Shown here: piece by piece, positions 1-50,215 of the stretch | How positions within the stretch are numbered: position 1 is the stretch's first letter | How the letters are laid out: the number at the start of each line of letters is the position of its first letter | NCBI RefSeq assembly: GCF_000687145.1 | Contig: NZ_JMFG01000022.1 | Location: 1-50,215, forward strand | Direction: 5' to 3' | DNA: 50,215 nt | Source of the DNA: Thermoanaerobaculum aquaticum | Lineage (GTDB): Bacteria > Acidobacteriota > Thermoanaerobaculia > Thermoanaerobaculales > Thermoanaerobaculaceae | Translations under genes and position numbers: made by a program | Notes under the pieces: model-generated | Databases searched by the model: none | What the model was told of the DNA's origin: nothing | The model's input: only the letters and a program-made list of their open reading frames with translations

Positions 1-507
1 GCACGTGGGGATGGACCGACCACATTCATCATGTCGGCTACGGTGCTTTGGGAGTCCCCACGCACGTGGGGATGGACCGAAATCTCTGAGGCCAAATATG
101 AGCAGCTCCAGGGAGTCCCCACGCACGTGGGGATGGACCGACCATCGCGGGGCGCAGGATGATAGGCGGCTGGGAGTCCCCACGCACGTGGGGATGGACC
201 GGACCCGCAAACCAAAGCGGCGTATAAATTTAGGAGTCCCCACGCACGTGGGGATGGACCGGTCGTGGCCACCCCCTTGTGCGCCGCCCGTGCGGAGTCC
301 CCACGCACGTGGGGATGGACCGGCGTTGCTGGGCATGGTGGAGGCCATGGAGGCGGAGTCCCCACGCACGTGGGGATGGACCGCGAAAAGCCCTCGCCCC
401 GGTGCATGTGCCAGTGGAGTCCCCACGCACGTGGGGATGGACCGCGCGAGACCGAGGCCATCATCGAAAAGATGAAGCGGAGTCCCCACGCACGTGGGGG
501 CAGCGCC
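1..507 (+). CRISPR. Type I-E-like CRISPR array, trailing end (9 repeats, 8 spacers)
   Basis: A 29-base repeat beginning GGAGTCCCCACG and ending GTGGGGATGGACCG recurs at 51, 112, 173, 233, 294, 355 and 416. A partial copy sits at 1-18 (cut by the window edge) and a decayed copy at 479-507. Spacers are 32, 32, 32, 31, 32, 32, 32 and 34 bases. The repeat holds a TCCCCACG/CGTGGGGA palindrome and ends like the E. coli type I-E repeat (GGGGATAAACCG), which sets both subtype and plus-strand orientation. The last repeat keeps only its first 21 bases and then diverges, as expected at the leader-distal end, so leader and cas genes should lie to the left, outside the window. Short reading frames through the array are repeat translations, not genes. 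Confidence 0.97.
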
Positions 508-510
508 ACC

Positions 511-539
511 TTGACACGCCGGAAGGGCGGGCCTAGTAT
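511..539 (+). promoter_or_regulatory. Sigma-70 promoter of the TPP-riboswitch/receptor transcript
   Basis: TTGACA (511-516), a 17-base spacer and TAGTAT (534-539) form a near-consensus housekeeping promoter. It begins only three bases after the decayed final CRISPR repeat. Predicted transcription start is near 546, about 30 bases before the riboswitch P1 strand. Confidence 0.85.
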
Positions 540-558
540 GCTTTTGGTTCTTTGAAAG

Positions 559-573
559 CTCACGAAACGTGAG
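559..573 (+). other. Short 5'-leader hairpin before the riboswitch
   Basis: CTCACG-AAA-CGTGAG is a perfect 6-bp stem with a 3-base loop, between the predicted transcription start and the riboswitch P1 helix. No U-run follows it, so it is not an intrinsic terminator. It may stabilise the 5' end or help fold the leader. Role unknown. Confidence 0.5.
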
Positions 574-576
574 GCA

Positions 577-743
<167 letters not shown>

Positions 744-803
744 GCCGAGGCGCCAAACCACCTCGACCTCTTTTCCCCCGCCTGCCCGGGGGAGGAGGAA
801 ACC

Positions 804-3206
804 ATGAGAAAGGTTGTTTTGGCGCTTTTTTTGTTGGTCACCACCACCCTCCCGACGGCGGCGGCGGAGCTCAAAGGGCGCGTGCTCGCCAGCGATACCG
901 GCAAACCACTGGCCGGGGCCAAGCTGGAGGTGCGCGAGCTGGGGCTTTCCGCCACCACCGACGGGCAAGGCCAGTTCGTGCTGGAGGTGGGGGCGCAAGC
1001 CCAGCTCACCCTGGTGGTGACGTACCCGGGGTATTACCCCGTAAACCAGCGGGTCACCTTGCCCGCCCCGGCGCTGGAGCTTTCGCTGGCGCCGGTGAGG
1101 CCGTTTACCGAGCAGGTGGAGGTGAGGGCCAGCCGCGCCCAAACTGGCAAGGACCCCGCCACCTTCACCAACCTGCCCAGGGAGCGCATTGAGGAAAGCT
1201 ACTACGGGCAGGACCCCGCCATGCTTTTGGCAGCCACGGTGCCGGGGTTTTTTGCCTACAACGACAACGGCCACGGCATCGGCTACAGCTACTTCACCAT
1301 TCGCGGTTTTGGCCAGGCCCGCACCCGAGTGAGCCTTAACGGCGCTCCCCTCAACGACGCCGAGTCGGGCGAGCTGTTCTTCATTGACCTGGCCGATTTT
1401 CTGGCCACCGCCGGGGACATTCAGGTGCAGCGCGGTGTTTTCGGGCTTTCGGGGATGGGAGGCGCGGTGGACATCACCACCGCCCCCGCCAGCATGGAGC
1501 CTTCCTTCCAGTTGCACCTGGGGGCCGGCTCTTACAACACCCAGAGGCTCACGTTGCGCTACGACTCGGGCCTGGTGGGCGGACAGTGGGCCCTTACCGC
1601 CCGCTACTCCAAGATCACTACCGATGGCTACCGCGACCAGTCCTGGGTGGACATGTGGAACTACTTTTTCTCCTTAAGCCACTTCGGCCAGCGCTCCCGC
1701 ACCCGGCTGGTGCTCTTCGGGGGTCCCGAGCAAACCCACCTGGCGTACTACGGCATCCCCAAGTCGGTGCTGGAAGGTGGGCGCACCGGAAATGCGGATA
1801 GGGACCGTAAGTTCAACCCCCTGACCTACCCCGGAGAAATTGACAACTTCCACCAGCCCCATTTCCAGCTAATTTCCGAGCTGCGGCTTTCCCCCAACAC
1901 CGAACTCACGCAAACGTTTTACCTGTTCCAGGGGGACGGCTACTACGATCAGTTCAAGACCAACCGCAAGCTGGTGGAGTACAACCTGCCCAACATCACG
2001 TTGCCCGACGGCACCGTCATCCGCCGCACCGACCTGGTGCGCCGGCGCACGGTGGACGAGTGGGATGCCGGCTGGGTGCCTACCCTTTCCTGGCAAAAGG
2101 GCAACTGGGCGCTGGAGCTGGCCGGTGAGCTGCGCCTCCACAAGGCCCACCACTACGGGCAGGTGACCTGGGCCCAGTACTACCCGCCGGGCGTTCCCCC
2201 CAACCGCCGCTACTACGACTACCAGGTGGACAAGCAGAGCTCAGCTCTTCGCCTCAAGGCCTCGTACAGGCTTACCGATGACCTCCTGGCGGTAGCCGGT
2301 TTGGGCTACGCCCATCACCGCTACGAGCTTTCCAAGGACCGGCTCAAGGGGCAGGCCTTTACCGACAACTTTGACTTCCTGCTGCCGCAAGCGGGGCTTT
2401 TGTGGCGGGTGAAGGAAGGGCAGGAGGCTTATCTCAACGTGGCCCGGGGCATGCGGGAGCCCAACTTCCGCCAGCTTTACGACCCCCAGGACTACTACGG
2501 CACCCGGGCGTACCTGGACCCCGAGGACGTGTGGGACTGGGAGGCCGGCTACCGCCTGCGGGGCGAGCGCTTTTCCGCCCGCGTTAACGCTTTTTACATG
2601 CGCTTTGCCAACGAAATCGTGTGGGCCGGCGCTCTCGATGACAGCGGCGTGCCCATTTACGGCAACGGCGCGCGCTCGGTGCACAAGGGCCTGGAGCTGG
2701 AGGGGAGCTGGTCGCCTTCACCCAACTTTGGTGTGGATGCGGCGCTCACGCTTTCCCGCAACACCTTTACCCGCTACCGCGAGTACGGCTATGACGGCAC
2801 GTTCACCTCTTACGACGGCAACCGCATTGCCGGCTATCCCGACACGCTGCTGCTGGTCACCGCCCGCGGCCAGCTGGCGGGCTTCCAGGCCGCCCTTACC
2901 CTGCGGGCCGTGGACCGCTTTTACCTGGACAACACCCAGGACAACCGCAAGAACCCCGAGGCCCGCCGCCAGCCGGGCTACGTGCCGCTGGTGAACCCTG
3001 GCTTTGCGGTGGTGGACCTCACCCTCCGCCGCCCGCTGCCGGAGCTGGCCACCACCCTGGGGCTTTCTCAGCTCGGTGCGGAGCTCCGGGTGAACAACCT
3101 CCTGGACAAGAAGTACACCGCCTTTGGCTACGTGGACTACGGGGAGCCACAGTTCATCCCCGCAGCCCCGCGGCATTACTACCTGGGCTTCAGTTTGGGC
3201 CTTTGA
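804..3206 (+). CDS. TonB-dependent outer-membrane receptor, probable thiamine (precursor) uptake
   Basis: An 800-residue outer-membrane receptor. A signal peptide (about 1-22, MRKVVLALFLLVTTTLPTAA) leads into a carboxypeptidase-regulatory-like beta-sandwich (about 24-105), then the TonB plug (about 120-235, with the FTIRGFGQARTRVSLNGAPL segment) and an aromatic-rich 22-strand-type barrel to the C-terminus (HYYLGFSLGL). The ATG at 804 is chosen because GGAGGAGG lies just upstream and the signal peptide starts there; an in-frame extension back to 615 would run through the riboswitch. It is the only gene between the TPP riboswitch and a strong terminator, so it is a single-gene transcript repressed by TPP. 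Thiamine-regulated receptors of this kind (OMR1-like) are known in Bacteroidetes. The substrate is inferred from the riboswitch, not from the protein. Confidence 0.93.
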   Translation: MRKVVLALFLLVTTTLPTAAAELKGRVLASDTGKPLAGAKLEVRELGLSATTDGQGQFVLEVGAQAQLTLVVTYPGYYPVNQRVTLPAPALELSLAPVRPFTEQVEVRASRAQTGKDPATFTNLPRERIEESYYGQDPAMLLAATVPGFFAYNDNGHGIGYSYFTIRGFGQARTRVSLNGAPLNDAESGELFFIDLADFLATAGDIQVQRGVFGLSGMGGAVDITTAPASMEPSFQLHLGAGSYNTQRLTLRYDSGLVGGQWALTARYSKITTDGYRDQSWVDMWNYFFSLSHFGQRSRTRLVLFGGPEQTHLAYYGIPKSVLEGGRTGNADRDRKFNPLTYPGEIDNFHQPHFQLISELRLSPNTELTQTFYLFQGDGYYDQFKTNRKLVEYNLPNITLPDGTVIRRTDLVRRRTVDEWDAGWVPTLSWQKGNWALELAGELRLHKAHHYGQVTWAQYYPPGVPPNRRYYDYQVDKQSSALRLKASYRLTDDLLAVAGLGYAHHRYELSKDRLKGQAFTDNFDFLLPQAGLLWRVKEGQEAYLNVARGMREPNFRQLYDPQDYYGTRAYLDPEDVWDWEAGYRLRGERFSARVNAFYMRFANEIVWAGALDDSGVPIYGNGARSVHKGLELEGSWSPSPNFGVDAALTLSRNTFTRYREYGYDGTFTSYDGNRIAGYPDTLLLVTARGQLAGFQAALTLRAVDRFYLDNTQDNRKNPEARRQPGYVPLVNPGFAVVDLTLRRPLPELATTLGLSQLGAELRVNNLLDKKYTAFGYVDYGEPQFIPAAPRHYYLGFSLGL

Positions 3207-3228
3207 CCTCCTCACCCTTCTGTACGAC

Positions 3229-3256
3229 CCGGGGCCGCAAGGCCCCGGTTTTTTTT
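3229..3256 (+). terminator. Intrinsic terminator of the receptor gene
   Basis: CCGGGGCC-GCAA-GGCCCCGG is a perfect 8-bp GC stem with a 4-base loop, followed at once by eight T (3249-3256). It lies 23 bases past the receptor stop. On the minus strand no T-run follows, so it should not serve the convergent tricorn operon. Confidence 0.95.
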
Positions 3257-3301
3257 AGCCGCAGGCCAGGCCTGAAAAACCCTCTTTTCGCTGCTGCCCA
3301 G

Positions 3302-6300
3302 CTACCACGGCAGGTCCCTGGGATCGGCGGGGAGCTGGGCCAAAAGCACCTCCACCGCTCTGGCCAGCTGGGCGTCGTTCTCCTTGTCCAAATCCTGCTG
3401 GGGCGGTTGGAAAACCAAAACGTCGGGTTCACAGCCCTGGCGCTCCATGTTGATCCCCGAACCCGCCACGTACCAGCCGCGGAAAGGCAAACGCACGAAG
3501 GAACCGTCAATTAAGCGGGTGCCACCGGTAGAAATTACCGCCCCAAAGGTGGTCATGCCCACCAGCGGCCCGCGTTTTAAGGTCTTGAACGCCCAGGAGA
3601 AGATTTCGGCGTTGGAGTAGCTGGCTTCGTCGCAAAGGGCTGCCGCCGGGCGCGTCCACGCCGGCAACGGCAGGCGGTCCTGGGGGTAACCGCGAAGGGA
3701 CGGGTCCATGCCCCGGGGGACGGTCCAGGCGTGCCGCTTCACGTTGAGGATGGCCATGAGGTAATCGGTGGTCCAGCCGCCGCCGTTGTTGCGCACGTCA
3801 ATTAAAAGCCCCTGCTTGCCGGACGCGGCGGCAAACAGCTCCCGCTGGAACTCCTCCAGGGAAGGCGCGTCCATGCCTTGAATGTGGATGTAGCCCAGCT
3901 TGCCGCCGGAAAGCTTCTCCACGATGGCCCGCCGCTCCTTCACCCAGGCACGGTAGCGGGCCTGCCGCACCTCGTCCAAGCTGGCCGGTTTAACGGTAAC
4001 CTCCCGCTCCCCCGCCGGGTTTTTCACCGTGAGCCTCACCGGGTGGCCCACCATGCCTTCCAGAAGCGCGAAGAAGTTGCGCTGGGCGTTCACGGGTTCG
4101 CCGTTCACCGCCAGGATGCGGTCCCCCACCTTAAGGCCCACGTCCTCCCGGGCCGCAGGGGTATCCTCCAGCACTTCGGTAACGATCACACCCAGGCCGT
4201 CGGCAGCGGGCTCCACCTCCACACCCAGCACGCCGGTTTGCACCGGCTCCCCCCGTTCGTTGCGGCGGAAGCCCATGTGGGAGGCGTTGAGCTCCCCCAG
4301 CATCCAGTTCACCACCTGCTCGAAATCGCGGTCGGCAAAGGCCACATCGCTGAGCTTCTGGTAGCGCTCACCGATGGCCCGCCAGTTGTAACCGTGGAAG
4401 TGCGGATCGTAGAAGTTGCGATCCAGCTCCCGCCAGGCTTCCTGGAACACCTGGGCGCGCAAAGCCCTCCGCGACACGGTAAAGAGCGCCTCAAACTTCA
4501 CCGGGTCCCCCGGTTTGCCTTCCAGATTCACGCTTTCCACCGTGCCCTTGGCCCCCCGGTACAGAACCAGCTTGCCCTCCTTGAGGAAGGCCAACTGCGA
4601 GGGCCGGGCGTCCGACTCGGTGAGGCGCTTGAGCTCCTTCCCGTCAAACCGCACCTTGTAGAGGTCCCGTTGGCCATCGGGCTCGGCCACAAAAACCACG
4701 GTGCGGGCATCGCTGGCCACCACAAACTCGCCCTCGTCACCCGGAAGCTCCGTGACCGCCCGGGCCCGCTCGTTGATGCCCGGAAAGTCAATGCGCACCG
4801 TGACTTTTTTTTCGCCCTTGGCCTCATCCTTCTTGGCCGCCTTGTCTTCCTCCTCGAAGAGCGCTACCCATTGCTCCGGCGTTCGCTCGTGGTCGGCCTT
4901 GGTGAGGTACACCGCCCACAGGTCGAAGGTGCGCTCGTGCCGACGGGAAAGCCAGTAGAGACGCCGGCCGTCCGGGGACCATACGGGGTTGCGGTCCTCG
5001 TCCGGGTGCTGGCTCACGTTTACCGCCTGCCCGCCGGCCACGGGGATGATGAAGATATCGGTGTTGAAGTGCTCGTCGTCGCGGGAAAAGGCAATCCACT
5101 GGCTATCCGGGGAAAAGGCAAACTCCACGTCCCCCCAGTGGGTGAAAAGCGTCCTGGGGTTGCGGCCGGAAAGCTCGGCGACCGTGAGGTTCCCCTTCCC
5201 CACCAGGTACGCCAGGAGCTTGCCGTCGGGGGAAACCCGCGGCTTGCGCTCGTCTTCATCGGACGCGGTCAACCGCTCCTCCCGGAACGAGGTGGCCTTC
5301 ACGAAGGAGCTGCCGCTGGCCGGCTCCGCTCGGAAGAGGTCGTACTGGCCAAAGCGGTCGGAAGCGTAAAAGAGGGCTTTGCCATCGGGGGTCCAGGTCA
5401 CATCCCTTTCCCACGCCGGCGTGTGGGTCACCCGCACCGTGACCGGCCCGGAAATGGCGGAAAGCTCCTTGCTCCTCCTGGCCGTGACGTACACGTCCCC
5501 GCGCACCACCAGGGCCACCTGGCTGCCGTCGGGAGAGGGCACCACCTCTGAGGCTTGATCCCGCAGCACTGCCCGCTCCATGTCGTCTTCCAGCGCGTCG
5601 GTGGCCACCTCCACCGCCAGGCGCCGGGGCTCGCCGCCACTGGCGGAAACCACGTAAAGCCCATCGCCAAACTCGTAGGCCACGATGGCCCCGTTGGCCG
5701 AGGCCTTGGGGTAGCGCACGTCCCCGCCCTGGTGGTGGGTGAGCTGCGTGAGCTTGCGGTCGGCGAGGTTCAGGCGGAACACGTTGCGGTCATCGCCACC
5801 GTTGTCCGAACGGAAAATCAACGCGTCGCTACCGGCCCAGGAGACGTGATCCTCATCCCACAGGGTTTCGGTAAGCCTCACCAGGTTTCCGGTTTGCAGC
5901 TCCAAAAGCCAGAGGTCGCGGTTGGCCGAACCCCGGTAATGCCGGCGGCTGTCCGGGGTGCTACCGCGTACCAGGGCGAGAAAACGCCCATCCGGCGAGG
6001 GCACCGCCTCCAGGGCGAGGATCTTCGTGAGCAGCTTTTCGGTGCCCCCGGTGACCGCCACGGTGTAGACGGTGTTTTTGCGGTTCCACGCCTCATGGCG
6101 GCGGGAAACGAACACTACCCCGGAGCCCTGGAAGCCCTGGGGAATGTCGGCCGCTTCGTGGAAGGTCAAACGCTTGGTCCTCCCTTCGGGCCAGGACAAC
6201 AGCAGCACGTCGTCGCTGCCCTCCCGATCGGAAGCAAAAGCCAAAAAGCGCCCGCTGGCATCCCAAACGGCGCCCCAGTCGTAGCCGGGGTCGGCGGTGA

Positions 6301-6469
6301 GCCGCTGGGCTCGCCCCCCCTGGGCGGGCACCGCCCACAGGTCGCCCTGCCAGCTAAAAACCACCGTTTGCCCATCCGGCGAAGGGGCCGGGAAACGGGC
6401 CAACCGCACCTCTTCACCGTGAACCGCCACTGCCAATCCAACCGTAAGAACTCCGGCTAAAAAGCGCAT
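3302..6469 (-). CDS. Tricorn-like S41 family serine protease
   Basis: A 1055-residue protein matching the tricorn protease plan. A short hydrophobic N-terminus (MRFLAGVLTVGLAVAVHG), a probable export signal, is followed by a long series of WD40/PD40 beta-propeller blades (about 25-640; repeated SPDG and WSPDGRRLYW-type motifs), a C1 helical domain, a PDZ domain (about 765-850) and the S41 catalytic domain. Catalytic elements seen are the Ser-His pair in NASHMGF, the nucleophile in ASYSNAEIF (about residue 950) and a late Glu in NMERQGCEPDV. The residue after the predicted nucleophile is Asn. Tricorn-type enzymes degrade oligopeptides. ATG 6469 has GGAGGG upstream, and an extension to 6655 would run into the preceding gene. 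It starts two bases after the stop of the patatin-like gene, so it is the last gene of a three-gene operon. Confidence 0.93.
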   Translation of the reverse strand: MRFLAGVLTVGLAVAVHGEEVRLARFPAPSPDGQTVVFSWQGDLWAVPAQGGRAQRLTADPGYDWGAVWDASGRFLAFASDREGSDDVLLLSWPEGRTKRLTFHEAADIPQGFQGSGVVFVSRRHEAWNRKNTVYTVAVTGGTEKLLTKILALEAVPSPDGRFLALVRGSTPDSRRHYRGSANRDLWLLELQTGNLVRLTETLWDEDHVSWAGSDALIFRSDNGGDDRNVFRLNLADRKLTQLTHHQGGDVRYPKASANGAIVAYEFGDGLYVVSASGGEPRRLAVEVATDALEDDMERAVLRDQASEVVPSPDGSQVALVVRGDVYVTARRSKELSAISGPVTVRVTHTPAWERDVTWTPDGKALFYASDRFGQYDLFRAEPASGSSFVKATSFREERLTASDEDERKPRVSPDGKLLAYLVGKGNLTVAELSGRNPRTLFTHWGDVEFAFSPDSQWIAFSRDDEHFNTDIFIIPVAGGQAVNVSQHPDEDRNPVWSPDGRRLYWLSRRHERTFDLWAVYLTKADHERTPEQWVALFEEEDKAAKKDEAKGEKKVTVRIDFPGINERARAVTELPGDEGEFVVASDARTVVFVAEPDGQRDLYKVRFDGKELKRLTESDARPSQLAFLKEGKLVLYRGAKGTVESVNLEGKPGDPVKFEALFTVSRRALRAQVFQEAWRELDRNFYDPHFHGYNWRAIGERYQKLSDVAFADRDFEQVVNWMLGELNASHMGFRRNERGEPVQTGVLGVEVEPAADGLGVIVTEVLEDTPAAREDVGLKVGDRILAVNGEPVNAQRNFFALLEGMVGHPVRLTVKNPAGEREVTVKPASLDEVRQARYRAWVKERRAIVEKLSGGKLGYIHIQGMDAPSLEEFQRELFAAASGKQGLLIDVRNNGGGWTTDYLMAILNVKRHAWTVPRGMDPSLRGYPQDRLPLPAWTRPAAALCDEASYSNAEIFSWAFKTLKRGPLVGMTTFGAVISTGGTRLIDGSFVRLPFRGWYVAGSGINMERQGCEPDVLVFQPPQQDLDKENDAQLARAVEVLLAQLPADPRDLPW

Positions 6470-6471
6470 GC

Positions 6472-7305
6472 TTACCCTCCCTGTTGCGCGCCGACGAAGC
6501 GGCCAAACTCCACCATGAGGGAGACCAGCTCGGCGTTGTGCTCCACCGGCAGCGGGTACTCCACCCCCAACAAAGCCCCATCCCGCCGGGTAAAAGCCGC
6601 GTACTGCTCCTGGGTGGGGGCAAAGACCTGCAACCCAGAACGTTGGCCAGCCCACCGCGTCACGGTCAAGGCGGCGGCAATTTCCTCCCGCCGTTGCACG
6701 GTGGCCAAAAGGGCGTTACCGAGGCCCGGCCGCTCCACCGCTGGCCACGGAAACCCACACACCACGTCCACCTCCGGCGAGGAAAGCGGCGGGAAATCCA
6801 GCTCCGCACAGGCCCCTACTCCACCCCAAAGGCCAGCAGCCGGCGGGAAGCCCCAGGGGAAAGCCGCTGCCTCGGAAAGCCTCCCGCCGTGGGTGAGCTC
6901 CCTCCAGCCCCTCTGGCCGGAGGCCAGGTCTTCCGTGCAAAGCCAAAGCTTGACCCTTCCCGCCAGGGCCGTTTCCGGGGCCAGGTACTCCCCCAGGGCC
7001 GCCGGGGAAAGCCACCCGGAAAGGCGGAAAGGATCGGGCAGCAGCAGGAAACCCTCGTTGAGACCCTCGCGGGCGTAGGCCAAGGCCGGACGGAACAACG
7101 CCGCCCCCTCCTGGGCCAGACGCAAAAAGCGCCGGGCCGCCTCCTCGGCTTCTCCGGCCAGAGCCAAAAGCGCCACCTGCGCCGCAAGCCCAGCAGCGGC
7201 AGCTTCCCCCCACCGGCGGCCGGAAGCGGTAAGCTGCGCCACCACCCCGGCGCAAAAGGCCGCCTGGGCTCCATCCGCCAAAACCACCAGGCCCCGGGAG
7301 CTCAC
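6472..7305 (-). CDS. Patatin-like protein lacking catalytic residues (pseudoenzyme)
   Basis: 277 residues with the outline of a patatin phospholipase but a ruined active site. The N-terminus GLVVLADGAQAAFCAGVVAQ resembles the patatin strand and oxyanion segment. Where GxSxG is expected there is GLAAQ (39-43), so Ser is replaced by Ala41. Further on, AAAFPWGFPPA followed by LWGGV resembles the ASSAVPG...LDGGV block of intact patatins, with the catalytic Asp position occupied by Trp160. The final VDVVCGFPW matches the following core strand. GTG 7305 overlaps the upstream stop by four bases (GTGA) and has GAGGGGGG before it. It sits between a membrane-anchored unknown and tricorn. A non-catalytic scaffold or lipid-binding role is possible. 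The fold assignment rests on these motif correspondences. Confidence 0.7.
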   Translation of the reverse strand: MSSRGLVVLADGAQAAFCAGVVAQLTASGRRWGEAAAAGLAAQVALLALAGEAEEAARRFLRLAQEGAALFRPALAYAREGLNEGFLLLPDPFRLSGWLSPAALGEYLAPETALAGRVKLWLCTEDLASGQRGWRELTHGGRLSEAAAFPWGFPPAAGLWGGVGACAELDFPPLSSPEVDVVCGFPWPAVERPGLGNALLATVQRREEIAAALTVTRWAGQRSGLQVFAPTQEQYAAFTRRDGALLGVEYPLPVEHNAELVSLMVEFGRFVGAQQGG

Positions 7306-8426
7306 GGTGCCCCCCTCACCACCCGGCGCAGCTCCAGGCTGCGGGTTGCGGCAGCCACTTCACCCAAGGTCAAAAGCCGGGGGGGCTGCATCCACGCCAG
7401 AAGCACGGTGTCTGGAAAGTCCAGGGTGCCGTTGCCGTCATCGGCCCACAGCACCGCCCACCGCCCGGACCAGCTCACCGCATCCCCGGGAAGCACATCG
7501 TTCCGCCAACGCAAAGGCCGCCCACCCTCCGAAAGCCAGAGCCCATCCCCCACCACCAACCGCTGCGGCGGTCCCCACGGCTCCGCCAGGGGATCCCCCA
7601 CCGCCGCCAGGGCCGCCACCGCCTGGGGGGTCATGATCAGGTGCCGCACCACCAGCTCCCGGGGGGAAAGGGGCAGGGGCCAACCGGGGCCGCCCTCGGG
7701 CCAAACCCCCGGTGCAAAGCTAAAAACCCCACGGCGAAAGGCCAGGCTCACCCTGGGGTTCACGCCTTCCGGAACCTCGGCCAACCGCCAGAGAGCGGGA
7801 ACCTCCGCCACCTCCCTGGCCCCCGGGGAGGAAACGCTGGCCCAGGGGAGAAGGTCCTGCGGGCGGGCGTAGGCACCCACCTTGACCTTGAAGCGGGTCA
7901 CACCCCCAATTAAGGTGTTGCCGGCCACGGGCTGGGTGAGGAAGTCGTCGTTGTGGGCTTCGCTGGTGACTGGCGCTTTGAGCTCGCTCCCCATTTCCGG
8001 GGCGGCAAACTCCCCGTACGCAAGCTTGTCAGCACTTCCGGCGTTGACGCCTTCCCAGCCGAAGAAAGCCGGCTCCAGCGTGAACCACTGGGCTTTCAAA
8101 AACCCATACGCCGAGGGCCAGGCGGCCAAAGGCTCCGGGTGCAGCTCCTGCCCTTGCCAGCGGACCTTGGGAAAGGGGCACAGAAAACGCGCCGGTTTTT
8201 TCCCCTGGCGAAACTGCAGCAACACACCGGCCCAGACCCGCTCCTGGGGTTGGCGCGGTCCCACGTCGTCGCTGGCCCACTCCTCACCCTCCACCCAGAA
8301 CACCACGGCAGCTTGCAGAAGCTGCGGGCGAAGACTCTCGTGCCGGCGCCAAAACGCCAAAACCGCGGCCACCAACAGGACCAGCACCGCTGCCACCAGC
8401 AAAACCCGGCGGGTGTCTTCGCTCAC
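7302..8426 (-). CDS. Membrane-anchored protein of unknown function
   Basis: 374 residues. GTG 8426 gives MSEDTRRVL followed by one strongly hydrophobic helix (about 8-28), then a soluble, Trp-rich, probably beta-rich periplasmic region with no recognised family. An anchor plus extracytoplasmic domain is the likely topology. A TACAAT box lies six bases before the GTG, so the mRNA is probably leaderless; upstream in-frame codons would run over this promoter and into the divergent yjbQ gene. It is first in an operon with the patatin-like and tricorn genes (4-base overlap, then a 2-base gap), which suggests a joint role with the protease. Function not assigned. Confidence 0.75.
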
Positions 8427-8432
8427 GGGCCC

Positions 8433-8438
8433 ATTGTA
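8433..8438 (-). promoter_or_regulatory. -10 box TACAAT, leaderless start of the 8426 gene
   Basis: TACAAT on the minus strand ends six bases before GTG 8426, so the predicted +1 is the start codon itself. No convincing -35 was seen. On the plus strand the overlapping TTGTAC (8435-8440) could serve as -35 for yjbQ with TACAGT (8460-8465), spacing 19; that is tentative. Confidence 0.65.
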
Positions 8439-8486
8439 CGTGGGCCTTGCCGGGTAAGTTACAGTTTGCAGGGAGGCAAAAGGCCC

Positions 8487-8903
8487 ATGAAGTCCTACAC
8501 CAAAACCCTGACGTTCCACACGCCCACCCGGGTGGCCTTCATCAACATCACCCCGGAGGTGGAAAAGGCCGTAGCCGAATCGGGGGTGCGGGAAGGGCTT
8601 TGCCTGGTGAACGCCATGCACATCACCGCCAGCGTCTTCATCAACGACGACGAACCGGGCTTGCACCGGGACTTCGCCCGCTGGCTGGAGGAGCTGGCCC
8701 CCCACGATGTGAAGCGGTGGGAACACAACCGCACCGGCGAGGACAACGGCGACGCCCACGCCAAAAGGCAAATCATGGGCCGCGAGGTGGTGGTGGCCAT
8801 CACCAACGGCCAACTGCACTTTGGCCCCTGGGAGCAGATCTTTTACGGCGAGTTCGATGGGCAAAGGCCCAAGCGGGTGCTCATCAAGATCATTGGCGAT
8901 TAG
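8487..8903 (+). CDS. yjbQ: YjbQ/UPF0047 family protein (secondary thiamine-phosphate synthase)
   Basis: 138 residues, full family length. The family signatures are present: [19 protein letters not shown] near residue 42, RHN-like [17 protein letters not shown], and [20 protein letters not shown] near the C-terminus. E. coli YjbQ shows weak thiamine-phosphate synthase activity, which gives the family its TIGR name; its normal role is not settled. ATG 8487 is preceded by GGGAGG at 8471. It diverges from the minus-strand tricorn operon and is followed 25 bases on by arsC. It is a second thiamine-linked gene in the window, though no riboswitch precedes it. Confidence 0.93.
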
Positions 8904-8928
8904 CTGATAAACTGTCCCGGGGGTTGAA

Positions 8929-9402
8929 ATGCAGAAATACAGGGTCTTGATCCTCTGCACCGGCAACTCCTGCCGCTCGCAAATGGCCGAAGGCTGGGTG
9001 CGTCACCTCCTGGGTGACCGCGTGGAGGTGGCCTCTGCGGGGACCCACCCGGCGGGGTATGTTCACCCCATGGCCATCAAGGTCATGGCCGAAGAAGGAG
9101 TCATCATTTCTCGCCAGCGGTCAAAATCGGTGGCCCAATTTGCCAATGACACCTGGGATTTGGTCATCACCGTTTGCGACAGCGCCCGGGAAGAATGCCC
9201 CTACTTTCCCGGCGCCAAGGAACAAATCCACATTTCGTTCCCTGACCCTGCCCTGGTGGGGGGACCTCGGGAGATACAGGAAGAGGCCTATCGCACGGTC
9301 CGCGACGCCATCCGCCAGCGCCTGGTCCCCGAGGTGGAACGCCGCTGCCGCGCGGGGGCTAGCGGCTCCGCCGGTGCTGCCGAGGCTGCCTCGGAGAGCT
9401 AG
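8929..9402 (+). CDS. arsC: Arsenate reductase, thioredoxin-coupled type (LMW-PTP fold)
   Basis: 157 residues. The N-terminal phosphatase loop is C10-TGNSC-R16 (CX5R). The redox cysteines of thioredoxin-linked ArsC are at C83 (VCDSA) and C90 (EECPYFPG), close to the C10/C82/C89 arrangement of the B. subtilis enzyme. HISFPDPA carries the general-acid Asp. It reduces arsenate to arsenite in the cytoplasm. The C-terminal tail (RAGASGSAGAAEAASES) is a low-complexity extension. ATG 8929 has GGGGG upstream; a TAAACT box at 8908-8913 may give it its own promoter. The MFS gene 37 bases downstream could be the partner exporter, but that link is by position only. Confidence 0.93.
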   Translation: MQKYRVLILCTGNSCRSQMAEGWVRHLLGDRVEVASAGTHPAGYVHPMAIKVMAEEGVIISRQRSKSVAQFANDTWDLVITVCDSAREECPYFPGAKEQIHISFPDPALVGGPREIQEEAYRTVRDAIRQRLVPEVERRCRAGASGSAGAAEAASES

Positions 9403-9427
9403 CGCAACGTAAGGCCACTGCACCGCG

Positions 9428-9433
9428 TAAACT
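9428..9433 (+). promoter_or_regulatory. -10 box TAAACT, leaderless start of the MFS gene
   Basis: TAAACT followed by exactly six bases and GTG 9440. No Shine-Dalgarno sequence precedes the GTG, so a leaderless mRNA is predicted. Confidence 0.6.
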
Positions 9434-9439
9434 CTTGGC

Positions 9440-10804
9440 GTGCAGACGGCAAGCCCTGCGGGTTTCATCCAAGATCACCGTCCGCTGTTGTGGGCTACAG
9501 CTCTGGGTTCGTTCTTACCGCCTTTTTTGGGGTCCTCCCTGAACGTGGCCCTGCCGGTGATTGGCCGGGAGCTCCAGGCCACCGCCTTTGAGCTTGGGTT
9601 AATCGTCAACGCCTTCCTCATTGCCGCCGCCGGCATGCTGGTGCCCCTGGGACGCTGGGCCGATGCCTGCGGCCGCGCCCGGGTGTTCACCTGGGGGCTT
9701 TTGGGACAAGCTCTCTGCTCGGCGGCAGCGATCTTTACCCGGTCGGTGCCGGCGCTTTTGCTGGTGCGGGCAGCGCAAGGGGTGGCTGCTGCCGCTACCT
9801 TTGCCACCGCCGTGGCTCTGGTGGCCCAGGTGGCACCGGCGGGGCAAAAGGGGAAGCTCCTGGGAGCCAACACCGCTGCGGTGTACCTGGGGCTTACCCT
9901 GGGGCCCCCCACCGGCGGCCTGCTCACCCAGCACCTAGGCTGGCGCAGCGTCTTTGGCGCTTCAGCGCTCTTGGCTCTGGGCGGTTGGGCTCTGGCCCGT
10001 CCCTGGGGGAGGGAAAAGAGCCCGCGGGAAGGCGTGGCTCAGCCCGCCAGCCTCTGGCTTTTTGCCGCAGGCGTTTCCCTGGTCCTGGGTGGCCTGGCCA
10101 TGACCCGCGTTCAGGGGCGCTTTGCCGCCCTGGCCGCACTGGGAGCCATTGCCGTTGTCCTTTCCTTCCGGGGTTCCTCGAACTTACCCCTGGAGCCAGC
10201 CCTTTTTCGCAACACCGCCTTTACCTTTTCCAACCTGGCGGCGTTGATCCATTACGCCGCTACCTTTTCGGTTTCGCTGTTCCTGGCCCTTTACCTGCAG
10301 GTGGTGGGCGGGCTTTCCCCCAAGGCCACCGGCTTTCTCCTCCTCGCCCAGCCGCTGCTCATGGCGCTGCTTTCCCCCGTGGCCGGCAGCGTCTCGGATC
10401 GGTGGGAGCCGCGGTGGGTGGCCTCCGCCGGCATGGCCCTCACCGCCGGGGGTTTGCTGGTGTTGAGCTCTGCCCAACTCCGGGTTTCGCTTTTCCAGGT
10501 AATCTCGGGGCTTGCGCTTTTAGGCATTGGCTTTGCGCTGTTTTCATCCCCCAACACCCATGCGGTGATGGGCCAGGCTCCAACCAAGTTGCTTTCGGCG
10601 GCTTCCGCCACCCTGGCGCTCATGAGGCTCACCGGCCAGGCCGGAAGCCTGGTTCTGGCCAGCTTCTTCCTCCCCGCGAGCAGCCTCGATACGCAAGCCG
10701 GAAAGCTTTTGGTGCCCGGGATGCAGGCCAACCTCTGGGTGGCGTCGCTGCTTTGTCTTGTGGGCATGGTTTTTTCTTTAGCAAGGGGCAACGTGCATGG
10801 TTAA
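9440..10804 (+). CDS. MFS transporter, DHA2/EmrB-like drug or small-molecule exporter
   Basis: 454 residues, almost entirely hydrophobic, with about 13-14 predicted membrane helices. The first helix region (NVALPVIGRELQA), the loop motif GRWADACGRARVF (motif A, G-x3-D-x2-G-R) and the GLTLGPPTGGLLTQHLGWRSVF block (motif C region) mark the 14-helix DHA2 group. It exports drugs or metabolites by proton antiport; the substrate cannot be read from the sequence. The start GTG 9440 sits six bases after TAAACT. It follows arsC and might be co-transcribed with it as well as having its own promoter. Confidence 0.9.
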   Translation: MQTASPAGFIQDHRPLLWATALGSFLPPFLGSSLNVALPVIGRELQATAFELGLIVNAFLIAAAGMLVPLGRWADACGRARVFTWGLLGQALCSAAAIFTRSVPALLLVRAAQGVAAAATFATAVALVAQVAPAGQKGKLLGANTAAVYLGLTLGPPTGGLLTQHLGWRSVFGASALLALGGWALARPWGREKSPREGVAQPASLWLFAAGVSLVLGGLAMTRVQGRFAALAALGAIAVVLSFRGSSNLPLEPALFRNTAFTFSNLAALIHYAATFSVSLFLALYLQVVGGLSPKATGFLLLAQPLLMALLSPVAGSVSDRWEPRWVASAGMALTAGGLLVLSSAQLRVSLFQVISGLALLGIGFALFSSPNTHAVMGQAPTKLLSAASATLALMRLTGQAGSLVLASFFLPASSLDTQAGKLLVPGMQANLWVASLLCLVGMVFSLARGNVHG

Positions 10805-10882
10805 AGTCGGGTTTGGTGGGTACAGGAAAAGCGGGATGGTGCCCGCGGTAGGCACGGTGGTAAAACGGTTGCGGAGGAGCCG

Positions 10883-12445
10883 GTGAAAGAGCGATCGAGG
10901 TACTGGCTTGTGGCGGGGCTCCTGGCCCTAGCGTTCGATAGGCTCTTTTGGAACGTTGACCACGGCATCAACTTTCCCCTCTTTGCCGTTCTTTGCGTAG
11001 CTGGGGGGTTCTTGGTGCTTGGAAAGGAGGGCCACCGGCCGGCCCCCTCGGTGTTTCTCCTGGTCCTGCCGTTGGGGTTTTTCGCCTGGGGGTCGTTCTG
11101 TAGGCTGGAACCGCTGGCGCATGTGCTGAGCTGTGCCTGGGTTTTGCTTTTCATGGGCCTCCTGGCCGTGTACTACCGGACAAGCGAATGGTGGCGGACG
11201 GACGTCTGGCAAACCCTGTGGTCCTTCTTGAAGTTGCTGACCACCGCCGTGGCTCACGGCTTCATTTACCGATCCCCTAACCCATCGCCGGGGCAAGGCG
11301 AGCCGGCACCCAAACCGGGCTGGATAGCGCCGGTGGTGCGCGGCCTGCTGGTGGCGCTGCCGGTAACAGGCCTTTTTGCTTTGCTCCTTGCACGAGCCGA
11401 TGCGGTTTTTGCCCGGTATCTCGCTTCATGGTTTTCCTTCCGGGCTCTGGCGGAAGCGGTTTTTCGCTTGAGCTACATGCTGTTTGGGGCGTACCTGCTG
11501 GTGGGTGTCTTTACCTTCGTGGCCCGGGAAACCGAAAAAGAGCCAGCCCAAAGCCGGCAGCATGGGACCGTTTCTTCGTTCCTCGGGGGAATCGAGGCCA
11601 ACGTGGTGCTGGCCGCGGTGGATGTGCTGTTTTCCTTCTTCGTGCTTATTCAGGTTCGCTATTTCTTTGCGGGCAAGGCTAACCTGGAGGAGCTCGGGCT
11701 CACCTATTCCGAGTACGCCCGTCGCGGGTTTGGCGAGCTGCTGGCTGTGGCCTTCTTGAGTTTGGTGCTGATCCTGGGCTTGCAAAGGTCCACCGAGCAG
11801 CAAAGCGCACGCGGGCAGCGCCTGTTTTTAGCGCTTTCGGTGCTGCTGGTTTTGCTGGTGGGCGTGATCCTGCTTTCGGCCTTCCAGCGCCTGGGCCTTT
11901 ACGAGGAAGCTTACGGTTTTACCCGTGCCCGGCTTTACGCTCACACCCTCATGGTGTGGATTGGGGTGGCGTTGGGAGCAGTGCTGGCGCTGGAGCTGGC
12001 CAAGGCCAGGCGGTGGGTGGTTCACGGTTTGCTGCTTTCGGCCGTTGGTTTTTCCGCCCATCTCGTGGCCTCCAGCGTTGACGCCCGGGTAGCCAGGGCC
12101 AACGTGGCGAGGTTTGCTTCCGGGGCCAACTTGGACGTGGCTTACCTGGCGTACCTTTCCTCCGACGCCGTTCCCGCTATGAGCCGTTTGTTCCAGGATC
12201 CCCGCCTGCCCCAGAGCAGCCGGGAAGCGCTGGGAGCCTCGCTTATCTGCTGGACCTGGCGTCACCGGAACTGGAACGCCCCGGCACCCTGGCAGGAGTT
12301 CCACCTCTCCCGCTGGCGTGCCCGGCGGGCCCTGGCCGCGGTGATGCCTTCGCTTGCGGGCTACCAGAAGGAGGAGACCTCAGAAGGGAAAACCGTCCGC
12401 ACCCCCTCCGGGCAGACCTTCAGCTGCATCGCAGCTTGCCGGTAG
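10883..12445 (+). CDS. DUF4173/DUF4153 family integral membrane protein
   Basis: 520 residues with about 11-12 hydrophobic segments. The stretch LGLTYSEYARRGFGELLAVA (about 275-295) is the hallmark of DUF4173. The C-terminal 130 residues are soluble, with a Trp-rich helical segment (LICWTWRHRNWNA). GTG 10883 is preceded by GCGGAGGAG. Function of the family is unknown; it probably sits in the inner membrane. It follows the MFS gene by 78 bases and is convergent with the aminotransferase fusion (20-base gap). No terminator was seen in that gap. Confidence 0.85.
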   Translation: MKERSRYWLVAGLLALAFDRLFWNVDHGINFPLFAVLCVAGGFLVLGKEGHRPAPSVFLLVLPLGFFAWGSFCRLEPLAHVLSCAWVLLFMGLLAVYYRTSEWWRTDVWQTLWSFLKLLTTAVAHGFIYRSPNPSPGQGEPAPKPGWIAPVVRGLLVALPVTGLFALLLARADAVFARYLASWFSFRALAEAVFRLSYMLFGAYLLVGVFTFVARETEKEPAQSRQHGTVSSFLGGIEANVVLAAVDVLFSFFVLIQVRYFFAGKANLEELGLTYSEYARRGFGELLAVAFLSLVLILGLQRSTEQQSARGQRLFLALSVLLVLLVGVILLSAFQRLGLYEEAYGFTRARLYAHTLMVWIGVALGAVLALELAKARRWVVHGLLLSAVGFSAHLVASSVDARVARANVARFASGANLDVAYLAYLSSDAVPAMSRLFQDPRLPQSSREALGASLICWTWRHRNWNAPAPWQEFHLSRWRARRALAAVMPSLAGYQKEETSEGKTVRTPSGQTFSCIAACR

Positions 12446-12465
12446 CTCCTCAACCTAGCCGTTTC

Positions 12466-14775
12466 CTACGCCAGAAGAGCCAAAAGCTGCTGGGCCGCGG
12501 CCTCCGGGGAAAGATCCGCGGGGAGAAGGAAGCTCTTCACCTGCGACAGCAGCCGGGCATACTGCGCCCGCATGCGCTGCTCCTGCTCCGCGGCCAACGG
12601 CGGCAGGTGCGGGTTCAAATAGGGACGGGCAGCTCCTACCTGCCCCGGCAAGCTGCCGCTGGCCAAAAGCCGCAGGGCGTCCTCGGGCGAGAGGGGGCGT
12701 GGCCTGGCGGTCAAGGGGTCCTTGGCCAGGAAAACCACCGCTGCCGCTTCCGCCTGACGGGTCCCCCCTAGCCAGAACGGATCCAGCATCATCCGACCCT
12801 TAGCCGAGGCCTCCAGGCACACGGGAGCACCCAAATCCAGGGGGCAATCGCGCTCACCGTGGTCCACGGTGCAAAGCGCGCGCTCGGTGGCCATGTTTTC
12901 CAGCTTGGCGCGATCAAAAAACCGGCTCAGCGTGGGCAGGTGCCTGGTCCATTTTGCTTTCAGGTAGAGCTTCCGCTCAAGGCCGTCCAGCACCGTGGCC
13001 CGCGGCCCAAAGCGCACCAGAACCCCGTCGGCGGCCAAAAGCCGCCCCCCGTGCTCCCGCAGGAGCTGCGCCAAAAGGGCCGTCCGGCCACTCCCCGGTG
13101 CGCCAAAAACCAGAACGCCCCTTTCACCCAGAGCCACCGCTGCCCCGTGGGCCCAGAGGGCCCCCTGGGTGCGGGCCACCACTTCCGCCGCTAAAAGCAA
13201 CGCCATTTCCCGGGTTTGGCCGTAAAAAGCGGTGTTCCAAACAAAACCCGTGTCGGTGGCAAAGCTCACCGCTGCCGAGGGCTCCCTCCCCGGGGCCTCT
13301 TTAACCGCGTAGACCACAGCGTGGGGCTCGGGCCCCCCTTCCAGGGGAGAAGGCCAGAAGTTCTCCTGAAAGAAGTCCGCCAGATGCGGGGAGTTGGTGC
13401 GCAGCTGCACCACCACTCCACCCACCAATGCGTTCCAGACGAACAGGCTATCCGCCGGCAGGGAGCGCTCCGCTTCCTCCAGGAGCGCGTTGCGTTCGGC
13501 AAGCTCGCGGATGGGACGGACGGGCAGGTAGTCGTTGACCTTGGTGATGACGTTGTTGAGCACCCGCGGCCTGGTCCGCTTGGGTTCCTCCAGCTTGGCT
13601 AAAGCATCGCTCAAGCGTTTCAGCCCCTCGCGGATGCGCTCCTCGGAGGTGGCAAAGGAAATGCGGATGTGCTCCGGGGCCATGAACGCATCCCCCGGAA
13701 CCACCGCCAGCTTGGCCTCTTTCAGCAGATAGTAGGCAAGGCCGTAGGTGTTGCGCACCGGAGAGCCGGAAAACTCCTTGTCCAAAAAGCGGCTGACGTT
13801 GGGCATGGCGTAAAACGCCCCTTCCGGAACCGGGCAAGAAAGACCGGGGATGCGCGACAGACCCTGAATCACCAGGTTGCGCCGCCGCTCAAACTCCACC
13901 CGCATACGCTCCACCTCCAGCTCGCACTCCTCCAGCGCCACCACCCCGGCTTTTTGCACGAAAGAGGTGGCGTTGGAGGTGTTGTGCGACTGGATCTTGG
14001 AGGCGGCGGCAATAATCTCCCGGGGACCAGCGGCGTAGCCCAGGCGCCAGCCGGTCATGGAAAAGGCCTTGGAAAACCCGTTGATGATGACGGTCTGTTT
14101 GGCCAGCGCCGGCACTGCGGCGGCAATGGAGGTAAAGCGGCGCCCGTCGTAAATAAGCTTTTCGTAAATTTCGTCGGCGATGACCCAAATCCCTTCCCTC
14201 CGGCAAATCTCGCCGATTTCCTCCAGCTCCTCGCGGGTGTACACGGCGCCGGTGGGGTTGCAGGGGTAGTTGAGGATCAAAACCCTGGTGTTGGGGGTGA
14301 TGGCCTCCGCCAGGTCCCGGGCCCTAAGGTGGAAGCCATCCTCTTCCCGGGTGCGCACGAACACGGGGTTGCCCTTGGCCAAACGCACCTGGTCGGGGTA
14401 GGAAACCCAGCAAGGGCTGGGGATGATGACGTCGTCCCCTTCGTCCACCAGGGCCATGACCACGCAAAAGAGCGCGGCTTTCGCCCCCGGGGACACCAGC
14501 ACCTCGTCGGGGGAAAAGCGCAGGCCGTTTTCCCGTTCCAGCTTGCGGCAAATGGCCTGACGCAGCTCAGGAATGCCGTCGTTGGCGGTGTACTTGGTGA
14601 AGTTGGCATCCAGCGCCTGCTTGGCCGCCTTCTTGATCTTTTCAGGTGTGGGGAAATCCGGTTCACCCACCGAAAAATCCACCACGTCAATGCCTTGGGC
14701 CTTCATGGCCAGGGCCCGGGCGGCAATGCGCATGGTGGGGGAAAGCTGAATTTGGTTCGCGCGCTCCGAGGGCAT
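12466..14775 (-). CDS. Fusion: class I aminotransferase + HPr-kinase-like P-loop domain
   Basis: 769 residues in one open frame. Residues 1-about 395 are a complete fold-type I aminotransferase of the aspartate/aromatic class: DFSVGEPDF at the N-terminus, NPTGAVY, and the PLP-binding Lys236 in NGFSKAFSMTGWRLGY. Residues about 410-769 are a separate domain with HAHGAA-like WAHGAAVALGERGVLVFGA, Walker A GAPGSGRT (558-565) and LLAADGVLV where HPr-kinase/PEPCK-like proteins have a LLSDD-type acidic motif. The second acid is Gly here. HDC-type helices close the C-terminus. ATG 14775 follows the flotillin stop by 15 bases, so the two form an operon. A lone aminotransferase is about 400 residues, so the extra 370 are a genuine extension. 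I know of no described protein with this pairing; its role is not known. Confidence 0.88.
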   Translation of the reverse strand: MPSERANQIQLSPTMRIAARALAMKAQGIDVVDFSVGEPDFPTPEKIKKAAKQALDANFTKYTANDGIPELRQAICRKLERENGLRFSPDEVLVSPGAKAALFCVVMALVDEGDDVIIPSPCWVSYPDQVRLAKGNPVFVRTREEDGFHLRARDLAEAITPNTRVLILNYPCNPTGAVYTREELEEIGEICRREGIWVIADEIYEKLIYDGRRFTSIAAAVPALAKQTVIINGFSKAFSMTGWRLGYAAGPREIIAAASKIQSHNTSNATSFVQKAGVVALEECELEVERMRVEFERRRNLVIQGLSRIPGLSCPVPEGAFYAMPNVSRFLDKEFSGSPVRNTYGLAYYLLKEAKLAVVPGDAFMAPEHIRISFATSEERIREGLKRLSDALAKLEEPKRTRPRVLNNVITKVNDYLPVRPIRELAERNALLEEAERSLPADSLFVWNALVGGVVVQLRTNSPHLADFFQENFWPSPLEGGPEPHAVVYAVKEAPGREPSAAVSFATDTGFVWNTAFYGQTREMALLLAAEVVARTQGALWAHGAAVALGERGVLVFGAPGSGRTALLAQLLREHGGRLLAADGVLVRFGPRATVLDGLERKLYLKAKWTRHLPTLSRFFDRAKLENMATERALCTVDHGERDCPLDLGAPVCLEASAKGRMMLDPFWLGGTRQAEAAAVVFLAKDPLTARPRPLSPEDALRLLASGSLPGQVGAARPYLNPHLPPLAAEQEQRMRAQYARLLSQVKSFLLPADLSPEAAAQQLLALLA

Positions 14776-14790
14776 GGTACGTCTTTTCCC

Positions 14791-16176
14791 TTACGAGTCC
14801 TTCTCTTCTTTTGGCGCGGTTTTTTGCGCCAAAAAGTCGGCAAGCTTCACACCGGTGAGCGATTCCACCACAGTGGGCAGCTGGGCCAACACCTCGGCCA
14901 CCTGACCGGTGAGCTTGCTGGTACCGGAAGCATCCCCCACCATGACGATGCGGTCCACCTTGGACAGCGGCTCGGCCACCGCCCGGGCCAGCTCCGGCAG
15001 CTTTTGAATGACCATCTCGGCCAAAGCGGCCTGGGTGTAGTCCCGCCACGCCGCGGCCTTTTCCCGCATGGCTTCGGCTTCGGCTTTTCCCTGCTCCCGC
15101 AACGCTTCCGCGCGCACCTGGGCTTCCAGCCGCAGGCCCGCGGCTCGCCCCTTGGCTTCCAGTTCCTTGCGGTAGGCTTCGGCTTCCGCCTCCAGCTTGG
15201 CGCGGTAGGCTTCCGCTTCCGCCGGCCGCTTGACGGTGGCGTCCAGGTGCTTTTCACGCAGGGCAATTTCCTGCTCCTCCAGCTTGGTGGCCAGCTCCTT
15301 TTCCACCAGCTTGATTTGGTACTCCTGGCGCTTCACCTGCTCCAAAAGCTTGGCCCGCTCCAGCTCGTAGGCCAGCTCCGCTTGCGCTCGCTTGGCGTTC
15401 ACCGCCGCCTGGAACTCCGCCCGCTGGATTTCAAAATCCCGGGTGGCTGCCGCCAGTTCGGCTTCCGCAGCCAGCCGCGCCACGTCCCCTTCCTTGCGGT
15501 ACTGGGCGGCACGGATGGTGGCGTCGCGCTCGGTTTCCGCCTGGGCAATGGCCGCATCGCGCTTGACCTCGGCAATGCGGCGGGCCCCCAAAGCCTCAAG
15601 GTAGCCCTGGCTGTCGGTGATGTCCTTCAGGGAAAAGGCCAGGAGCTCCAGGCCCAGGCGGTCAAAATCCGCCTGCGCGGCGCTGCGCACCCGTTCGGCA
15701 AAGCGGTCGCGCTGGGAGTAAATTTCCTCCACCGCCATGGTCCCCAGGGCTGCGCGCATGTGCCCTTCCAGAACCTCCTGGGCCACGGCAGCAATGCCTG
15801 CAGTGCCTCGGGAAAGGAAGTTCTCCACCGCCCGGTGCAGCCGTCGCTCGTCGGAAGACACCTTGACCTGACCAAAGGCTTCCGCGGCAATGATCACCCC
15901 ATGGGCGGTGAGGACCTCGGGACAGCGGATGGAAACGGAAATGACGTCCAGGGGCAAAACCTGCACCGATTCCAAAAGCGGCATCACAAAGGTCCCGCCC
16001 CCCACCTGCAGGCGGTAGCCCACCCTGCGCCTTCGCCCATCGGGCTCGATGACGGTGGATGTGCGGCCGGAGATGACCAGCACCTGGTTGGGACCTACCT
16101 TGCGGTAATTGAAGGCCCAGAGCGCAAAGGCCAAAACCACAACGAAAACGCCAATAGCCCACGGGAGGAACGCCAT
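14791..16176 (-). CDS. Flotillin-like SPFH-domain protein
   Basis: 461 residues. One N-terminal membrane helix (MAFLPWAIGVFVVVLAFALW) is followed by the SPFH/PHB domain (about 30-200; YRKVGPNQVLVISGR, DVISVSIRCPEVLTAHG) and a long Ala/Glu-rich coiled coil (about 200-400) with EAEAYR repeats, as in FloT/YuaG. Flotillins organise membrane microdomains and scaffold signalling or secretion complexes. ATG 16176 is chosen because GGAGGG lies 8 bases upstream and the membrane helix begins there; the frame runs 17 codons further back but without signals. It is first in an operon with the aminotransferase-kinase fusion, and divergent from an intact patatin gene. Confidence 0.93.
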   Translation of the reverse strand: MAFLPWAIGVFVVVLAFALWAFNYRKVGPNQVLVISGRTSTVIEPDGRRRRVGYRLQVGGGTFVMPLLESVQVLPLDVISVSIRCPEVLTAHGVIIAAEAFGQVKVSSDERRLHRAVENFLSRGTAGIAAVAQEVLEGHMRAALGTMAVEEIYSQRDRFAERVRSAAQADFDRLGLELLAFSLKDITDSQGYLEALGARRIAEVKRDAAIAQAETERDATIRAAQYRKEGDVARLAAEAELAAATRDFEIQRAEFQAAVNAKRAQAELAYELERAKLLEQVKRQEYQIKLVEKELATKLEEQEIALREKHLDATVKRPAEAEAYRAKLEAEAEAYRKELEAKGRAAGLRLEAQVRAEALREQGKAEAEAMREKAAAWRDYTQAALAEMVIQKLPELARAVAEPLSKVDRIVMVGDASGTSKLTGQVAEVLAQLPTVVESLTGVKLADFLAQKTAPKEEKDS

Positions 16177-16215
16177 GAGACCCTCCGTTCCCGGCCAGCC
16201 GCCGGGGTCTTGCTC

Positions 16216-16244
16216 ACGATACGACAAGTTCTTTGTCGGTACAA
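16216..16244 (-). promoter_or_regulatory. Flotillin promoter with inverted repeat filling its spacer
   Basis: On the minus strand: TTGTAC (16244-16239), 17 bases, TATCGT (16221-16216). The 17-base spacer is exactly a perfect inverted repeat, CGACAA-N5-TTGTCG (16222-16238). That is the classical position for a repressor operator or a MerR-type activator site. Predicted start near 16209, leaving a 33-base leader with a GGAGGG ribosome-binding site. Confidence 0.6.
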
Positions 16245-16299
16245 GGTCCCAAAGGCTATCAAGCGAGCGCCACCCCGCGCGTTTCTGGCATTGCTGCGC

Positions 16300-16305
16300 T
16301 AGTAT
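16300..16305 (+). promoter_or_regulatory. -10 box TAGTAT before the patatin gene
   Basis: TAGTAT followed by eight bases and GTG 16314. No Shine-Dalgarno sequence lies between. This suggests a leaderless or near-leaderless transcript, and supports the GTG over the further-upstream in-frame TTG at 16233. Confidence 0.5.
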
Positions 16306-16313
16306 TTCAGCCT

Positions 16314-17225
16314 GTGGGTTTTCTGGATTTCCTGTTCCGCCGCGGTCCCCGCCAGGGTGTGGTGCTGGCGTTGGGAGGGGGCGGGGCTCGGGGCCTGGCC
16401 CACTTGGGGGTTTTAGAGGTCATTGAAGAGGCGGGTATCCCGGTGGCGGGTATCGCCGGAACCAGCGCGGGCGCGGTGGTGGGGGCCATGTGGCTCACCC
16501 TGGGAAACACCCAAGAGGTCGTCAAGCGGTGGGAGGAGTTTCTGGCTTCCGACTTCCCCTCGCACCTGCCCGAGGTGCGGCTCACCGAGGAGGTTTCCAG
16601 CCGCGATAACCTGCTTCTGTCCTTTGCCCAGCGCCTCCAGCAGGGGGCACAGGTGGCCCTGGCGCTGCACCGACGGGGGTTGGTGGAGCATGAAGACCTG
16701 GAGCGCGCGGTGGCGTTCTTGATCCCCCAAGCGAGGATCGAATCCCTGCCCCAACCGTTTGCGGCGGTGGTCACCGATTTTGCCACCGGCAAGGCTGTGG
16801 CCTTAACCCGGGGGGATCTGCGGCAGGCAGTGGCAGCTTCTTCTGCAGTCCCCGGAGTGGTGCCTCCCTATGGCCTGGACGGCCGCTACGTGCTGGACGG
16901 CGGGGTGGTGGCGGAGGTGCCGGTGGAGGAAGCCCGGGGCCTGGTCCCACGACCGGTGGTGGCGGTGGACGTGGGCGATCTCCCCGATCCTGACGAAGAC
17001 CCCAGGCGCATCACGGTGCCCCGGGTGCTCATGCGCGCCAACGTCATGACCCACGCCCGCCTCCGGCAGGTGCTGGTGGCTTCCGCGGACCTGGTGATCC
17101 GCCCGGAGGTTTGGGGCATGCACTGGTCGGAGTTCCGTCGGCTTACCGAAGCGGTGGAGGCTGGAAGAAAGGCGGCGCGTTCCTGCCTTAACCGCCTGCG
17201 GGCCCTGGCTCTGCGACGGGCTTGA
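16314..17225 (+). CDS. Patatin-like phospholipase (RssA/NTE-like), catalytically intact
   Basis: 303 residues. All patatin elements are present: oxyanion glycines LALGGGGARGLAHLGV, nucleophile elbow GTSAG, AASSAVPGVVPP, and the catalytic Asp in YVLDGGVVAEVPV. It hydrolyses acyl esters of phospholipids or lysophospholipids at the inner face of the membrane. No signal peptide. GTG 16314 is preferred because of the TAGTAT box upstream. The last codons overlap the region of the thioesterase ribosome-binding site (GGAGG at 17230), so the pair is probably one operon for acyl-chain turnover. It contrasts with the degenerate patatin-like gene at 6472-7305. Confidence 0.93.
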   Translation: MGFLDFLFRRGPRQGVVLALGGGGARGLAHLGVLEVIEEAGIPVAGIAGTSAGAVVGAMWLTLGNTQEVVKRWEEFLASDFPSHLPEVRLTEEVSSRDNLLLSFAQRLQQGAQVALALHRRGLVEHEDLERAVAFLIPQARIESLPQPFAAVVTDFATGKAVALTRGDLRQAVAASSAVPGVVPPYGLDGRYVLDGGVVAEVPVEEARGLVPRPVVAVDVGDLPDPDEDPRRITVPRVLMRANVMTHARLRQVLVASADLVIRPEVWGMHWSEFRRLTEAVEAGRKAARSCLNRLRALALRRA

Positions 17226-17242
17226 AACTGGAGGTTTCCGCT

Positions 17243-17683
17243 ATGGAGCGAGTTTTCCGTTACCCCATTGAGGTGCGTTTCCGCGATTTGGACGCCATGG
17301 GTCACGTGAACAACGCGGTCACCGTCACCTACCTGGAGGTGGCACGCACCCGCTTCTGGCTTTCCCAGTTCCGGGATTTCGCCAAGGAGGTGGACTTCCC
17401 CTTCGTGGTGGCACGGGTGGCCGTCAACTACCGTCGCCCCATTCGCCTCCACGACATGCTGGAGGTGGAGCTGTGGGTAAGCCACGTGGGGCGCTCTTCC
17501 TTCACCATCGCCTACCGCGTATGGGCCAGCGGGGAACTGGCCGCCGATGGGGAAACCGTGCAGGTCCATTACGACTACAGCCAGGGCCGACCCCAAAGCT
17601 TCGGCCCGGAACTGCGGGAGCGGCTGGAAAGCTTGCTCATTGCCGGCGAGCCTCAGCCTTCGGTCCGAAACAATCAGGTTTGA
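17243..17683 (+). CDS. Acyl-CoA thioesterase, hotdog fold (YbgC/4HBT type)
   Basis: 146 residues. The N-terminal block VRFRDLDAMGHVNNAVTVTYLEVAR is the 4HBT signature, with the catalytic Asp in DLDAMGHVNN. The rest follows a single hotdog domain (VARVAVNYRRPIRLHD, then the ELWVSHVGRSSFTIAYRV strand pair). It cleaves acyl-CoA thioesters in the cytoplasm. ATG 17243 is chosen since GGAGG (17230-17234) is 8 bases upstream; an in-frame TTG at 17222 overlaps the patatin stop but has no good ribosome-binding site. Likely co-transcribed with the patatin gene. Confidence 0.92.
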   Translation: MERVFRYPIEVRFRDLDAMGHVNNAVTVTYLEVARTRFWLSQFRDFAKEVDFPFVVARVAVNYRRPIRLHDMLEVELWVSHVGRSSFTIAYRVWASGELAADGETVQVHYDYSQGRPQSFGPELRERLESLLIAGEPQPSVRNNQV

Positions 17684-17692
17684 ACACAATTT

Positions 17693-17714
17693 GGGGCGAC
17701 CCACCGGTCGCCCC
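17693..17714. terminator. GC hairpin between convergent genes
   Basis: GGGGCGACC-CACC-GGTCGCCCC is a perfect 9-bp stem lying between the thioesterase stop (17683) and the hppA stop (17742). Neither side has a proper T-run, so it is either a weak bidirectional terminator or a 3'-end stabiliser. Confidence 0.6.
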
Positions 17715-17741
17715 GCAGTGTTCTCACCGCCTCCGGATTTT

Positions 17742-19985
17742 CTAAATGAACAGCGGCGCCAAAACCAGGGTGATGGTGGAAAGCAGCTTGATGAGCACGT
17801 GCAGAGAAGGACCCGCGGTGTCCTTGAACGGATCCCCCACCGTATCGCCCACCACGGCTGCACCGTGGGTGGGGTTTTTCATGCGCTTGCCGTCGGGGGT
17901 CATGAGGTATTTGCCACCGTGGGCCCCGGTTTCAATGAACTTCTTGGCGTTGTCCCAGGCGCCACCGGCGTTGTTCAAGAACAGCGCCACCAGGATGCCG
18001 CCAATGGTGCCCACCATGAGAAGGCCTGCTACCGCTTCCGCGGAAATCAGCGGGTCATCGGGGCGGATGAAGATGCGGAACACCACGCCCACCGCCACCG
18101 GCATGAGCACCACCAGAAGCCCCGGAGCCACCATGCGCTTCAGCGCGGCCTTGGTGACGATGTCCACGCAGGAGCCGTAGTCGGGCTTGAAGTTGGGCGG
18201 AAACACGATGATGTCGTTTTCCCGGGGGAGGTTGGCGTACTGGCGGCGAACCTCCTCAATGATGGACTGGGCCGCCTTCCCCACCGCGCGAATGGCCAAC
18301 GCCGAGAACAGGAACACCAGCATGGCGCCCAAAAGGGCCCCCACGAACACCACCGGTTTGGCCAGGTTCACCACAAAGGGCGCCGACTCCCCCAAACCGG
18401 CGTAGTTCTTCACCTCGTCCATGTACGCCTGGAACAGCAAGAACGCCGCCAACCCTGCCGAGCCAATGGCGTAGCCCTTGGTAAGCGCCTTGGTGGTGTT
18501 GCCCACGGCGTCCAGGCGGTCGGTCTTGCGCCGCACTTCCTCGGGTTGCTGGGACATCTCCACGATGCCGCCGGCGTTGTCGGTAATGGGACCGAAGGTG
18601 TCCATGGCCAGGATGTAAGCCGCGGTGGCCAGCATGCCCATGGTGGCCACAGCGGTGCCGAAAAGACCGGCGTGGGGAAGGCCGGAGGTCTCACCCAACC
18701 AGTAGGAAGCCAGAAGCGCCGCACCCATAACCACCGCCGGCATCCAGGTGCACTCGAAGCCCACGCCCACACCGGCAATGATGTTGGTGGCCGGTCCGGT
18801 GGTGGACGCCTCCGCAATGGACTGCACGGGACGGTAGCGGTACTCGGTGTAGTACTGGGTGATGTACACGAAGGCCACCGAGGTCAAAACCCCAATGACA
18901 CCGCAGAGGAAGAAGTGCCACCAGGCGTTTGGCGCGGCCGGGCTGGAAAGAAGCCAGTAGGTGGCACCGGCAAAGCCAGCCATGGCCAGAGCCACCGCCA
19001 GGTAGTACCCGCGGTTTAAGGCCTCCATGGGGTCCATGCGCTCTTCCTTGTCCATCTTCACCGCCAGAATGCCAATCACCGAAGCCAGGATTCCAAAGGC
19101 GCGGGCCACCAGGGGGAACATCATCACCCCCACCACTCCCATGGAAAACTCAATGCCCTGCTTCTGGGCGGCCGCCGCCAGGGAGGCACCCAGGATCATG
19201 GCGCCGATGTTTTCGGCCGCGGTGGACTCAAAAAGGTCGGCACCACGACCGGCGCAGTCCCCCACGTTGTCGCCCACCAGATCGGCAATCACCGCCGGGT
19301 TTCGGGGGTCGTCCTCGGGAATACCGGCCTCCACCTTGCCCACCAGGTCAGCGCCCACATCGGCAGCTTTGGTGTAAATCCCGCCCCCCAGCTGGGCAAA
19401 AAGAGCCACAAAGGAAGCGCCAAAGCCATAACCCACAATCAACAGCGGCACCTTGGTGGGTTCCACACCGCCCACGGTGGAAACCAGCGCGTAAAGACCG
19501 GCCACACCCAAAAGCGACATGGCCACCACCAGAAGCCCGGAAACCGCCCCACCCCGGAGGGCAATGCGCAGGGCCTCGTTGAGGCTGGAAAGAGCGGCGG
19601 TGGCGGTGCGGATGTTGGAGCGGATGGAAACCCACATCCCCACGTAGCCAGCAAACACCGAGCACAGCGCCCCGAAGATGAACGAGAGGGCAATCCACAG
19701 CGCCAGCTGCAGCGAGCTCCCCACCGGATCAAACTCCCGCGACTGGCGCACAAAGCCGTAGCCAATGAACAAAACCGCGGCAAAGACCGCAGCCAACAGC
19801 AGGATCGTGCGGTTTTGCCGGCGCAGGAAGGCCTCCGCACCTTCCTTGATGGCGTTGGAGATGCGCTGCATCGCCTCGGACCCGGTGTCCTTGGCCATCA
19901 CCCAGCGCACCAGGTAATAGGCCACCAAAAGGCCAAAAAGCGAAAAACCAATCACCAAAGAGATCAAAAGAGCACTTCCAGCCAT
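17742..19985 (-). CDS. hppA: Membrane-bound proton-pumping pyrophosphatase, K+-independent type
   Basis: 747 residues, about 16 membrane helices. The hydrolytic centre is in DVGADLVGKVEAGIPEDDPR and DLVGDNVGDCAGRGADLFE, with the matching C-terminal GDTVGDPFKDTAGPSLH. GNTTKALTKG (Lys499) carries Lys where K+-dependent enzymes carry Ala, which places it in the K+-independent, H+-pumping group. It couples PPi hydrolysis to proton export at the inner membrane and so saves energy from biosynthetic PPi. ATG 19985 has GGGAGGGAAGG upstream; 14 further codons upstream in frame lack signals. It has its own TATAAT promoter and is followed by a hairpin. Confidence 0.97.
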   Translation of the reverse strand: MAGSALLISLVIGFSLFGLLVAYYLVRWVMAKDTGSEAMQRISNAIKEGAEAFLRRQNRTILLLAAVFAAVLFIGYGFVRQSREFDPVGSSLQLALWIALSFIFGALCSVFAGYVGMWVSIRSNIRTATAALSSLNEALRIALRGGAVSGLLVVAMSLLGVAGLYALVSTVGGVEPTKVPLLIVGYGFGASFVALFAQLGGGIYTKAADVGADLVGKVEAGIPEDDPRNPAVIADLVGDNVGDCAGRGADLFESTAAENIGAMILGASLAAAAQKQGIEFSMGVVGVMMFPLVARAFGILASVIGILAVKMDKEERMDPMEALNRGYYLAVALAMAGFAGATYWLLSSPAAPNAWWHFFLCGVIGVLTSVAFVYITQYYTEYRYRPVQSIAEASTTGPATNIIAGVGVGFECTWMPAVVMGAALLASYWLGETSGLPHAGLFGTAVATMGMLATAAYILAMDTFGPITDNAGGIVEMSQQPEEVRRKTDRLDAVGNTTKALTKGYAIGSAGLAAFLLFQAYMDEVKNYAGLGESAPFVVNLAKPVVFVGALLGAMLVFLFSALAIRAVGKAAQSIIEEVRRQYANLPRENDIIVFPPNFKPDYGSCVDIVTKAALKRMVAPGLLVVLMPVAVGVVFRIFIRPDDPLISAEAVAGLLMVGTIGGILVALFLNNAGGAWDNAKKFIETGAHGGKYLMTPDGKRMKNPTHGAAVVGDTVGDPFKDTAGPSLHVLIKLLSTITLVLAPLFI

Positions 19986-20039
19986 GCCTTCCCTCCCCGG
20001 CAACCGAGCCCTTGGGCCTCGGTGCAAAAATTCTGGGGG

Positions 20040-20069
20040 ATTATACCTTCAGTGCGCGGGCCACTTTAA
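20040..20069 (-). promoter_or_regulatory. hppA promoter (TATAAT)
   Basis: Minus strand: a perfect TATAAT at 20045-20040 with TTAAAG (20069-20064) at an 18-base spacing. Predicted start near 20033 gives a leader of about 48 bases. The leader holds an imperfect hairpin, CCGAGCCC/GGGCCTCGG (20004-20022), just before the ribosome-binding site. Confidence 0.7.
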
Positions 20070-20113
20070 AGCTACACCCGGGCGCCCGGCTCGCTCGCTA
20101 GGGCTTTACGGTT

Positions 20114-21322
20114 TCACCGAGCCCCGTCGCCCTCCCCCGGCTCAGCGACGCGCAAAAGGAGCCATCCTCCTGCCAGAAAAAAGGCGGTGGTGGCCAAAAC
20201 GCCCGCCCGGGGGCTATTGGCGAGTTGTGTAGCAACGGAAAAGACCGCCGGCCCCGCAATTCCGGCCAGCCGCGCAGAAACGTCAAAAAACGAAAAAAAC
20301 GCCGCTTCGGCCCCGGCCGGGACAAAGCGCGCAAAGAGCGAGCGGGAAAGCGCCTGCGCACCCCCTTGCACCAGGCCCACGGCCACCGCCAAAACCCAAA
20401 ACTCCCAAGCGTGGGCAAGCCGAGCGCCCCAAAGCCCCACCGCCAGGTACACCAAAAGGGCCGCAAGGATGAGCTTCTTGCACCCCACCCTCCTCGCCCC
20501 CCAGCCAAAGGCCAGGGTGGCCGGCACCCCTACTAACTGGGCCACCAGCAAAGCCCCCACCAGGTGAGCCAGGGGGATCCCCAGCTCCCCGCCGTAAGCC
20601 CCGGCCATCTTAATCACCGTGCCGATGCCGTCATTGTAAAGCCAGTAAGCCAGGAGAAAACGAAAAGCGTTGGGGTTTTGTTTGAGCCTGGCAAAGCTTT
20701 CCCGAAGCACCTGCCAGGGCCTGGGCTTGCCCGCCGGAGGCTCGGGCACCAGAGCAAAAAGCGGCAGGGAAAACACCGCCCACCAAACACCCACCGCAGC
20801 AAAGGCCCAGAAGGTATGCCCTCCACGCCAAAGCGAAAGCGCCAGGATGAGCGCCAGCGCTCCCCCGATGTAGCCTAAGCTGTACCCCCAGGCCGAAACC
20901 TGGTCCAGCTCGTTCCGCGGGGCTATCCCCACCAGCAATGAGTCGTAAGCCACGTTGCCCAGGACAAAAGCGGTGGCGCCCAAAACGTAGGCAACCCCCG
21001 CCCAGAGCCAGTGCCCGTCGAGAAAGAAGCCCACCAAACCGCAGGAAACAGCGCCGCAGGCAATTAAAACCGCCAGCATCTGCCGTCTTTTGGCCCGGGA
21101 GTCCATAAAGGCCCCTAAAAGCGGTGTGACCGCCAGGCTTGCCGCCAGGCCCGCAGTGGCCAGCCACCCCCAGGCCACCGTTCCGGCCGGAGCCCCCAGC
21201 TGGCGGTTGGCCGCCTGCACCAACAGCGGCGGCAAAAGCGCGGTCATGCACACCAACGCAAAGGCGGAGTTGGCCCAGTCGTACCAGCACCACGCCCACT
21301 GCCGCGGGTTGAGTTTGCGCAC
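20114..21322 (-). CDS. MFS transporter, UMF1 family
   Basis: 402 residues, about 12 membrane helices. The N-terminal WAWCWYDWANSAFALV is the UMF1 (Atg22-like) family signature, and YDSLLVGIAPRNELDQVSAWGYSLGYIGGALAL matches the family's conserved central region. Probably exports amino acids or other small solutes; substrate unknown. GTG 21322 is chosen because a TAGCCT box ends exactly six bases before it, the leaderless pattern of this genome; a TTG two codons upstream is the alternative. It lies upstream of hppA on the same strand but the hppA promoter separates them. Confidence 0.87.
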   Translation of the reverse strand: MRKLNPRQWAWCWYDWANSAFALVCMTALLPPLLVQAANRQLGAPAGTVAWGWLATAGLAASLAVTPLLGAFMDSRAKRRQMLAVLIACGAVSCGLVGFFLDGHWLWAGVAYVLGATAFVLGNVAYDSLLVGIAPRNELDQVSAWGYSLGYIGGALALILALSLWRGGHTFWAFAAVGVWWAVFSLPLFALVPEPPAGKPRPWQVLRESFARLKQNPNAFRFLLAYWLYNDGIGTVIKMAGAYGGELGIPLAHLVGALLVAQLVGVPATLAFGWGARRVGCKKLILAALLVYLAVGLWGARLAHAWEFWVLAVAVGLVQGGAQALSRSLFARFVPAGAEAAFFSFFDVSARLAGIAGPAVFSVATQLANSPRAGVLATTAFFLAGGWLLLRVAEPGEGDGAR

Positions 21323-21328
21323 CGGCAA

Positions 21329-21334
21329 AGGCTA
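21329..21334 (-). promoter_or_regulatory. -10-like box TAGCCT, leaderless start of the UMF1 gene
   Basis: Minus-strand TAGCCT with a six-base gap to GTG 21322. It is weaker than the other boxes. It faces the divergent TACAAT box at 21353, leaving about 40 bases between the two start codons. Confidence 0.4.
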
Positions 21335-21352
21335 AAGCTTTCGGCGCAAAGC

Positions 21353-21358
21353 TACAAT
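21353..21358 (+). promoter_or_regulatory. -10 box TACAAT, leaderless start of the 21365 gene
   Basis: TACAAT followed by exactly six bases and ATG 21365. No Shine-Dalgarno sequence in between and no clear -35. Confidence 0.65.
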
Positions 21359-21364
21359 GCCCCC

Positions 21365-21832
21365 ATGGTTGCGCTCTTGCTTTTGCTCGCCACCCTGCAA
21401 GCGCCTACGCCGGAGACACCACCGGAGGTACCGCCAGAGGCGCAGGTCCTCCAAACCCTTGAGGAGCTGCGGAAGGGGGAAATGTTTCTGGATGCCGACC
21501 ACCTGGAGCCTCTGGTGGCCTACTCCATGACCCTGGTGGAGGGCTGCCGCAGGCTTTCCGGCCGAGCTGCCTTCCTGGAGCCCCTCCGCAGCTTGCGCGA
21601 AGCTGGAGCTGTGGTCACACGCCTGCTGTTCCAGGAAGTGAACGCCCGCGTGTACGGCGCCAGCGCCGTGGTGACCTACCGCTTCGTGCGGCAGGTCAAA
21701 GGCGGGCCGGAAGCCGGCAAGAGCGAAGGCTTTTCCACCGACGTTTTCGAAAAACGCGAGGACGGGGTGTGGATCCTAGTGCACCGGCATCGGGTCACGC
21801 CTTGCCGCCCGCATCCGGGTAGCGCACCGTAA
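21365..21832 (+). CDS. Small exported NTF2/SnoaL-like (DUF4440-type) protein
   Basis: 155 residues. MVALLLLLATLQA could act as a short signal peptide, followed by a Pro/Glu linker. The body reads like a cystatin/NTF2-type cone fold: a helix ending in GEMFLDADHLEPLVAYSMTL, then ARVYGASAVVTYRFVRQ and the closing strand DGVWILVHRHRV, typical of DUF4440. Enzymatic role unknown. The last 38 bases overlap the 3' end of queF on the opposite strand. Confidence 0.7.
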   Translation: MVALLLLLATLQAPTPETPPEVPPEAQVLQTLEELRKGEMFLDADHLEPLVAYSMTLVEGCRRLSGRAAFLEPLRSLREAGAVVTRLLFQEVNARVYGASAVVTYRFVRQVKGGPEAGKSEGFSTDVFEKREDGVWILVHRHRVTPCRPHPGSAP

Positions 21833-22202
21833 CCACCGTGTGGATGCCGCCCCGCAGCCGGTAGTCCAGGGTGACCTCCATGCGCTTGGGCTGCACCGCC
21901 CGCACCAAATCCTCCAGCAGGCGGTTGGCAGCGTGCTCCTGGTAAATCCCCACCTGGCGAAAGGAGGTGAGGTAGTACTTCAGGGACTTGAGCTCGAGGC
22001 AAAGACGGTCGGGAACGTAGCGGATCACCAGGGTTCCAAAGTCGGGCAGCCCGGAAAACGGGCACACGCAGTTCCACTCATCGGTTTCAATGGTGATTTC
22101 CGCTTCCCGCTGCGGGTACTCGTAAGCAAAGGTCTCCAAAAAATCCGGCCGGATGGCCTCCTCCCCCACAAACGGAAAGGTTTTACCTTCGGCTTGCACC
22201 AT
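21795..22202 (-). CDS. queF: NADPH-dependent 7-cyano-7-deazaguanine (preQ0) reductase
   Basis: 135 residues, the short (YkvM-type) QueF. The catalytic Cys47 lies in CPFSGLPDFG, and the QueF motif ELKSLKYYLTSFR binds NADPH/substrate; IYQEHAANRLLEDL follows. It reduces preQ0 to preQ1 in queuosine biosynthesis of tRNA. ATG 22202 has GGAGGAG upstream and begins inside the last 20 bases of the uracil-DNA glycosylase gene, so translation is probably coupled. The gene extends 38 bases under the convergent 21365 gene. No preQ1 riboswitch precedes it because it lies inside the operon. Confidence 0.95.
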   Translation of the reverse strand: MVQAEGKTFPFVGEEAIRPDFLETFAYEYPQREAEITIETDEWNCVCPFSGLPDFGTLVIRYVPDRLCLELKSLKYYLTSFRQVGIYQEHAANRLLEDLVRAVQPKRMEVTLDYRLRGGIHTVVTVRYPDAGGKA

Positions 22203-22914
22203 GGTGGCTCTCCTCCCCCGCCAGCTGCAAACAGCGCGCCAGGATTGTATCGAAGGCGGCGGCGGTGAGGCGACCGGTGAAGGTGTTTTGCTGGGAAACG
22301 TGGTAGGAATCCACCAGCACCACACCTCCCGCTAGCAGGTGCTCGCGGCCATGGCCAAATTTGGGTTTGGGCCTGGGACACCCACCCGGCCAGGCCGCCA
22401 AAACCGCCTCATGAGCAATGCCGCCCAACGCCAGAATCACCCGCAGGCGGGAAAGGCTTGCAAGGTCCGCCTGCAGAAAGGGGCGGCAGGCGGCCAGCTC
22501 GGCAGGGAGGGGCCGGTTTTTGGGAGGCGCGCAGCGCAAGGCCGCCGTGATAAAAACCCCAAAAAGCGCCAGCCCATCCTCCCGGTGCCGGCTTTCCCCT
22601 TGCGACGCCAGCCCAAAGCGGTGCAGCGCGGCGTAGAGAAAGTCCCCGGAGCGATCGCCGGTGAACATCCGCCCGGTGCGGTTGGCACCAAAGGCCGCTG
22701 GAGCCAAACCGACGATGGCCAAAAAAGCGTTGGGGTCTCCAAAAGCCGGCACCGGCCTGGCCCAAAAACCGTGCCGCGCCACCTCCTCCCGGAAACGGGG
22801 GGGCACCCGCAGCGCACAGCTTTCCCGAAACCCCACCAACCGCGAGCACTTCCGGCAAGAAAGCAAATTTTCCCTGATCCCTGACGAGGTTTCCCCTTCC
22901 CCCATGCCAGCCAT
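22183..22914 (-). CDS. Uracil-DNA glycosylase, family 5 (UDGb type)
   Basis: 243 residues. Iron-sulfur cysteines begin with C20-RKC23-SRLV, with further Cys in ALRCAPP and AACRPFL. Motif 1 is GLAPAAFGANRTGRMFTGD, with Ala-rich context in place of the usual Asp/Asn as in family 5; motif 2 is YHVSQQNTFTGRLT (usual form HPSxxNxxTG). It removes uracil and related deaminated bases; family 5 is common in thermophiles. ATG 22914 is chosen over a TTG five codons upstream. It overlaps queF by 20 bases. Upstream it is divergent from the cNMP gene. Confidence 0.9.
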   Translation of the reverse strand: MAGMGEGETSSGIRENLLSCRKCSRLVGFRESCALRVPPRFREEVARHGFWARPVPAFGDPNAFLAIVGLAPAAFGANRTGRMFTGDRSGDFLYAALHRFGLASQGESRHREDGLALFGVFITAALRCAPPKNRPLPAELAACRPFLQADLASLSRLRVILALGGIAHEAVLAAWPGGCPRPKPKFGHGREHLLAGGVVLVDSYHVSQQNTFTGRLTAAAFDTILARCLQLAGEESHHGASRR

Positions 22915-22970
22915 GTTACTTTCCCGCAAACCCTACCGCCACCGCAGCCACCCAAGGCCGCAACGCGCGT

Positions 22971-22999
22971 TTGACAGCCCTAAAAGGGGACCGTAAACT
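22971..22999 (+). promoter_or_regulatory. Sigma-70 promoter of the TPR/cNMP gene
   Basis: TTGACA (22971-22976), 17 bases, TAAACT (22994-22999). Predicted start near 23006, twelve bases before ATG 23018. Among the best promoters in the window. Confidence 0.85.
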
Positions 23000-23017
23000 G
23001 GCGTTGGTGCCAAGTTT

Positions 23018-24736
23018 ATGAGCAGGAACCCGGTGGAACCGCACCCCATCTTTGCCGAAAAGCTTTCGGCACTGGCGGAGAGGCTTGCGGCTGCAGGGCA
23101 GTACACCTTTGCCGCCGAGGTTTTGGAAATTGCCGCCACCCTCACCCCCCGCGCCGAGCCCCTGCGCAAGCGCATGCTGGTGCTCAAGGAGCTGGCCAAG
23201 TCGGCGGAGGACCCGGAGCGGGAGTACAAGCGCCGCAACCTGGAGGCCTCCCATGCCGTGGGCATGGCGCGCATCTTGGAAGGGCGTGGGGAGCTGGGGC
23301 GCGCCCAGGAGATGTTTGACCTGGCCAAGCTGCGGGCGCCCTTTCACTACCTGGCCTACGCCGGTGCCGGTTACCTCCACCTTCGCCGCCGGGACCTGCG
23401 CGCCGCCCTGGAGGAGTTCGTCCAGGCCCGCCGCCTTAACCCTCTGGACCGCAAGCTGGCGGTGGAATGCGCCCGCATTGCCCTGGAGCTTGAGGATTAC
23501 CTGGAGGCCCTGCGCCACGCGGTGGACGCCCTGCTGCTTACCCAGGGTGTCAGCGATGCGGAAGAAGCCGCGGCCCGCCGGCGTGTGGAAACCCTGGCTA
23601 ACCTGTGTCGTCTCTCCCGGGAGGAGCTGGCCGAGCTCCACCGCCAGCGGGCGCAGTTACTGCAGCGGGCCTGCGACCATGTGGCGCTGACCCGGGCCCG
23701 GCTGTTCTCCGCCTACCCCCTGGTGGGGTTGGGACGCAAACCCACCCGCCCTGCCGTGCCCCAGGAAGACCTCCTGCGCCTGGCCTTGGATGTGCGCCGC
23801 TTCAAGGTTTTCCGCCACTTTACCGATGCCCAGCTCTTGCAGCTGGTGCAGGTGGCACGCAAGGAGCAGTTCCGGGCCGCTCAAACCCTGGCCAACGAAG
23901 GGCAGGAGGATTACGACGTCTTCCTCATCCTTTCGGGAACGGTCCAGGTGGTGCGCCGCACGCCGGTGGGTGCGCAGGTGCAGGCGTCGCTTTCCGCCGG
24001 CGATCTGGTGGGCGAGGTGGCGTTTTTGGACCGCCGCCCCCGCTCCTCGTCGCTCATCATCACGGAACCGGCGGTGATCCTGCGCTGGGAAGCGGAGGAG
24101 CTTTCCCGCCTGATCCACACCAACCGCGAGCTGCACGCCGCGCTTTTGTGGTCCTTCTGGCACGCTCTGGCCAGCAAGATCCGCATGGCCAACAGCGCCA
24201 TGAACCGCATCATTGCCCCGGGACGCACCGCGGTTCGCCAGACCGCCGGGCAAGCGGGAGAGCCGGTGCGGTTGGATCCCGCCGACAAGGTGGCGCTCCT
24301 GCGGGAGCAGGGCTTATCCGCTTCCGAGCTGCGGCTTTTGGCCACCTATTCGCGGGAGGTTCGCTTCCCCCCCGAAACCCTCATCTTTGCGGAAGGACAG
24401 CGGGGCGACGAGCTTTACATCGTGGTGGACGGTCAGGTGCGCATTTCCCGCAACCTCCCGGGCTTGGGGGAAGAAGCGCTGGCCATCTTAGGGCGCGGCG
24501 AGATCTTCGGGGAAATGGCGCTCATTGACGATGAACCGCGCAGCGCCGATGCCCGCGCCCACACCCAAGGTTGCACGCTCTTCGTGGTGGATCGCTCCCG
24601 CCTGGAAGAGGTGCTGGACCTGGACCCCGACGCCGCCTGTCAGTTCCTCACCCTCATGTGCCAGATCCTGTGCCGGCGCTTGCGGGCCATGAACGACCGC
24701 TTGCTGGCCTGGCACCTCATGGCCATGCACGAGTAA
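23018..24736 (+). CDS. TPR protein with two cyclic-nucleotide-binding domains
   Basis: 572 residues with no signal peptide. Residues about 10-190 are helical, with TPR-like pairs (FAAEVLEIAATLTPRAEP; ARILEGRGELGRAQEMFDLA; AALEEFVQARRLNPLDRKLA). Two CRP-type cNMP-binding domains follow: about 255-380 (DYDVFLILSGTVQVVRR ... GDLVGEVAFLDRRPRSSS) and about 425-560 (GDELYIVVDGQVRISRN ... GEIFGEMALIDDEPRSA). Each carries a GE-x3-L and R-S phosphate-binding-cassette pattern. No HTH, kinase or cyclase domain is attached, so it looks like a cytoplasmic cyclic-nucleotide sensor acting through protein contacts. The ATG follows a strong promoter with a 12-base leader. Ligand unknown. Confidence 0.88.
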   Translation: MSRNPVEPHPIFAEKLSALAERLAAAGQYTFAAEVLEIAATLTPRAEPLRKRMLVLKELAKSAEDPEREYKRRNLEASHAVGMARILEGRGELGRAQEMFDLAKLRAPFHYLAYAGAGYLHLRRRDLRAALEEFVQARRLNPLDRKLAVECARIALELEDYLEALRHAVDALLLTQGVSDAEEAAARRRVETLANLCRLSREELAELHRQRAQLLQRACDHVALTRARLFSAYPLVGLGRKPTRPAVPQEDLLRLALDVRRFKVFRHFTDAQLLQLVQVARKEQFRAAQTLANEGQEDYDVFLILSGTVQVVRRTPVGAQVQASLSAGDLVGEVAFLDRRPRSSSLIITEPAVILRWEAEELSRLIHTNRELHAALLWSFWHALASKIRMANSAMNRIIAPGRTAVRQTAGQAGEPVRLDPADKVALLREQGLSASELRLLATYSREVRFPPETLIFAEGQRGDELYIVVDGQVRISRNLPGLGEEALAILGRGEIFGEMALIDDEPRSADARAHTQGCTLFVVDRSRLEEVLDLDPDAACQFLTLMCQILCRRLRAMNDRLLAWHLMAMHE

Positions 24737-24745
24737 AAAAGCCCG

Positions 24746-24751
24746 TACAAT
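24746..24751 (+). promoter_or_regulatory. -10 box TACAAT, leaderless start of the helicase gene
   Basis: TACAAT followed by exactly six bases (GCCGCC) and GTG 24758. No Shine-Dalgarno sequence and no clear -35. Placed only 10 bases after the previous stop. Confidence 0.65.
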
Positions 24752-24757
24752 GCCGCC

Positions 24758-27172
24758 GTGGCCGTCAAGGTAGATCTCCCCAACCGGAAGGTCTGGGCTT
24801 CGGTGCACGACCTCCTACCGGAAGCCGCCACCTCGGGGTGGCCGGGGGAGGGGTGGGTGCGGCTTTCCGTGGGCTCGGAGCTGCACCGCTTGGTGCAGGC
24901 GCGGCTGGCCCAGGAAGACCCCAGCTACCAACCGGAAGTGGTGGTGGAAGCGGAAATCCCTCTGAAGGGCTGGACGCTTTTGGTGAGCGGTCGGTGCGAC
25001 GGGGTTTTTAGCCCGCCCCAGGGCAAGCCGGTGGTGGAAGAAATCAAGACCCTGCATTTCCGGACGGACCTCTTCCGGCCGGAAGCGGAGCTTTTGCGCC
25101 AGCGCTTCCAGTGGCAGGTGCGGCTTTACGCCTACTGCCTTTACCCCGAGGGCCAGGCCCAGGCCCGATTGCGTTTGGTGGACCTGGGCGGCGAAGAGGA
25201 GCGGGTGGAGGAGGTGCGGTGGTCGCCGGGGCAGGTGGAGGCCTACCTCAAAAGCCGGCTTTCGGTCTTCATCCACGAGGCGGAAGAGCGGGCAGCGCTT
25301 TTGGCCCGCTGGCAGCAAACCGCCGCCCGGCTCGCCTTTCCCTTTCCAGAGGTGCGGCCGGTGCAGCGGGAAGCCATGGCCGCGGTGGAAGAAGCGGTGG
25401 CTTCGGGCCGTCATCTGTTGCTTTCGGCACCCACCGGCGTGGGCAAAACCGCGGCGGCCCTTTTCCCCGCCCTGCGCCAGGCCCTGATGACCGGCAAGCG
25501 CCTGGTCTTTTGCACCGCCAAAACGCTGCAGCAGAAGCTGGCGGTGGAAACCCTGGTGGCCATGAACGACGGCAGCTTCCGCACCGTGCAAATCCGCGCC
25601 AAAGCCAAGATGTGCGCCAACCGCGAGGTCATTTGCCACGAGGAGTTTTGCGACTACATCCAGGACCTGCCTGCCAAATTGGCTTCAAGCCGCTTGGTGG
25701 AAAGACTCCTCCAGTGGTCCCACGTGGACCCCAACACGGTGTTTGCTGCCGCCCAAGCGGAAGGCGTTTGCCCCTTCATTGCCCAGCTGGAAACGGTCCC
25801 CGAAACCCTTGCGGTGGTTTGCGATTACAACTACGTGTTTGACCCCGGGATTGCGCTTTTCGGTCGCCCCGAAACCGGCAGCCTGGGCGACCTCATCCTG
25901 GTGGTGGATGAGGCCCACAACCTGGTGGACCGCGCCCGGGAGTACTTCTCCCCCCGCCTTTCCCGCTCCGCGTTAGCCAGAGCTGCAAACATCACCGGCC
26001 AGTTCACCACCAAGGTGTGCCGGGAGCTCACCGCCATCTTTCAGGAGCTCGATCAAGCGCTGGCCAAGACCATAGCCGAAGCCACCCGCGGAAAAGGGCA
26101 AGCGGCCCTGGCCGAACCCCCGGTGGAGGTGCTCCGCCAGGCCCGTCTCCAGCTGGACGCGCTCATGGTCCCCTACTTTGCGTTTAAGCGCCAGCAGGAG
26201 CTGTGGCTTTCCTCCGATCCGGTGGTGGAGTTGCTGCTGGTGCTGGCCCGCTTTTTGGAGCTTTTGGAAACCGGCAGACCGGAGCTGGTGAGCCTAGCCG
26301 AGCGGCAGGACAAAGAGCCCACCGCCGGCCAGCCCGGCGACGAGAGCCTGCGGCTTTACTGCCTGGATCCCTCGCCTTTCCTGCGCCCCATCCTGGACGC
26401 CTGCCACAGCTGCGTGGCCATGTCCGCCACCCTGCAGCCCTTCGAGTTTTACCGCGAGCTTTTGGGGTTCGATCCCGATCGCACCGATACTCTGGCTTTG
26501 CCTTCGCCGTTTCCCAAAGAAAACCGCCTGGTGGCGGTGGTGGACAGCGTGGACACCTCCTACCGCCACCGCGGCCACGCTTACGGGCCCATTGCCGAGC
26601 TCATCCCCGAGCTCTTACCCCCGGGGAAAAACGCGCTGGTGCTGTTCCCCTCGTACCGCTTCTTGCAGGAAGTGGCTTCGCGCCTGGTGGTGGAGACCCA
26701 CGAGGTGCTGGTGCAAAAGAGCCAGGACTCCGACCTCATGCGCGAGGAAATGCTGCGCCTTTTGCAAACCAACCACCGGGCGGTGCTGCTTTTGGGGGTT
26801 CTGGGTGGGGCCTTTGCCGAAGGGGTGGACTACCCGGGGGAGATGCTTTCCGAGGTCATTGTGGTATCGCCGGGGTTGCCCCAGGTGAGCCCGGAACGCG
26901 AGCTTTTGAAAAACTACTTCGACCATCGGTCGGGAAAAGGGTTCCTGTACGCCTACCTCGTTCCCGGCATGACCCGGGTGGTGCAGGCGGCCGGCCGGCT
27001 CATCCGCTCCGCCGAAGACCGGGGGGTGATCGTCCTGGTTTGCCGCCGCTTTCTGCAACAGCCTTACGCTTCCCTTCTCCCCCAGGAGTGGACGGGGGAC
27101 GACCCGTCTTCTCTGTTCATCCCCGATCTCCCGGAGGCCATCCGCCGTTTCTTCGAGGAAAGCACCAACTAA
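24758..27172 (+). CDS. XPD/DinG-type Fe-S helicase with N-terminal PD-(D/E)XK nuclease domain
   Basis: 804 residues. The N-terminal 190 residues look like a RecB/Cas4-type nuclease: GRCDGVF with Asp81, then E95-I-K97, and a following QWQVRLYAYCL helix (Q-x3-Y motif). The helicase begins near 205, with Walker A APTGVGKT (Lys230), an iron-sulfur cluster set C286, C293, C298 and C338, DEAH in VVDEAHNLVD, and motifs V-VI near AFAEGVDYPGE and QAAGRLIRS. XPD-family enzymes unwind DNA 5' to 3' and sense damage; the nuclease could cut the displaced strand. GTG 24758 follows a TACAAT box by six bases and directly follows the cNMP gene. Fusions of nuclease and DinG-like helicase are known in general; the exact subfamily is not identified. 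Confidence 0.9.
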   Translation: MAVKVDLPNRKVWASVHDLLPEAATSGWPGEGWVRLSVGSELHRLVQARLAQEDPSYQPEVVVEAEIPLKGWTLLVSGRCDGVFSPPQGKPVVEEIKTLHFRTDLFRPEAELLRQRFQWQVRLYAYCLYPEGQAQARLRLVDLGGEEERVEEVRWSPGQVEAYLKSRLSVFIHEAEERAALLARWQQTAARLAFPFPEVRPVQREAMAAVEEAVASGRHLLLSAPTGVGKTAAALFPALRQALMTGKRLVFCTAKTLQQKLAVETLVAMNDGSFRTVQIRAKAKMCANREVICHEEFCDYIQDLPAKLASSRLVERLLQWSHVDPNTVFAAAQAEGVCPFIAQLETVPETLAVVCDYNYVFDPGIALFGRPETGSLGDLILVVDEAHNLVDRAREYFSPRLSRSALARAANITGQFTTKVCRELTAIFQELDQALAKTIAEATRGKGQAALAEPPVEVLRQARLQLDALMVPYFAFKRQQELWLSSDPVVELLLVLARFLELLETGRPELVSLAERQDKEPTAGQPGDESLRLYCLDPSPFLRPILDACHSCVAMSATLQPFEFYRELLGFDPDRTDTLALPSPFPKENRLVAVVDSVDTSYRHRGHAYGPIAELIPELLPPGKNALVLFPSYRFLQEVASRLVVETHEVLVQKSQDSDLMREEMLRLLQTNHRAVLLLGVLGGAFAEGVDYPGEMLSEVIVVSPGLPQVSPERELLKNYFDHRSGKGFLYAYLVPGMTRVVQAAGRLIRSAEDRGVIVLVCRRFLQQPYASLLPQEWTGDDPSSLFIPDLPEAIRRFFEESTN

Positions 27173-27242
27173 AAGCTGCTTGCTCCCTCATCTCCCCTGG
27201 ACCCCGTGGTAAGCTAGTTTTGCAAAGCCGGGGAGGTGGGTT

Positions 27243-27683
27243 ATGGACACCATCGCTGCTGTCCTTCGGGAAAAAGGAAGCAAGGTTTACACCGTGGCCC
27301 CGGGAGCCACGGTGCTGGAGGCCGCCCGCGCCATGGATGCCCACAACGTGGGCTCGCTTCTGGTGGTGGACGGCGACAAGCCGGTGGGCATCTTTTCCGA
27401 ACGGGACCTCATGCGGCGGGTGGTGGTGGCGGGGAAGGACCCGGCAAAGGTCAAGGTGCGGGAGGTCATGTCCCGGGACGTCTGGGTGGTGGAGCCGGAC
27501 ACCCGGGTGAAGGAAGCCATGGCCATCATGACCGAGCGCCGATGCCGGCACCTGCCGGTGGTGGAAAAGGGCAAGGTGGTGGGCTTGATTTCCATTGGTG
27601 ACTTGGTGCGGTGGATTTCCAAGGATCAGGAGTTTCAAATCCGCATGCTGGAAAACTACATCACCGGTGCCTACCCGGCATGA
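27243..27683 (+). CDS. Two-CBS-domain protein
   Basis: 146 residues made of a CBS pair: VYTVAPGATVLEAARAMDAHNVG-type first repeat (to about 65) and VMSRDVWVVEPDTRVKEAMA plus HLPVVEKGKVVGLISIGDLV as second repeat. CBS pairs bind adenine nucleotides and usually regulate a partner. ATG 27243 has GGGGAGG upstream. The stop overlaps the next start by four bases (ATGA), so the cupin gene is translated with it. Confidence 0.93.
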   Translation: MDTIAAVLREKGSKVYTVAPGATVLEAARAMDAHNVGSLLVVDGDKPVGIFSERDLMRRVVVAGKDPAKVKVREVMSRDVWVVEPDTRVKEAMAIMTERRCRHLPVVEKGKVVGLISIGDLVRWISKDQEFQIRMLENYITGAYPA

Positions 27684-28171
27684 GCACATGCCGGGTCTTT
27701 CCCCAAGCCGAGCTGAAAGCCACCGTGGCGGCCGCCCAAAGGGCGCAGCGCCAACGCAGCAACTACAACCTCCACCCGCAGTTAGATGACGCTATCCAGC
27801 GGTTCTTTAACTGCCTGGAGCCGCCAACCTACGTGCGTCCCCACCGCCACGCCCCCGGGAAGTTTGAGCTCTTTGTGCTGCTTCAGGGAAGGGCCGGGGT
27901 GCTGGTGTTTGACGAGCACGGCCAGGTGACGGAAAAACACCTCCTGGCCCCGGAAGCCCTGGTGGCGGTGGAAATCCCTGGCGGGGTGCTGCACACGGTG
28001 GTGGCGCTGGCGCCAAACACCGTGCTTTTTGAGGTTAAACCGGGACCCTACGAGCCCCTCACCGATAAGGACTTTGCCCCCTGGGCTCCGCATGAGGGGG
28101 ACCCGCAAAGCACATCCTTGCTTTCGCAGTGGCAAGCGCTCTTTAGCCCCGATCCCAGAGGTTGTACTTGA
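27680..28171 (+). CDS. WbuC-type cupin metalloprotein
   Basis: 163 residues. SNYNLHPQLDDAIQRFFNCL and VRPHRHAPGKFELFVLLQG match the WbuC family block that precedes the cupin barrel, with metal ligands H-x-H and a later His in PGGVLHTVVAL. WbuC proteins often lie in O-antigen or polysaccharide clusters; their reaction is not known. ATG 27680 overlaps the CBS stop (ATGA). The last 29 bases overlap the convergent glycosyltransferase gene. The neighbouring glycosyltransferase supports a cell-surface link. Confidence 0.85.
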   Translation: MSTCRVFPQAELKATVAAAQRAQRQRSNYNLHPQLDDAIQRFFNCLEPPTYVRPHRHAPGKFELFVLLQGRAGVLVFDEHGQVTEKHLLAPEALVAVEIPGGVLHTVVALAPNTVLFEVKPGPYEPLTDKDFAPWAPHEGDPQSTSLLSQWQALFSPDPRGCT

Positions 28172-28865
28172 GGATGCACCAGATGGCCTCAAAGCCGTCC
28201 TTCCAGCCGATCTTCTTGCCCTCGGCGTAGGTGCGGCCATGGTAGGAAATGGGCACCTCGTAAATGCGGACCCCCATCCGCGCCACCCGTGCGGTAAACT
28301 CCGGCTCAAAGCCAAAACGCTTAGAAGTAATCCGTAGCTTTTCCTTGACCTCACGGGTGAACACCTTGTAGCAGGTTTCCATGTCCGAGAGGTTGAGGTC
28401 GGTGAACATGTTGGAAATTGTGGTGAGGAGCTTGTTGCCCACGTAATGCCAGAAGAACAGCACCCGATGCGGTCCGGAGAGGAAGCGGCTCCCGTACACC
28501 ACATCCGCCTTCCCCGCGAGGATGGGTCCCAGCAGCACCGGGTAGTCCTGCGGGTCGTACTCCAGATCGGCGTCCTGCACCAGAATCACGTCGCCGGTGG
28601 CCAGGGCAAAGCCCGTGGCTAAAGCCGCCGCCTTGCCGGCGTTTTTCTCATGACGGCGCACGGTCATGGTGGTGGGGCGGCTCACGTCTCCGGGCAACTG
28701 GTAGCCCCGCAGCACCTCGGCGGTGCTATCGGTGGAGGCGTCATCCACCACCACCAGCTCCAGCTCGGAAATGCCTTCGGGCAGCGGGGCCCGCACCACC
28801 CGATCCAGGATCTCCCGCACCGTTTTTTCCTCGTTGTACACCGGCACCACCACCGACAGCTTCAT
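28143..28865 (-). CDS. GT2 glycosyltransferase, polyprenol-phosphate sugar synthase type (DPM1-like)
   Basis: 240 residues. A classical GT-A fold: VVPVYNEEKTVREIL, VVDDASTDST, the DXD motif in VQDADLEYDP, and YGSRFLSGPHRV. ETCYKVFTREV and FGFEPEFTARVAR match dolichol/polyprenol-phosphate mannosyl- or glucosyltransferases. The C-terminus (WCILKYNLWDRG) is short and lacks added membrane helices. It would load a sugar on a lipid carrier at the cytoplasmic face. ATG 28865 has GGAGG seven bases upstream. Confidence 0.92.
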   Translation of the reverse strand: MKLSVVVPVYNEEKTVREILDRVVRAPLPEGISELELVVVDDASTDSTAEVLRGYQLPGDVSRPTTMTVRRHEKNAGKAAALATGFALATGDVILVQDADLEYDPQDYPVLLGPILAGKADVVYGSRFLSGPHRVLFFWHYVGNKLLTTISNMFTDLNLSDMETCYKVFTREVKEKLRITSKRFGFEPEFTARVARMGVRIYEVPISYHGRTYAEGKKIGWKDGFEAIWCILKYNLWDRG

Positions 28866-28877
28866 GCCACCTCCTGC

Positions 28878-28883
28878 TATCGT
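28878..28883 (+). promoter_or_regulatory. -10-like box TATCGT, leaderless start of the Smr gene
   Basis: TATCGT followed by exactly six bases (TTACCT) and GTG 28890. The gene has no Shine-Dalgarno sequence. The match to TATAAT is moderate. Confidence 0.45.
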
Positions 28884-28889
28884 TTACCT

Positions 28890-29216
28890 GTGGACGCAAA
28901 CAAACCCGAGCCTCACGTTTTGCCCATCGAGGACAGCCTCGACCTCCACACCTTTCACCCGAAAGACCTGGAAGCCGCGGTGGAAGCGTACCTGGAGGAA
29001 GCGAGAAAACGCGGCTTGCGAGAGGTGCGCCTCATTCACGGGCGCGGGAAAGGGGTAGCCCGGGCTCGGGTGGCCAGGCTCCTGGCGCGCCTCCCTTACG
29101 TGCTGCGTGCATACGAAGCACCGCCCGAACGGGGCGGTTGGGGTGCCACGGTGGTGGAGCTTGCGCCGGAACAAGGTGAAAAAGCCAGCCACCCTAATCC
29201 AAATCCACGTCTTTGA
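28890..29216 (+). CDS. Smr-domain protein (stand-alone)
   Basis: 108 residues. SLDLHTFHPKDLEAAVEAYL (LDLH motif) and VRLIHGRGKGVARARV (HGRG motif) define the Smr domain, with GGWGATVVEL as the closing strand. Smr domains are nickase- or endoribonuclease-like; stand-alone versions have been linked to DNA processing or ribosome rescue. GTG 28890 is chosen for the TATCGT box upstream; longer in-frame starts overlap the glycosyltransferase gene on the other strand. The last 23 bases overlap the convergent zinc-ribbon gene. Confidence 0.85.
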   Translation: MDANKPEPHVLPIEDSLDLHTFHPKDLEAAVEAYLEEARKRGLREVRLIHGRGKGVARARVARLLARLPYVLRAYEAPPERGGWGATVVELAPEQGEKASHPNPNPRL

Positions 29217-29490
29217 TGACCTTTTCCGGAGCCTCGTCGGGGTTCACCCCTTCCAGGAGCTTGCGGAACTTCTCCTCCCGCACCCGGGAGCCGGCCTGTT
29301 CGGCGCGCATGGCTTCGGCCAGCTTGTCGGCCGCCCGCTTTTTTTCCTCCTCCAGCTGCTTGAGACGCTCTTCCAGGGAAGCGGTGGCCTTTTTTTCCTC
29401 CGGCGGCTTTGCCGCAATCACCACCTGTGCCTCGCCGTCAATTTCCAGGAGGCTCTTACAGTGCGGACACGTGACGGTAAAGTGCGCCAT
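29194..29490 (-). CDS. Small zinc-ribbon coiled-coil protein
   Basis: 98 residues. The N-terminus MAHFTVTCPHCKSLLEIDGEA holds a CPHC knuckle with only one Cys pair, so half a zinc ribbon. A charged helix (about 32-80; EERLKQLEEEKKRAADKLAEA) follows and looks like a coiled coil. No known function. A TACAAT box lies 20 bases upstream. Convergent with smr (23-base overlap). Confidence 0.75.
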   Translation of the reverse strand: MAHFTVTCPHCKSLLEIDGEAQVVIAAKPPEEKKATASLEERLKQLEEEKKRAADKLAEAMRAEQAGSRVREEKFRKLLEGVNPDEAPEKVIKDVDLD

Positions 29491-29510
29491 TGCCGTTCAT
29501 CCCCACGGCC

Positions 29511-29516
29511 ATTGTA
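29511..29516 (-). promoter_or_regulatory. -10 box TACAAT before the zinc-ribbon gene
   Basis: Minus-strand TACAAT; predicted start near 29504 gives a leader of about 14 bases to ATG 29490. This one is not leaderless. Confidence 0.55.
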
Positions 29517-29538
29517 CCCCCTTACGTTTGTGGCGGGC

Positions 29539-30489
29539 TTACTCCCCGCCTTGGCGCTTCTTCGACCGAAGGTTTTTCCCTTTGCGCTCGCGGCTTGTTT
29601 CCCACAGCGAAAGCACCGTGGCCCCTCCCAGAAGCACACCCACCACCAACAGCGAAACCCAGGTTTCCACGTGGTAAAAGTCCGCCACCATCATCTTCAC
29701 ACCCACCAAAACCAGGATGAGGGCTAGCGCCGGGCGCAGGTACTTGAGCGAGCGCAGGGCCCCCACCAACACGAAATACAACGCCCGCAAGCCAAGGATG
29801 GCAAAGATGTTGGAGGTGTACACCACAAAAGGATCGGAGGAAATGGCCAAAACTGCGGGGATGGAGTCCACAGCAAACATCACGTCGGTGGCTTCCACGG
29901 CAATGAGCGCCAGAAACAGCGGGGTAAACCGCAGCCCCCGGTCGCCCTTGACGGCAAAAGACTCACCGTGAAACTCCTTGGTAAACGGCAAAATACGCGC
30001 TGCCCAGCGCACCACCAGGTTTTTTTCCGGGTGAACCTCTTCCCCTCCGGTGGCAAGCTTGGCGCCGGTGGCTAACAGGATCGCCCCCAGCAGGTAGTTC
30101 ACCCAGTGGAAGTGGGTTATGAGGCTGATCCCCACGAAAATGAACAAACCGCGAATGACGATGGCCCCCAGGATGCCCCAGAACAGCACCCGGTGCTGGT
30201 TTTCCGGCTGCACCCCGAAGTACGCGAAAAGCCCCACGAAAACGAAGAGGTTGTCCACCGACAGCGATTTTTCAATTAAAAACGCCGTGAGGTAGGCGAG
30301 GGCCGAATCCCTCCCCTCCACCACCGCCACAAACACCGCAAACGCCAAACCCAGACCTACCCAAACAACGCTCCAGGTCACCGCTTCGCGCATGCTCTCG
30401 CGATGGGCGTGGCGATGGAAAACCAAAAGATCGAGGGCCAGAGCCCCCAGCACCAAGCCGCCAAAGACCAACCACCACCAGAAGTGCAT
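29539..30489 (-). CDS. TerC/Alx family integral membrane protein
   Basis: 316 residues with about nine membrane helices. The conserved acidic motifs FLIEKSLSVDNLFVF and AVEATDVMFAVDSIPAVLAI are those of TerC/Alx, implicated in Mn2+ export and metal loading of exported proteins. The C-terminal tail is basic (SRERKGKNLRSKKRQ). ATG 30489 starts three bases after the stop of the M14 peptidase gene, so they share an operon. No yybP-ykoY (Mn2+) riboswitch precedes it here. A metal-supply role for the zinc peptidase is possible but unproven. Confidence 0.94.
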   Translation of the reverse strand: MHFWWWLVFGGLVLGALALDLLVFHRHAHRESMREAVTWSVVWVGLGLAFAVFVAVVEGRDSALAYLTAFLIEKSLSVDNLFVFVGLFAYFGVQPENQHRVLFWGILGAIVIRGLFIFVGISLITHFHWVNYLLGAILLATGAKLATGGEEVHPEKNLVVRWAARILPFTKEFHGESFAVKGDRGLRFTPLFLALIAVEATDVMFAVDSIPAVLAISSDPFVVYTSNIFAILGLRALYFVLVGALRSLKYLRPALALILVLVGVKMMVADFYHVETWVSLLVVGVLLGGATVLSLWETSRERKGKNLRSKKRQGGE

Positions 30490-30492
30490 GGC

Positions 30493-33111
30493 TTATGGTA
30501 CCAAGGCAGGGCCAAAGAGCACGGCGTTGGCGAGGAGCAGCGTGGTGGCCCGGCTCATCCCGCGGAAGGCCGGCGGCTCGGCAAAAGCCACCACCATGCC
30601 TTTGCTGTGCCGTTGCACCATGAGGTAGCCCTTGTGGGGAAGTTGCTTTTTGGATTCGGGAAAGAGAAACCCAGAAGCCACTAGCTCCCCTTCGGCGGCG
30701 TACACACCCACGTTGGTCCCCTTGTTGAGCTTCAGGGGCGTAAAGATCCGCCGGGAGTTCACCAGCGCGTGGACCTTGCCGTCAGGAAACCCTGCTGCCA
30801 GAAGGTGCTGGGTATCCAGCGTCACCGCGAGGATGGCCCCGGGCACCTGTGGGGGCTGCTCCTCCTCGGGCTGTACCAGCTTTTCATAGTCCGTGGGTGC
30901 CTCCTGGCCCGCTGGGGCATTGCCGGACGCCGTTTTTTCTTTGTCCTTGGCAGCCCCACCCCGCTTTTCCAACGTGGAAGCCAAGAGCCCCACCTTTTCC
31001 CCGGTCAAAAACGCCGCGGCTTCCCCTTCGGCAATCAGCACCCCACCCTCGTTCACCCAGTACTTGAGGCGATCCACAGCCTCCGGAGGCAAAACCCGGG
31101 CGTAGGCAGCAGCAGAAAACCCATCGGGAAGCACAATCACGGAGAACTGGGAAAGATCGGCGGAAGGCAAGCTGCTCACCCGCACCGGCGTGACAGAAAG
31201 ACCCAGCTGCTGCTCCAGGGCGTAGCGCAGGTGCCCTGCAGCGGTGGGGCTGGTGGGAGCGTCCCACAGGAGCGCCACCCGCGGTGCCACCAGCGCATGC
31301 ACGCGGTTGGACCCCAGGTCAATACCGGAATCGGCCATGGAGGTGTCGGTGCCAAAAAACCGCACGCCGGTTTCCCGGGCGACCCCCTCGAGGATCTCCC
31401 GGAGCTTTTCGGGGTTCCCCTGGCGGCGAACCACCACCGTACCTGCCAGGTAGGGCTTTCCGGCGATAATAAACGCCTTTTCCGCTACGCCAGCTTTGAT
31501 GTTCTGGGCTAAAAGCCGCACCACTGCGCGGGCCGAGGAAAGCCCCTCCCAGGGAAGGAGGAACGCCACCTTACCCTGCCCTTCGACGCCGTACGGGAGG
31601 GGCGCCTCGGGGTTCACCTGCGTCCACCCGTCCCCCACGTTGACCTTTTCCTCCCGCACCGGAAGGTTCCAGAGCAGAGGCAAAGACCAAGCGGTCACGT
31701 CGTAAATTTCATCGGGCAACCGCTTGGCCTCCCGCTTCACCTGCAGGTCCACAAAGTCCTTGGGAAGCGGCACCTCCTCGCTCAAAAGCACCCGCGCCAG
31801 CCGGCCCAAAGGCTGGGAAAGCGGAAGCACGTACGACCCGGCCCACGGCCCGGAGCCAGGCCGAAAAACCTCCAGCCCCTGTCGGGCCAGCAGCCGGGCC
31901 AGCTCCTCCGCTCCTTCCTTGCTGGCTTCCCACACATAAGCTAGGCCCTTCCCTTCTTCCACCGCCCTTTGGCGATAGGTGAAGAACCCGTTCCAGAAAG
32001 CCTTTTTGTGTTCCGCTGCGGTCTTCACGGTAACGAAAGCCGCCAGCAGGTGGTGAGCCACCGCGTCGCGGTAGCGCAGGACCTCACCGCTGCGCAAGCG
32101 AACCGCCATGCCCCGGGTAGAGGCCTGCTCAAAGGTAGCCCCACAAGCCCCTCCGAAGAACGGCCAGGACTCACCGTACCCGGGGTAAAAGGCATCAAAG
32201 GTTTCCCGGGTCCAAAAGCGGATGCCCGCCTCGTCAAACGCCGCGGCTAAACGCCCGCCCAAAAGCTCCCAGAGCTTCCCCTGCTCGGGGGAAACCAGGG
32301 GGTTGTGGGGGTCAGCCGGGGGTGGGAAAAAGTAACCCTGTTCTGCACCCATTTCGTGGAGGTCCACCACCACCTGGGGGGGCAGCCACAGCATGCGGGC
32401 CACCCGCCCTTGGGTTTCCGGGTGGGTGAGAGCAAACCAATCGCGGTTCAAATCGAAGAGGTAATGGGAAAAGCGCCCCCCGGGCCAGGGCTGCACGTGC
32501 TCGGCGGAGGCGGGGTTTTCGTCGGGTACCAGCCCGCGGGCCTGGCGGGTGGAGGCCACAAAGCGCGCCCGGCCGTCGGGGTTTTGCATGGGATCCAGGA
32601 CCACCAGGACTTCATCCAAAAGCCTTTGGACCTCCGGAGAGCGAACGGCGGTCAGGTAGTAGGCCAGAGCCAGCGCTGCTTCCCCGCCGGAAGCTTCGTC
32701 GCCGTGCACCGAGCCCACCAGCCAAACCACCAGCGGCAAATCAGCCGGCAAGGACTTGTCCCCCGCGGTCTTAAGCCGCGGATCGGCAAGGCTCCTGAGC
32801 TTGGCAGCGACCTCCTCCACGCGCGATACGTTTTCCGGCTTACCCACCACCAAGAGCAAAAGCTTGCGCCCCTCGAACGAGGTGGCGTAGGGGATGAGCT
32901 TCACCCGATCGGGAGCGGCCTGGGCCAGAGCTTCAGCGTACCGCTCAATTTGCAGTGGATCGCTGATCTCCTCACCCCAGTCGTAGCCCAGCACCTGCTT
33001 GATCGTGGGGACGGCGGGATCCAAACCAGCCGGTGGCAAAACCTCCAGGCTGCTGGCCATAGCCACCGCTGCCCATAACCCCAAAAACGCTGTAAAAAAC
33101 CGAACCTTCAT
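30493..33111 (-). CDS. M14 zinc carboxypeptidase-like exported peptidase
   Basis: 872 residues. MKVRFFTAFLGLWAAVAMAS is a signal peptide. The M14 domain covers about 30-370, with zinc ligands HGDE (WLVGSVHGDEASGGE) and the later His in VVVDLHEMGAEQGYFF; LDPMQNPDGRARF and FDLNRDWFALTHPE are substrate-binding blocks. Near 645-735 a Rossmann-like segment (FSVIVLPDGFSAAAYARVLP, GGVLIAEGEAAAFL) resembles a type 1 glutamine-amidotransferase-like domain common in this subgroup. A Lys/Glu linker follows. It would trim peptides in the periplasm. ATG 33111 has GGAGG and a TACAAT box upstream. TerC follows three bases later. Confidence 0.9.
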   Translation of the reverse strand: MKVRFFTAFLGLWAAVAMASSLEVLPPAGLDPAVPTIKQVLGYDWGEEISDPLQIERYAEALAQAAPDRVKLIPYATSFEGRKLLLLVVGKPENVSRVEEVAAKLRSLADPRLKTAGDKSLPADLPLVVWLVGSVHGDEASGGEAALALAYYLTAVRSPEVQRLLDEVLVVLDPMQNPDGRARFVASTRQARGLVPDENPASAEHVQPWPGGRFSHYLFDLNRDWFALTHPETQGRVARMLWLPPQVVVDLHEMGAEQGYFFPPPADPHNPLVSPEQGKLWELLGGRLAAAFDEAGIRFWTRETFDAFYPGYGESWPFFGGACGATFEQASTRGMAVRLRSGEVLRYRDAVAHHLLAAFVTVKTAAEHKKAFWNGFFTYRQRAVEEGKGLAYVWEASKEGAEELARLLARQGLEVFRPGSGPWAGSYVLPLSQPLGRLARVLLSEEVPLPKDFVDLQVKREAKRLPDEIYDVTAWSLPLLWNLPVREEKVNVGDGWTQVNPEAPLPYGVEGQGKVAFLLPWEGLSSARAVVRLLAQNIKAGVAEKAFIIAGKPYLAGTVVVRRQGNPEKLREILEGVARETGVRFFGTDTSMADSGIDLGSNRVHALVAPRVALLWDAPTSPTAAGHLRYALEQQLGLSVTPVRVSSLPSADLSQFSVIVLPDGFSAAAYARVLPPEAVDRLKYWVNEGGVLIAEGEAAAFLTGEKVGLLASTLEKRGGAAKDKEKTASGNAPAGQEAPTDYEKLVQPEEEQPPQVPGAILAVTLDTQHLLAAGFPDGKVHALVNSRRIFTPLKLNKGTNVGVYAAEGELVASGFLFPESKKQLPHKGYLMVQRHSKGMVVAFAEPPAFRGMSRATTLLLANAVLFGPALVP

Positions 33112-33132
33112 GGGCGCCTCCGCAATGGAGCC

Positions 33133-33138
33133 ATTGTA
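33133..33138 (-). promoter_or_regulatory. -10 box TACAAT of the M14-TerC operon
   Basis: Minus-strand TACAAT; predicted start near 33126 gives a leader of about 15 bases that holds the GGAGG ribosome-binding site. Confidence 0.6.
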
Positions 33139-33193
33139 CGAAAAGCGGCGGGCCAAGTTTTGCCCGCCGCCGGAAGTTCAAAAGCGAATGGGC

Positions 33194-34045
33194 TTACTGC
33201 TTCTTTTTGCCGCCAAGCAGCTTCAACATGGGGTTTTCTTCCCCTTCCCCCTGGTCCGGGCTTTCGCCCGTGGGCAAAAGCGACACCTCCTGGTAACCTG
33301 CGGGGATTTCGAAGGTGCTGTCAGGGACCGGCATTACCTGTAACTTCGTGACCTCCATGGTGACCACCGTGGTTTGCGTGGCCCCCTTCTTGTCCTGGGT
33401 GGTGGTTACAGTGCGGATTTTCAACGGGATACCCTTCACCTTTTCAAGCTCCAAAGCCAGCAGGCGGTTAAAGTCCTCCGACGGGGTCTTGGGAGGGGTC
33501 TTCCGCAGGTACACGCCCAACGCTTTTTCCACCAGATCCGGCGCCACCCACAGCTCGCGAACCTCTTCCACGCGGTTGTCCTGGCTCATCATCATGAACT
33601 TCATGGTTTGCCGGTAGGTGGTGCGAAACTTGTAGTAAATCGTGGGCAGGCCAGCCACAATTTCTCCCGGCCTTTCCTCCAGCTTTTCCACCTTGGCGTC
33701 GTGGATTTCCATTTTCATCATCTTGGTAAAGCCGGCGGCCATTTGCATCATCGCATCCATATCCCACTTGGTGTACGTCTTGTCTTTGGGGCTCACCAGG
33801 TACAAGGTTTGCCCGCCCCCAAAAGCCAGCAGGTAATCCCCCGGCTTCATCATAGGGTTACCGGTCGTTTCGAAGAAAATTTTGGCCTTATCGCCGGAAA
33901 CCCAGGCCTTGACGGTGGCTGCCTGAAGCTCACTGCCCTTGCCCTCACCGGTGGTGCGGGCCTCGTAGTAAACGCCAGAGCTGGCCGGCGCCGCCAGCAC
34001 CGCTACGGCCAGCATCGCCAATGTGAAAACCCGCAACTTCTGCAC
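33194..34045 (-). CDS. Exported DUF4412-type protein
   Basis: 283 residues. MQKLRVFTLAMLAVAVLAAP is a signal peptide. The body is beta-rich (VYYEARTTGEGKGSELQA, VKAWVSGDKAKIFFETTG), with a Met-rich helix (MDAMMQMAAGFTKMMKMEI), and ends in a DUF4412-like segment plus a charged tail (LLGGKKKQ). Probably periplasmic, perhaps a LolA/LppX-like lipid-binding shell; function unknown. GTG 34045 is chosen because GGAAGG lies upstream and the signal peptide begins there; in-frame codons continue to 34090 but pass into the predicted leader. Confidence 0.78.
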   Translation of the reverse strand: MQKLRVFTLAMLAVAVLAAPASSGVYYEARTTGEGKGSELQAATVKAWVSGDKAKIFFETTGNPMMKPGDYLLAFGGGQTLYLVSPKDKTYTKWDMDAMMQMAAGFTKMMKMEIHDAKVEKLEERPGEIVAGLPTIYYKFRTTYRQTMKFMMMSQDNRVEEVRELWVAPDLVEKALGVYLRKTPPKTPSEDFNRLLALELEKVKGIPLKIRTVTTTQDKKGATQTTVVTMEVTKLQVMPVPDSTFEIPAGYQEVSLLPTGESPDQGEGEENPMLKLLGGKKKQ

Positions 34046-34092
34046 TTCCGTACCCTTCCTTTCTCCCTGCACTTCCTGAGCAGGTGACAAAA

Positions 34093-34121
34093 AGTCTAAT
34101 CCTCAGGTTCGAAACGGTCAA
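34093..34121 (-). promoter_or_regulatory. Sigma-70 promoter of the DUF4412 gene
   Basis: Minus strand: TTGACC (34121-34116), 17 bases, TAGACT (34098-34093). Predicted start near 34086, about 40 bases before GTG 34045. Confidence 0.8.
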
Positions 34122-34263
34122 ACGCCAGCGCGCCGGCCCAGGGTGAAATATCGGCGGGGCGGGCAAAAACCCCGGCGTGGAACAGGCCCCCGACGGGACC
34201 CGACCTTGCAGGCCCAGGCCCAGAGCACCTGGTTTGCATGCCTCAAGCCTTCACCGGCGCTAC

Positions 34264-34269
34264 CATAAT
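34264..34269 (+). promoter_or_regulatory. -10 box CATAAT, leaderless start of the DUF2905 gene
   Basis: CATAAT (five of six consensus bases) followed by exactly six bases and ATG 34276. No ribosome-binding site in between. Confidence 0.6.
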
Positions 34270-34275
34270 TCCGGT

Positions 34276-34485
34276 ATGGGGACTGTGGGTCGGCTGCTCC
34301 TTGCCACGGGCGCGCTTCTCATGGTGTTCGGCGCGCTCTTAATTATTTGGGACAAGATCGGTTGGCGGCTGCCGGGGGATATCGTGGTTCGCGGGCGCAA
34401 CTGGACCTTTTACTTTCCCCTGGCCACTTCCCTTTTGCTCTCGGCGCTGCTAACCCTCGTTGTGTGGCTTGTATCCCGGCGTTAG
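34276..34485 (+). CDS. DUF2905 small membrane protein
   Basis: 69 residues, two membrane helices (VGRLLLATGALLMVFGALLI; SLLLSALLTLVVWLV) joined by WRLPGDIVVRGRNWTFYFPL, the DUF2905 signature. Function unknown. ATG 34276 is placed by the CATAAT box. Its stop is three bases from the stop of the convergent NifU-like gene. Confidence 0.9.
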   Translation: MGTVGRLLLATGALLMVFGALLIIWDKIGWRLPGDIVVRGRNWTFYFPLATSLLLSALLTLVVWLVSRR

Positions 34486-34488
34486 GAG

Positions 34489-34722
34489 CTACACGCTTTC
34501 CACACCGCGGATTTCCGGGATTTGGCTCTTGAGGCGCTCCTCCACGAACCCCACCAAGGTCATGGCCGCCATAGGACAACCGGAGCAGGCCCCCATGAGC
34601 CGCACCCGCACCACCCCGTCGGCAATCCCCACCAGCTCCACGTCGCCCCCGTCCATGGCCAAAGCCGGCCGCAAGTCCGCCAGTGCCTGTTCAACCCTTG
34701 CCCGCAAGTTCTGCTCTGCCAT
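34489..34722 (-). CDS. NifU C-terminal-domain Fe-S scaffold protein
   Basis: 77 residues. VEQALADLRPALAMDGGDVELV and the cluster-binding CSGCP motif in MGACSGCPMAAMTL define the NifU-C/NfuA-type domain. It carries an Fe-S cluster for delivery to target proteins. ATG 34722 (MAEQNLRARVEQ) gives a normal-length domain; an upstream ATG at 34797 would add 25 unrelated residues. Whether it works with the cysteine desulfurase at 43234-44358 is inference. Confidence 0.92.
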   Translation of the reverse strand: MAEQNLRARVEQALADLRPALAMDGGDVELVGIADGVVRVRLMGACSGCPMAAMTLVGFVEERLKSQIPEIRGVESV

Positions 34723-34830
34723 CGCCCCACCCTCTCCCCCATGATTTTCCAACACTTTCGTTAAGCCGCCAAGGGAGTGAAAAATTTCAGAACCCAACCG
34801 TGGGAAAATACGTTGGGGTCTTTCGGATGG

Positions 34831-34839
34831 AGGAGGTGA
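34831..34839 (+). promoter_or_regulatory. Perfect Shine-Dalgarno sequence deciding the sigma-factor start
   Basis: AGGAGGTGA, a nine-base match to the 16S 3' end, ends two bases before TTG 34842 (GGAGG to TTG spacing 5). It lies inside the coding region if ATG 34827 were the start, and that ATG has only a weak site upstream. Confidence 0.7.
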
Positions 34840-34841
34840 GC

Positions 34842-35405
34842 TTGGATCGGGTGGTGGAGCGGTGTAAGGCGGGGGATCCCTTGGCCTGGGAGGAACTGGT
34901 GCGGGCCACAGCCGATCACATTTACCGCATGGCGGTGAGCTTCACTCGCAACCGCGCCGAAGCCGAAGACCTCACCCAGGAGGTGTACATCCGCATCTGG
35001 CAAAACCTGCACCAGTACGTGCCCGGTTCCTCCTTCCGCGCGTGGGCCTATCGGGTGGCTCATAATTTGTTTGTGGACCACTACCGGCGCACCCGGAAGG
35101 CTCGGGAAGCCACCTGGCTTGACGAAGAGTTCCTGGCCACCTTGCCCTCCGGGGACGACCCGTTCACCCGGGCGGTGCGCAAGCAACGGCTGGAGATGGC
35201 CCATCAAGCGTTGCAGCGCCTCCCCGAAGAACTGGCTCAGCTTTTGCTTCTGCGGGACTTTGCCGACTGGAGCTACGAGGAGCTGGCGGCGGAGTTTGAT
35301 TTGCCCCTGGGTACCGTGAAATCCCGTTTAAACCGCGCCCGCCGGGAGCTGGCGATGGCCATTAGGCAAATGGTGGGGGCTGCCGCCCCAGAGGCACCCG
35401 CATGA
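34842..35405 (+). CDS. ECF-family RNA polymerase sigma factor
   Basis: 187 residues. Region 2 covers about 5-80 (ERCKAGDPLAWEELV, then DLTQEVYIRIWQNLHQY and FRAWAYRVAHNLFVDHYRR) and region 4 about 125-175 (LPEELAQLLLLRDFADWSYEELAAEFDLPLGTVKSRLNRARREL). There is no region 1 or 3, as in ECF factors. TTG 34842 is favoured by a perfect Shine-Dalgarno sequence; ATG 34827, five codons upstream, is the alternative. The stop overlaps the anti-sigma start (ATGA), the usual arrangement for a sigma factor and its inhibitor. Expected to answer an envelope or redox signal via the zinc-finger anti-sigma protein. Confidence 0.94.
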   Translation: MDRVVERCKAGDPLAWEELVRATADHIYRMAVSFTRNRAEAEDLTQEVYIRIWQNLHQYVPGSSFRAWAYRVAHNLFVDHYRRTRKAREATWLDEEFLATLPSGDDPFTRAVRKQRLEMAHQALQRLPEELAQLLLLRDFADWSYEELAAEFDLPLGTVKSRLNRARRELAMAIRQMVGAAAPEAPA

Positions 35406-36151
35406 CCCTCTGTGTGGAGCTTCTGCGCTTCTTGGAGGAGGGGCATTCGCAACTCCCCTCCGAGCTCGCCGAGCACGTGGCCAGCTGTCCCGCTTGCACC
35501 ACGCTCATGGCCGCCTGGCCCGACGTCACCACGGCCGGGCAAACCGTCCGCGATTTGCGGGCGCCCTCCGAGCTGGTGGCCAAGATTGCCGCTCTCCCCC
35601 GGCTGCCCCTGGCTTGCGAGCAGGCGTGTGAGGCGGCCAGCGCCGTACTGGATCGGGAAGCCAGCGAAGAGCAGCGGATGGCGCTCATGGACCACCTGGC
35701 CCAGTGCCCCGCCTGCCGCACCACCTGGGACGCCCTGGCCACGGTCAAGCAGGTGGGTGAGGTGACCAGGGCCCCCCAGGGTTTGCTTCCCCGGTTGGCG
35801 GCTATCCCCCTGCCGCGGATCGAAAGCAAGGGACGGCGCTGGCGGTTGGCAGCCGCGGCGGTGTACATCCTTGCCGGGACGATTTTCCTGGCGATGGGTA
35901 ACAGCGAGGTGATCAGCCGGGAAGCGGTGGGCAAGGTTTCCGATGCGTTCTTTTACGGGCAAGCCGCGGTTACTAACCGCCTGCGTTGGGCGGAAAAGGA
36001 AGTCAAAGCGTGGCTTTCCCAAACCCAAAAGCTGGCCCGCGACTCTCTTTCCAAGGCCGTGTCTTTCTGGCAAGAGACGGTTTCTCCCCAGGACAAAAAC
36101 CTCAAGCCGCAAAAACCCGTTTCTGAAGGTGAGGAGGAAGGACGAACATGA
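35402..36151 (+). CDS. Membrane-bound anti-sigma factor with two zinc-finger (ZAS) domains
   Basis: 249 residues. Two zf-HC2 modules in tandem: C4 with H25-x3-C29-x2-C32 (HVASCPAC), and C76 with H98-x3-C102-x2-C105 (HLAQCPAC). One membrane helix (about 148-168; LAAAAVYILAGTIFLAMG) is followed by a periplasmic helical tail (WAEKEVKAWLSQTQKLA). It should bind and hold the sigma factor at the membrane. ATG 35402 overlaps the sigma stop, and its own stop overlaps the next gene (ATGA again). Confidence 0.9.
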   Translation: MTLCVELLRFLEEGHSQLPSELAEHVASCPACTTLMAAWPDVTTAGQTVRDLRAPSELVAKIAALPRLPLACEQACEAASAVLDREASEEQRMALMDHLAQCPACRTTWDALATVKQVGEVTRAPQGLLPRLAAIPLPRIESKGRRWRLAAAAVYILAGTIFLAMGNSEVISREAVGKVSDAFFYGQAAVTNRLRWAEKEVKAWLSQTQKLARDSLSKAVSFWQETVSPQDKNLKPQKPVSEGEEEGRT

Positions 36152-36663
36152 GCACGCCATCGAGCCCGTTACCCCCACCCCCCCCGGAACCCAGGCCCTA
36201 TGGGCATAAATCCCCGGGCCTGGCGGTGCTGTTTTCGCTGCTGCCGGGATTGGGCCATATTTACCTGGGCTTGTACCAGCGCGGTGTGGCGTTTTTTGCC
36301 GCGTTCCTGGCGGCCCTTTGGCTTGCGGATCATGCCGATCTTTCCGGGGCTTTGGTTGCCTTTGTCTTCTTCTTCACCATGTTCGACGCCCACCGCATGG
36401 CCACCCTCCTGGCTGCCGCACCCCCAGGAGCGCCGCTGGTCTCGGCACCGCAGTCCACCTTTGGCAAGGGCAACCTCACCATGGGGGTTGTGCTCCTGCT
36501 GGCCGGGGCGTTGTTGCTTTACAGCAACTTCTACCCCCTGGACCTCTCTTTTCTCGCCGACTGGTGGCCTTTGGGCCTTATCCTCTTCGGCCTTTGGCTG
36601 GTGGTGAGGGACCTCCGCGGTAAAACGGCAAAGGAAAACGTCCAGGACGGGCCAACGGTTTAA
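36148..36663 (+). CDS. Multi-pass membrane protein, DUF5668/LiaI-like transmembrane region
   Basis: 171 residues. A Pro-rich cytoplasmic N-terminus leads to SPGLAVLFSLLPGLGHIYLG, a TM2-type motif, then about four more helices ending in WWPLGLILFGLWLVVRDL, which resembles the LiaF/LiaI transmembrane region. Function unknown, probably an envelope-stress partner of the anti-sigma factor. Translationally coupled to it by ATGA overlap. Confidence 0.85.
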   Translation: MSTPSSPLPPPPPEPRPYGHKSPGLAVLFSLLPGLGHIYLGLYQRGVAFFAAFLAALWLADHADLSGALVAFVFFFTMFDAHRMATLLAAAPPGAPLVSAPQSTFGKGNLTMGVVLLLAGALLLYSNFYPLDLSFLADWWPLGLILFGLWLVVRDLRGKTAKENVQDGPTV

Positions 36664-36689
36664 CCCTTTAGGGCCTTCGAAAAAGGAAA

Positions 36690-36711
36690 GAGGGCGGGAC
36701 CACCCGCCCTC
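36690..36711. terminator. Bidirectional intrinsic terminator
   Basis: GAGGGCGGG-ACCA-CCCGCCCTC is a perfect 9-bp stem. On the minus strand it is followed by TTTCCTTTTT, so it is a good terminator for the P5C dehydrogenase gene. On the plus strand only TTGGCTTT follows, weaker for the sigma operon. Confidence 0.85.
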
Positions 36712-36734
36712 TTGGCTTTATCCCTCGGTTTTCC

Positions 36735-38363
36735 TTACACGTCACCCATGAACGGGTAGGCAAAGTGGGTGGGCGGCACAAAGGTTTCCTTGATGGCCCG
36801 GGGGCTGGTCCAGCGGATCAAGTTCCACATGGAGCCGGCTTTGTCGTTGGTGCCGGAAGCACGGGCCCCGCCAAAGGGCTGCTGGCCCACGACCGCTCCA
36901 GTGGGCTTGTCGTTGATGTAGAAGTTCCCCGCCGCATCCCGCAGCCTCTCGGTAATGTAAGCAATGGCCTGCCGGTCCTGGGCGAACACCGAGCCGGTGA
37001 GGGCGTAGGGCGAGCCTTGATCGCAAAGGGTGAGCGCTTCGTCCAATTTTTCGTCGGGGTACACGAAGAGGGTCAACACCGGGCCGAAGATTTCCTCCTT
37101 CATGAGCTTTAAGTTGTGGTCCTTGGCCAGCACCACCGTGGGTTGAATGAAGTACCCCGTGCTCGCATCGTAAGTACCCCCGGCAAGGATTTCCGCATCG
37201 GGCGAGCTCTTGGCGTACTCGATGTACGACACGATGCTGTCAAAAGCGGCCCGGTCAATGACCGCCCCCATGAAGTTGCGGAAGTCCTCCACATCGCCAA
37301 CCTTAATTTCCGCAATTTGCGCCAAAAGCTGCTCCTTCACCTGCGGCCAGAGGGAGGCGGGGATGTAAGCCCGGGATGCCGCCGAGCACTTTTGCCCCTG
37401 GTACTCAAAAGCCCCCCGCACCAGGGCGGTTACCAGCGCCGGCACATCGGCAGAGGCGTGGGCAAACACGAAGTCCTTGCCCCCGGTTTCCCCCACCACC
37501 CGCGGGTAGGAGCGGTAACGGGGGAGGTTTTCCGCAATGGTCCGCCACATGGCCTGGAAGGTAGCGGTGGAACCGGTGAAGTGGAGCCCGGCCAAATGCT
37601 CTGAGGCCAGCACCGGATTTCCCACCTCCCCGCCGGAACCCACCACGAAGTTGATCACGCCCGGGGGCAACCCCGCCGCTTCCAGCAGCTTCATGGTGAA
37701 GTAAGCCGAATACACTGCGGTGGAAGCCGGCTTCCACACCACGGTGTTGCCCATGAGCGCCGGTGAGGTGGGCAGGTTGGCGCCAATGGAGGTGAAGTTA
37801 AACGGCGTCACCGCAAAAACGAAGCCCTCCAGCGGCCGGTACTCCACCCGGTTCCACTGCCCCAAAGGGGAAAAGGGCTGGTCGTCGTAAATTTGCTGCA
37901 TGAAGTAAGGGTTGTAGCGCCAAAAGTCAATGATCTCGCAAGCGGAGTCAATTTCCGCTTGGAACACGGTCTTGGACTGGCCCAGCATGGTGGCGGCGTT
38001 GAGGGTGTCGCGCCAGGGGCCCGCCAGTAGCTCAGCGGCTTTCAGGAAAATGGCCGCCCGGTCGTGCCAAGCCATGCGCGACCAGGTCTTGTGGGCCGCG
38101 AGCGCCGCCTCGATGGCCATGGCCACCTCATGCGGCCCGGCCTTGTGGTACTTGGCGAGAACGTGCCCGTGGCGGTGGGGCATCACGCAGGTACCGAGCC
38201 TTCCGGTGCGCACCTCCTTGCCGCCAATGATCAGCGGAATTTCGATCTCCTGACTCCGCATTTCGGCAAGCTTCTTCTTCAAAGACGCCCGCTCCGGGCT
38301 GCCCGGCGCGTACTGCTTCACCGGTTCGTTGATCGGCTTGGGGATCCGAAAGCTCCCACTCAT
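36735..38363 (-). CDS. pruA: L-glutamate gamma-semialdehyde (1-pyrroline-5-carboxylate) dehydrogenase
   Basis: 542 residues. ALDH superfamily: VTPFNFTSIGANLPTSPALM, catalytic Glu in VGETGGKDFVFA and catalytic Cys in EYQGQKCSAASRAYIP, with the C-terminal KPTGAVVGQQPFGGARASGT. The N-terminal INEPVKQYAPGSPERASLKK block is typical of the mitochondrial-type P5CDH. It oxidises glutamate semialdehyde to glutamate with NAD+ in proline and arginine degradation. No proline dehydrogenase lies next to it. ATG 38363 has GGGAGG upstream. Confidence 0.96.
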   Translation of the reverse strand: MSGSFRIPKPINEPVKQYAPGSPERASLKKKLAEMRSQEIEIPLIIGGKEVRTGRLGTCVMPHRHGHVLAKYHKAGPHEVAMAIEAALAAHKTWSRMAWHDRAAIFLKAAELLAGPWRDTLNAATMLGQSKTVFQAEIDSACEIIDFWRYNPYFMQQIYDDQPFSPLGQWNRVEYRPLEGFVFAVTPFNFTSIGANLPTSPALMGNTVVWKPASTAVYSAYFTMKLLEAAGLPPGVINFVVGSGGEVGNPVLASEHLAGLHFTGSTATFQAMWRTIAENLPRYRSYPRVVGETGGKDFVFAHASADVPALVTALVRGAFEYQGQKCSAASRAYIPASLWPQVKEQLLAQIAEIKVGDVEDFRNFMGAVIDRAAFDSIVSYIEYAKSSPDAEILAGGTYDASTGYFIQPTVVLAKDHNLKLMKEEIFGPVLTLFVYPDEKLDEALTLCDQGSPYALTGSVFAQDRQAIAYITERLRDAAGNFYINDKPTGAVVGQQPFGGARASGTNDKAGSMWNLIRWTSPRAIKETFVPPTHFAYPFMGDV

Positions 38364-38379
38364 GGCGACCTCCCTCGCC

Positions 38380-38395
38380 GGGTTTGTGAAAACCC
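38380..38395 (-). other. Leader hairpin before pruA
   Basis: GGGTTT-TCAC-AAACCC on the minus strand, a perfect 6-bp stem in the pruA leader, about ten bases upstream of the ribosome-binding site. Role unknown. Confidence 0.4.
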
Positions 38396-38404
38396 GCGCA
38401 AGGG

Positions 38405-38433
38405 ATTCTAGAGGCCGGCCTGAACCGGGTCAA
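38405..38433 (-). promoter_or_regulatory. Sigma-70 promoter of pruA
   Basis: Minus strand: TTGACC (38433-38428), 17 bases, TAGAAT (38410-38405). Predicted start near 38398. The remaining intergenic bases to the next gene (38434-38640) show no gene that can be supported. Confidence 0.85.
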
Positions 38434-38640
38434 CCAACGTGCCTTCGTTTATGGCACCGGCCCAGGATGCTGGAGCCGCCGAAAGCCTCGTTATTTGTTT
38501 GCCGCTTGTGAGCACGATGGAAACAAAGGCAAAAAGGCTGAAGACCCGCCAAGTCCGAAATAGGAAACGCCAACGCCACCAGAAAGCCCACCGGCAGAAG
38601 TTGAGGGTGCCGGATCTCATTTAGCCAAAAAACTTTCAGC

Positions 38641-38646
38641 TAACAT
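38641..38646 (+). promoter_or_regulatory. -10 box TAACAT, leaderless start of the glycosyltransferase pair
   Basis: TAACAT followed by exactly six bases and GTG 38653. No ribosome-binding site before the GTG. Confidence 0.55.
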
Positions 38647-38652
38647 ACCTGC

Positions 38653-39579
38653 GTGGCAGAAAGCGGCCCTTGCCTCCCAAAGATTTCCGTGGTGGTGCGC
38701 ACCCGCGACCGCCAGGAGTTGCTTTCGGAAGCGTTGGCAAGCATCCAGGCCCAAACCTACCGCCCCTTGGAGGTGGTGGTTGTCAATGATGGCGGCGGTC
38801 CGGTGGACGGGGTGCTGGCAACGGTTGAGGCAGGGGTCTCGGTAGTTAAAGTCGAACACCCCGAGCCCCGGGGTCGCGCCGCAGCATTGAACGCTGGCGT
38901 GGCCGCAGCTACTGGGGCGTGGGTGGCCTTCTTGGACGACGACGACCTTTTCCTCCCCCAGCATCTGGCGTTGTTACAGGCCACGGCTTCTGCCAAAAAT
39001 GCCCGGGTCGCTTATGCGGGGTGCCGCCTGGTTCCATGGGATGGCGGGGAGGAAGAGGTTTTTGCCACCCCTTTCCACCGGGATCTTCTGGCGGTGGCCA
39101 ACTTCATCCCCATTTGTGCGGTGCTGGTGGATCGCTCGGTCCTCCTGGAAGTTGGGGGCTTTGACGAATCCCTCCCCTACCTGGAGGACTGGGACATGTG
39201 GCTGCGCCTGGCGGAGCGCCATGACTTTGCCTTTTGCCCGGAAGTCACCTCAATTTACCGGGTTCGCCCTGGCTCCGTGGGCGGTGAAATGGCAGCCGAA
39301 CGCTGGGCAGTTTTCGAGAGGGTACTGGCGAAACACTGGCACAAAGTGACCCCCGCCCAGCTGGCCAGCCGCTTCCAGCAGCTGGAGAAGGCCATAGCTG
39401 AGCAGCGGCGCCTCATCAGGGAATACAGAGAAGAAGTGGCACGCCTCCGGGAGGAGAACCGTTTCGTGCGGGAACTGGCGGAGGCTCACCTGTTGGGCGT
39501 CGTGTGGTGGCTGCATCGGCTCTGGCGCGGCTGGCAAAAGTGGCGGGGCAGGAAAGGGCAAGGGGAAAAGGAAGCATGA
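38653..39579 (+). CDS. GT2 family glycosyltransferase
   Basis: 308 residues. GT-A fold: ISVVVRTRDRQELLSEALAS, VVVNDGGGPVDGV, acidic DXD-like FLDDDDLFLP, and GGFDESLPYLEDWDMWLRLA. After about residue 230 a coiled-coil helix (QQLEKAIAEQRRLIREYREE) and a Trp/Arg-rich amphipathic tail (WWLHRLWRGWQKWRGRK) suggest peripheral membrane binding. It would add a sugar to a cell-surface glycan; donor and acceptor unknown. GTG 38653 follows a TAACAT box. Its stop overlaps the next start (ATGA). Confidence 0.9.
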   Translation: MAESGPCLPKISVVVRTRDRQELLSEALASIQAQTYRPLEVVVVNDGGGPVDGVLATVEAGVSVVKVEHPEPRGRAAALNAGVAAATGAWVAFLDDDDLFLPQHLALLQATASAKNARVAYAGCRLVPWDGGEEEVFATPFHRDLLAVANFIPICAVLVDRSVLLEVGGFDESLPYLEDWDMWLRLAERHDFAFCPEVTSIYRVRPGSVGGEMAAERWAVFERVLAKHWHKVTPAQLASRFQQLEKAIAEQRRLIREYREEVARLREENRFVRELAEAHLLGVVWWLHRLWRGWQKWRGRKGQGEKEA

Positions 39580-41183
39580 GCCGCATTGGCGAAGCGCTTT
39601 ACCGCGCCGTGCGGCCCTTCCCCCGAATTGCAGCCGCACTCCATTACCTCCGCCACCCCCGGCTGTTTGTCCACAAAACCGCTCAGTTGATCCAGCGTAA
39701 ATGGCGACTTAGGGCCTACCGCCAGGCGCTGAAAAACGGAAAGCTGCTCGTAGAGGTGCCCGGTGAGTTGCCATCCTTCCTGATCACCGTAGCCACGCCC
39801 GTGTACCGGGTGGCCGAAGAGCACTTGCGGGCCGCCGTTGCCTCCGTACGGGCGCAAACCTATCCACACTGGGAGCTGATCCTTCTCGACGATGCTTCAC
39901 CCGACGCCCATGTAAAGAACGTCCTCCGGGAGGCATCCGCCTGGGATCCGCGAATCCGCGTGGTGCACCAGCCCTCGAACCTCGGCATTGCTCTGGCAAG
40001 CAACGAGATCATCCGTCTGGCCCGAGGTGAGTACGTAGCCTTTCTCGATCACGACGACCTTTTACACCCGAGGGCCCTGGAGCAGGTGGCCCGCTTTCTC
40101 GCTGGCCGGCCCGACGTGGATTGGTTGTTTACCGACGAGGACAAAGTAGATGAGCGGGGCCAGCACAGCGAGCCCTGCTTTAAGCCGGGGTGGTCTCACC
40201 ACCTCTTGCTGACCTTCAACTACGTCTGTCATTTGCGGATCGTCCGTCGCTCCATGCTGCAACGGGTTGGAGGCCATCGCCCGGGGTTTGACGGTGCTCA
40301 AGACTACGACCTTGCGCTGCGCGTGCTTCAAAACGGAGGACGTTTTGCCCACCTCCCCGGGGTCCTGTACCACTGGCGGACGGTGGCCAGCTCCATGGCC
40401 CGGGCGGCGGCCGCGAAGCCCGCGGCTCACACGCACGCGTTGCGCGCCCTGGCCGAGCACGCGGCCAGCTGGCCCACAGGAGGTGAGGTTAGCGCTGAAG
40501 TGCTGCTGGCACCCGCCAGTTTCTTCCGGGTTCGGCGCATGCCGCCAGAGGGTCTGAGCCTGGCCGTGCTTTCCCCAAAGCCTCCCCGGCTCAGTGGCTT
40601 GCGGGGCTTTCGCATGGAGTGGGTAGAGGTGCATCCCGGGCTTTTAGCCCCCGAGGAGTTGGCGAAGGTCGCCCGGGCAAGCACCGCCGAGGTTTTGGTG
40701 GTGCCGCCCCCTCAAGGTTTCACCGAAACCGAGCTCCAAGAGCTGCTAAGCCTCCTGCAGGTGCCCAAAACCGCGTTGGTTTGCGCCCGAGCCTGTAGAG
40801 GTAAGACCGTACTCCACAGCGGCTGGGTGGCCTCCGACACCGGGGAGTTGCGGGATCCCTGGAGGGGGTTGGACCGCAACGATCCCGGCTATCTGAACTT
40901 AGTCATGGTACCCGGACCCCGGCTGGTGCCGACGCCTCAAGGGTTTGTGGTGTGGCGCCAGGCGGTGGTGGCGGCAATGGCCGCTGCAGAGGACGTGCCA
41001 GCCCCATGGAAACTCCCCTTGGGCTGGCACCGACTGGGCCTGGAGGTTGTGGCCACGCCCACGGTTTCCTACGAGGCTGGGGAGATTTGGGCAGCCCCAC
41101 AAGCCCCGCTGCCCGCCGAGGCCCCGGTGCACATGAGGCGGTGGCTGGACGAATTTGGCCTGGTTCCGGCCCCTCGCTTTTAA
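39576..41183 (+). CDS. GT2 glycosyltransferase with long C-terminal extension
   Basis: 535 residues. A basic helical N-terminus (about 1-60) precedes a GT2 domain (about 65-290): TVATPVYRVAEEHLRAAVAS, ILLDDASPDAH, FLDHDDLLHP, WLFTDEDKVDERG and GAQDYDLALRVL, as in rhamnosyltransferase-like enzymes. Residues about 300-535 do not match a family I recognise but carry the usual alternation of a second Rossmann-like part. ATG 39576 overlaps the previous stop (ATGA), so the two enzymes are made together and probably act on the same glycan. Confidence 0.88.
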   Translation: MSRIGEALYRAVRPFPRIAAALHYLRHPRLFVHKTAQLIQRKWRLRAYRQALKNGKLLVEVPGELPSFLITVATPVYRVAEEHLRAAVASVRAQTYPHWELILLDDASPDAHVKNVLREASAWDPRIRVVHQPSNLGIALASNEIIRLARGEYVAFLDHDDLLHPRALEQVARFLAGRPDVDWLFTDEDKVDERGQHSEPCFKPGWSHHLLLTFNYVCHLRIVRRSMLQRVGGHRPGFDGAQDYDLALRVLQNGGRFAHLPGVLYHWRTVASSMARAAAAKPAAHTHALRALAEHAASWPTGGEVSAEVLLAPASFFRVRRMPPEGLSLAVLSPKPPRLSGLRGFRMEWVEVHPGLLAPEELAKVARASTAEVLVVPPPQGFTETELQELLSLLQVPKTALVCARACRGKTVLHSGWVASDTGELRDPWRGLDRNDPGYLNLVMVPGPRLVPTPQGFVVWRQAVVAAMAAAEDVPAPWKLPLGWHRLGLEVVATPTVSYEAGEIWAAPQAPLPAEAPVHMRRWLDEFGLVPAPRF

Positions 41184-41220
41184 ACCCCGGCGACCAAGGA
41201 TCCCAGCAAAAGCTTCGAGC

Positions 41221-41226
41221 TACAAT
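41221..41226 (+). promoter_or_regulatory. -10 box TACAAT before the DUF3467 gene
   Basis: TACAAT; predicted start near 41233, within the GGGGAGG ribosome-binding site, giving a very short leader to ATG 41242. Confidence 0.55.
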
Positions 41227-41241
41227 GCCCGGGGAGGCTTT

Positions 41242-41520
41242 ATGACCGAGCGGCAGATCAAGATCACGGTGCCTGAGAACATCAGCCTCGGCACCTACGC
41301 GAACTTCGCTTCCATCGTTCATAACTTTGCCGAGTTCGTGCTGGATTTTGGGCGGATTGTCCCGGGAAGGGATGACGTGCAGGTGGTGGCCCGCCTGGTG
41401 ATGACCCCGGTGCATGCCAAGCAGCTGCTGCGGGCGCTTTCCGAAAACATCGCCATTTACGAGCACAACTTTGGGGAAATCCCCCAGGGCCCCAACGTCC
41501 CCTCCGAGCCGGCCATGTGA
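41242..41520 (+). CDS. DUF3467 protein
   Basis: 92 residues. GTYANFASIVHNFAEFVLDF, VVARLVMTPVHAKQLLRALS and IAIYEHNFGEI cover the full DUF3467 family pattern. Function unknown; the family is small and soluble. ATG 41242 has GGGGAGG just upstream. It is convergent with mnmA, with four bases between stops. Confidence 0.93.
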   Translation: MTERQIKITVPENISLGTYANFASIVHNFAEFVLDFGRIVPGRDDVQVVARLVMTPVHAKQLLRALSENIAIYEHNFGEIPQGPNVPSEPAM

Positions 41521-41524
41521 GCCT

Positions 41525-42589
41525 TTACCAGGCGCGGGTAATGAACCCCCCGCCCACAACCCTTTCACCCTGGTAAAAGACAGCCGCTTGCCCGGGCGCC
41601 GGCGCCAAAACCGGTTCCCGGAAGAAAACCCGCGCCAAGTTACCTTCCACCTCCACCACAGCCGCCTGGGGCCGGTGACGGGAGCGCACCTGCACCTCCA
41701 CCTCCAGATTCGCTGGCGGGGCGATGAGCCAGTTGATCTCCCGCACTTCCAGGCAGGACTTGGCCAGGCTCCCGGCTTCCCCCACCACCACCCGGTTTTC
41801 CTCAGGTTTCACCGCCACCACGTAAAGCCGACGCCCCGAAGCCACGCCCAGGCCCCGCCTTTGGCCCACCGTGAAGCCCACAAAGCCCGGATGGCGACCC
41901 AAAACGTGCCCCTCTTCGTCCACCACTTCTCCGGGCCCGGGCAGACGGGGCCCGGCCAGTTTGGCCAGCACCTCCCGGTAGGTTTTCCCTTCGGGAACAA
42001 AGCAGACCTCCTGGCTGTCCGGCTTTTGGGCGTTGGGAAGCGAAAGCTCCGCCGCCAGCGCCCGCACCTGGGGTTTGGTCATCTCTCCCAGAGGAAAGAT
42101 GACCCGCGCGAGTTGCTCCTGGGTGAGCTCAAAGAGGAAGTACGACTGGTCCTTTTCCCGGTCCACGCCGCGCAGCAGCTGCAGCTGCCCATTTTCTCGC
42201 CGGACACGGGCGTAATGCCCGGAGGCCACGGCATCGGCACCAAACGTTTCGGCAATCCGCAAGAGCTCCCCAAACTTCACCCGGGAGTTGCAGCGCACAC
42301 ACGGGGACGGGGTCTGGCCGGCGAGGTAGCCCTCCACAAAAAGCCCCAGCACCTCTCGCTGGAAGGTGTCCTCCATGTTGACCACGTAGTGGGGCACACC
42401 CAAAAGCTCGCAGACGGCGCGGGCGTTGGCCACATCGTCCAGGGAGCAACAGCGGGAAACGCCCAGACCCACGCGGGAGAGGTCGGCCAGGTGCAGGGTC
42501 ACCCCCATGACCTGGTGCCCCTGGCGGGCCAGGAGCGCGCAGGCCACAGCCGAGTCCACGCCACCGGACATGGCAACGATGACCTTCAT
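41525..42589 (-). CDS. mnmA: tRNA 2-thiouridylase MnmA
   Basis: 354 residues. The PP-loop MSGGVDSAVA near the N-terminus binds ATP; catalytic cysteines are in SPCVRCNSRVKF and DSQEVCFVPEG, and SGHYARV with KDQSYFLFEL are family blocks. It thiolates U34 of Lys, Glu and Gln tRNAs using sulfur from a cysteine desulfurase. It is third in an operon behind a NifS-like desulfurase and a zinc-ribbon-FHA protein, which fits that supply route. ATG 42589 is used; a TTG three codons upstream is the alternative. Confidence 0.96.
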   Translation of the reverse strand: MKVIVAMSGGVDSAVACALLARQGHQVMGVTLHLADLSRVGLGVSRCCSLDDVANARAVCELLGVPHYVVNMEDTFQREVLGLFVEGYLAGQTPSPCVRCNSRVKFGELLRIAETFGADAVASGHYARVRRENGQLQLLRGVDREKDQSYFLFELTQEQLARVIFPLGEMTKPQVRALAAELSLPNAQKPDSQEVCFVPEGKTYREVLAKLAGPRLPGPGEVVDEEGHVLGRHPGFVGFTVGQRRGLGVASGRRLYVVAVKPEENRVVVGEAGSLAKSCLEVREINWLIAPPANLEVEVQVRSRHRPQAAVVEVEGNLARVFFREPVLAPAPGQAAVFYQGERVVGGGFITRAW

Positions 42590-42605
42590 GCTAGGCAAAA
42601 CACCT

Positions 42606-43229
42606 TCAGAGGATTTCGGAATCCCGCACCTCGGTGACGATGAGCATGAGCGTGGTGGTCCCCAGCGAAAACTCCTGCTGGCTTTCCAGAGTGGCCTGGT
42701 TGACCTTCACCCCGTCCACAAAGGTGCCGTTGGTGGAACCCAGGTCCTTGATGCTCACCTCGTCACCGCGGATTTCCAGCATGGCGTGGCGCCGGGAAAC
42801 CTCGCTGTCGGTGAGCTGGATGTCGCAACCCGCACCGCGACCCAAAATGACCCGGGGCTTGTCAATGCGGAAGACCTTGCCAGCATCGGCGCCCAGGATG
42901 ACCGCCAGCGAGTAACGCCTGTCCTTGGGCAAAGGCGCCAGCTGCGGCAAATCCTCGTCCAGGGCCGGGGCAATCTGGCGAAGGTCCACCTGCTTGGTGG
43001 TTTCTTCGTGGGTCTTACCGCGGGTGCGGGTGGCGTCCCCGGGGTCGGCGGCAGCCTGGGGCGCAGCGGAAGGGCGTACCTCCTGGACCACGGTTTCCGG
43101 GGCCGTGGGTTTTCGCACCTCAAAGACGTGGCCGCAACGGGCGCACTTCACCAGCTTGACCGCCGCCTCCCCAAACTTGGATTCGTCGTACTGATAGCTG
43201 GTCTGGCAAGCAGGGCACGTAATGATCAT
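42606..43229 (-). CDS. Zinc-ribbon protein with C-terminal FHA domain
   Basis: 207 residues. The N-terminal MIITCPACQTSYQYDESKF with VKCARCGHVFEV is an MJ0042-type zinc ribbon (two CxxC). A Pro/Ala/Thr-rich linker follows. An FHA domain covers about 110-200: VILGRGAGCDIQLTD, SRRHAMLEI, DLGSTNGTFVDG. FHA domains bind phosphothreonine, so this is a likely Ser/Thr-kinase output protein. It sits between nifS and mnmA (4- and 16-base gaps), an unusual partner for sulfur transfer. Confidence 0.92.
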   Translation of the reverse strand: MIITCPACQTSYQYDESKFGEAAVKLVKCARCGHVFEVRKPTAPETVVQEVRPSAAPQAAADPGDATRTRGKTHEETTKQVDLRQIAPALDEDLPQLAPLPKDRRYSLAVILGADAGKVFRIDKPRVILGRGAGCDIQLTDSEVSRRHAMLEIRGDEVSIKDLGSTNGTFVDGVKVNQATLESQQEFSLGTTTLMLIVTEVRDSEIL

Positions 43230-43233
43230 GGTT

Positions 43234-44358
43234 TCACCGGCTCCGCGCCACGATCTTCTCTAAAGCTTCCGCAAAAAGCTCAATCTCTTCCCTCTGGGTT
43301 GTTAAACCCAGGGAAACCCGCAACGTTCTCGCGGCCCAATCGTTAAAACCCATAGCCCTCACCACAGCACTGGGCAAGCTCGCCCCTGAGCTGCATGCCG
43401 GTCCTGAGGATACTGCAAATCCCTCCAAATCCAAAGCCGCCACCGCCACGTTGCCCGCGAGGGGTGCGGGCAAACCCAAACAGGAGGTGTTGGCCACCCG
43501 GGGCACTCCCTGGCCAAAGATCACCAGGTCGGCAATGCGCTCCTTCAGAATGCGCTCCATGTGATCCCGAAGCTCCCCTACCTTCGCCCAAAAGCCTAGG
43601 CGCTCCCGCAAGAAATGGCAGGCCCACCCCAAGGCGTGAATGGCCACCAGCGGTTCCGTACCCCCTCGCCTCCTGAGCTCCTGCTCACCGGGGATGAAGG
43701 CGGGCAGCTCCAAGCCGTCACGCACCAGCAGGGCACCGGCCCCGGGAAGGCCACCAATCTTGTGCCCGGAAAGCGCCAGGGTGTGCACCCCCAACTGCCG
43801 GAAGCTCAGGGCTACCTTCCCCACCGCTTGCACCGCGTCGCAGTGCACCAGCACCCCCGGGCGGCTCACCTCGGTCACCAGCTCGCTTATGGGTTGCAGC
43901 ACACCGGTTTCGTGGTTGGCCAGTTGCACGCACACCACCGCCGGGGGCCGCACCTCGCCCAAAACCTCCCGGCGGATGAGCCCCTGCCGGTCCACGGGAA
44001 GGACGTCCACCTGGGCCCCAAAACCGGCCAGGGCTTCGGCCGCCGAAAAAACCGAAGGATGCTCTGTGGCCCCCAGGTACAGGCGAACCCCGTTGGGTCC
44101 CCCCAGGGCACGGGCCAACCCCCACAGCGCCATAGTGTTGGCTTCGGTCCCCCCCGAGGTGAACACCACTTCCTGGGGGGACGCCCCCAGCAACGCGGCC
44201 ACCCGGTTTCTGGCCTCTTCCACCAGCCGGCGAGCGAGCCGCCCCTCCTGGTGAATGCTGGAGGGGTTTCCCAGCGCCAGGCTCTGCAGCTCGCCCACCT
44301 TTTCCCACACTTCCGGAAAAGGGAACGTGGTGGCGTTGTGGTCCAGGTAAACCCGCAC
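43234..44358 (-). CDS. Cysteine desulfurase, NifS/IscS-like
   Basis: 374 residues. VYLDHNATTFPFP at the start, TSGGTEANTMALW, the PLP Lys in LALSGHKIGGLPGAGALLV, and the active-site Cys loop SSGPACSSGASLPS mark the class. It removes sulfur from cysteine as a persulfide for MnmA and Fe-S assembly. GTG 44358 is chosen because a perfect TATAAT lies exactly six bases upstream; further in-frame codons would place the promoter inside the gene. First gene of the nifS-FHA-mnmA operon; divergent from dnaB. Confidence 0.94.
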   Translation of the reverse strand: MRVYLDHNATTFPFPEVWEKVGELQSLALGNPSSIHQEGRLARRLVEEARNRVAALLGASPQEVVFTSGGTEANTMALWGLARALGGPNGVRLYLGATEHPSVFSAAEALAGFGAQVDVLPVDRQGLIRREVLGEVRPPAVVCVQLANHETGVLQPISELVTEVSRPGVLVHCDAVQAVGKVALSFRQLGVHTLALSGHKIGGLPGAGALLVRDGLELPAFIPGEQELRRRGGTEPLVAIHALGWACHFLRERLGFWAKVGELRDHMERILKERIADLVIFGQGVPRVANTSCLGLPAPLAGNVAVAALDLEGFAVSSGPACSSGASLPSAVVRAMGFNDWAARTLRVSLGLTTQREEIELFAEALEKIVARSR

Positions 44359-44364
44359 CGGGGC

Positions 44365-44370
44365 ATTATA
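44365..44370 (-). promoter_or_regulatory. -10 box TATAAT, leaderless start of the cysteine desulfurase
   Basis: A perfect minus-strand TATAAT followed by exactly six bases (GCCCCG) and GTG 44358. This is the clearest of the leaderless starts. Confidence 0.75.
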
Positions 44371-44439
44371 AGGAGCGGCGCCGAGACCGACTCTCAGGCT
44401 CGCCCGCCGGCGCCACATCGGGCGGCAAAGGGGCAGTGG

Positions 44440-44445
44440 TACGAT
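44440..44445 (+). promoter_or_regulatory. -10 box TACGAT, leaderless start of dnaB
   Basis: TACGAT followed by exactly six bases (ACCCGC) and ATG 44452. No ribosome-binding site between them. Confidence 0.6.
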
Positions 44446-44451
44446 ACCCGC

Positions 44452-45864
44452 ATGGGCGCGACGTCACCTTCCCAGGTTCCTGCCGTTGAGGGTGCGTCCG
44501 TACGTGTGCCGTTCAGCGAATCGGCTGAACGGGCAGTGCTGGGCGCAATCCTCAACGACGGCACCTGCTTTTACCGGGTGGTGGATGCCCTCAAGCCCGA
44601 GGACTTTTACCTCGAGCCCCACCAGCTGGTCTTTCAAGCCTTCGCCCACTTGGCCCTGGAGAACACGCCCATTGACCTGGTTAACACCGTAGCTGCCATG
44701 GAGCGCCTGGGCACGCTTTCCCTGGTGGGTGGTCCTTCTTTTCTGGCGCAGCTGGCCCAGGACCTCCCGGACCCGGAAGCGGTGGAGCACTACGCCGAAA
44801 TCGTGCGGGAAAAAGCCATTCGCCGGCAGCTCCTGAAGGTTTCGGGGTCGCTCATGGTGGAAGCGGGGCAGGAGGGGGGTCGAGCCCTGGACATCCTGGA
44901 CCGCGTGGAAACCATGGTTTTGGAGCTGGCGGACCGCGCCATCCAAACCGGCCCCCGCCGCATTGGCGAGCTGGCTTCGGAGGAGCTGGAGCACCTGGAG
45001 CGCACGGTCAAATCCGACCACCCCTTCATTGGCCTGGAAACCGGCTTTCGCCGGCTGGACGAGCTCACCTCCGGTCTCAAAGCGCAGGAGCTCATCATCC
45101 TGGCCGCTCGCCCGGGGGTGGGCAAAACCGCCATGGCCCTCAACATTGCCTCCCACGTGGCCCTGCGGCTCAAGAAGAACGTGCTGTTCTTTTCCCTGGA
45201 AATGTCGGCGTCCGCCCTGGTTCGCCGGTTGCTCGCGGCGCAAGCCAAGGTGAGCTTGCAAAAGATCATCAGCGGGCGGATCTCCTTCAAAACCGGACGC
45301 CCCCGTTCCGACTTTGAATGCCTGGTGGAAGCTGCCGACCACTTTGCCGAGGCCCCCCTTTGGATTGACGATTCGGCTTCGCTCTCGATTCTGGAGCTTC
45401 GAGGCAAAGCCCGCAGGCTCATGATGGAGCACGGCCTGGACCTCATCGTGGTTGACTACCTGCAGCTTCTAAGCTCGGGGATGAAGACCGAAAACCGAAC
45501 CCAGGAGGTTTCCGCCATTTCCCGGGGCTTGAAGGCGGTGGCCAAGCAGCTCAACGTCCCCATCCTGGCCCTGTCCCAGCTTTCCCGCCAGCCAGAACGG
45601 CGCGGCCAGGACGCCCGACCTCAGCTTTCGGATTTACGCGAGTCCGGCTCCATCGAGCAAGATGCCGACGTGGTGATCTTCATTCACCGCAAAATTGCCC
45701 CCAGAGCCGAGGAGGAAAACATGGAGGAATCACGGAAGGCTGAGATCATCATTGCCAAGCAGAGAAACGGCCCCACCGATGCCTTCTTGCTGGTGTACCT
45801 GGAACCCTACACGCTGTTCACCGATCCCGAGTTCACCGATGAAGCCGCTAGTCCGTTTTTTTGA
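44452..45864 (+). CDS. dnaB: Replicative DNA helicase DnaB
   Basis: 470 residues. The N-terminal domain (about 20-120; FSESAERAVLGAILNDGTCF) precedes the RecA-like motor: ARPGVGKTAMALNIA (Walker A), FFSLEMSA, LIVVDYLQLL (Walker B) and ALSQLSRQPERR...LSDLRESGSIEQDADVV. It is the hexameric fork helicase. ATG 44452 is placed by the TACGAT box; the frame is open further upstream only because it lies opposite the nifS gene. Its last 26 bases overlap the start of mlaE. Confidence 0.97.
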   Translation: MGATSPSQVPAVEGASVRVPFSESAERAVLGAILNDGTCFYRVVDALKPEDFYLEPHQLVFQAFAHLALENTPIDLVNTVAAMERLGTLSLVGGPSFLAQLAQDLPDPEAVEHYAEIVREKAIRRQLLKVSGSLMVEAGQEGGRALDILDRVETMVLELADRAIQTGPRRIGELASEELEHLERTVKSDHPFIGLETGFRRLDELTSGLKAQELIILAARPGVGKTAMALNIASHVALRLKKNVLFFSLEMSASALVRRLLAAQAKVSLQKIISGRISFKTGRPRSDFECLVEAADHFAEAPLWIDDSASLSILELRGKARRLMMEHGLDLIVVDYLQLLSSGMKTENRTQEVSAISRGLKAVAKQLNVPILALSQLSRQPERRGQDARPQLSDLRESGSIEQDADVVIFIHRKIAPRAEEENMEESRKAEIIIAKQRNGPTDAFLLVYLEPYTLFTDPEFTDEAASPFF

Positions 45865-46618
45865 GGTCCTCGGCCGCCGGTGGGTGGCGGTTTTCGAGGA
45901 AATTGGTCGCTTCTTCTACATCCTCCACAGCACCTTCCTGTGGACCTTCCGCAGGCCCTTTGATGCCCGGGAGTGGGTCCGGCAAATGGTGCGGGTGGGG
46001 GTGGATTCGGTGCCGGTGGTGGGTCTGACCGCCCTTTTTACCGGCATGGTTCTGGCCTTGCAAACCTACCGGGGCTTTGCCCGTTTTCACGCCGAAGGGT
46101 TCGTGGCTTCGGTGGTTTCCCTTTCCCTCACCCGGGAGCTGGCACCGGTGCTGGCTGCCCTCATGATTGCCGGCCGCATCGGCTCTTCCTTTGCCGCCGA
46201 GCTGGGAACCATGAGGGTCACCGAGCAAATAGACGCCCTTTACGCCATGGCTGTGGAGCCCATCCAGTACCTGGTGGTGCCGCGGGTGGGAGCGGCCACA
46301 GTGATGCTGCCGTTTCTCGTGGCCTTTGCCGATGGCATTGGGGTTTTTGGTGGGTACGCCGTGGCCGTAGGGCTCATGGGTGCCAACCCCGTGGTTTACT
46401 GGGAAAAGACCTTCCAGTACCTGGACCTCAACGACGTGTTTTCGGGGCTCATTAAGGCTGCGGTTTTTGGCCTCATTCTGGCGGTCACCGGCTGCTCCAA
46501 GGGCTTCTTCACCGCCGGTGGAGCGGAAGGGGTGGGGCGCTCCACCACTGCTGCCGTAGTTATGGCGTCGCTGGTCATTTTGCTTTCGGATTTTTTCCTC
46601 ACCAAGATCCTGTTTTAG
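45839..46618 (+). CDS. mlaE: MlaE-type ABC lipid-transport permease
   Basis: 259 residues, about six membrane helices. ALFTGMVLALQTYRGFARF, SLTRELAPVLAALMIAGRIG and the Glu-rich ELGTMRVTEQIDALYAMAVE are the MlaE signatures. It is the inner-membrane permease of the MCE phospholipid system. ATG 45839 lies 26 bases inside the end of dnaB, with no clear ribosome-binding site, so it probably depends on coupled translation. Followed by mlaF after nine bases. Confidence 0.95.
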   Translation: MKPLVRFFEVLGRRWVAVFEEIGRFFYILHSTFLWTFRRPFDAREWVRQMVRVGVDSVPVVGLTALFTGMVLALQTYRGFARFHAEGFVASVVSLSLTRELAPVLAALMIAGRIGSSFAAELGTMRVTEQIDALYAMAVEPIQYLVVPRVGAATVMLPFLVAFADGIGVFGGYAVAVGLMGANPVVYWEKTFQYLDLNDVFSGLIKAAVFGLILAVTGCSKGFFTAGGAEGVGRSTTAAVVMASLVILLSDFFLTKILF

Positions 46619-46627
46619 GGAGGCGGC

Positions 46628-47410
46628 ATGCAAAAGGAAAGCTCAGGAAGCTCGCCTCGCCTCCCCAAGATTGCCGTCATTGACCTTTGGAAATCCTTCT
46701 CCGGTAAAGAGGTCCTGCGGGGGGTGAACCTCACCGTGGCCCCTGGCGAATCGTTGGTGATCGTGGGCGGTTCCGGGGCCGGGAAAAGCGTGCTTTTGAA
46801 GCATCTCATTGGGCTGGTGCAACCGGATCGCGGGCACGTCATCGTGGACGGCGAGGACCTCGCCTGCGCCGAACCCGAGAGGTGCCTGGCCATCCGCCGC
46901 AAGTTCGGCATGTCCTTCCAGGAGGGAGCGCTCTTTGACTCCATGAACGTGTTCGACAACATTGCCTTTCCCCTGCGCCGTCACACCCGCATGAGCGAGG
47001 AGGAAATTGCCGAAAGGGTGCGAGAGTGCTTGAGCCTGGTGCACCTTTCGGGCATCGAAAAGAAAATGCCCTCCGAGCTTTCGGGGGGCATGCGGCGAAG
47101 GGTGGGGTTTGCCCGGGCCATTGCCCTGAAGCCCGAAATCCTGCTTTTCGACGAACCCAACACCGGCCTGGATCCCATCACCGCAGCGGCCATTGACCGG
47201 GTCATCATCGAAATGCGCGACAAGCTGCCGGTGACCATGGTGACCATTACCCACGATATGAACTCGGCCTTTCGCATTGCCGACCGCATTGCCATGCTGC
47301 GCGGCGGCAAAATCGTGGCGGTTGCTCCCCCGGAGGAGTTCCGCAAGTTGCCCGATCCTTACGTGCAGAGCTTTTTGGCTGGACAGCCAGTGGAAGAGGA
47401 GGTGGCATGA
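46628..47410 (+). CDS. mlaF: MlaF-type ABC transporter ATPase
   Basis: 260 residues. Walker A GGSGAGKSVLLKHL, signature ELSGGMRRRVGFARAI, Walker B ILLFDEPNTGLDP and the switch His in TITHDMNSAF. The GMRRR variant of the ABC signature and the SFQEGALFDSMNVFDNIAF block are typical of MlaF. It powers lipid movement with MlaE and MlaD. Ribosome-binding site GGGAGGC; the stop overlaps the mlaD start (ATGA). Confidence 0.96.
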   Translation: MQKESSGSSPRLPKIAVIDLWKSFSGKEVLRGVNLTVAPGESLVIVGGSGAGKSVLLKHLIGLVQPDRGHVIVDGEDLACAEPERCLAIRRKFGMSFQEGALFDSMNVFDNIAFPLRRHTRMSEEEIAERVRECLSLVHLSGIEKKMPSELSGGMRRRVGFARAIALKPEILLFDEPNTGLDPITAAAIDRVIIEMRDKLPVTMVTITHDMNSAFRIADRIAMLRGGKIVAVAPPEEFRKLPDPYVQSFLAGQPVEEEVA

Positions 47411-48882
47411 GCCAAACCGCAAAAGTTGGCGCTTTCATGCTGGTGGCGCTGGTCATCTTGGCGGTTTTTATCATCAAAATCGAGGAAATTCCCTTTGGCG
47501 CCAAGGCCGGCCGCCAAATGGTGCAGGCGGAATTTCCGTCGGTGGCGGGTCTTGACGAAAAAAGCCCGGTGCGCATTGCCGGTGTGCGGGTGGGGATCGT
47601 GGAGAAAATCGAGCTGGCCGGCAGTCGCGCTCGCGTCACGCTTTCCCTGGACCCCCAGGTGCGCTTGCACCAAGGGGCGTGGGCAGAGGTCACGAGCCTG
47701 GGCATGCTCGGGGATAAGTACATCGAGCTGCACCCGGGTTCCCCCGAGGCCCCCCAGCTCCCCCCCGGAGTGGTGCTTTCCGGGGAAAGCCCGGTGGCGT
47801 TTGACCAGGTCCTCAAAACCGCCGGCGAAATTGGCGGCGACATTAAAGAGGTCACCGCTAGCTTGCGGAAAGCCTTAGGTGGTGAAGCCGGTGCGGCCAA
47901 GCTTGAGGAGATCCTGGAAAACATCCGCCAGCTCACGGCCGAGACCCGCAACCTGGTGGCTGCCAACCGCGCTGATGTGGACGCCACCATTGAAAACTTT
48001 CGGGCCTTCTCGGCCACCCTCCGGGAGGAGCTCCCCAAGCTTGCAGAAAAGCTCCAGAAGCTTGCCGACAACGTGGATGCGGTGGTGGCCGAAAACCGCA
48101 GCAACGTTTCCGACACCATTGCCAACCTCAAGGACCTGTCGGGCAGGCTGCGCACCTCCGCCGACAACTTAAACCAAATCACCACCAAAATCGCCAAGGG
48201 GGAAGGGACCATCGGCAAGCTGGTTAACGACGAGGAGACCGTGAACAACCTCAACAGCACGTTGAAATCCGTGGAATCCGGGGTGCAGAGCTTGAAAAAC
48301 ACCATTGGCCGCGCCGAGCGATGGCGTTTGGACGTGACCTTGAGAACGGAAAGCCTGCCCAAAGCCGACGACTCCCGCTCGGCCTTTGGCTTTGACCTGC
48401 ACACCACCGAGCGGCGCTTTTTCCGGCTGGAGCTGGTGGACTCCCCCTACGGCCGGGTGCGCAATACCCGGGAAACCGTGACCACCACCTTCCCCGATGG
48501 CCACCGGGAAACCTACGTGCAGGAAAAGCAAAAGATCACCGACGCCTCAACGGTCAACGCCCAAATCGGCTACCACCTGGGCAACACCACCGTGCGGGCG
48601 GGCCTTTTTGAGTCCGAAGGCGGCTTTGGCCTGGATCACGCGCTCCTGCAAAACAAGCTCAAGCTCACCCTGGAGGCGTACGATTTCAACCGCGACATCA
48701 AGCCCCCTCACCTGCGGCTGGAAGGCCGCTACTTCCTCACCCCCAACATCTTTGCCTTTGCCGGCTGGGACGATCCCCGGTGGTCTGCGCGCTCGTCGTT
48801 GCTGGTGGGCGCGGGCATCACCTGGCGGGATGAGGACCTGAAGTACCTCCTGGGCACCGCCGCGTCGTTCGGGGGAAAATGA
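47407..48882 (+). CDS. mlaD: MlaD-type MCE lipid-binding protein with long beta-rich C-terminus
   Basis: 491 residues, far longer than E. coli MlaD (about 180). One N-terminal membrane helix (FMLVALVILAVFIIKI) and an MCE domain (about 38-115; VAGLDEKSPVRIAGVRVGIV and GMLGDKYIELHPG) are followed by a long helical coil (about 140-295; repeated ENIRQ, ANRADVDATIENF and AENRSNVSDTI units), as in PqiB-like or Mce tunnels. The last about 180 residues are alternating beta strands (RFFRLELVDSPYGRVRNTR ... LRLEGRYFLTPNIFAFAGWD), resembling outer-membrane barrel strands. It would bind lipid and extend across the periplasm. ATG 47407 overlaps mlaF by four bases. Confidence 0.92.
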   Translation: MSQTAKVGAFMLVALVILAVFIIKIEEIPFGAKAGRQMVQAEFPSVAGLDEKSPVRIAGVRVGIVEKIELAGSRARVTLSLDPQVRLHQGAWAEVTSLGMLGDKYIELHPGSPEAPQLPPGVVLSGESPVAFDQVLKTAGEIGGDIKEVTASLRKALGGEAGAAKLEEILENIRQLTAETRNLVAANRADVDATIENFRAFSATLREELPKLAEKLQKLADNVDAVVAENRSNVSDTIANLKDLSGRLRTSADNLNQITTKIAKGEGTIGKLVNDEETVNNLNSTLKSVESGVQSLKNTIGRAERWRLDVTLRTESLPKADDSRSAFGFDLHTTERRFFRLELVDSPYGRVRNTRETVTTTFPDGHRETYVQEKQKITDASTVNAQIGYHLGNTTVRAGLFESEGGFGLDHALLQNKLKLTLEAYDFNRDIKPPHLRLEGRYFLTPNIFAFAGWDDPRWSARSSLLVGAGITWRDEDLKYLLGTAASFGGK

Positions 48883-48912
48883 ACCCAGCATGAGCTCTGG
48901 CCGGGGGGCGGT

Positions 48913-50215
48913 GTGAGCGTTTGGGAATGCACCAACTGCGGGCAAACCGCCAGCAAGTGGTACGGGCGGTGCCCGGCTTGCGGTGCCTTCAACACCTTCG
49001 AGCAGCAACCGGAAAAGCGGCGCAGCCGAGGGCGCTCTTCCCAGGCCACCCCGCTGGATGCCGTTGCGGCCGAGGCGCTCCCCCGCCTTTCCACCGGCAT
49101 TCCCGGCTGCGATCGGGTTCTGGGTGGCGGGCTGGTGCCCGGCTCTCTGGTGCTTCTGGCGGGTGAACCGGGCGTGGGAAAATCCACGCTGCTTTTGCAA
49201 ATGGCCAGGAGCATTGCCGGCGCCGGCAAGGTCCTTTACGCCAGCGCCGAGGAATCCGCCACGCAGGTGGCCCTCCGCGCCCGCAGACTTTCCTGCCAGC
49301 ACCCCCAGGTGCTGCTCCTGGCCGAATCCACGGTGGAGGCGGTGCTCGAGGTGGCCAGCCAGCTGAAGCCCGCCCTTCTGGTGGTGGACTCGGTGCAAGC
49401 CATGCGCTCGGAGGCCGTGCCCTCCATCCCCGGCAGCGTCACCCAGGTGCGGGAGGTGGCGGCGCGGGTGGCGGAAGCCGTGAAAACCGGCGGTCCTCCG
49501 GCCATCATGGTGGGCCATGTGACCAAGGACGGCACGGTGGCGGGGCCCAAGTCCCTGGAGCACCTGGTGGATGTGGTGCTGGAGTTTTCGGGAAACACCG
49601 CCCACGCCCATCGCTTGCTCAGAGCCACCAAAAACCGCTTCGGTCCTGCTTTGGAGCTGGCCCTCTTTTCCATGGGCGAAAGGGGGCTTGAGGAAATCAC
49701 CAACCCCTCCCAGGCGCTGTTAAGCGATCGCGTTTCCGGTGCCCCGGGATCCTCGGTGGCCGTGGTGTTGGAGGGGCTTTCGCCGCTCTTGGTGGAAATC
49801 CAGGCGCTGGTTTCCCGCTCGCCGCTTTTAAACCCCCGGCGGGTGGCCCAGGGCTTTGATGCTGGCCGCCTGTCCCTGCTTTTGGCGGTGGTGGAAAAGA
49901 GGGCGGGGGTGAAGCTTGCCGATCGGGACGTGTTTGTCAACGTGGCAGGGGGTCTGGAGGTGGTGGAACCGGCGGCGGATCTGGCGGTGGTGGCCGCGGT
50001 GCTTTCCTCGTTGACCGACGTGCCGCTGCCCGAGGACGCGGTGTTCTTTGGAGAGGTGGGGCTTTTGGGCGAGGTGCGGGCGGTAGGCCGGAGCGACGCC
50101 CGCCTGCGGGAAGCTGCAGCTTTAGGCTTTCGCCGCGCCTTTACCGCCAAGAGCGCGTCCCTGGAGGCTAGCCCACCGGTCAGCGTCACCGGCCTGGCGG
50201 ACATCGGCTCTCTGG
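48913..50215 (+). CDS. radA: DNA repair protein RadA/Sms (3' end cut by window)
   Basis: 434 residues visible, no stop before the window ends; the family is about 450. Zinc finger C6-x2-C9 and C20-x2-C23; Walker A AGEPGVGKSTLLLQ; the RadA-specific KNRFG in RATKNRFGPALEL; then a Lon-like domain (DVFVNVAGGLEVVEPAADLA). It is a branch-migration helicase in recombinational repair. GTG 48913 follows a G-rich stretch (CCGGGGGGCG); an ATG at 48892 opens only an eight-codon frame. It lies 30 bases after mlaD, likely the same transcript. Confidence 0.95.
   Translation, partial: MSVWECTNCGQTASKWYGRCPACGAFNTFEQQPEKRRSRGRSSQATPLDAVAAEALPRLSTGIPGCDRVLGGGLVPGSLVLLAGEPGVGKSTLLLQMARSIAGAGKVLYASAEESATQVALRARRLSCQHPQVLLLAESTVEAVLEVASQLKPALLVVDSVQAMRSEAVPSIPGSVTQVREVAARVAEAVKTGGPPAIMVGHVTKDGTVAGPKSLEHLVDVVLEFSGNTAHAHRLLRATKNRFGPALELALFSMGERGLEEITNPSQALLSDRVSGAPGSSVAVVLEGLSPLLVEIQALVSRSPLLNPRRVAQGFDAGRLSLLLAVVEKRAGVKLADRDVFVNVAGGLEVVEPAADLAVVAAVLSSLTDVPLPEDAVFFGEVGLLGEVRAVGRSDARLREAAALGFRRAFTAKSASLEASPPVSVTGLADIGSL

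Follow-up and report, generated by a model that had tools for sequence, protein, structure and literature searches.

Patatin-like proteins that lack catalytic residues are already known as a kind from plants and from Toxoplasma. In the plant pPLAIII subfamily, the published account describes replacement of the Ser of GxSxG by Gly and of the Asp of DGG by G, S or T across the whole subfamily (PMC4623698), and these proteins are stated to still hydrolyse acyl lipids (PMC4623698, PMC4204433). The Toxoplasma protein TgPL1 is described as having neither a catalytic Ser nor PLA2 activity, and a role in phospholipid binding or as a helper has been suggested for it (PMC10513453). In the open-licence papers searched we recognised no bacterial pseudo-patatin, and hence no family-wide one that lacks the nucleophile, the dyad Asp and the oxyanion loop together, and we found no paper there that brings Thermoanaerobaculum and patatin together.

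The pseudo-patatin described here is encoded in a 50,215-nt stretch of Thermoanaerobaculum aquaticum DNA (the window), and pPLAIII is its closest known parallel, both having lost the Ser (to Gly) and the Asp. The two differ in that pPLAIII is plant-specific and is described as keeping its anion-binding DGGGx(xx)G element, whereas the bacterial protein and its homologues carry [AG]DGxx[AT] and have Trp or Ala for the Asp. We judge the likeness to be convergent, with pPLAIII known here by its published description. TgPL1 resembles the pseudo-patatin in being a natural patatin-like protein without a catalytic Ser, but it is one lone protein from a eukaryote, in which the other catalytic residues are said to be retained, and we claim no kinship with it.

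The pseudo-patatin gene lies on the minus strand at 6472..7305 and encodes 277 aa; it was characterized through its open reading frame, its homologues, a structural model and a fold search. Its GTG start overlaps by 4 nt (GTGA) the TGA stop of the upstream gene (7302..8426, minus strand), which itself starts with GTG and encodes a membrane-anchored protein with a single N-terminal hydrophobic helix. This protein has no assigned family and no Pfam match at E ≤ 1, and its model is of low confidence (pLDDT 66.4, pTM 0.52; helix 3–31). On the other side, the ATG of a tricorn-like protease (3302..6469, minus strand) lies 2 bases past the pseudo-patatin stop; by Pfam the protease combines a PD40 propeller, PDZ, Tricorn_C1 and S41 domains, and its N terminus is signal-peptide-like. 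The −10-like hexamer TACAAT (8433..8438, minus strand) stands 6 nt 5′ of the GTG of the membrane gene, and TA[CG]AAT followed by six nucleotides and the start codon recurs at all five Thermoanaerobaculaceae loci that have that gene. This hexamer is a possible leaderless promoter for the three genes. Outside this locus, the window also encodes an intact RssA-like patatin (16314..17225, plus strand) with GTSAG and LDGGV motifs, which served as a comparison protein. It matches Pfam Patatin with an E-value of 1.6e-31 and scores below the cut-off of the NCBIfam RssA model. A minus-strand SPFH/flotillin gene is divergent from it (window 14791–17225), an order that is repeated in genome G002.

Taken alone, the pseudo-patatin has no match in Pfam (E ≤ 1), NCBIfam or PHROGs, and annotation will miss it because it has no score in these libraries. 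It is conserved at 43–78% identity in 14 further full-length homologues and is therefore no chance open reading frame. Against the Pfam Patatin cut-off of 27.7 bits, one homologue scores 27.4 bits; among the homologues, G004 (31.2 bits) and G012 (27.7 bits, with neighbours) are over the cut-off and G005, G003 and G006 are under it. A profile of the pseudo-patatin family aligned to five intact patatins of the sister family with an hhalign probability of 99.3% over 297 columns. These intact relatives (G017, G018, G019, G023 and G024) are 26–27% identical to the window protein and share with it a C-terminal block, E[FY]P and N.EL. They differ in keeping GVSAG (5/5), GGGV[RK]G (5/5) and DGG (4/5), and in their gene neighbours. 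The same profile showed no significant similarity to the intact patatin of the window (0.3%, E 0.18). Since libraries are blank and that patatin is too distant, the link to patatins rests on the homologues and on the predicted fold. Sequence searches of the PDB, with the single protein and with the family profile, found no patatin relative, and the viral contigs searched yielded no relative of the pseudo-patatin.

The structural model, predicted from 16 aligned sequences, has a pLDDT of 88.3 and a pTM of 0.91. In a Foldseek search of the PDB, all 18 matches at E ≤ 0.001 carry titles of patatin-type phospholipases or lipases (best E 2.9e-7). Structural alignment gave Z scores of 20.7 with PlpD (229 residues, 3.0 Å), 20.6 with CapV and 19.3 with patatin. 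The solved structures of PlpD, CapV, CapE and patatin thus resemble the model over its whole length (best Z 19–21), but their sequences are only 10–17% identical to the pseudo-patatin. The catalytic dyads of these four proteins are intact; among the structures, 9kej carries the title of an S58A mutant. We are confident, on the strength of the predicted model, that the 6472–7305 protein has the patatin fold.

Alignment with the intact relatives locates what became of the catalytic elements. Their GVSAG aligns with residues 37–41 of the window protein, which read AAGLA there and in G001 and G[AG]GLG, i.e., GxGxG, in the other 14 of 16 rows. The nucleophilic Ser is Gly in every one of the 16 rows that cover the site (Gly39 in the window). 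The dyad Asp is replaced by Trp in 13 of 15 rows and by Ala in two; its register was taken from hhalign, as MAFFT had shifted the Asp motif by a gap. In the window protein this block reads LWGGV (residues 159–163, with Trp160 for the Asp), as it does at locus L027. The oxyanion loop is also lost: GGGV[RK]G has become [AG]DGxx[AT] in 16/16 rows, and in the window GGGVRG corresponds to ADGAQA (residues 10–15). The proposal that had been made from the window's letters, the sequence-only reading, of a patatin-like pseudoenzyme without Ser and Asp is borne out by these alignments and by the superpositions: the fold is that of a patatin, and no Thermoanaerobaculaceae homologue retains the Ser (0/16) or the Asp (0/15). 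LWGGV in place of LDGGV was read correctly, and the oxyanion loop adds a third loss to the two residues named there. GLAAQ, which had been taken for the GxSxG equivalent, does occur at residues 39–43, two residues off register from the true site. The patatin at 16314–17225, offered as a direct comparison in the same window, is intact as described, but with a non-significant profile match it cannot carry the argument.

Several residues of the pseudo-patatin are strongly conserved. Asp11, which replaces the middle Gly of the oxyanion loop of the intact relatives, and Cys183, the only invariant thiol, are both invariant in 15/15 rows and were not found at the matching columns of the intact relatives. 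Tyr250 is likewise invariant in the 15 pseudo-patatin rows, whereas Ser, Thr, His and Lys are all missing from the positions conserved in at least 14 of them. The partial row L038 was excluded from these 15-row counts and from the tree. In the predicted model, Asp11 and Cys183 would each follow a central strand (strands 4–9 and 178–183). With clustering read off the secondary structure of the model, 11 of 25 residues at the pocket rim are invariant compared with 47 of 277 overall (p 0.0008); since this residue set was picked after inspection of the alignment, we treat the invariance of the rim as a lead.

Of the 17 Thermoanaerobaculaceae genomes, 16 encode the pseudo-patatin; the sole miss is a genome of 74% completeness, and a contig end cuts one of the 16 copies. 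A scan of the genome contigs with two peptide patterns returned 15 loci, each of them the protein of a family genome already found. Across a sample of 396 genomes of the phylum, matches at E ≤ 1e-12 were confined to the order and to one intact patatin in G383. The latter (L091:1102–2268) is a distant patatin from another family of the phylum and sits beside an open reading frame whose cysteine clusters are ferredoxin-like. Relatives that keep GxSxG occur in 5 of 20 genomes of the sister family within the order. One of these (L042:10181–11278, G023) keeps GVSAG and GGGVRG but reads VAAGA instead of VDGGA; the dyad may here have been lost a second time, in part and independently.

In the tree, the pseudo-patatins form one clade with full support (100/100) on a stem of 2.73 changes per column. 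The placement of this clade and the sister-family intact proteins among other intact patatins is weakly supported (79/74) and carries a long-branch warning; we therefore confine our claim to the pseudo clade being one group. For five pairs of pseudo-patatins, dN/dS was 0.11, 0.23, 0.33, 0.25 and 0.26, where the two values of pairs that contain the window protein are rough because synonymous divergence is high. In most pairs these values are somewhat above those of the neighbouring genes, and the catalytic residues are gone, as would be seen in a decaying gene. Against decay, the frame is open in all 15 full-length copies from six genera, dN/dS is well below 1 and 47 positions are invariant. 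We consider decay refuted by the family-wide open frames, with a negligible chance of being right. The 6472–7305 protein is a pseudoenzyme at the level of the family, not a product of local decay, and, as far as the compared sequences can speak, this survey shows a single ancestral loss in Thermoanaerobaculaceae followed by purifying selection.

The 16 pseudo-patatin loci, 15 of which extend downstream, were compared for their neighbours. The tricorn gene is the next gene downstream in 9 of these 15; in the other six, the first conserved gene to follow is either cysS or a small one that looks lipoprotein-like, as named by reading the sequences; cysS, so named, lies downstream in 11/15. Upstream, the membrane gene is found at 5 of 16 loci and a Thy1-domain gene at eight. 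At L030, a frame beside the pseudo-patatin (7477–10335) ends in a stretch that is ThyX-like by eye, but the Thy1-domain protein found at other loci does not match it. The run of membrane gene, pseudo-patatin and tricorn is seen in Thermoanaerobaculum only (3/3 genomes), so that the conserved synteny of the three genes that the sequence-only reading had looked to does not extend beyond this genus. At nine of the 16 loci (L026, L027, L028, L030, L031, L032, L034, L037 and L038), TAGCAT stands 6–8 nt ahead of the pseudo-patatin start, preceded by TGC, TGG or TGT and resembling an extended −10; many genomes therefore probably have a leaderless promoter of the gene's own. Homologues of the membrane protein (7302–8426) occur in 17 of 20 sister-family genomes, nine loci of which were fetched (L106–L114). 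At several of these nine, the membrane gene is followed by frames that we take to be Opp/Dpp-like ATPases, and it therefore gives no hint of the role of the patatin. We infer that the co-transcribed neighbours vary by genus and are not obligate partners of the pseudo-patatin.

This bears on the earlier suggestion that the pseudo-patatin, being tightly coupled to the tricorn protease, serves in regulation or as a scaffold. The spacing in the window is tight on both sides, and the tricorn is next in line at most of the loci. However, the protease is missing at 6 of 15 loci, and tricorns of this type (at least 57% identity) occur only in genomes that have one at the pseudo-patatin locus, and the family's remaining tricorn paralogues are 29–38% identical. 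By eye, the N termini of the tricorns are signal-peptide-like while that of the pseudo-patatin is not, and the two proteins therefore probably reside in different compartments: the tricorn looks exported and the pseudo-patatin cytosolic, as judged from the N-terminal residues. We consider a role tied to the tricorn very unlikely.

We also weighed whether the protein could still be an acyl hydrolase by a non-canonical mechanism of the pPLAIII kind (GxGxG with GGG, SGG or TGG). The plant proteins, with the same two residues lost, are stated to retain acyl hydrolysis (PMC4623698, PMC4204433), and most pseudo-patatin homologues do show GxGxG in the form G[AG]GLG. But pPLAIII is described as retaining the anion-binding element (PMC4623698) whose equivalent is lost here, the invariant Asp11 in place of the middle Gly should repel an oxyanion, and the window protein itself has AAGLA rather than GxGxG. 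Residual hydrolysis of this kind thus seems improbable to us. A different catalytic centre built from Cys183 and Asp11, perhaps with Tyr250 and Asp91, seems just as improbable. Both residues are invariant, are missing from the matching columns of the intact relatives and are predicted to follow the central strands of the model, but neither His nor Lys is conserved for activation of the thiol, and an invariant Cys and Asp may serve binding or structure instead. In a third reading, the pseudo-patatin regulates an active patatin within its own cell, either as a decoy or by joining it in a heterodimer. CapV and CapE, which form dimers and filaments according to their PDB titles, are among the best fold matches, and in 15 of 17 family genomes one or more patatins pass the Pfam cut-off. 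In G008, however, a 96% complete genome with a pseudo-patatin, Pfam Patatin has no match (E ≤ 0.001) and the window's intact patatin no homologue (E ≤ 1e-20), and the C2-type intact relative is found in only some genomes. A pseudo-patatin in a genome without a detectable patatin disfavours an obligate decoy role, and we give the decoy reading a low probability overall.

We believe that the 6472–7305 protein is very probably a retained, non-hydrolytic pseudoenzyme. Our preferred explanation, which we hold to be somewhat better than even, is a cytosolic protein of patatin fold that binds a ligand or partner in its remodelled pocket. A patatin with a C-terminal extension lost its nucleophile, dyad Asp and oxyanion loop in the ancestor of Thermoanaerobaculaceae, and its product has since been retained under purifying selection; in this scheme it would also have given up hydrolysis of acyl esters. 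Since lipid hydrolysis is reported for pPLAIII proteins, which lack the same two residues, we infer this inactivity rather than assert it. The remodelled pocket would lie where the central strands come to their C-terminal ends, the place of the active site in an intact patatin, and would comprise Asp11-Gly12, Gly39, Trp160-Gly-Gly and Cys183-Gly-Phe-Pro. Its conservation suggests that the pocket is still in use, either for binding or for a new chemistry, and it may take an acyl chain, a lipid head group, another small molecule or a protein partner, by which the protein would act as sensor or adaptor. That the old pocket binds a small ligand is a tentative reading of the aligned residues to which we give a little less than an even chance. 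The long stem also fits a period of drift followed by a wholly new role that avoids the pocket. We regard it as unlikely that the patatin site has been rebuilt as a new functional centre, with an Asp in the oxyanion loop, Trp for the catalytic Asp and the invariant Cys183-Gly-Phe where a neighbouring strand ends; if true, a lipase would have evolved in this one bacterial family into either a new enzyme or a receptor dedicated to a ligand.

It is a puzzle how plant patatins without Ser and Asp could be active. A compact bacterial clade that has lost the nucleophile, the Asp and the oxyanion loop, and that has intact relatives in a sister family, offers a clean way to ask what is left for a patatin fold to do once its chemistry is gone, and it does so in a host that is probably cultivated.

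Follow-up and report, generated by a model that had tools for sequence, protein, structure and literature searches.

We analyzed a window of 50,215 nucleotides from Thermoanaerobaculum aquaticum (contig NZ_JMFG01000022.1), in which a gene for an aspartate-type aminotransferase fused to a second large domain lies directly downstream of a flotillin gene on the same strand (Table 1). As the initial annotation had proposed, one uninterrupted frame joins the aminotransferase to the second domain; it runs on the minus strand from an ATG at 14775 to a stop at 12466-12468, with zero internal stops. Because full-length fused orthologues with 43-89% identity occur in many genomes, this frame is far beyond chance. 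The flotillin and fusion genes are separated by 15 nt and form a two-gene unit, since the gene downstream of the fusion is convergent and the gene upstream of the flotillin is divergent. Promoter and terminator scans gave no signal above shuffled sequences. The partner gene had been taken to encode a membrane-microdomain scaffold, and the domain searches agreed, with both Band_7 (102.8 bits) and Flot (32.0 bits against a cut-off of 27) above cut-off; with the FloT equivalog model (NF058507) the protein scored 334 bits and did not reach the cut-off of 700. The true start of the flotillin is probably further in than that of the annotated frame, as the orthologues align from about residue 13-25.

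Table 1. Features of the fusion locus in the window, with residue numbers of the fusion protein
Feature	Position	Strand	Basis
Fusion gene, aspartate-type aminotransferase and PEPCK-fold domain, 769 aa	12466..14775	-	Open frame and relatives
N-terminal class I (Ib-type) aspartate aminotransferase domain, residues 1-395	13591..14775	-	PF00155
PLP lysine K236	14068..14070	-	Invariant, 57/57
C-terminal PEPCK-fold domain, residues 400-769	12469..13578	-	AlphaFold2 model, fold match, profile-profile match
Degenerate P-loop GAPGSGRT, residues 558-565, Lys replaced with Arg in this clade	13081..13104	-	K 29, R 26 of 57
D583, equivalent of PEPCK D269 (D268 equivalent A582)	13027..13029	-	Asp/Glu 57/57
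E600-R601-K602, with R601 and K602 invariant, at the canonical PEPCK Gly-Gly	12970..12978	-	Profile alignments through the divergent PEPCK
Cysteine cluster C635, H639 (Cys in most relatives), C644, C653, possible metal site	12817..12873	-	
Intergenic gap, 15 nt, purine-rich GGGAAAAG, ribosome-binding-site-like, ahead of the fusion ATG	14776..14790	-	
Flotillin (SPFH) gene, operon partner	14791..16227	-	Band_7 2.8e-29, Flot 1.5e-7; orthologue alignments
DUF4153 gene, downstream of the fusion, convergent	10883-12445	+	
Patatin-like phospholipase gene, upstream, divergent from flotillin	16233-17225	+	PF01734
Membrane H+-pyrophosphatase, neighbouring gene	17742-20027	-	PF03030, 848 bits

Residues 30-388 of the fusion protein match Aminotran_1_2 (PF00155; 1.1e-78, 265 bits), and the best solved relatives of this half are aspartate aminotransferase B (6f35, 1.2e-106) and 1j32 (1e-104). 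In an alignment of 57 fusion-family sequences, on which all residue counts given here are based, the PLP lysine assigned earlier, K236, is invariant together with K99, N173, D201, Y204, and R387; the K99 equivalent presumably binds the side-chain carboxylate of the substrate. We infer that aspartate and oxaloacetate form the substrate pair, with prephenate as a possible alternative substrate.

The second domain had been annotated as an HPr-kinase (HPrK)-like P-loop domain, which our results did not support. Sequence searches of the C-terminal half gave weak matches to HPrK, HprK-related proteins, and PEPCK, those around the P-loop being to HprK_rel_A (2e-5) and, with a profile, to HPrK 1ko7 (6.6e-4), and the PF07475 (HPrK) score of 13.5 bits did not reach the Pfam cut-off of 33.3. 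A profile was required to detect relatives among PDB sequences, single-sequence phmmer with the C-terminal half alone returning non-significant, unrelated matches only, mostly to AAA ATPases. An AlphaFold2 model of the domain, built from a 57-row alignment, had a mean pLDDT of 93.6, and all Foldseek matches listed for it (50 best) were PEPCKs, with a best E value of 1e-15. VIA-align matched 339 of 373 residues to the ATP-PEPCK of T. thermophilus with a Z score of 28.2 at 3.0 A, and profile-profile comparison gave E values of 2e-11 (global) and 2e-9 (local) against canonical ATP-PEPCKs and 3e-7 against a divergent PEPCK described below. The structure prediction and Foldseek search suggested for residues 400-769 yielded a nearly complete ATP-PEPCK fold; identity as an HPrK-like kinase is superseded by the PEPCK fold across the whole domain. 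HPrK and PEPCK have been grouped in one superfamily or kinase group (PMC1079889), and the first reading is explained by this true but distant kinship. In a model of the full-length fusion (pTM 0.55), the relative orientation of the two domains is uncertain. Neither Pfam nor NCBIfam holds the C-terminal half as a described extension of aminotransferases, which removes one way in which the annotation could have been overturned, and no curated family matched the whole protein, in line with the initial annotation, which knew of no described protein with this architecture. A literature search with partial coverage, including few subscription journals, likewise found no description of a fusion of an aminotransferase with PEPCK, or with HPrK and flotillin.

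Residue equivalences to E. coli PEPCK were derived from profile alignments, and on that basis the active site appears altered at several positions. The GAPGSGRT motif is present at the residues originally assigned, and its Walker A lysine (E. coli K254) is an arginine, R564, in T. aquaticum; the position is Lys or Arg in 55/57 sequences. The T255 equivalent, T565, is Thr or Ser in 41/57, leaving 16/57 with a P-loop that contains neither. At the position of the Mn-ligand lysine K213 stands Glu523, which is Ser in 40/57 and Lys in 4/57. The double Asp after Walker A is incomplete (A582-D583), with Asp at the position of A582, the D268 equivalent, in only four of the 57, and the HMMER alignment pairs the fusion segment rlvsnDlv with RLVADDNV of HPrK. 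It is therefore the first acid of the DD motif that is missing and not, as had been stated, the second. The equivalent of H232, His543, is Arg in 33/57 and His in 21/57, whereas that of K212, R522, is Arg in 56/57; in the poorly aligned region of R65 (R-loop), the global profile alignment shows no Arg-Ser-Pro motif. K244 and K290 of rat PCK1 are taken here as the counterparts of K213 and K254 in the E. coli enzyme. Acetylation of the Mn-binding K244, or of K290, leaves the rat enzyme about 1% of its activity (PMC7948413).

Unlike the P-loop, which is only moderately conserved, thirteen other positions are invariant in the 57 sequences (W447, N448, Q457, H464, Y518, R588, R601, K602, E626, N627, C653, D665, and W668). 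The cysteine cluster is of the type C-x4-5-C-x4-C-x8-C in most relatives, including L111, with the second Cys changed to His in the T. aquaticum clade and two Cys lost in several Zixibacteria; as at least four Cys are present in only 37/57 sequences, a metal site was rejected as a family-wide feature. The earlier suggestion of a nucleotide binder that is not a normal kinase held in that the nucleotide site looks abnormal (A582, R564). Judging from the charge kept at residues 564, 583, and 522, binding of a ligand, or even of a nucleotide, may survive.

We scanned the genomes of 84,980 species with the C-terminal half only as the query, found 162 encoding stretches, and analyzed the 80 with the best scores. 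These 80 loci span ten or more phyla and were labelled Acidobacteriota, Aminicenantes, Eisenbacteria, Planctomycetota, Zixibacteria, Latescibacterota, Gemmatimonadota, KSB1, Calditrichaceae, Myxococcales, Ignavibacteriales, and others. The domain is fused at every locus that is not cut by a contig end, in frames of approximately 770-865 residues that begin with the aminotransferase. No stop separates the two domains in any complete locus, the opposite of what the initial annotation had named as grounds for abandoning its reading, and a sequencing or assembly artefact was rejected because dozens of independent genomes show the same fusion. One contig labelled as a Thermoplasmatota archaeon (L132) carries the C-terminal half at its edge and is likely a mis-binned bacterial contig. 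Eleven whole genomes of other lineages, from several phyla, encode one copy each, always fused, with no stand-alone C-terminal domain. On a Gemmatimonadota chromosome (L144), another gene, of 395 residues and assigned to the sequence cluster of the fusion, lies a few genes from it on the opposite strand. The search of Acidobacteriota proposed earlier recovered the full-length two-domain protein in 23 of 199 genomes, and it is present in most genomes of the same family; additional weak matches in the phylum (E values of 2e-5 to 3e-4) are to distinct, shorter proteins, with the similarity lying around the P-loop. In a tree of the aminotransferase half, all 58 fused rows group in a single clade (100/100), outside which lie the 13 stand-alone enzymes of Acidobacteriota, so that, within this tree sample, the fusion appears to have arisen once.

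The flotillin neighbour is persistent as well. Among the best 80 of the 162 loci, 70 have at least 1 kb of upstream sequence, and in 68 of these a flotillin gene lies directly upstream on the same strand; in one of the two exceptions it is about 1 kb away, and in the other only 1.5 kb of upstream sequence is available. A comparison of gene positions placed flotillin next to the fusion in all 23 Acidobacteriota genomes that carry it, the conserved synteny that the initial annotation had proposed to look for. Related genomes are included in these counts, which therefore do not number independent events, and most of the genomes are draft metagenome bins. Other neighbours, except PEPCK and nucleoside diphosphate kinase (NDK) genes, vary between lineages. 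One family (f39) is informative, because its genome G134 has both flotillin and fusion, whereas G101 and G124 have an unfused aminotransferase (59-61% identical) that ends at the domain boundary and gave no flotillin match, their only SPFH proteins being of 260-aa or 340-375-aa types. The G101 aminotransferase nests inside the fused clade as the sister of L099, the G134 protein (100/97), and the PEPCK half thus appears to have been secondarily lost in G101. As G101 and G124 lack both the PEPCK half and the flotillin and yet keep the aminotransferase, flotillin goes with the PEPCK-like half and not with the aminotransferase; this joint absence comes from one family of draft genomes, and of the two genomes G101 alone was placed in the tree. 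In G101, a proline dehydrogenase gene follows the unfused aminotransferase gene by 56 nt on the same strand (L211, G101:C66, 5889-8032), which suggests a context of amino-acid catabolism for that enzyme.

Separate PEPCK genes often accompany the fusion. A PEPCK gene is found within 6 kb in 37 and an NDK gene in 16 of the best 80 loci, and most fusion genomes checked carry another PEPCK, either GTP-type or a divergent ATP-type. In many genomes, including that of T. aquaticum, the separate PEPCK is not adjacent to the fusion. The divergent enzyme occurs in 9/10 fusion genomes against 4/89 others (Fisher p 4e-9), belongs to the PEPCK family, and is often encoded in the gene cluster of the fusion. 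It scored 273 bits with NCBIfam PRK09344.1-3 (cut-off 369), was only partly matched by Pfam, and is the only PF01293 protein in several genomes. In contrast to the fusion domain, its KK, His, GLSATGKS, DD, and Arg motifs are intact, and the divergent PEPCK is for this reason probably active; it is possibly a distinct PEPCK subfamily. Examples of about 615-620 aa are encoded at G000:C8:194635-195336 (locus L160) and L130:11591-13444. With a divergent ATP-type or a GTP-type PEPCK elsewhere, the fusion was rejected as the sole PEPCK in most genomes checked. One Eisenbacteria chromosome (G242, L100) has the fusion and gave no match to the ATP- or GTP-type PEPCK Pfam families. Given the replacements at several catalytic positions, and a genuine PEPCK that in most cases has its own gene, we class the C-terminal domain as a PEPCK homologue rather than a PEPCK; it would have lost PEPCK activity and is probably an altered form of the enzyme or a pseudo-PEPCK.

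Aspartate aminotransferases interconvert aspartate and 2-oxoglutarate with oxaloacetate and glutamate, and oxaloacetate is the substrate of PEPCK. Reading the second domain as PEPCK-like therefore gives the fusion a biochemical logic that the HPrK reading did not have. That an aspartate aminotransferase and a PEPCK fold are combined in one protein and conserved with flotillin is, in our judgment, nearly certain. For the function, we propose that the N-terminal half would act as an aspartate aminotransferase yielding oxaloacetate, while the PEPCK half, with its fold and basic pocket kept and several canonical metal- and nucleotide-site residues lost, would bind oxaloacetate, PEP, a nucleotide, or a related anion as a regulatory, sensor, or docking module. 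Through the same half, the aminotransferase would be attached at the membrane to the flotillin scaffold, its co-transcribed partner, and the oxaloacetate would be passed on in the direction of the genuine PEPCK, whether the gene for that enzyme is a neighbour or lies elsewhere. The ligand of the pocket, the physical contact with flotillin, and the channelling are all conjectural, and docking in particular is argued from guilt by association. Taken as a whole, the proposal that the PEPCK-fold half binds oxaloacetate, PEP, or nucleotide and docks the aspartate aminotransferase on flotillin, with a link to gluconeogenesis through the separate PEPCK, has in our estimate about an even chance. Its more elaborate form, a membrane-anchored aspartate-oxaloacetate-PEP metabolon in ten or more phyla, in which the pseudo-PEPCK is an adaptor on a dedicated flotillin that senses oxaloacetate or channels it to the real PEPCK, is less likely than not.

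Several other explanations were weighed against this proposal. The fusion could be a bifunctional enzyme whose N-terminal half makes oxaloacetate and whose C-terminal half converts it to PEP within one polypeptide. The product of one half being the substrate of the other, the complete PEPCK fold, the preservation of the basic P-loop residue, of D583, and of R522 in almost all relatives, and the nearby PEPCK and NDK genes that mark the same metabolic neighbourhood would all suit such an enzyme; we nevertheless regard it as improbable, because the Mn-ligand lysine is replaced (Ser in most, Glu here), the first Asp of the DD pair is lost, the H232 equivalent is mostly Arg, the P-loop often lacks Thr/Ser, the segment after E. 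coli residue 464 is absent, and most fusion genomes checked have another ATP- or GTP-type PEPCK. Somewhat less doubtful, though still unlikely, is that the PEPCK-fold half catalyzes a new reaction. Its substrate would be oxaloacetate or some other anion, the reaction could be a decarboxylation or could phosphorylate a different metabolite, and the invariant residues listed above other than C653 would carry it out. Their invariance beside a moderately conserved P-loop, and the invariant Arg-Lys pair that profile alignment places at the PEPCK Gly-Gly, speak for this idea, whereas some of these residues may have a structural role, the genes around the fusion included none from a matching pathway, and we know of no enzyme with this residue set.

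An HPr-kinase-like protein or metabolite kinase is very hard to credit: the weak matches around the P-loop that favour it are set against a PEPCK fold over the whole domain, the missed Pfam HPrK cut-off, a first catalytic Asp absent in most relatives, and a degenerate Walker A. Adjacency by itself never proves interaction, and flotillin and the fusion might merely be co-transcribed without any physical or functional link. We consider this quite unlikely, as the adjacency is kept in nearly all loci with upstream sequence across the phyla while other neighbours differ by lineage, and as the PEPCK half and flotillin are absent together in G101 and G124.

Bacterial flotillins have, to our knowledge, been studied as general membrane organizers with poorly defined dedicated clients. 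Here a single flotillin type is paired with a single metabolic enzyme in at least ten phyla, so that what this flotillin scaffolds can be tested directly, and the metabolon, if true, would provide a bacterial flotillin with a dedicated metabolic client encoded in its own operon. The fusion offers a natural way to connect nitrogen metabolism, through aspartate, with gluconeogenesis, through PEP. It also represents a family of altered PEPCKs in which residues other than the catalytic ones are conserved. It has been invisible to annotation, the curated libraries searched detecting only the aminotransferase. These features point to an undescribed membrane-organized step in carbon and nitrogen metabolism.

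Each part of the system resembles a known one. Class Ib aspartate aminotransferases such as S. meliloti AatB (6f35) and the Phormidium enzyme (1j32) share the full catalytic set and length of the N-terminal half (~1e-106); they are normally single-domain enzymes, and the fusion bears a PEPCK-fold extension of 370 residues. With ATP-PEPCKs (PF01293; T. thermophilus 2pc9/1j3b and E. coli PckA), the C-terminal domain shares the whole fold and the ENV and N-T-G-like regions, whereas it is only 17-20% identical, is fused to an aminotransferase, and lacks about the last 75 residues, the structural match stopping at E. coli residue 464 of 540. The same P-loop superfamily includes HPr kinase/phosphorylase and HprK-related kinases (PF07475, TIGR04352, and TIGR04355), which match locally at the P-loop; the domain falls under every curated cut-off for these families and is larger, with a PEPCK N-terminal subdomain. 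The flotillin has in common with bacterial FloT and FloA the SPFH (Band_7) and Flot domains and a hydrophobic N-terminal segment, and it differs from them in scoring under the FloT equivalog cut-off and in having the fusion as its partner gene.
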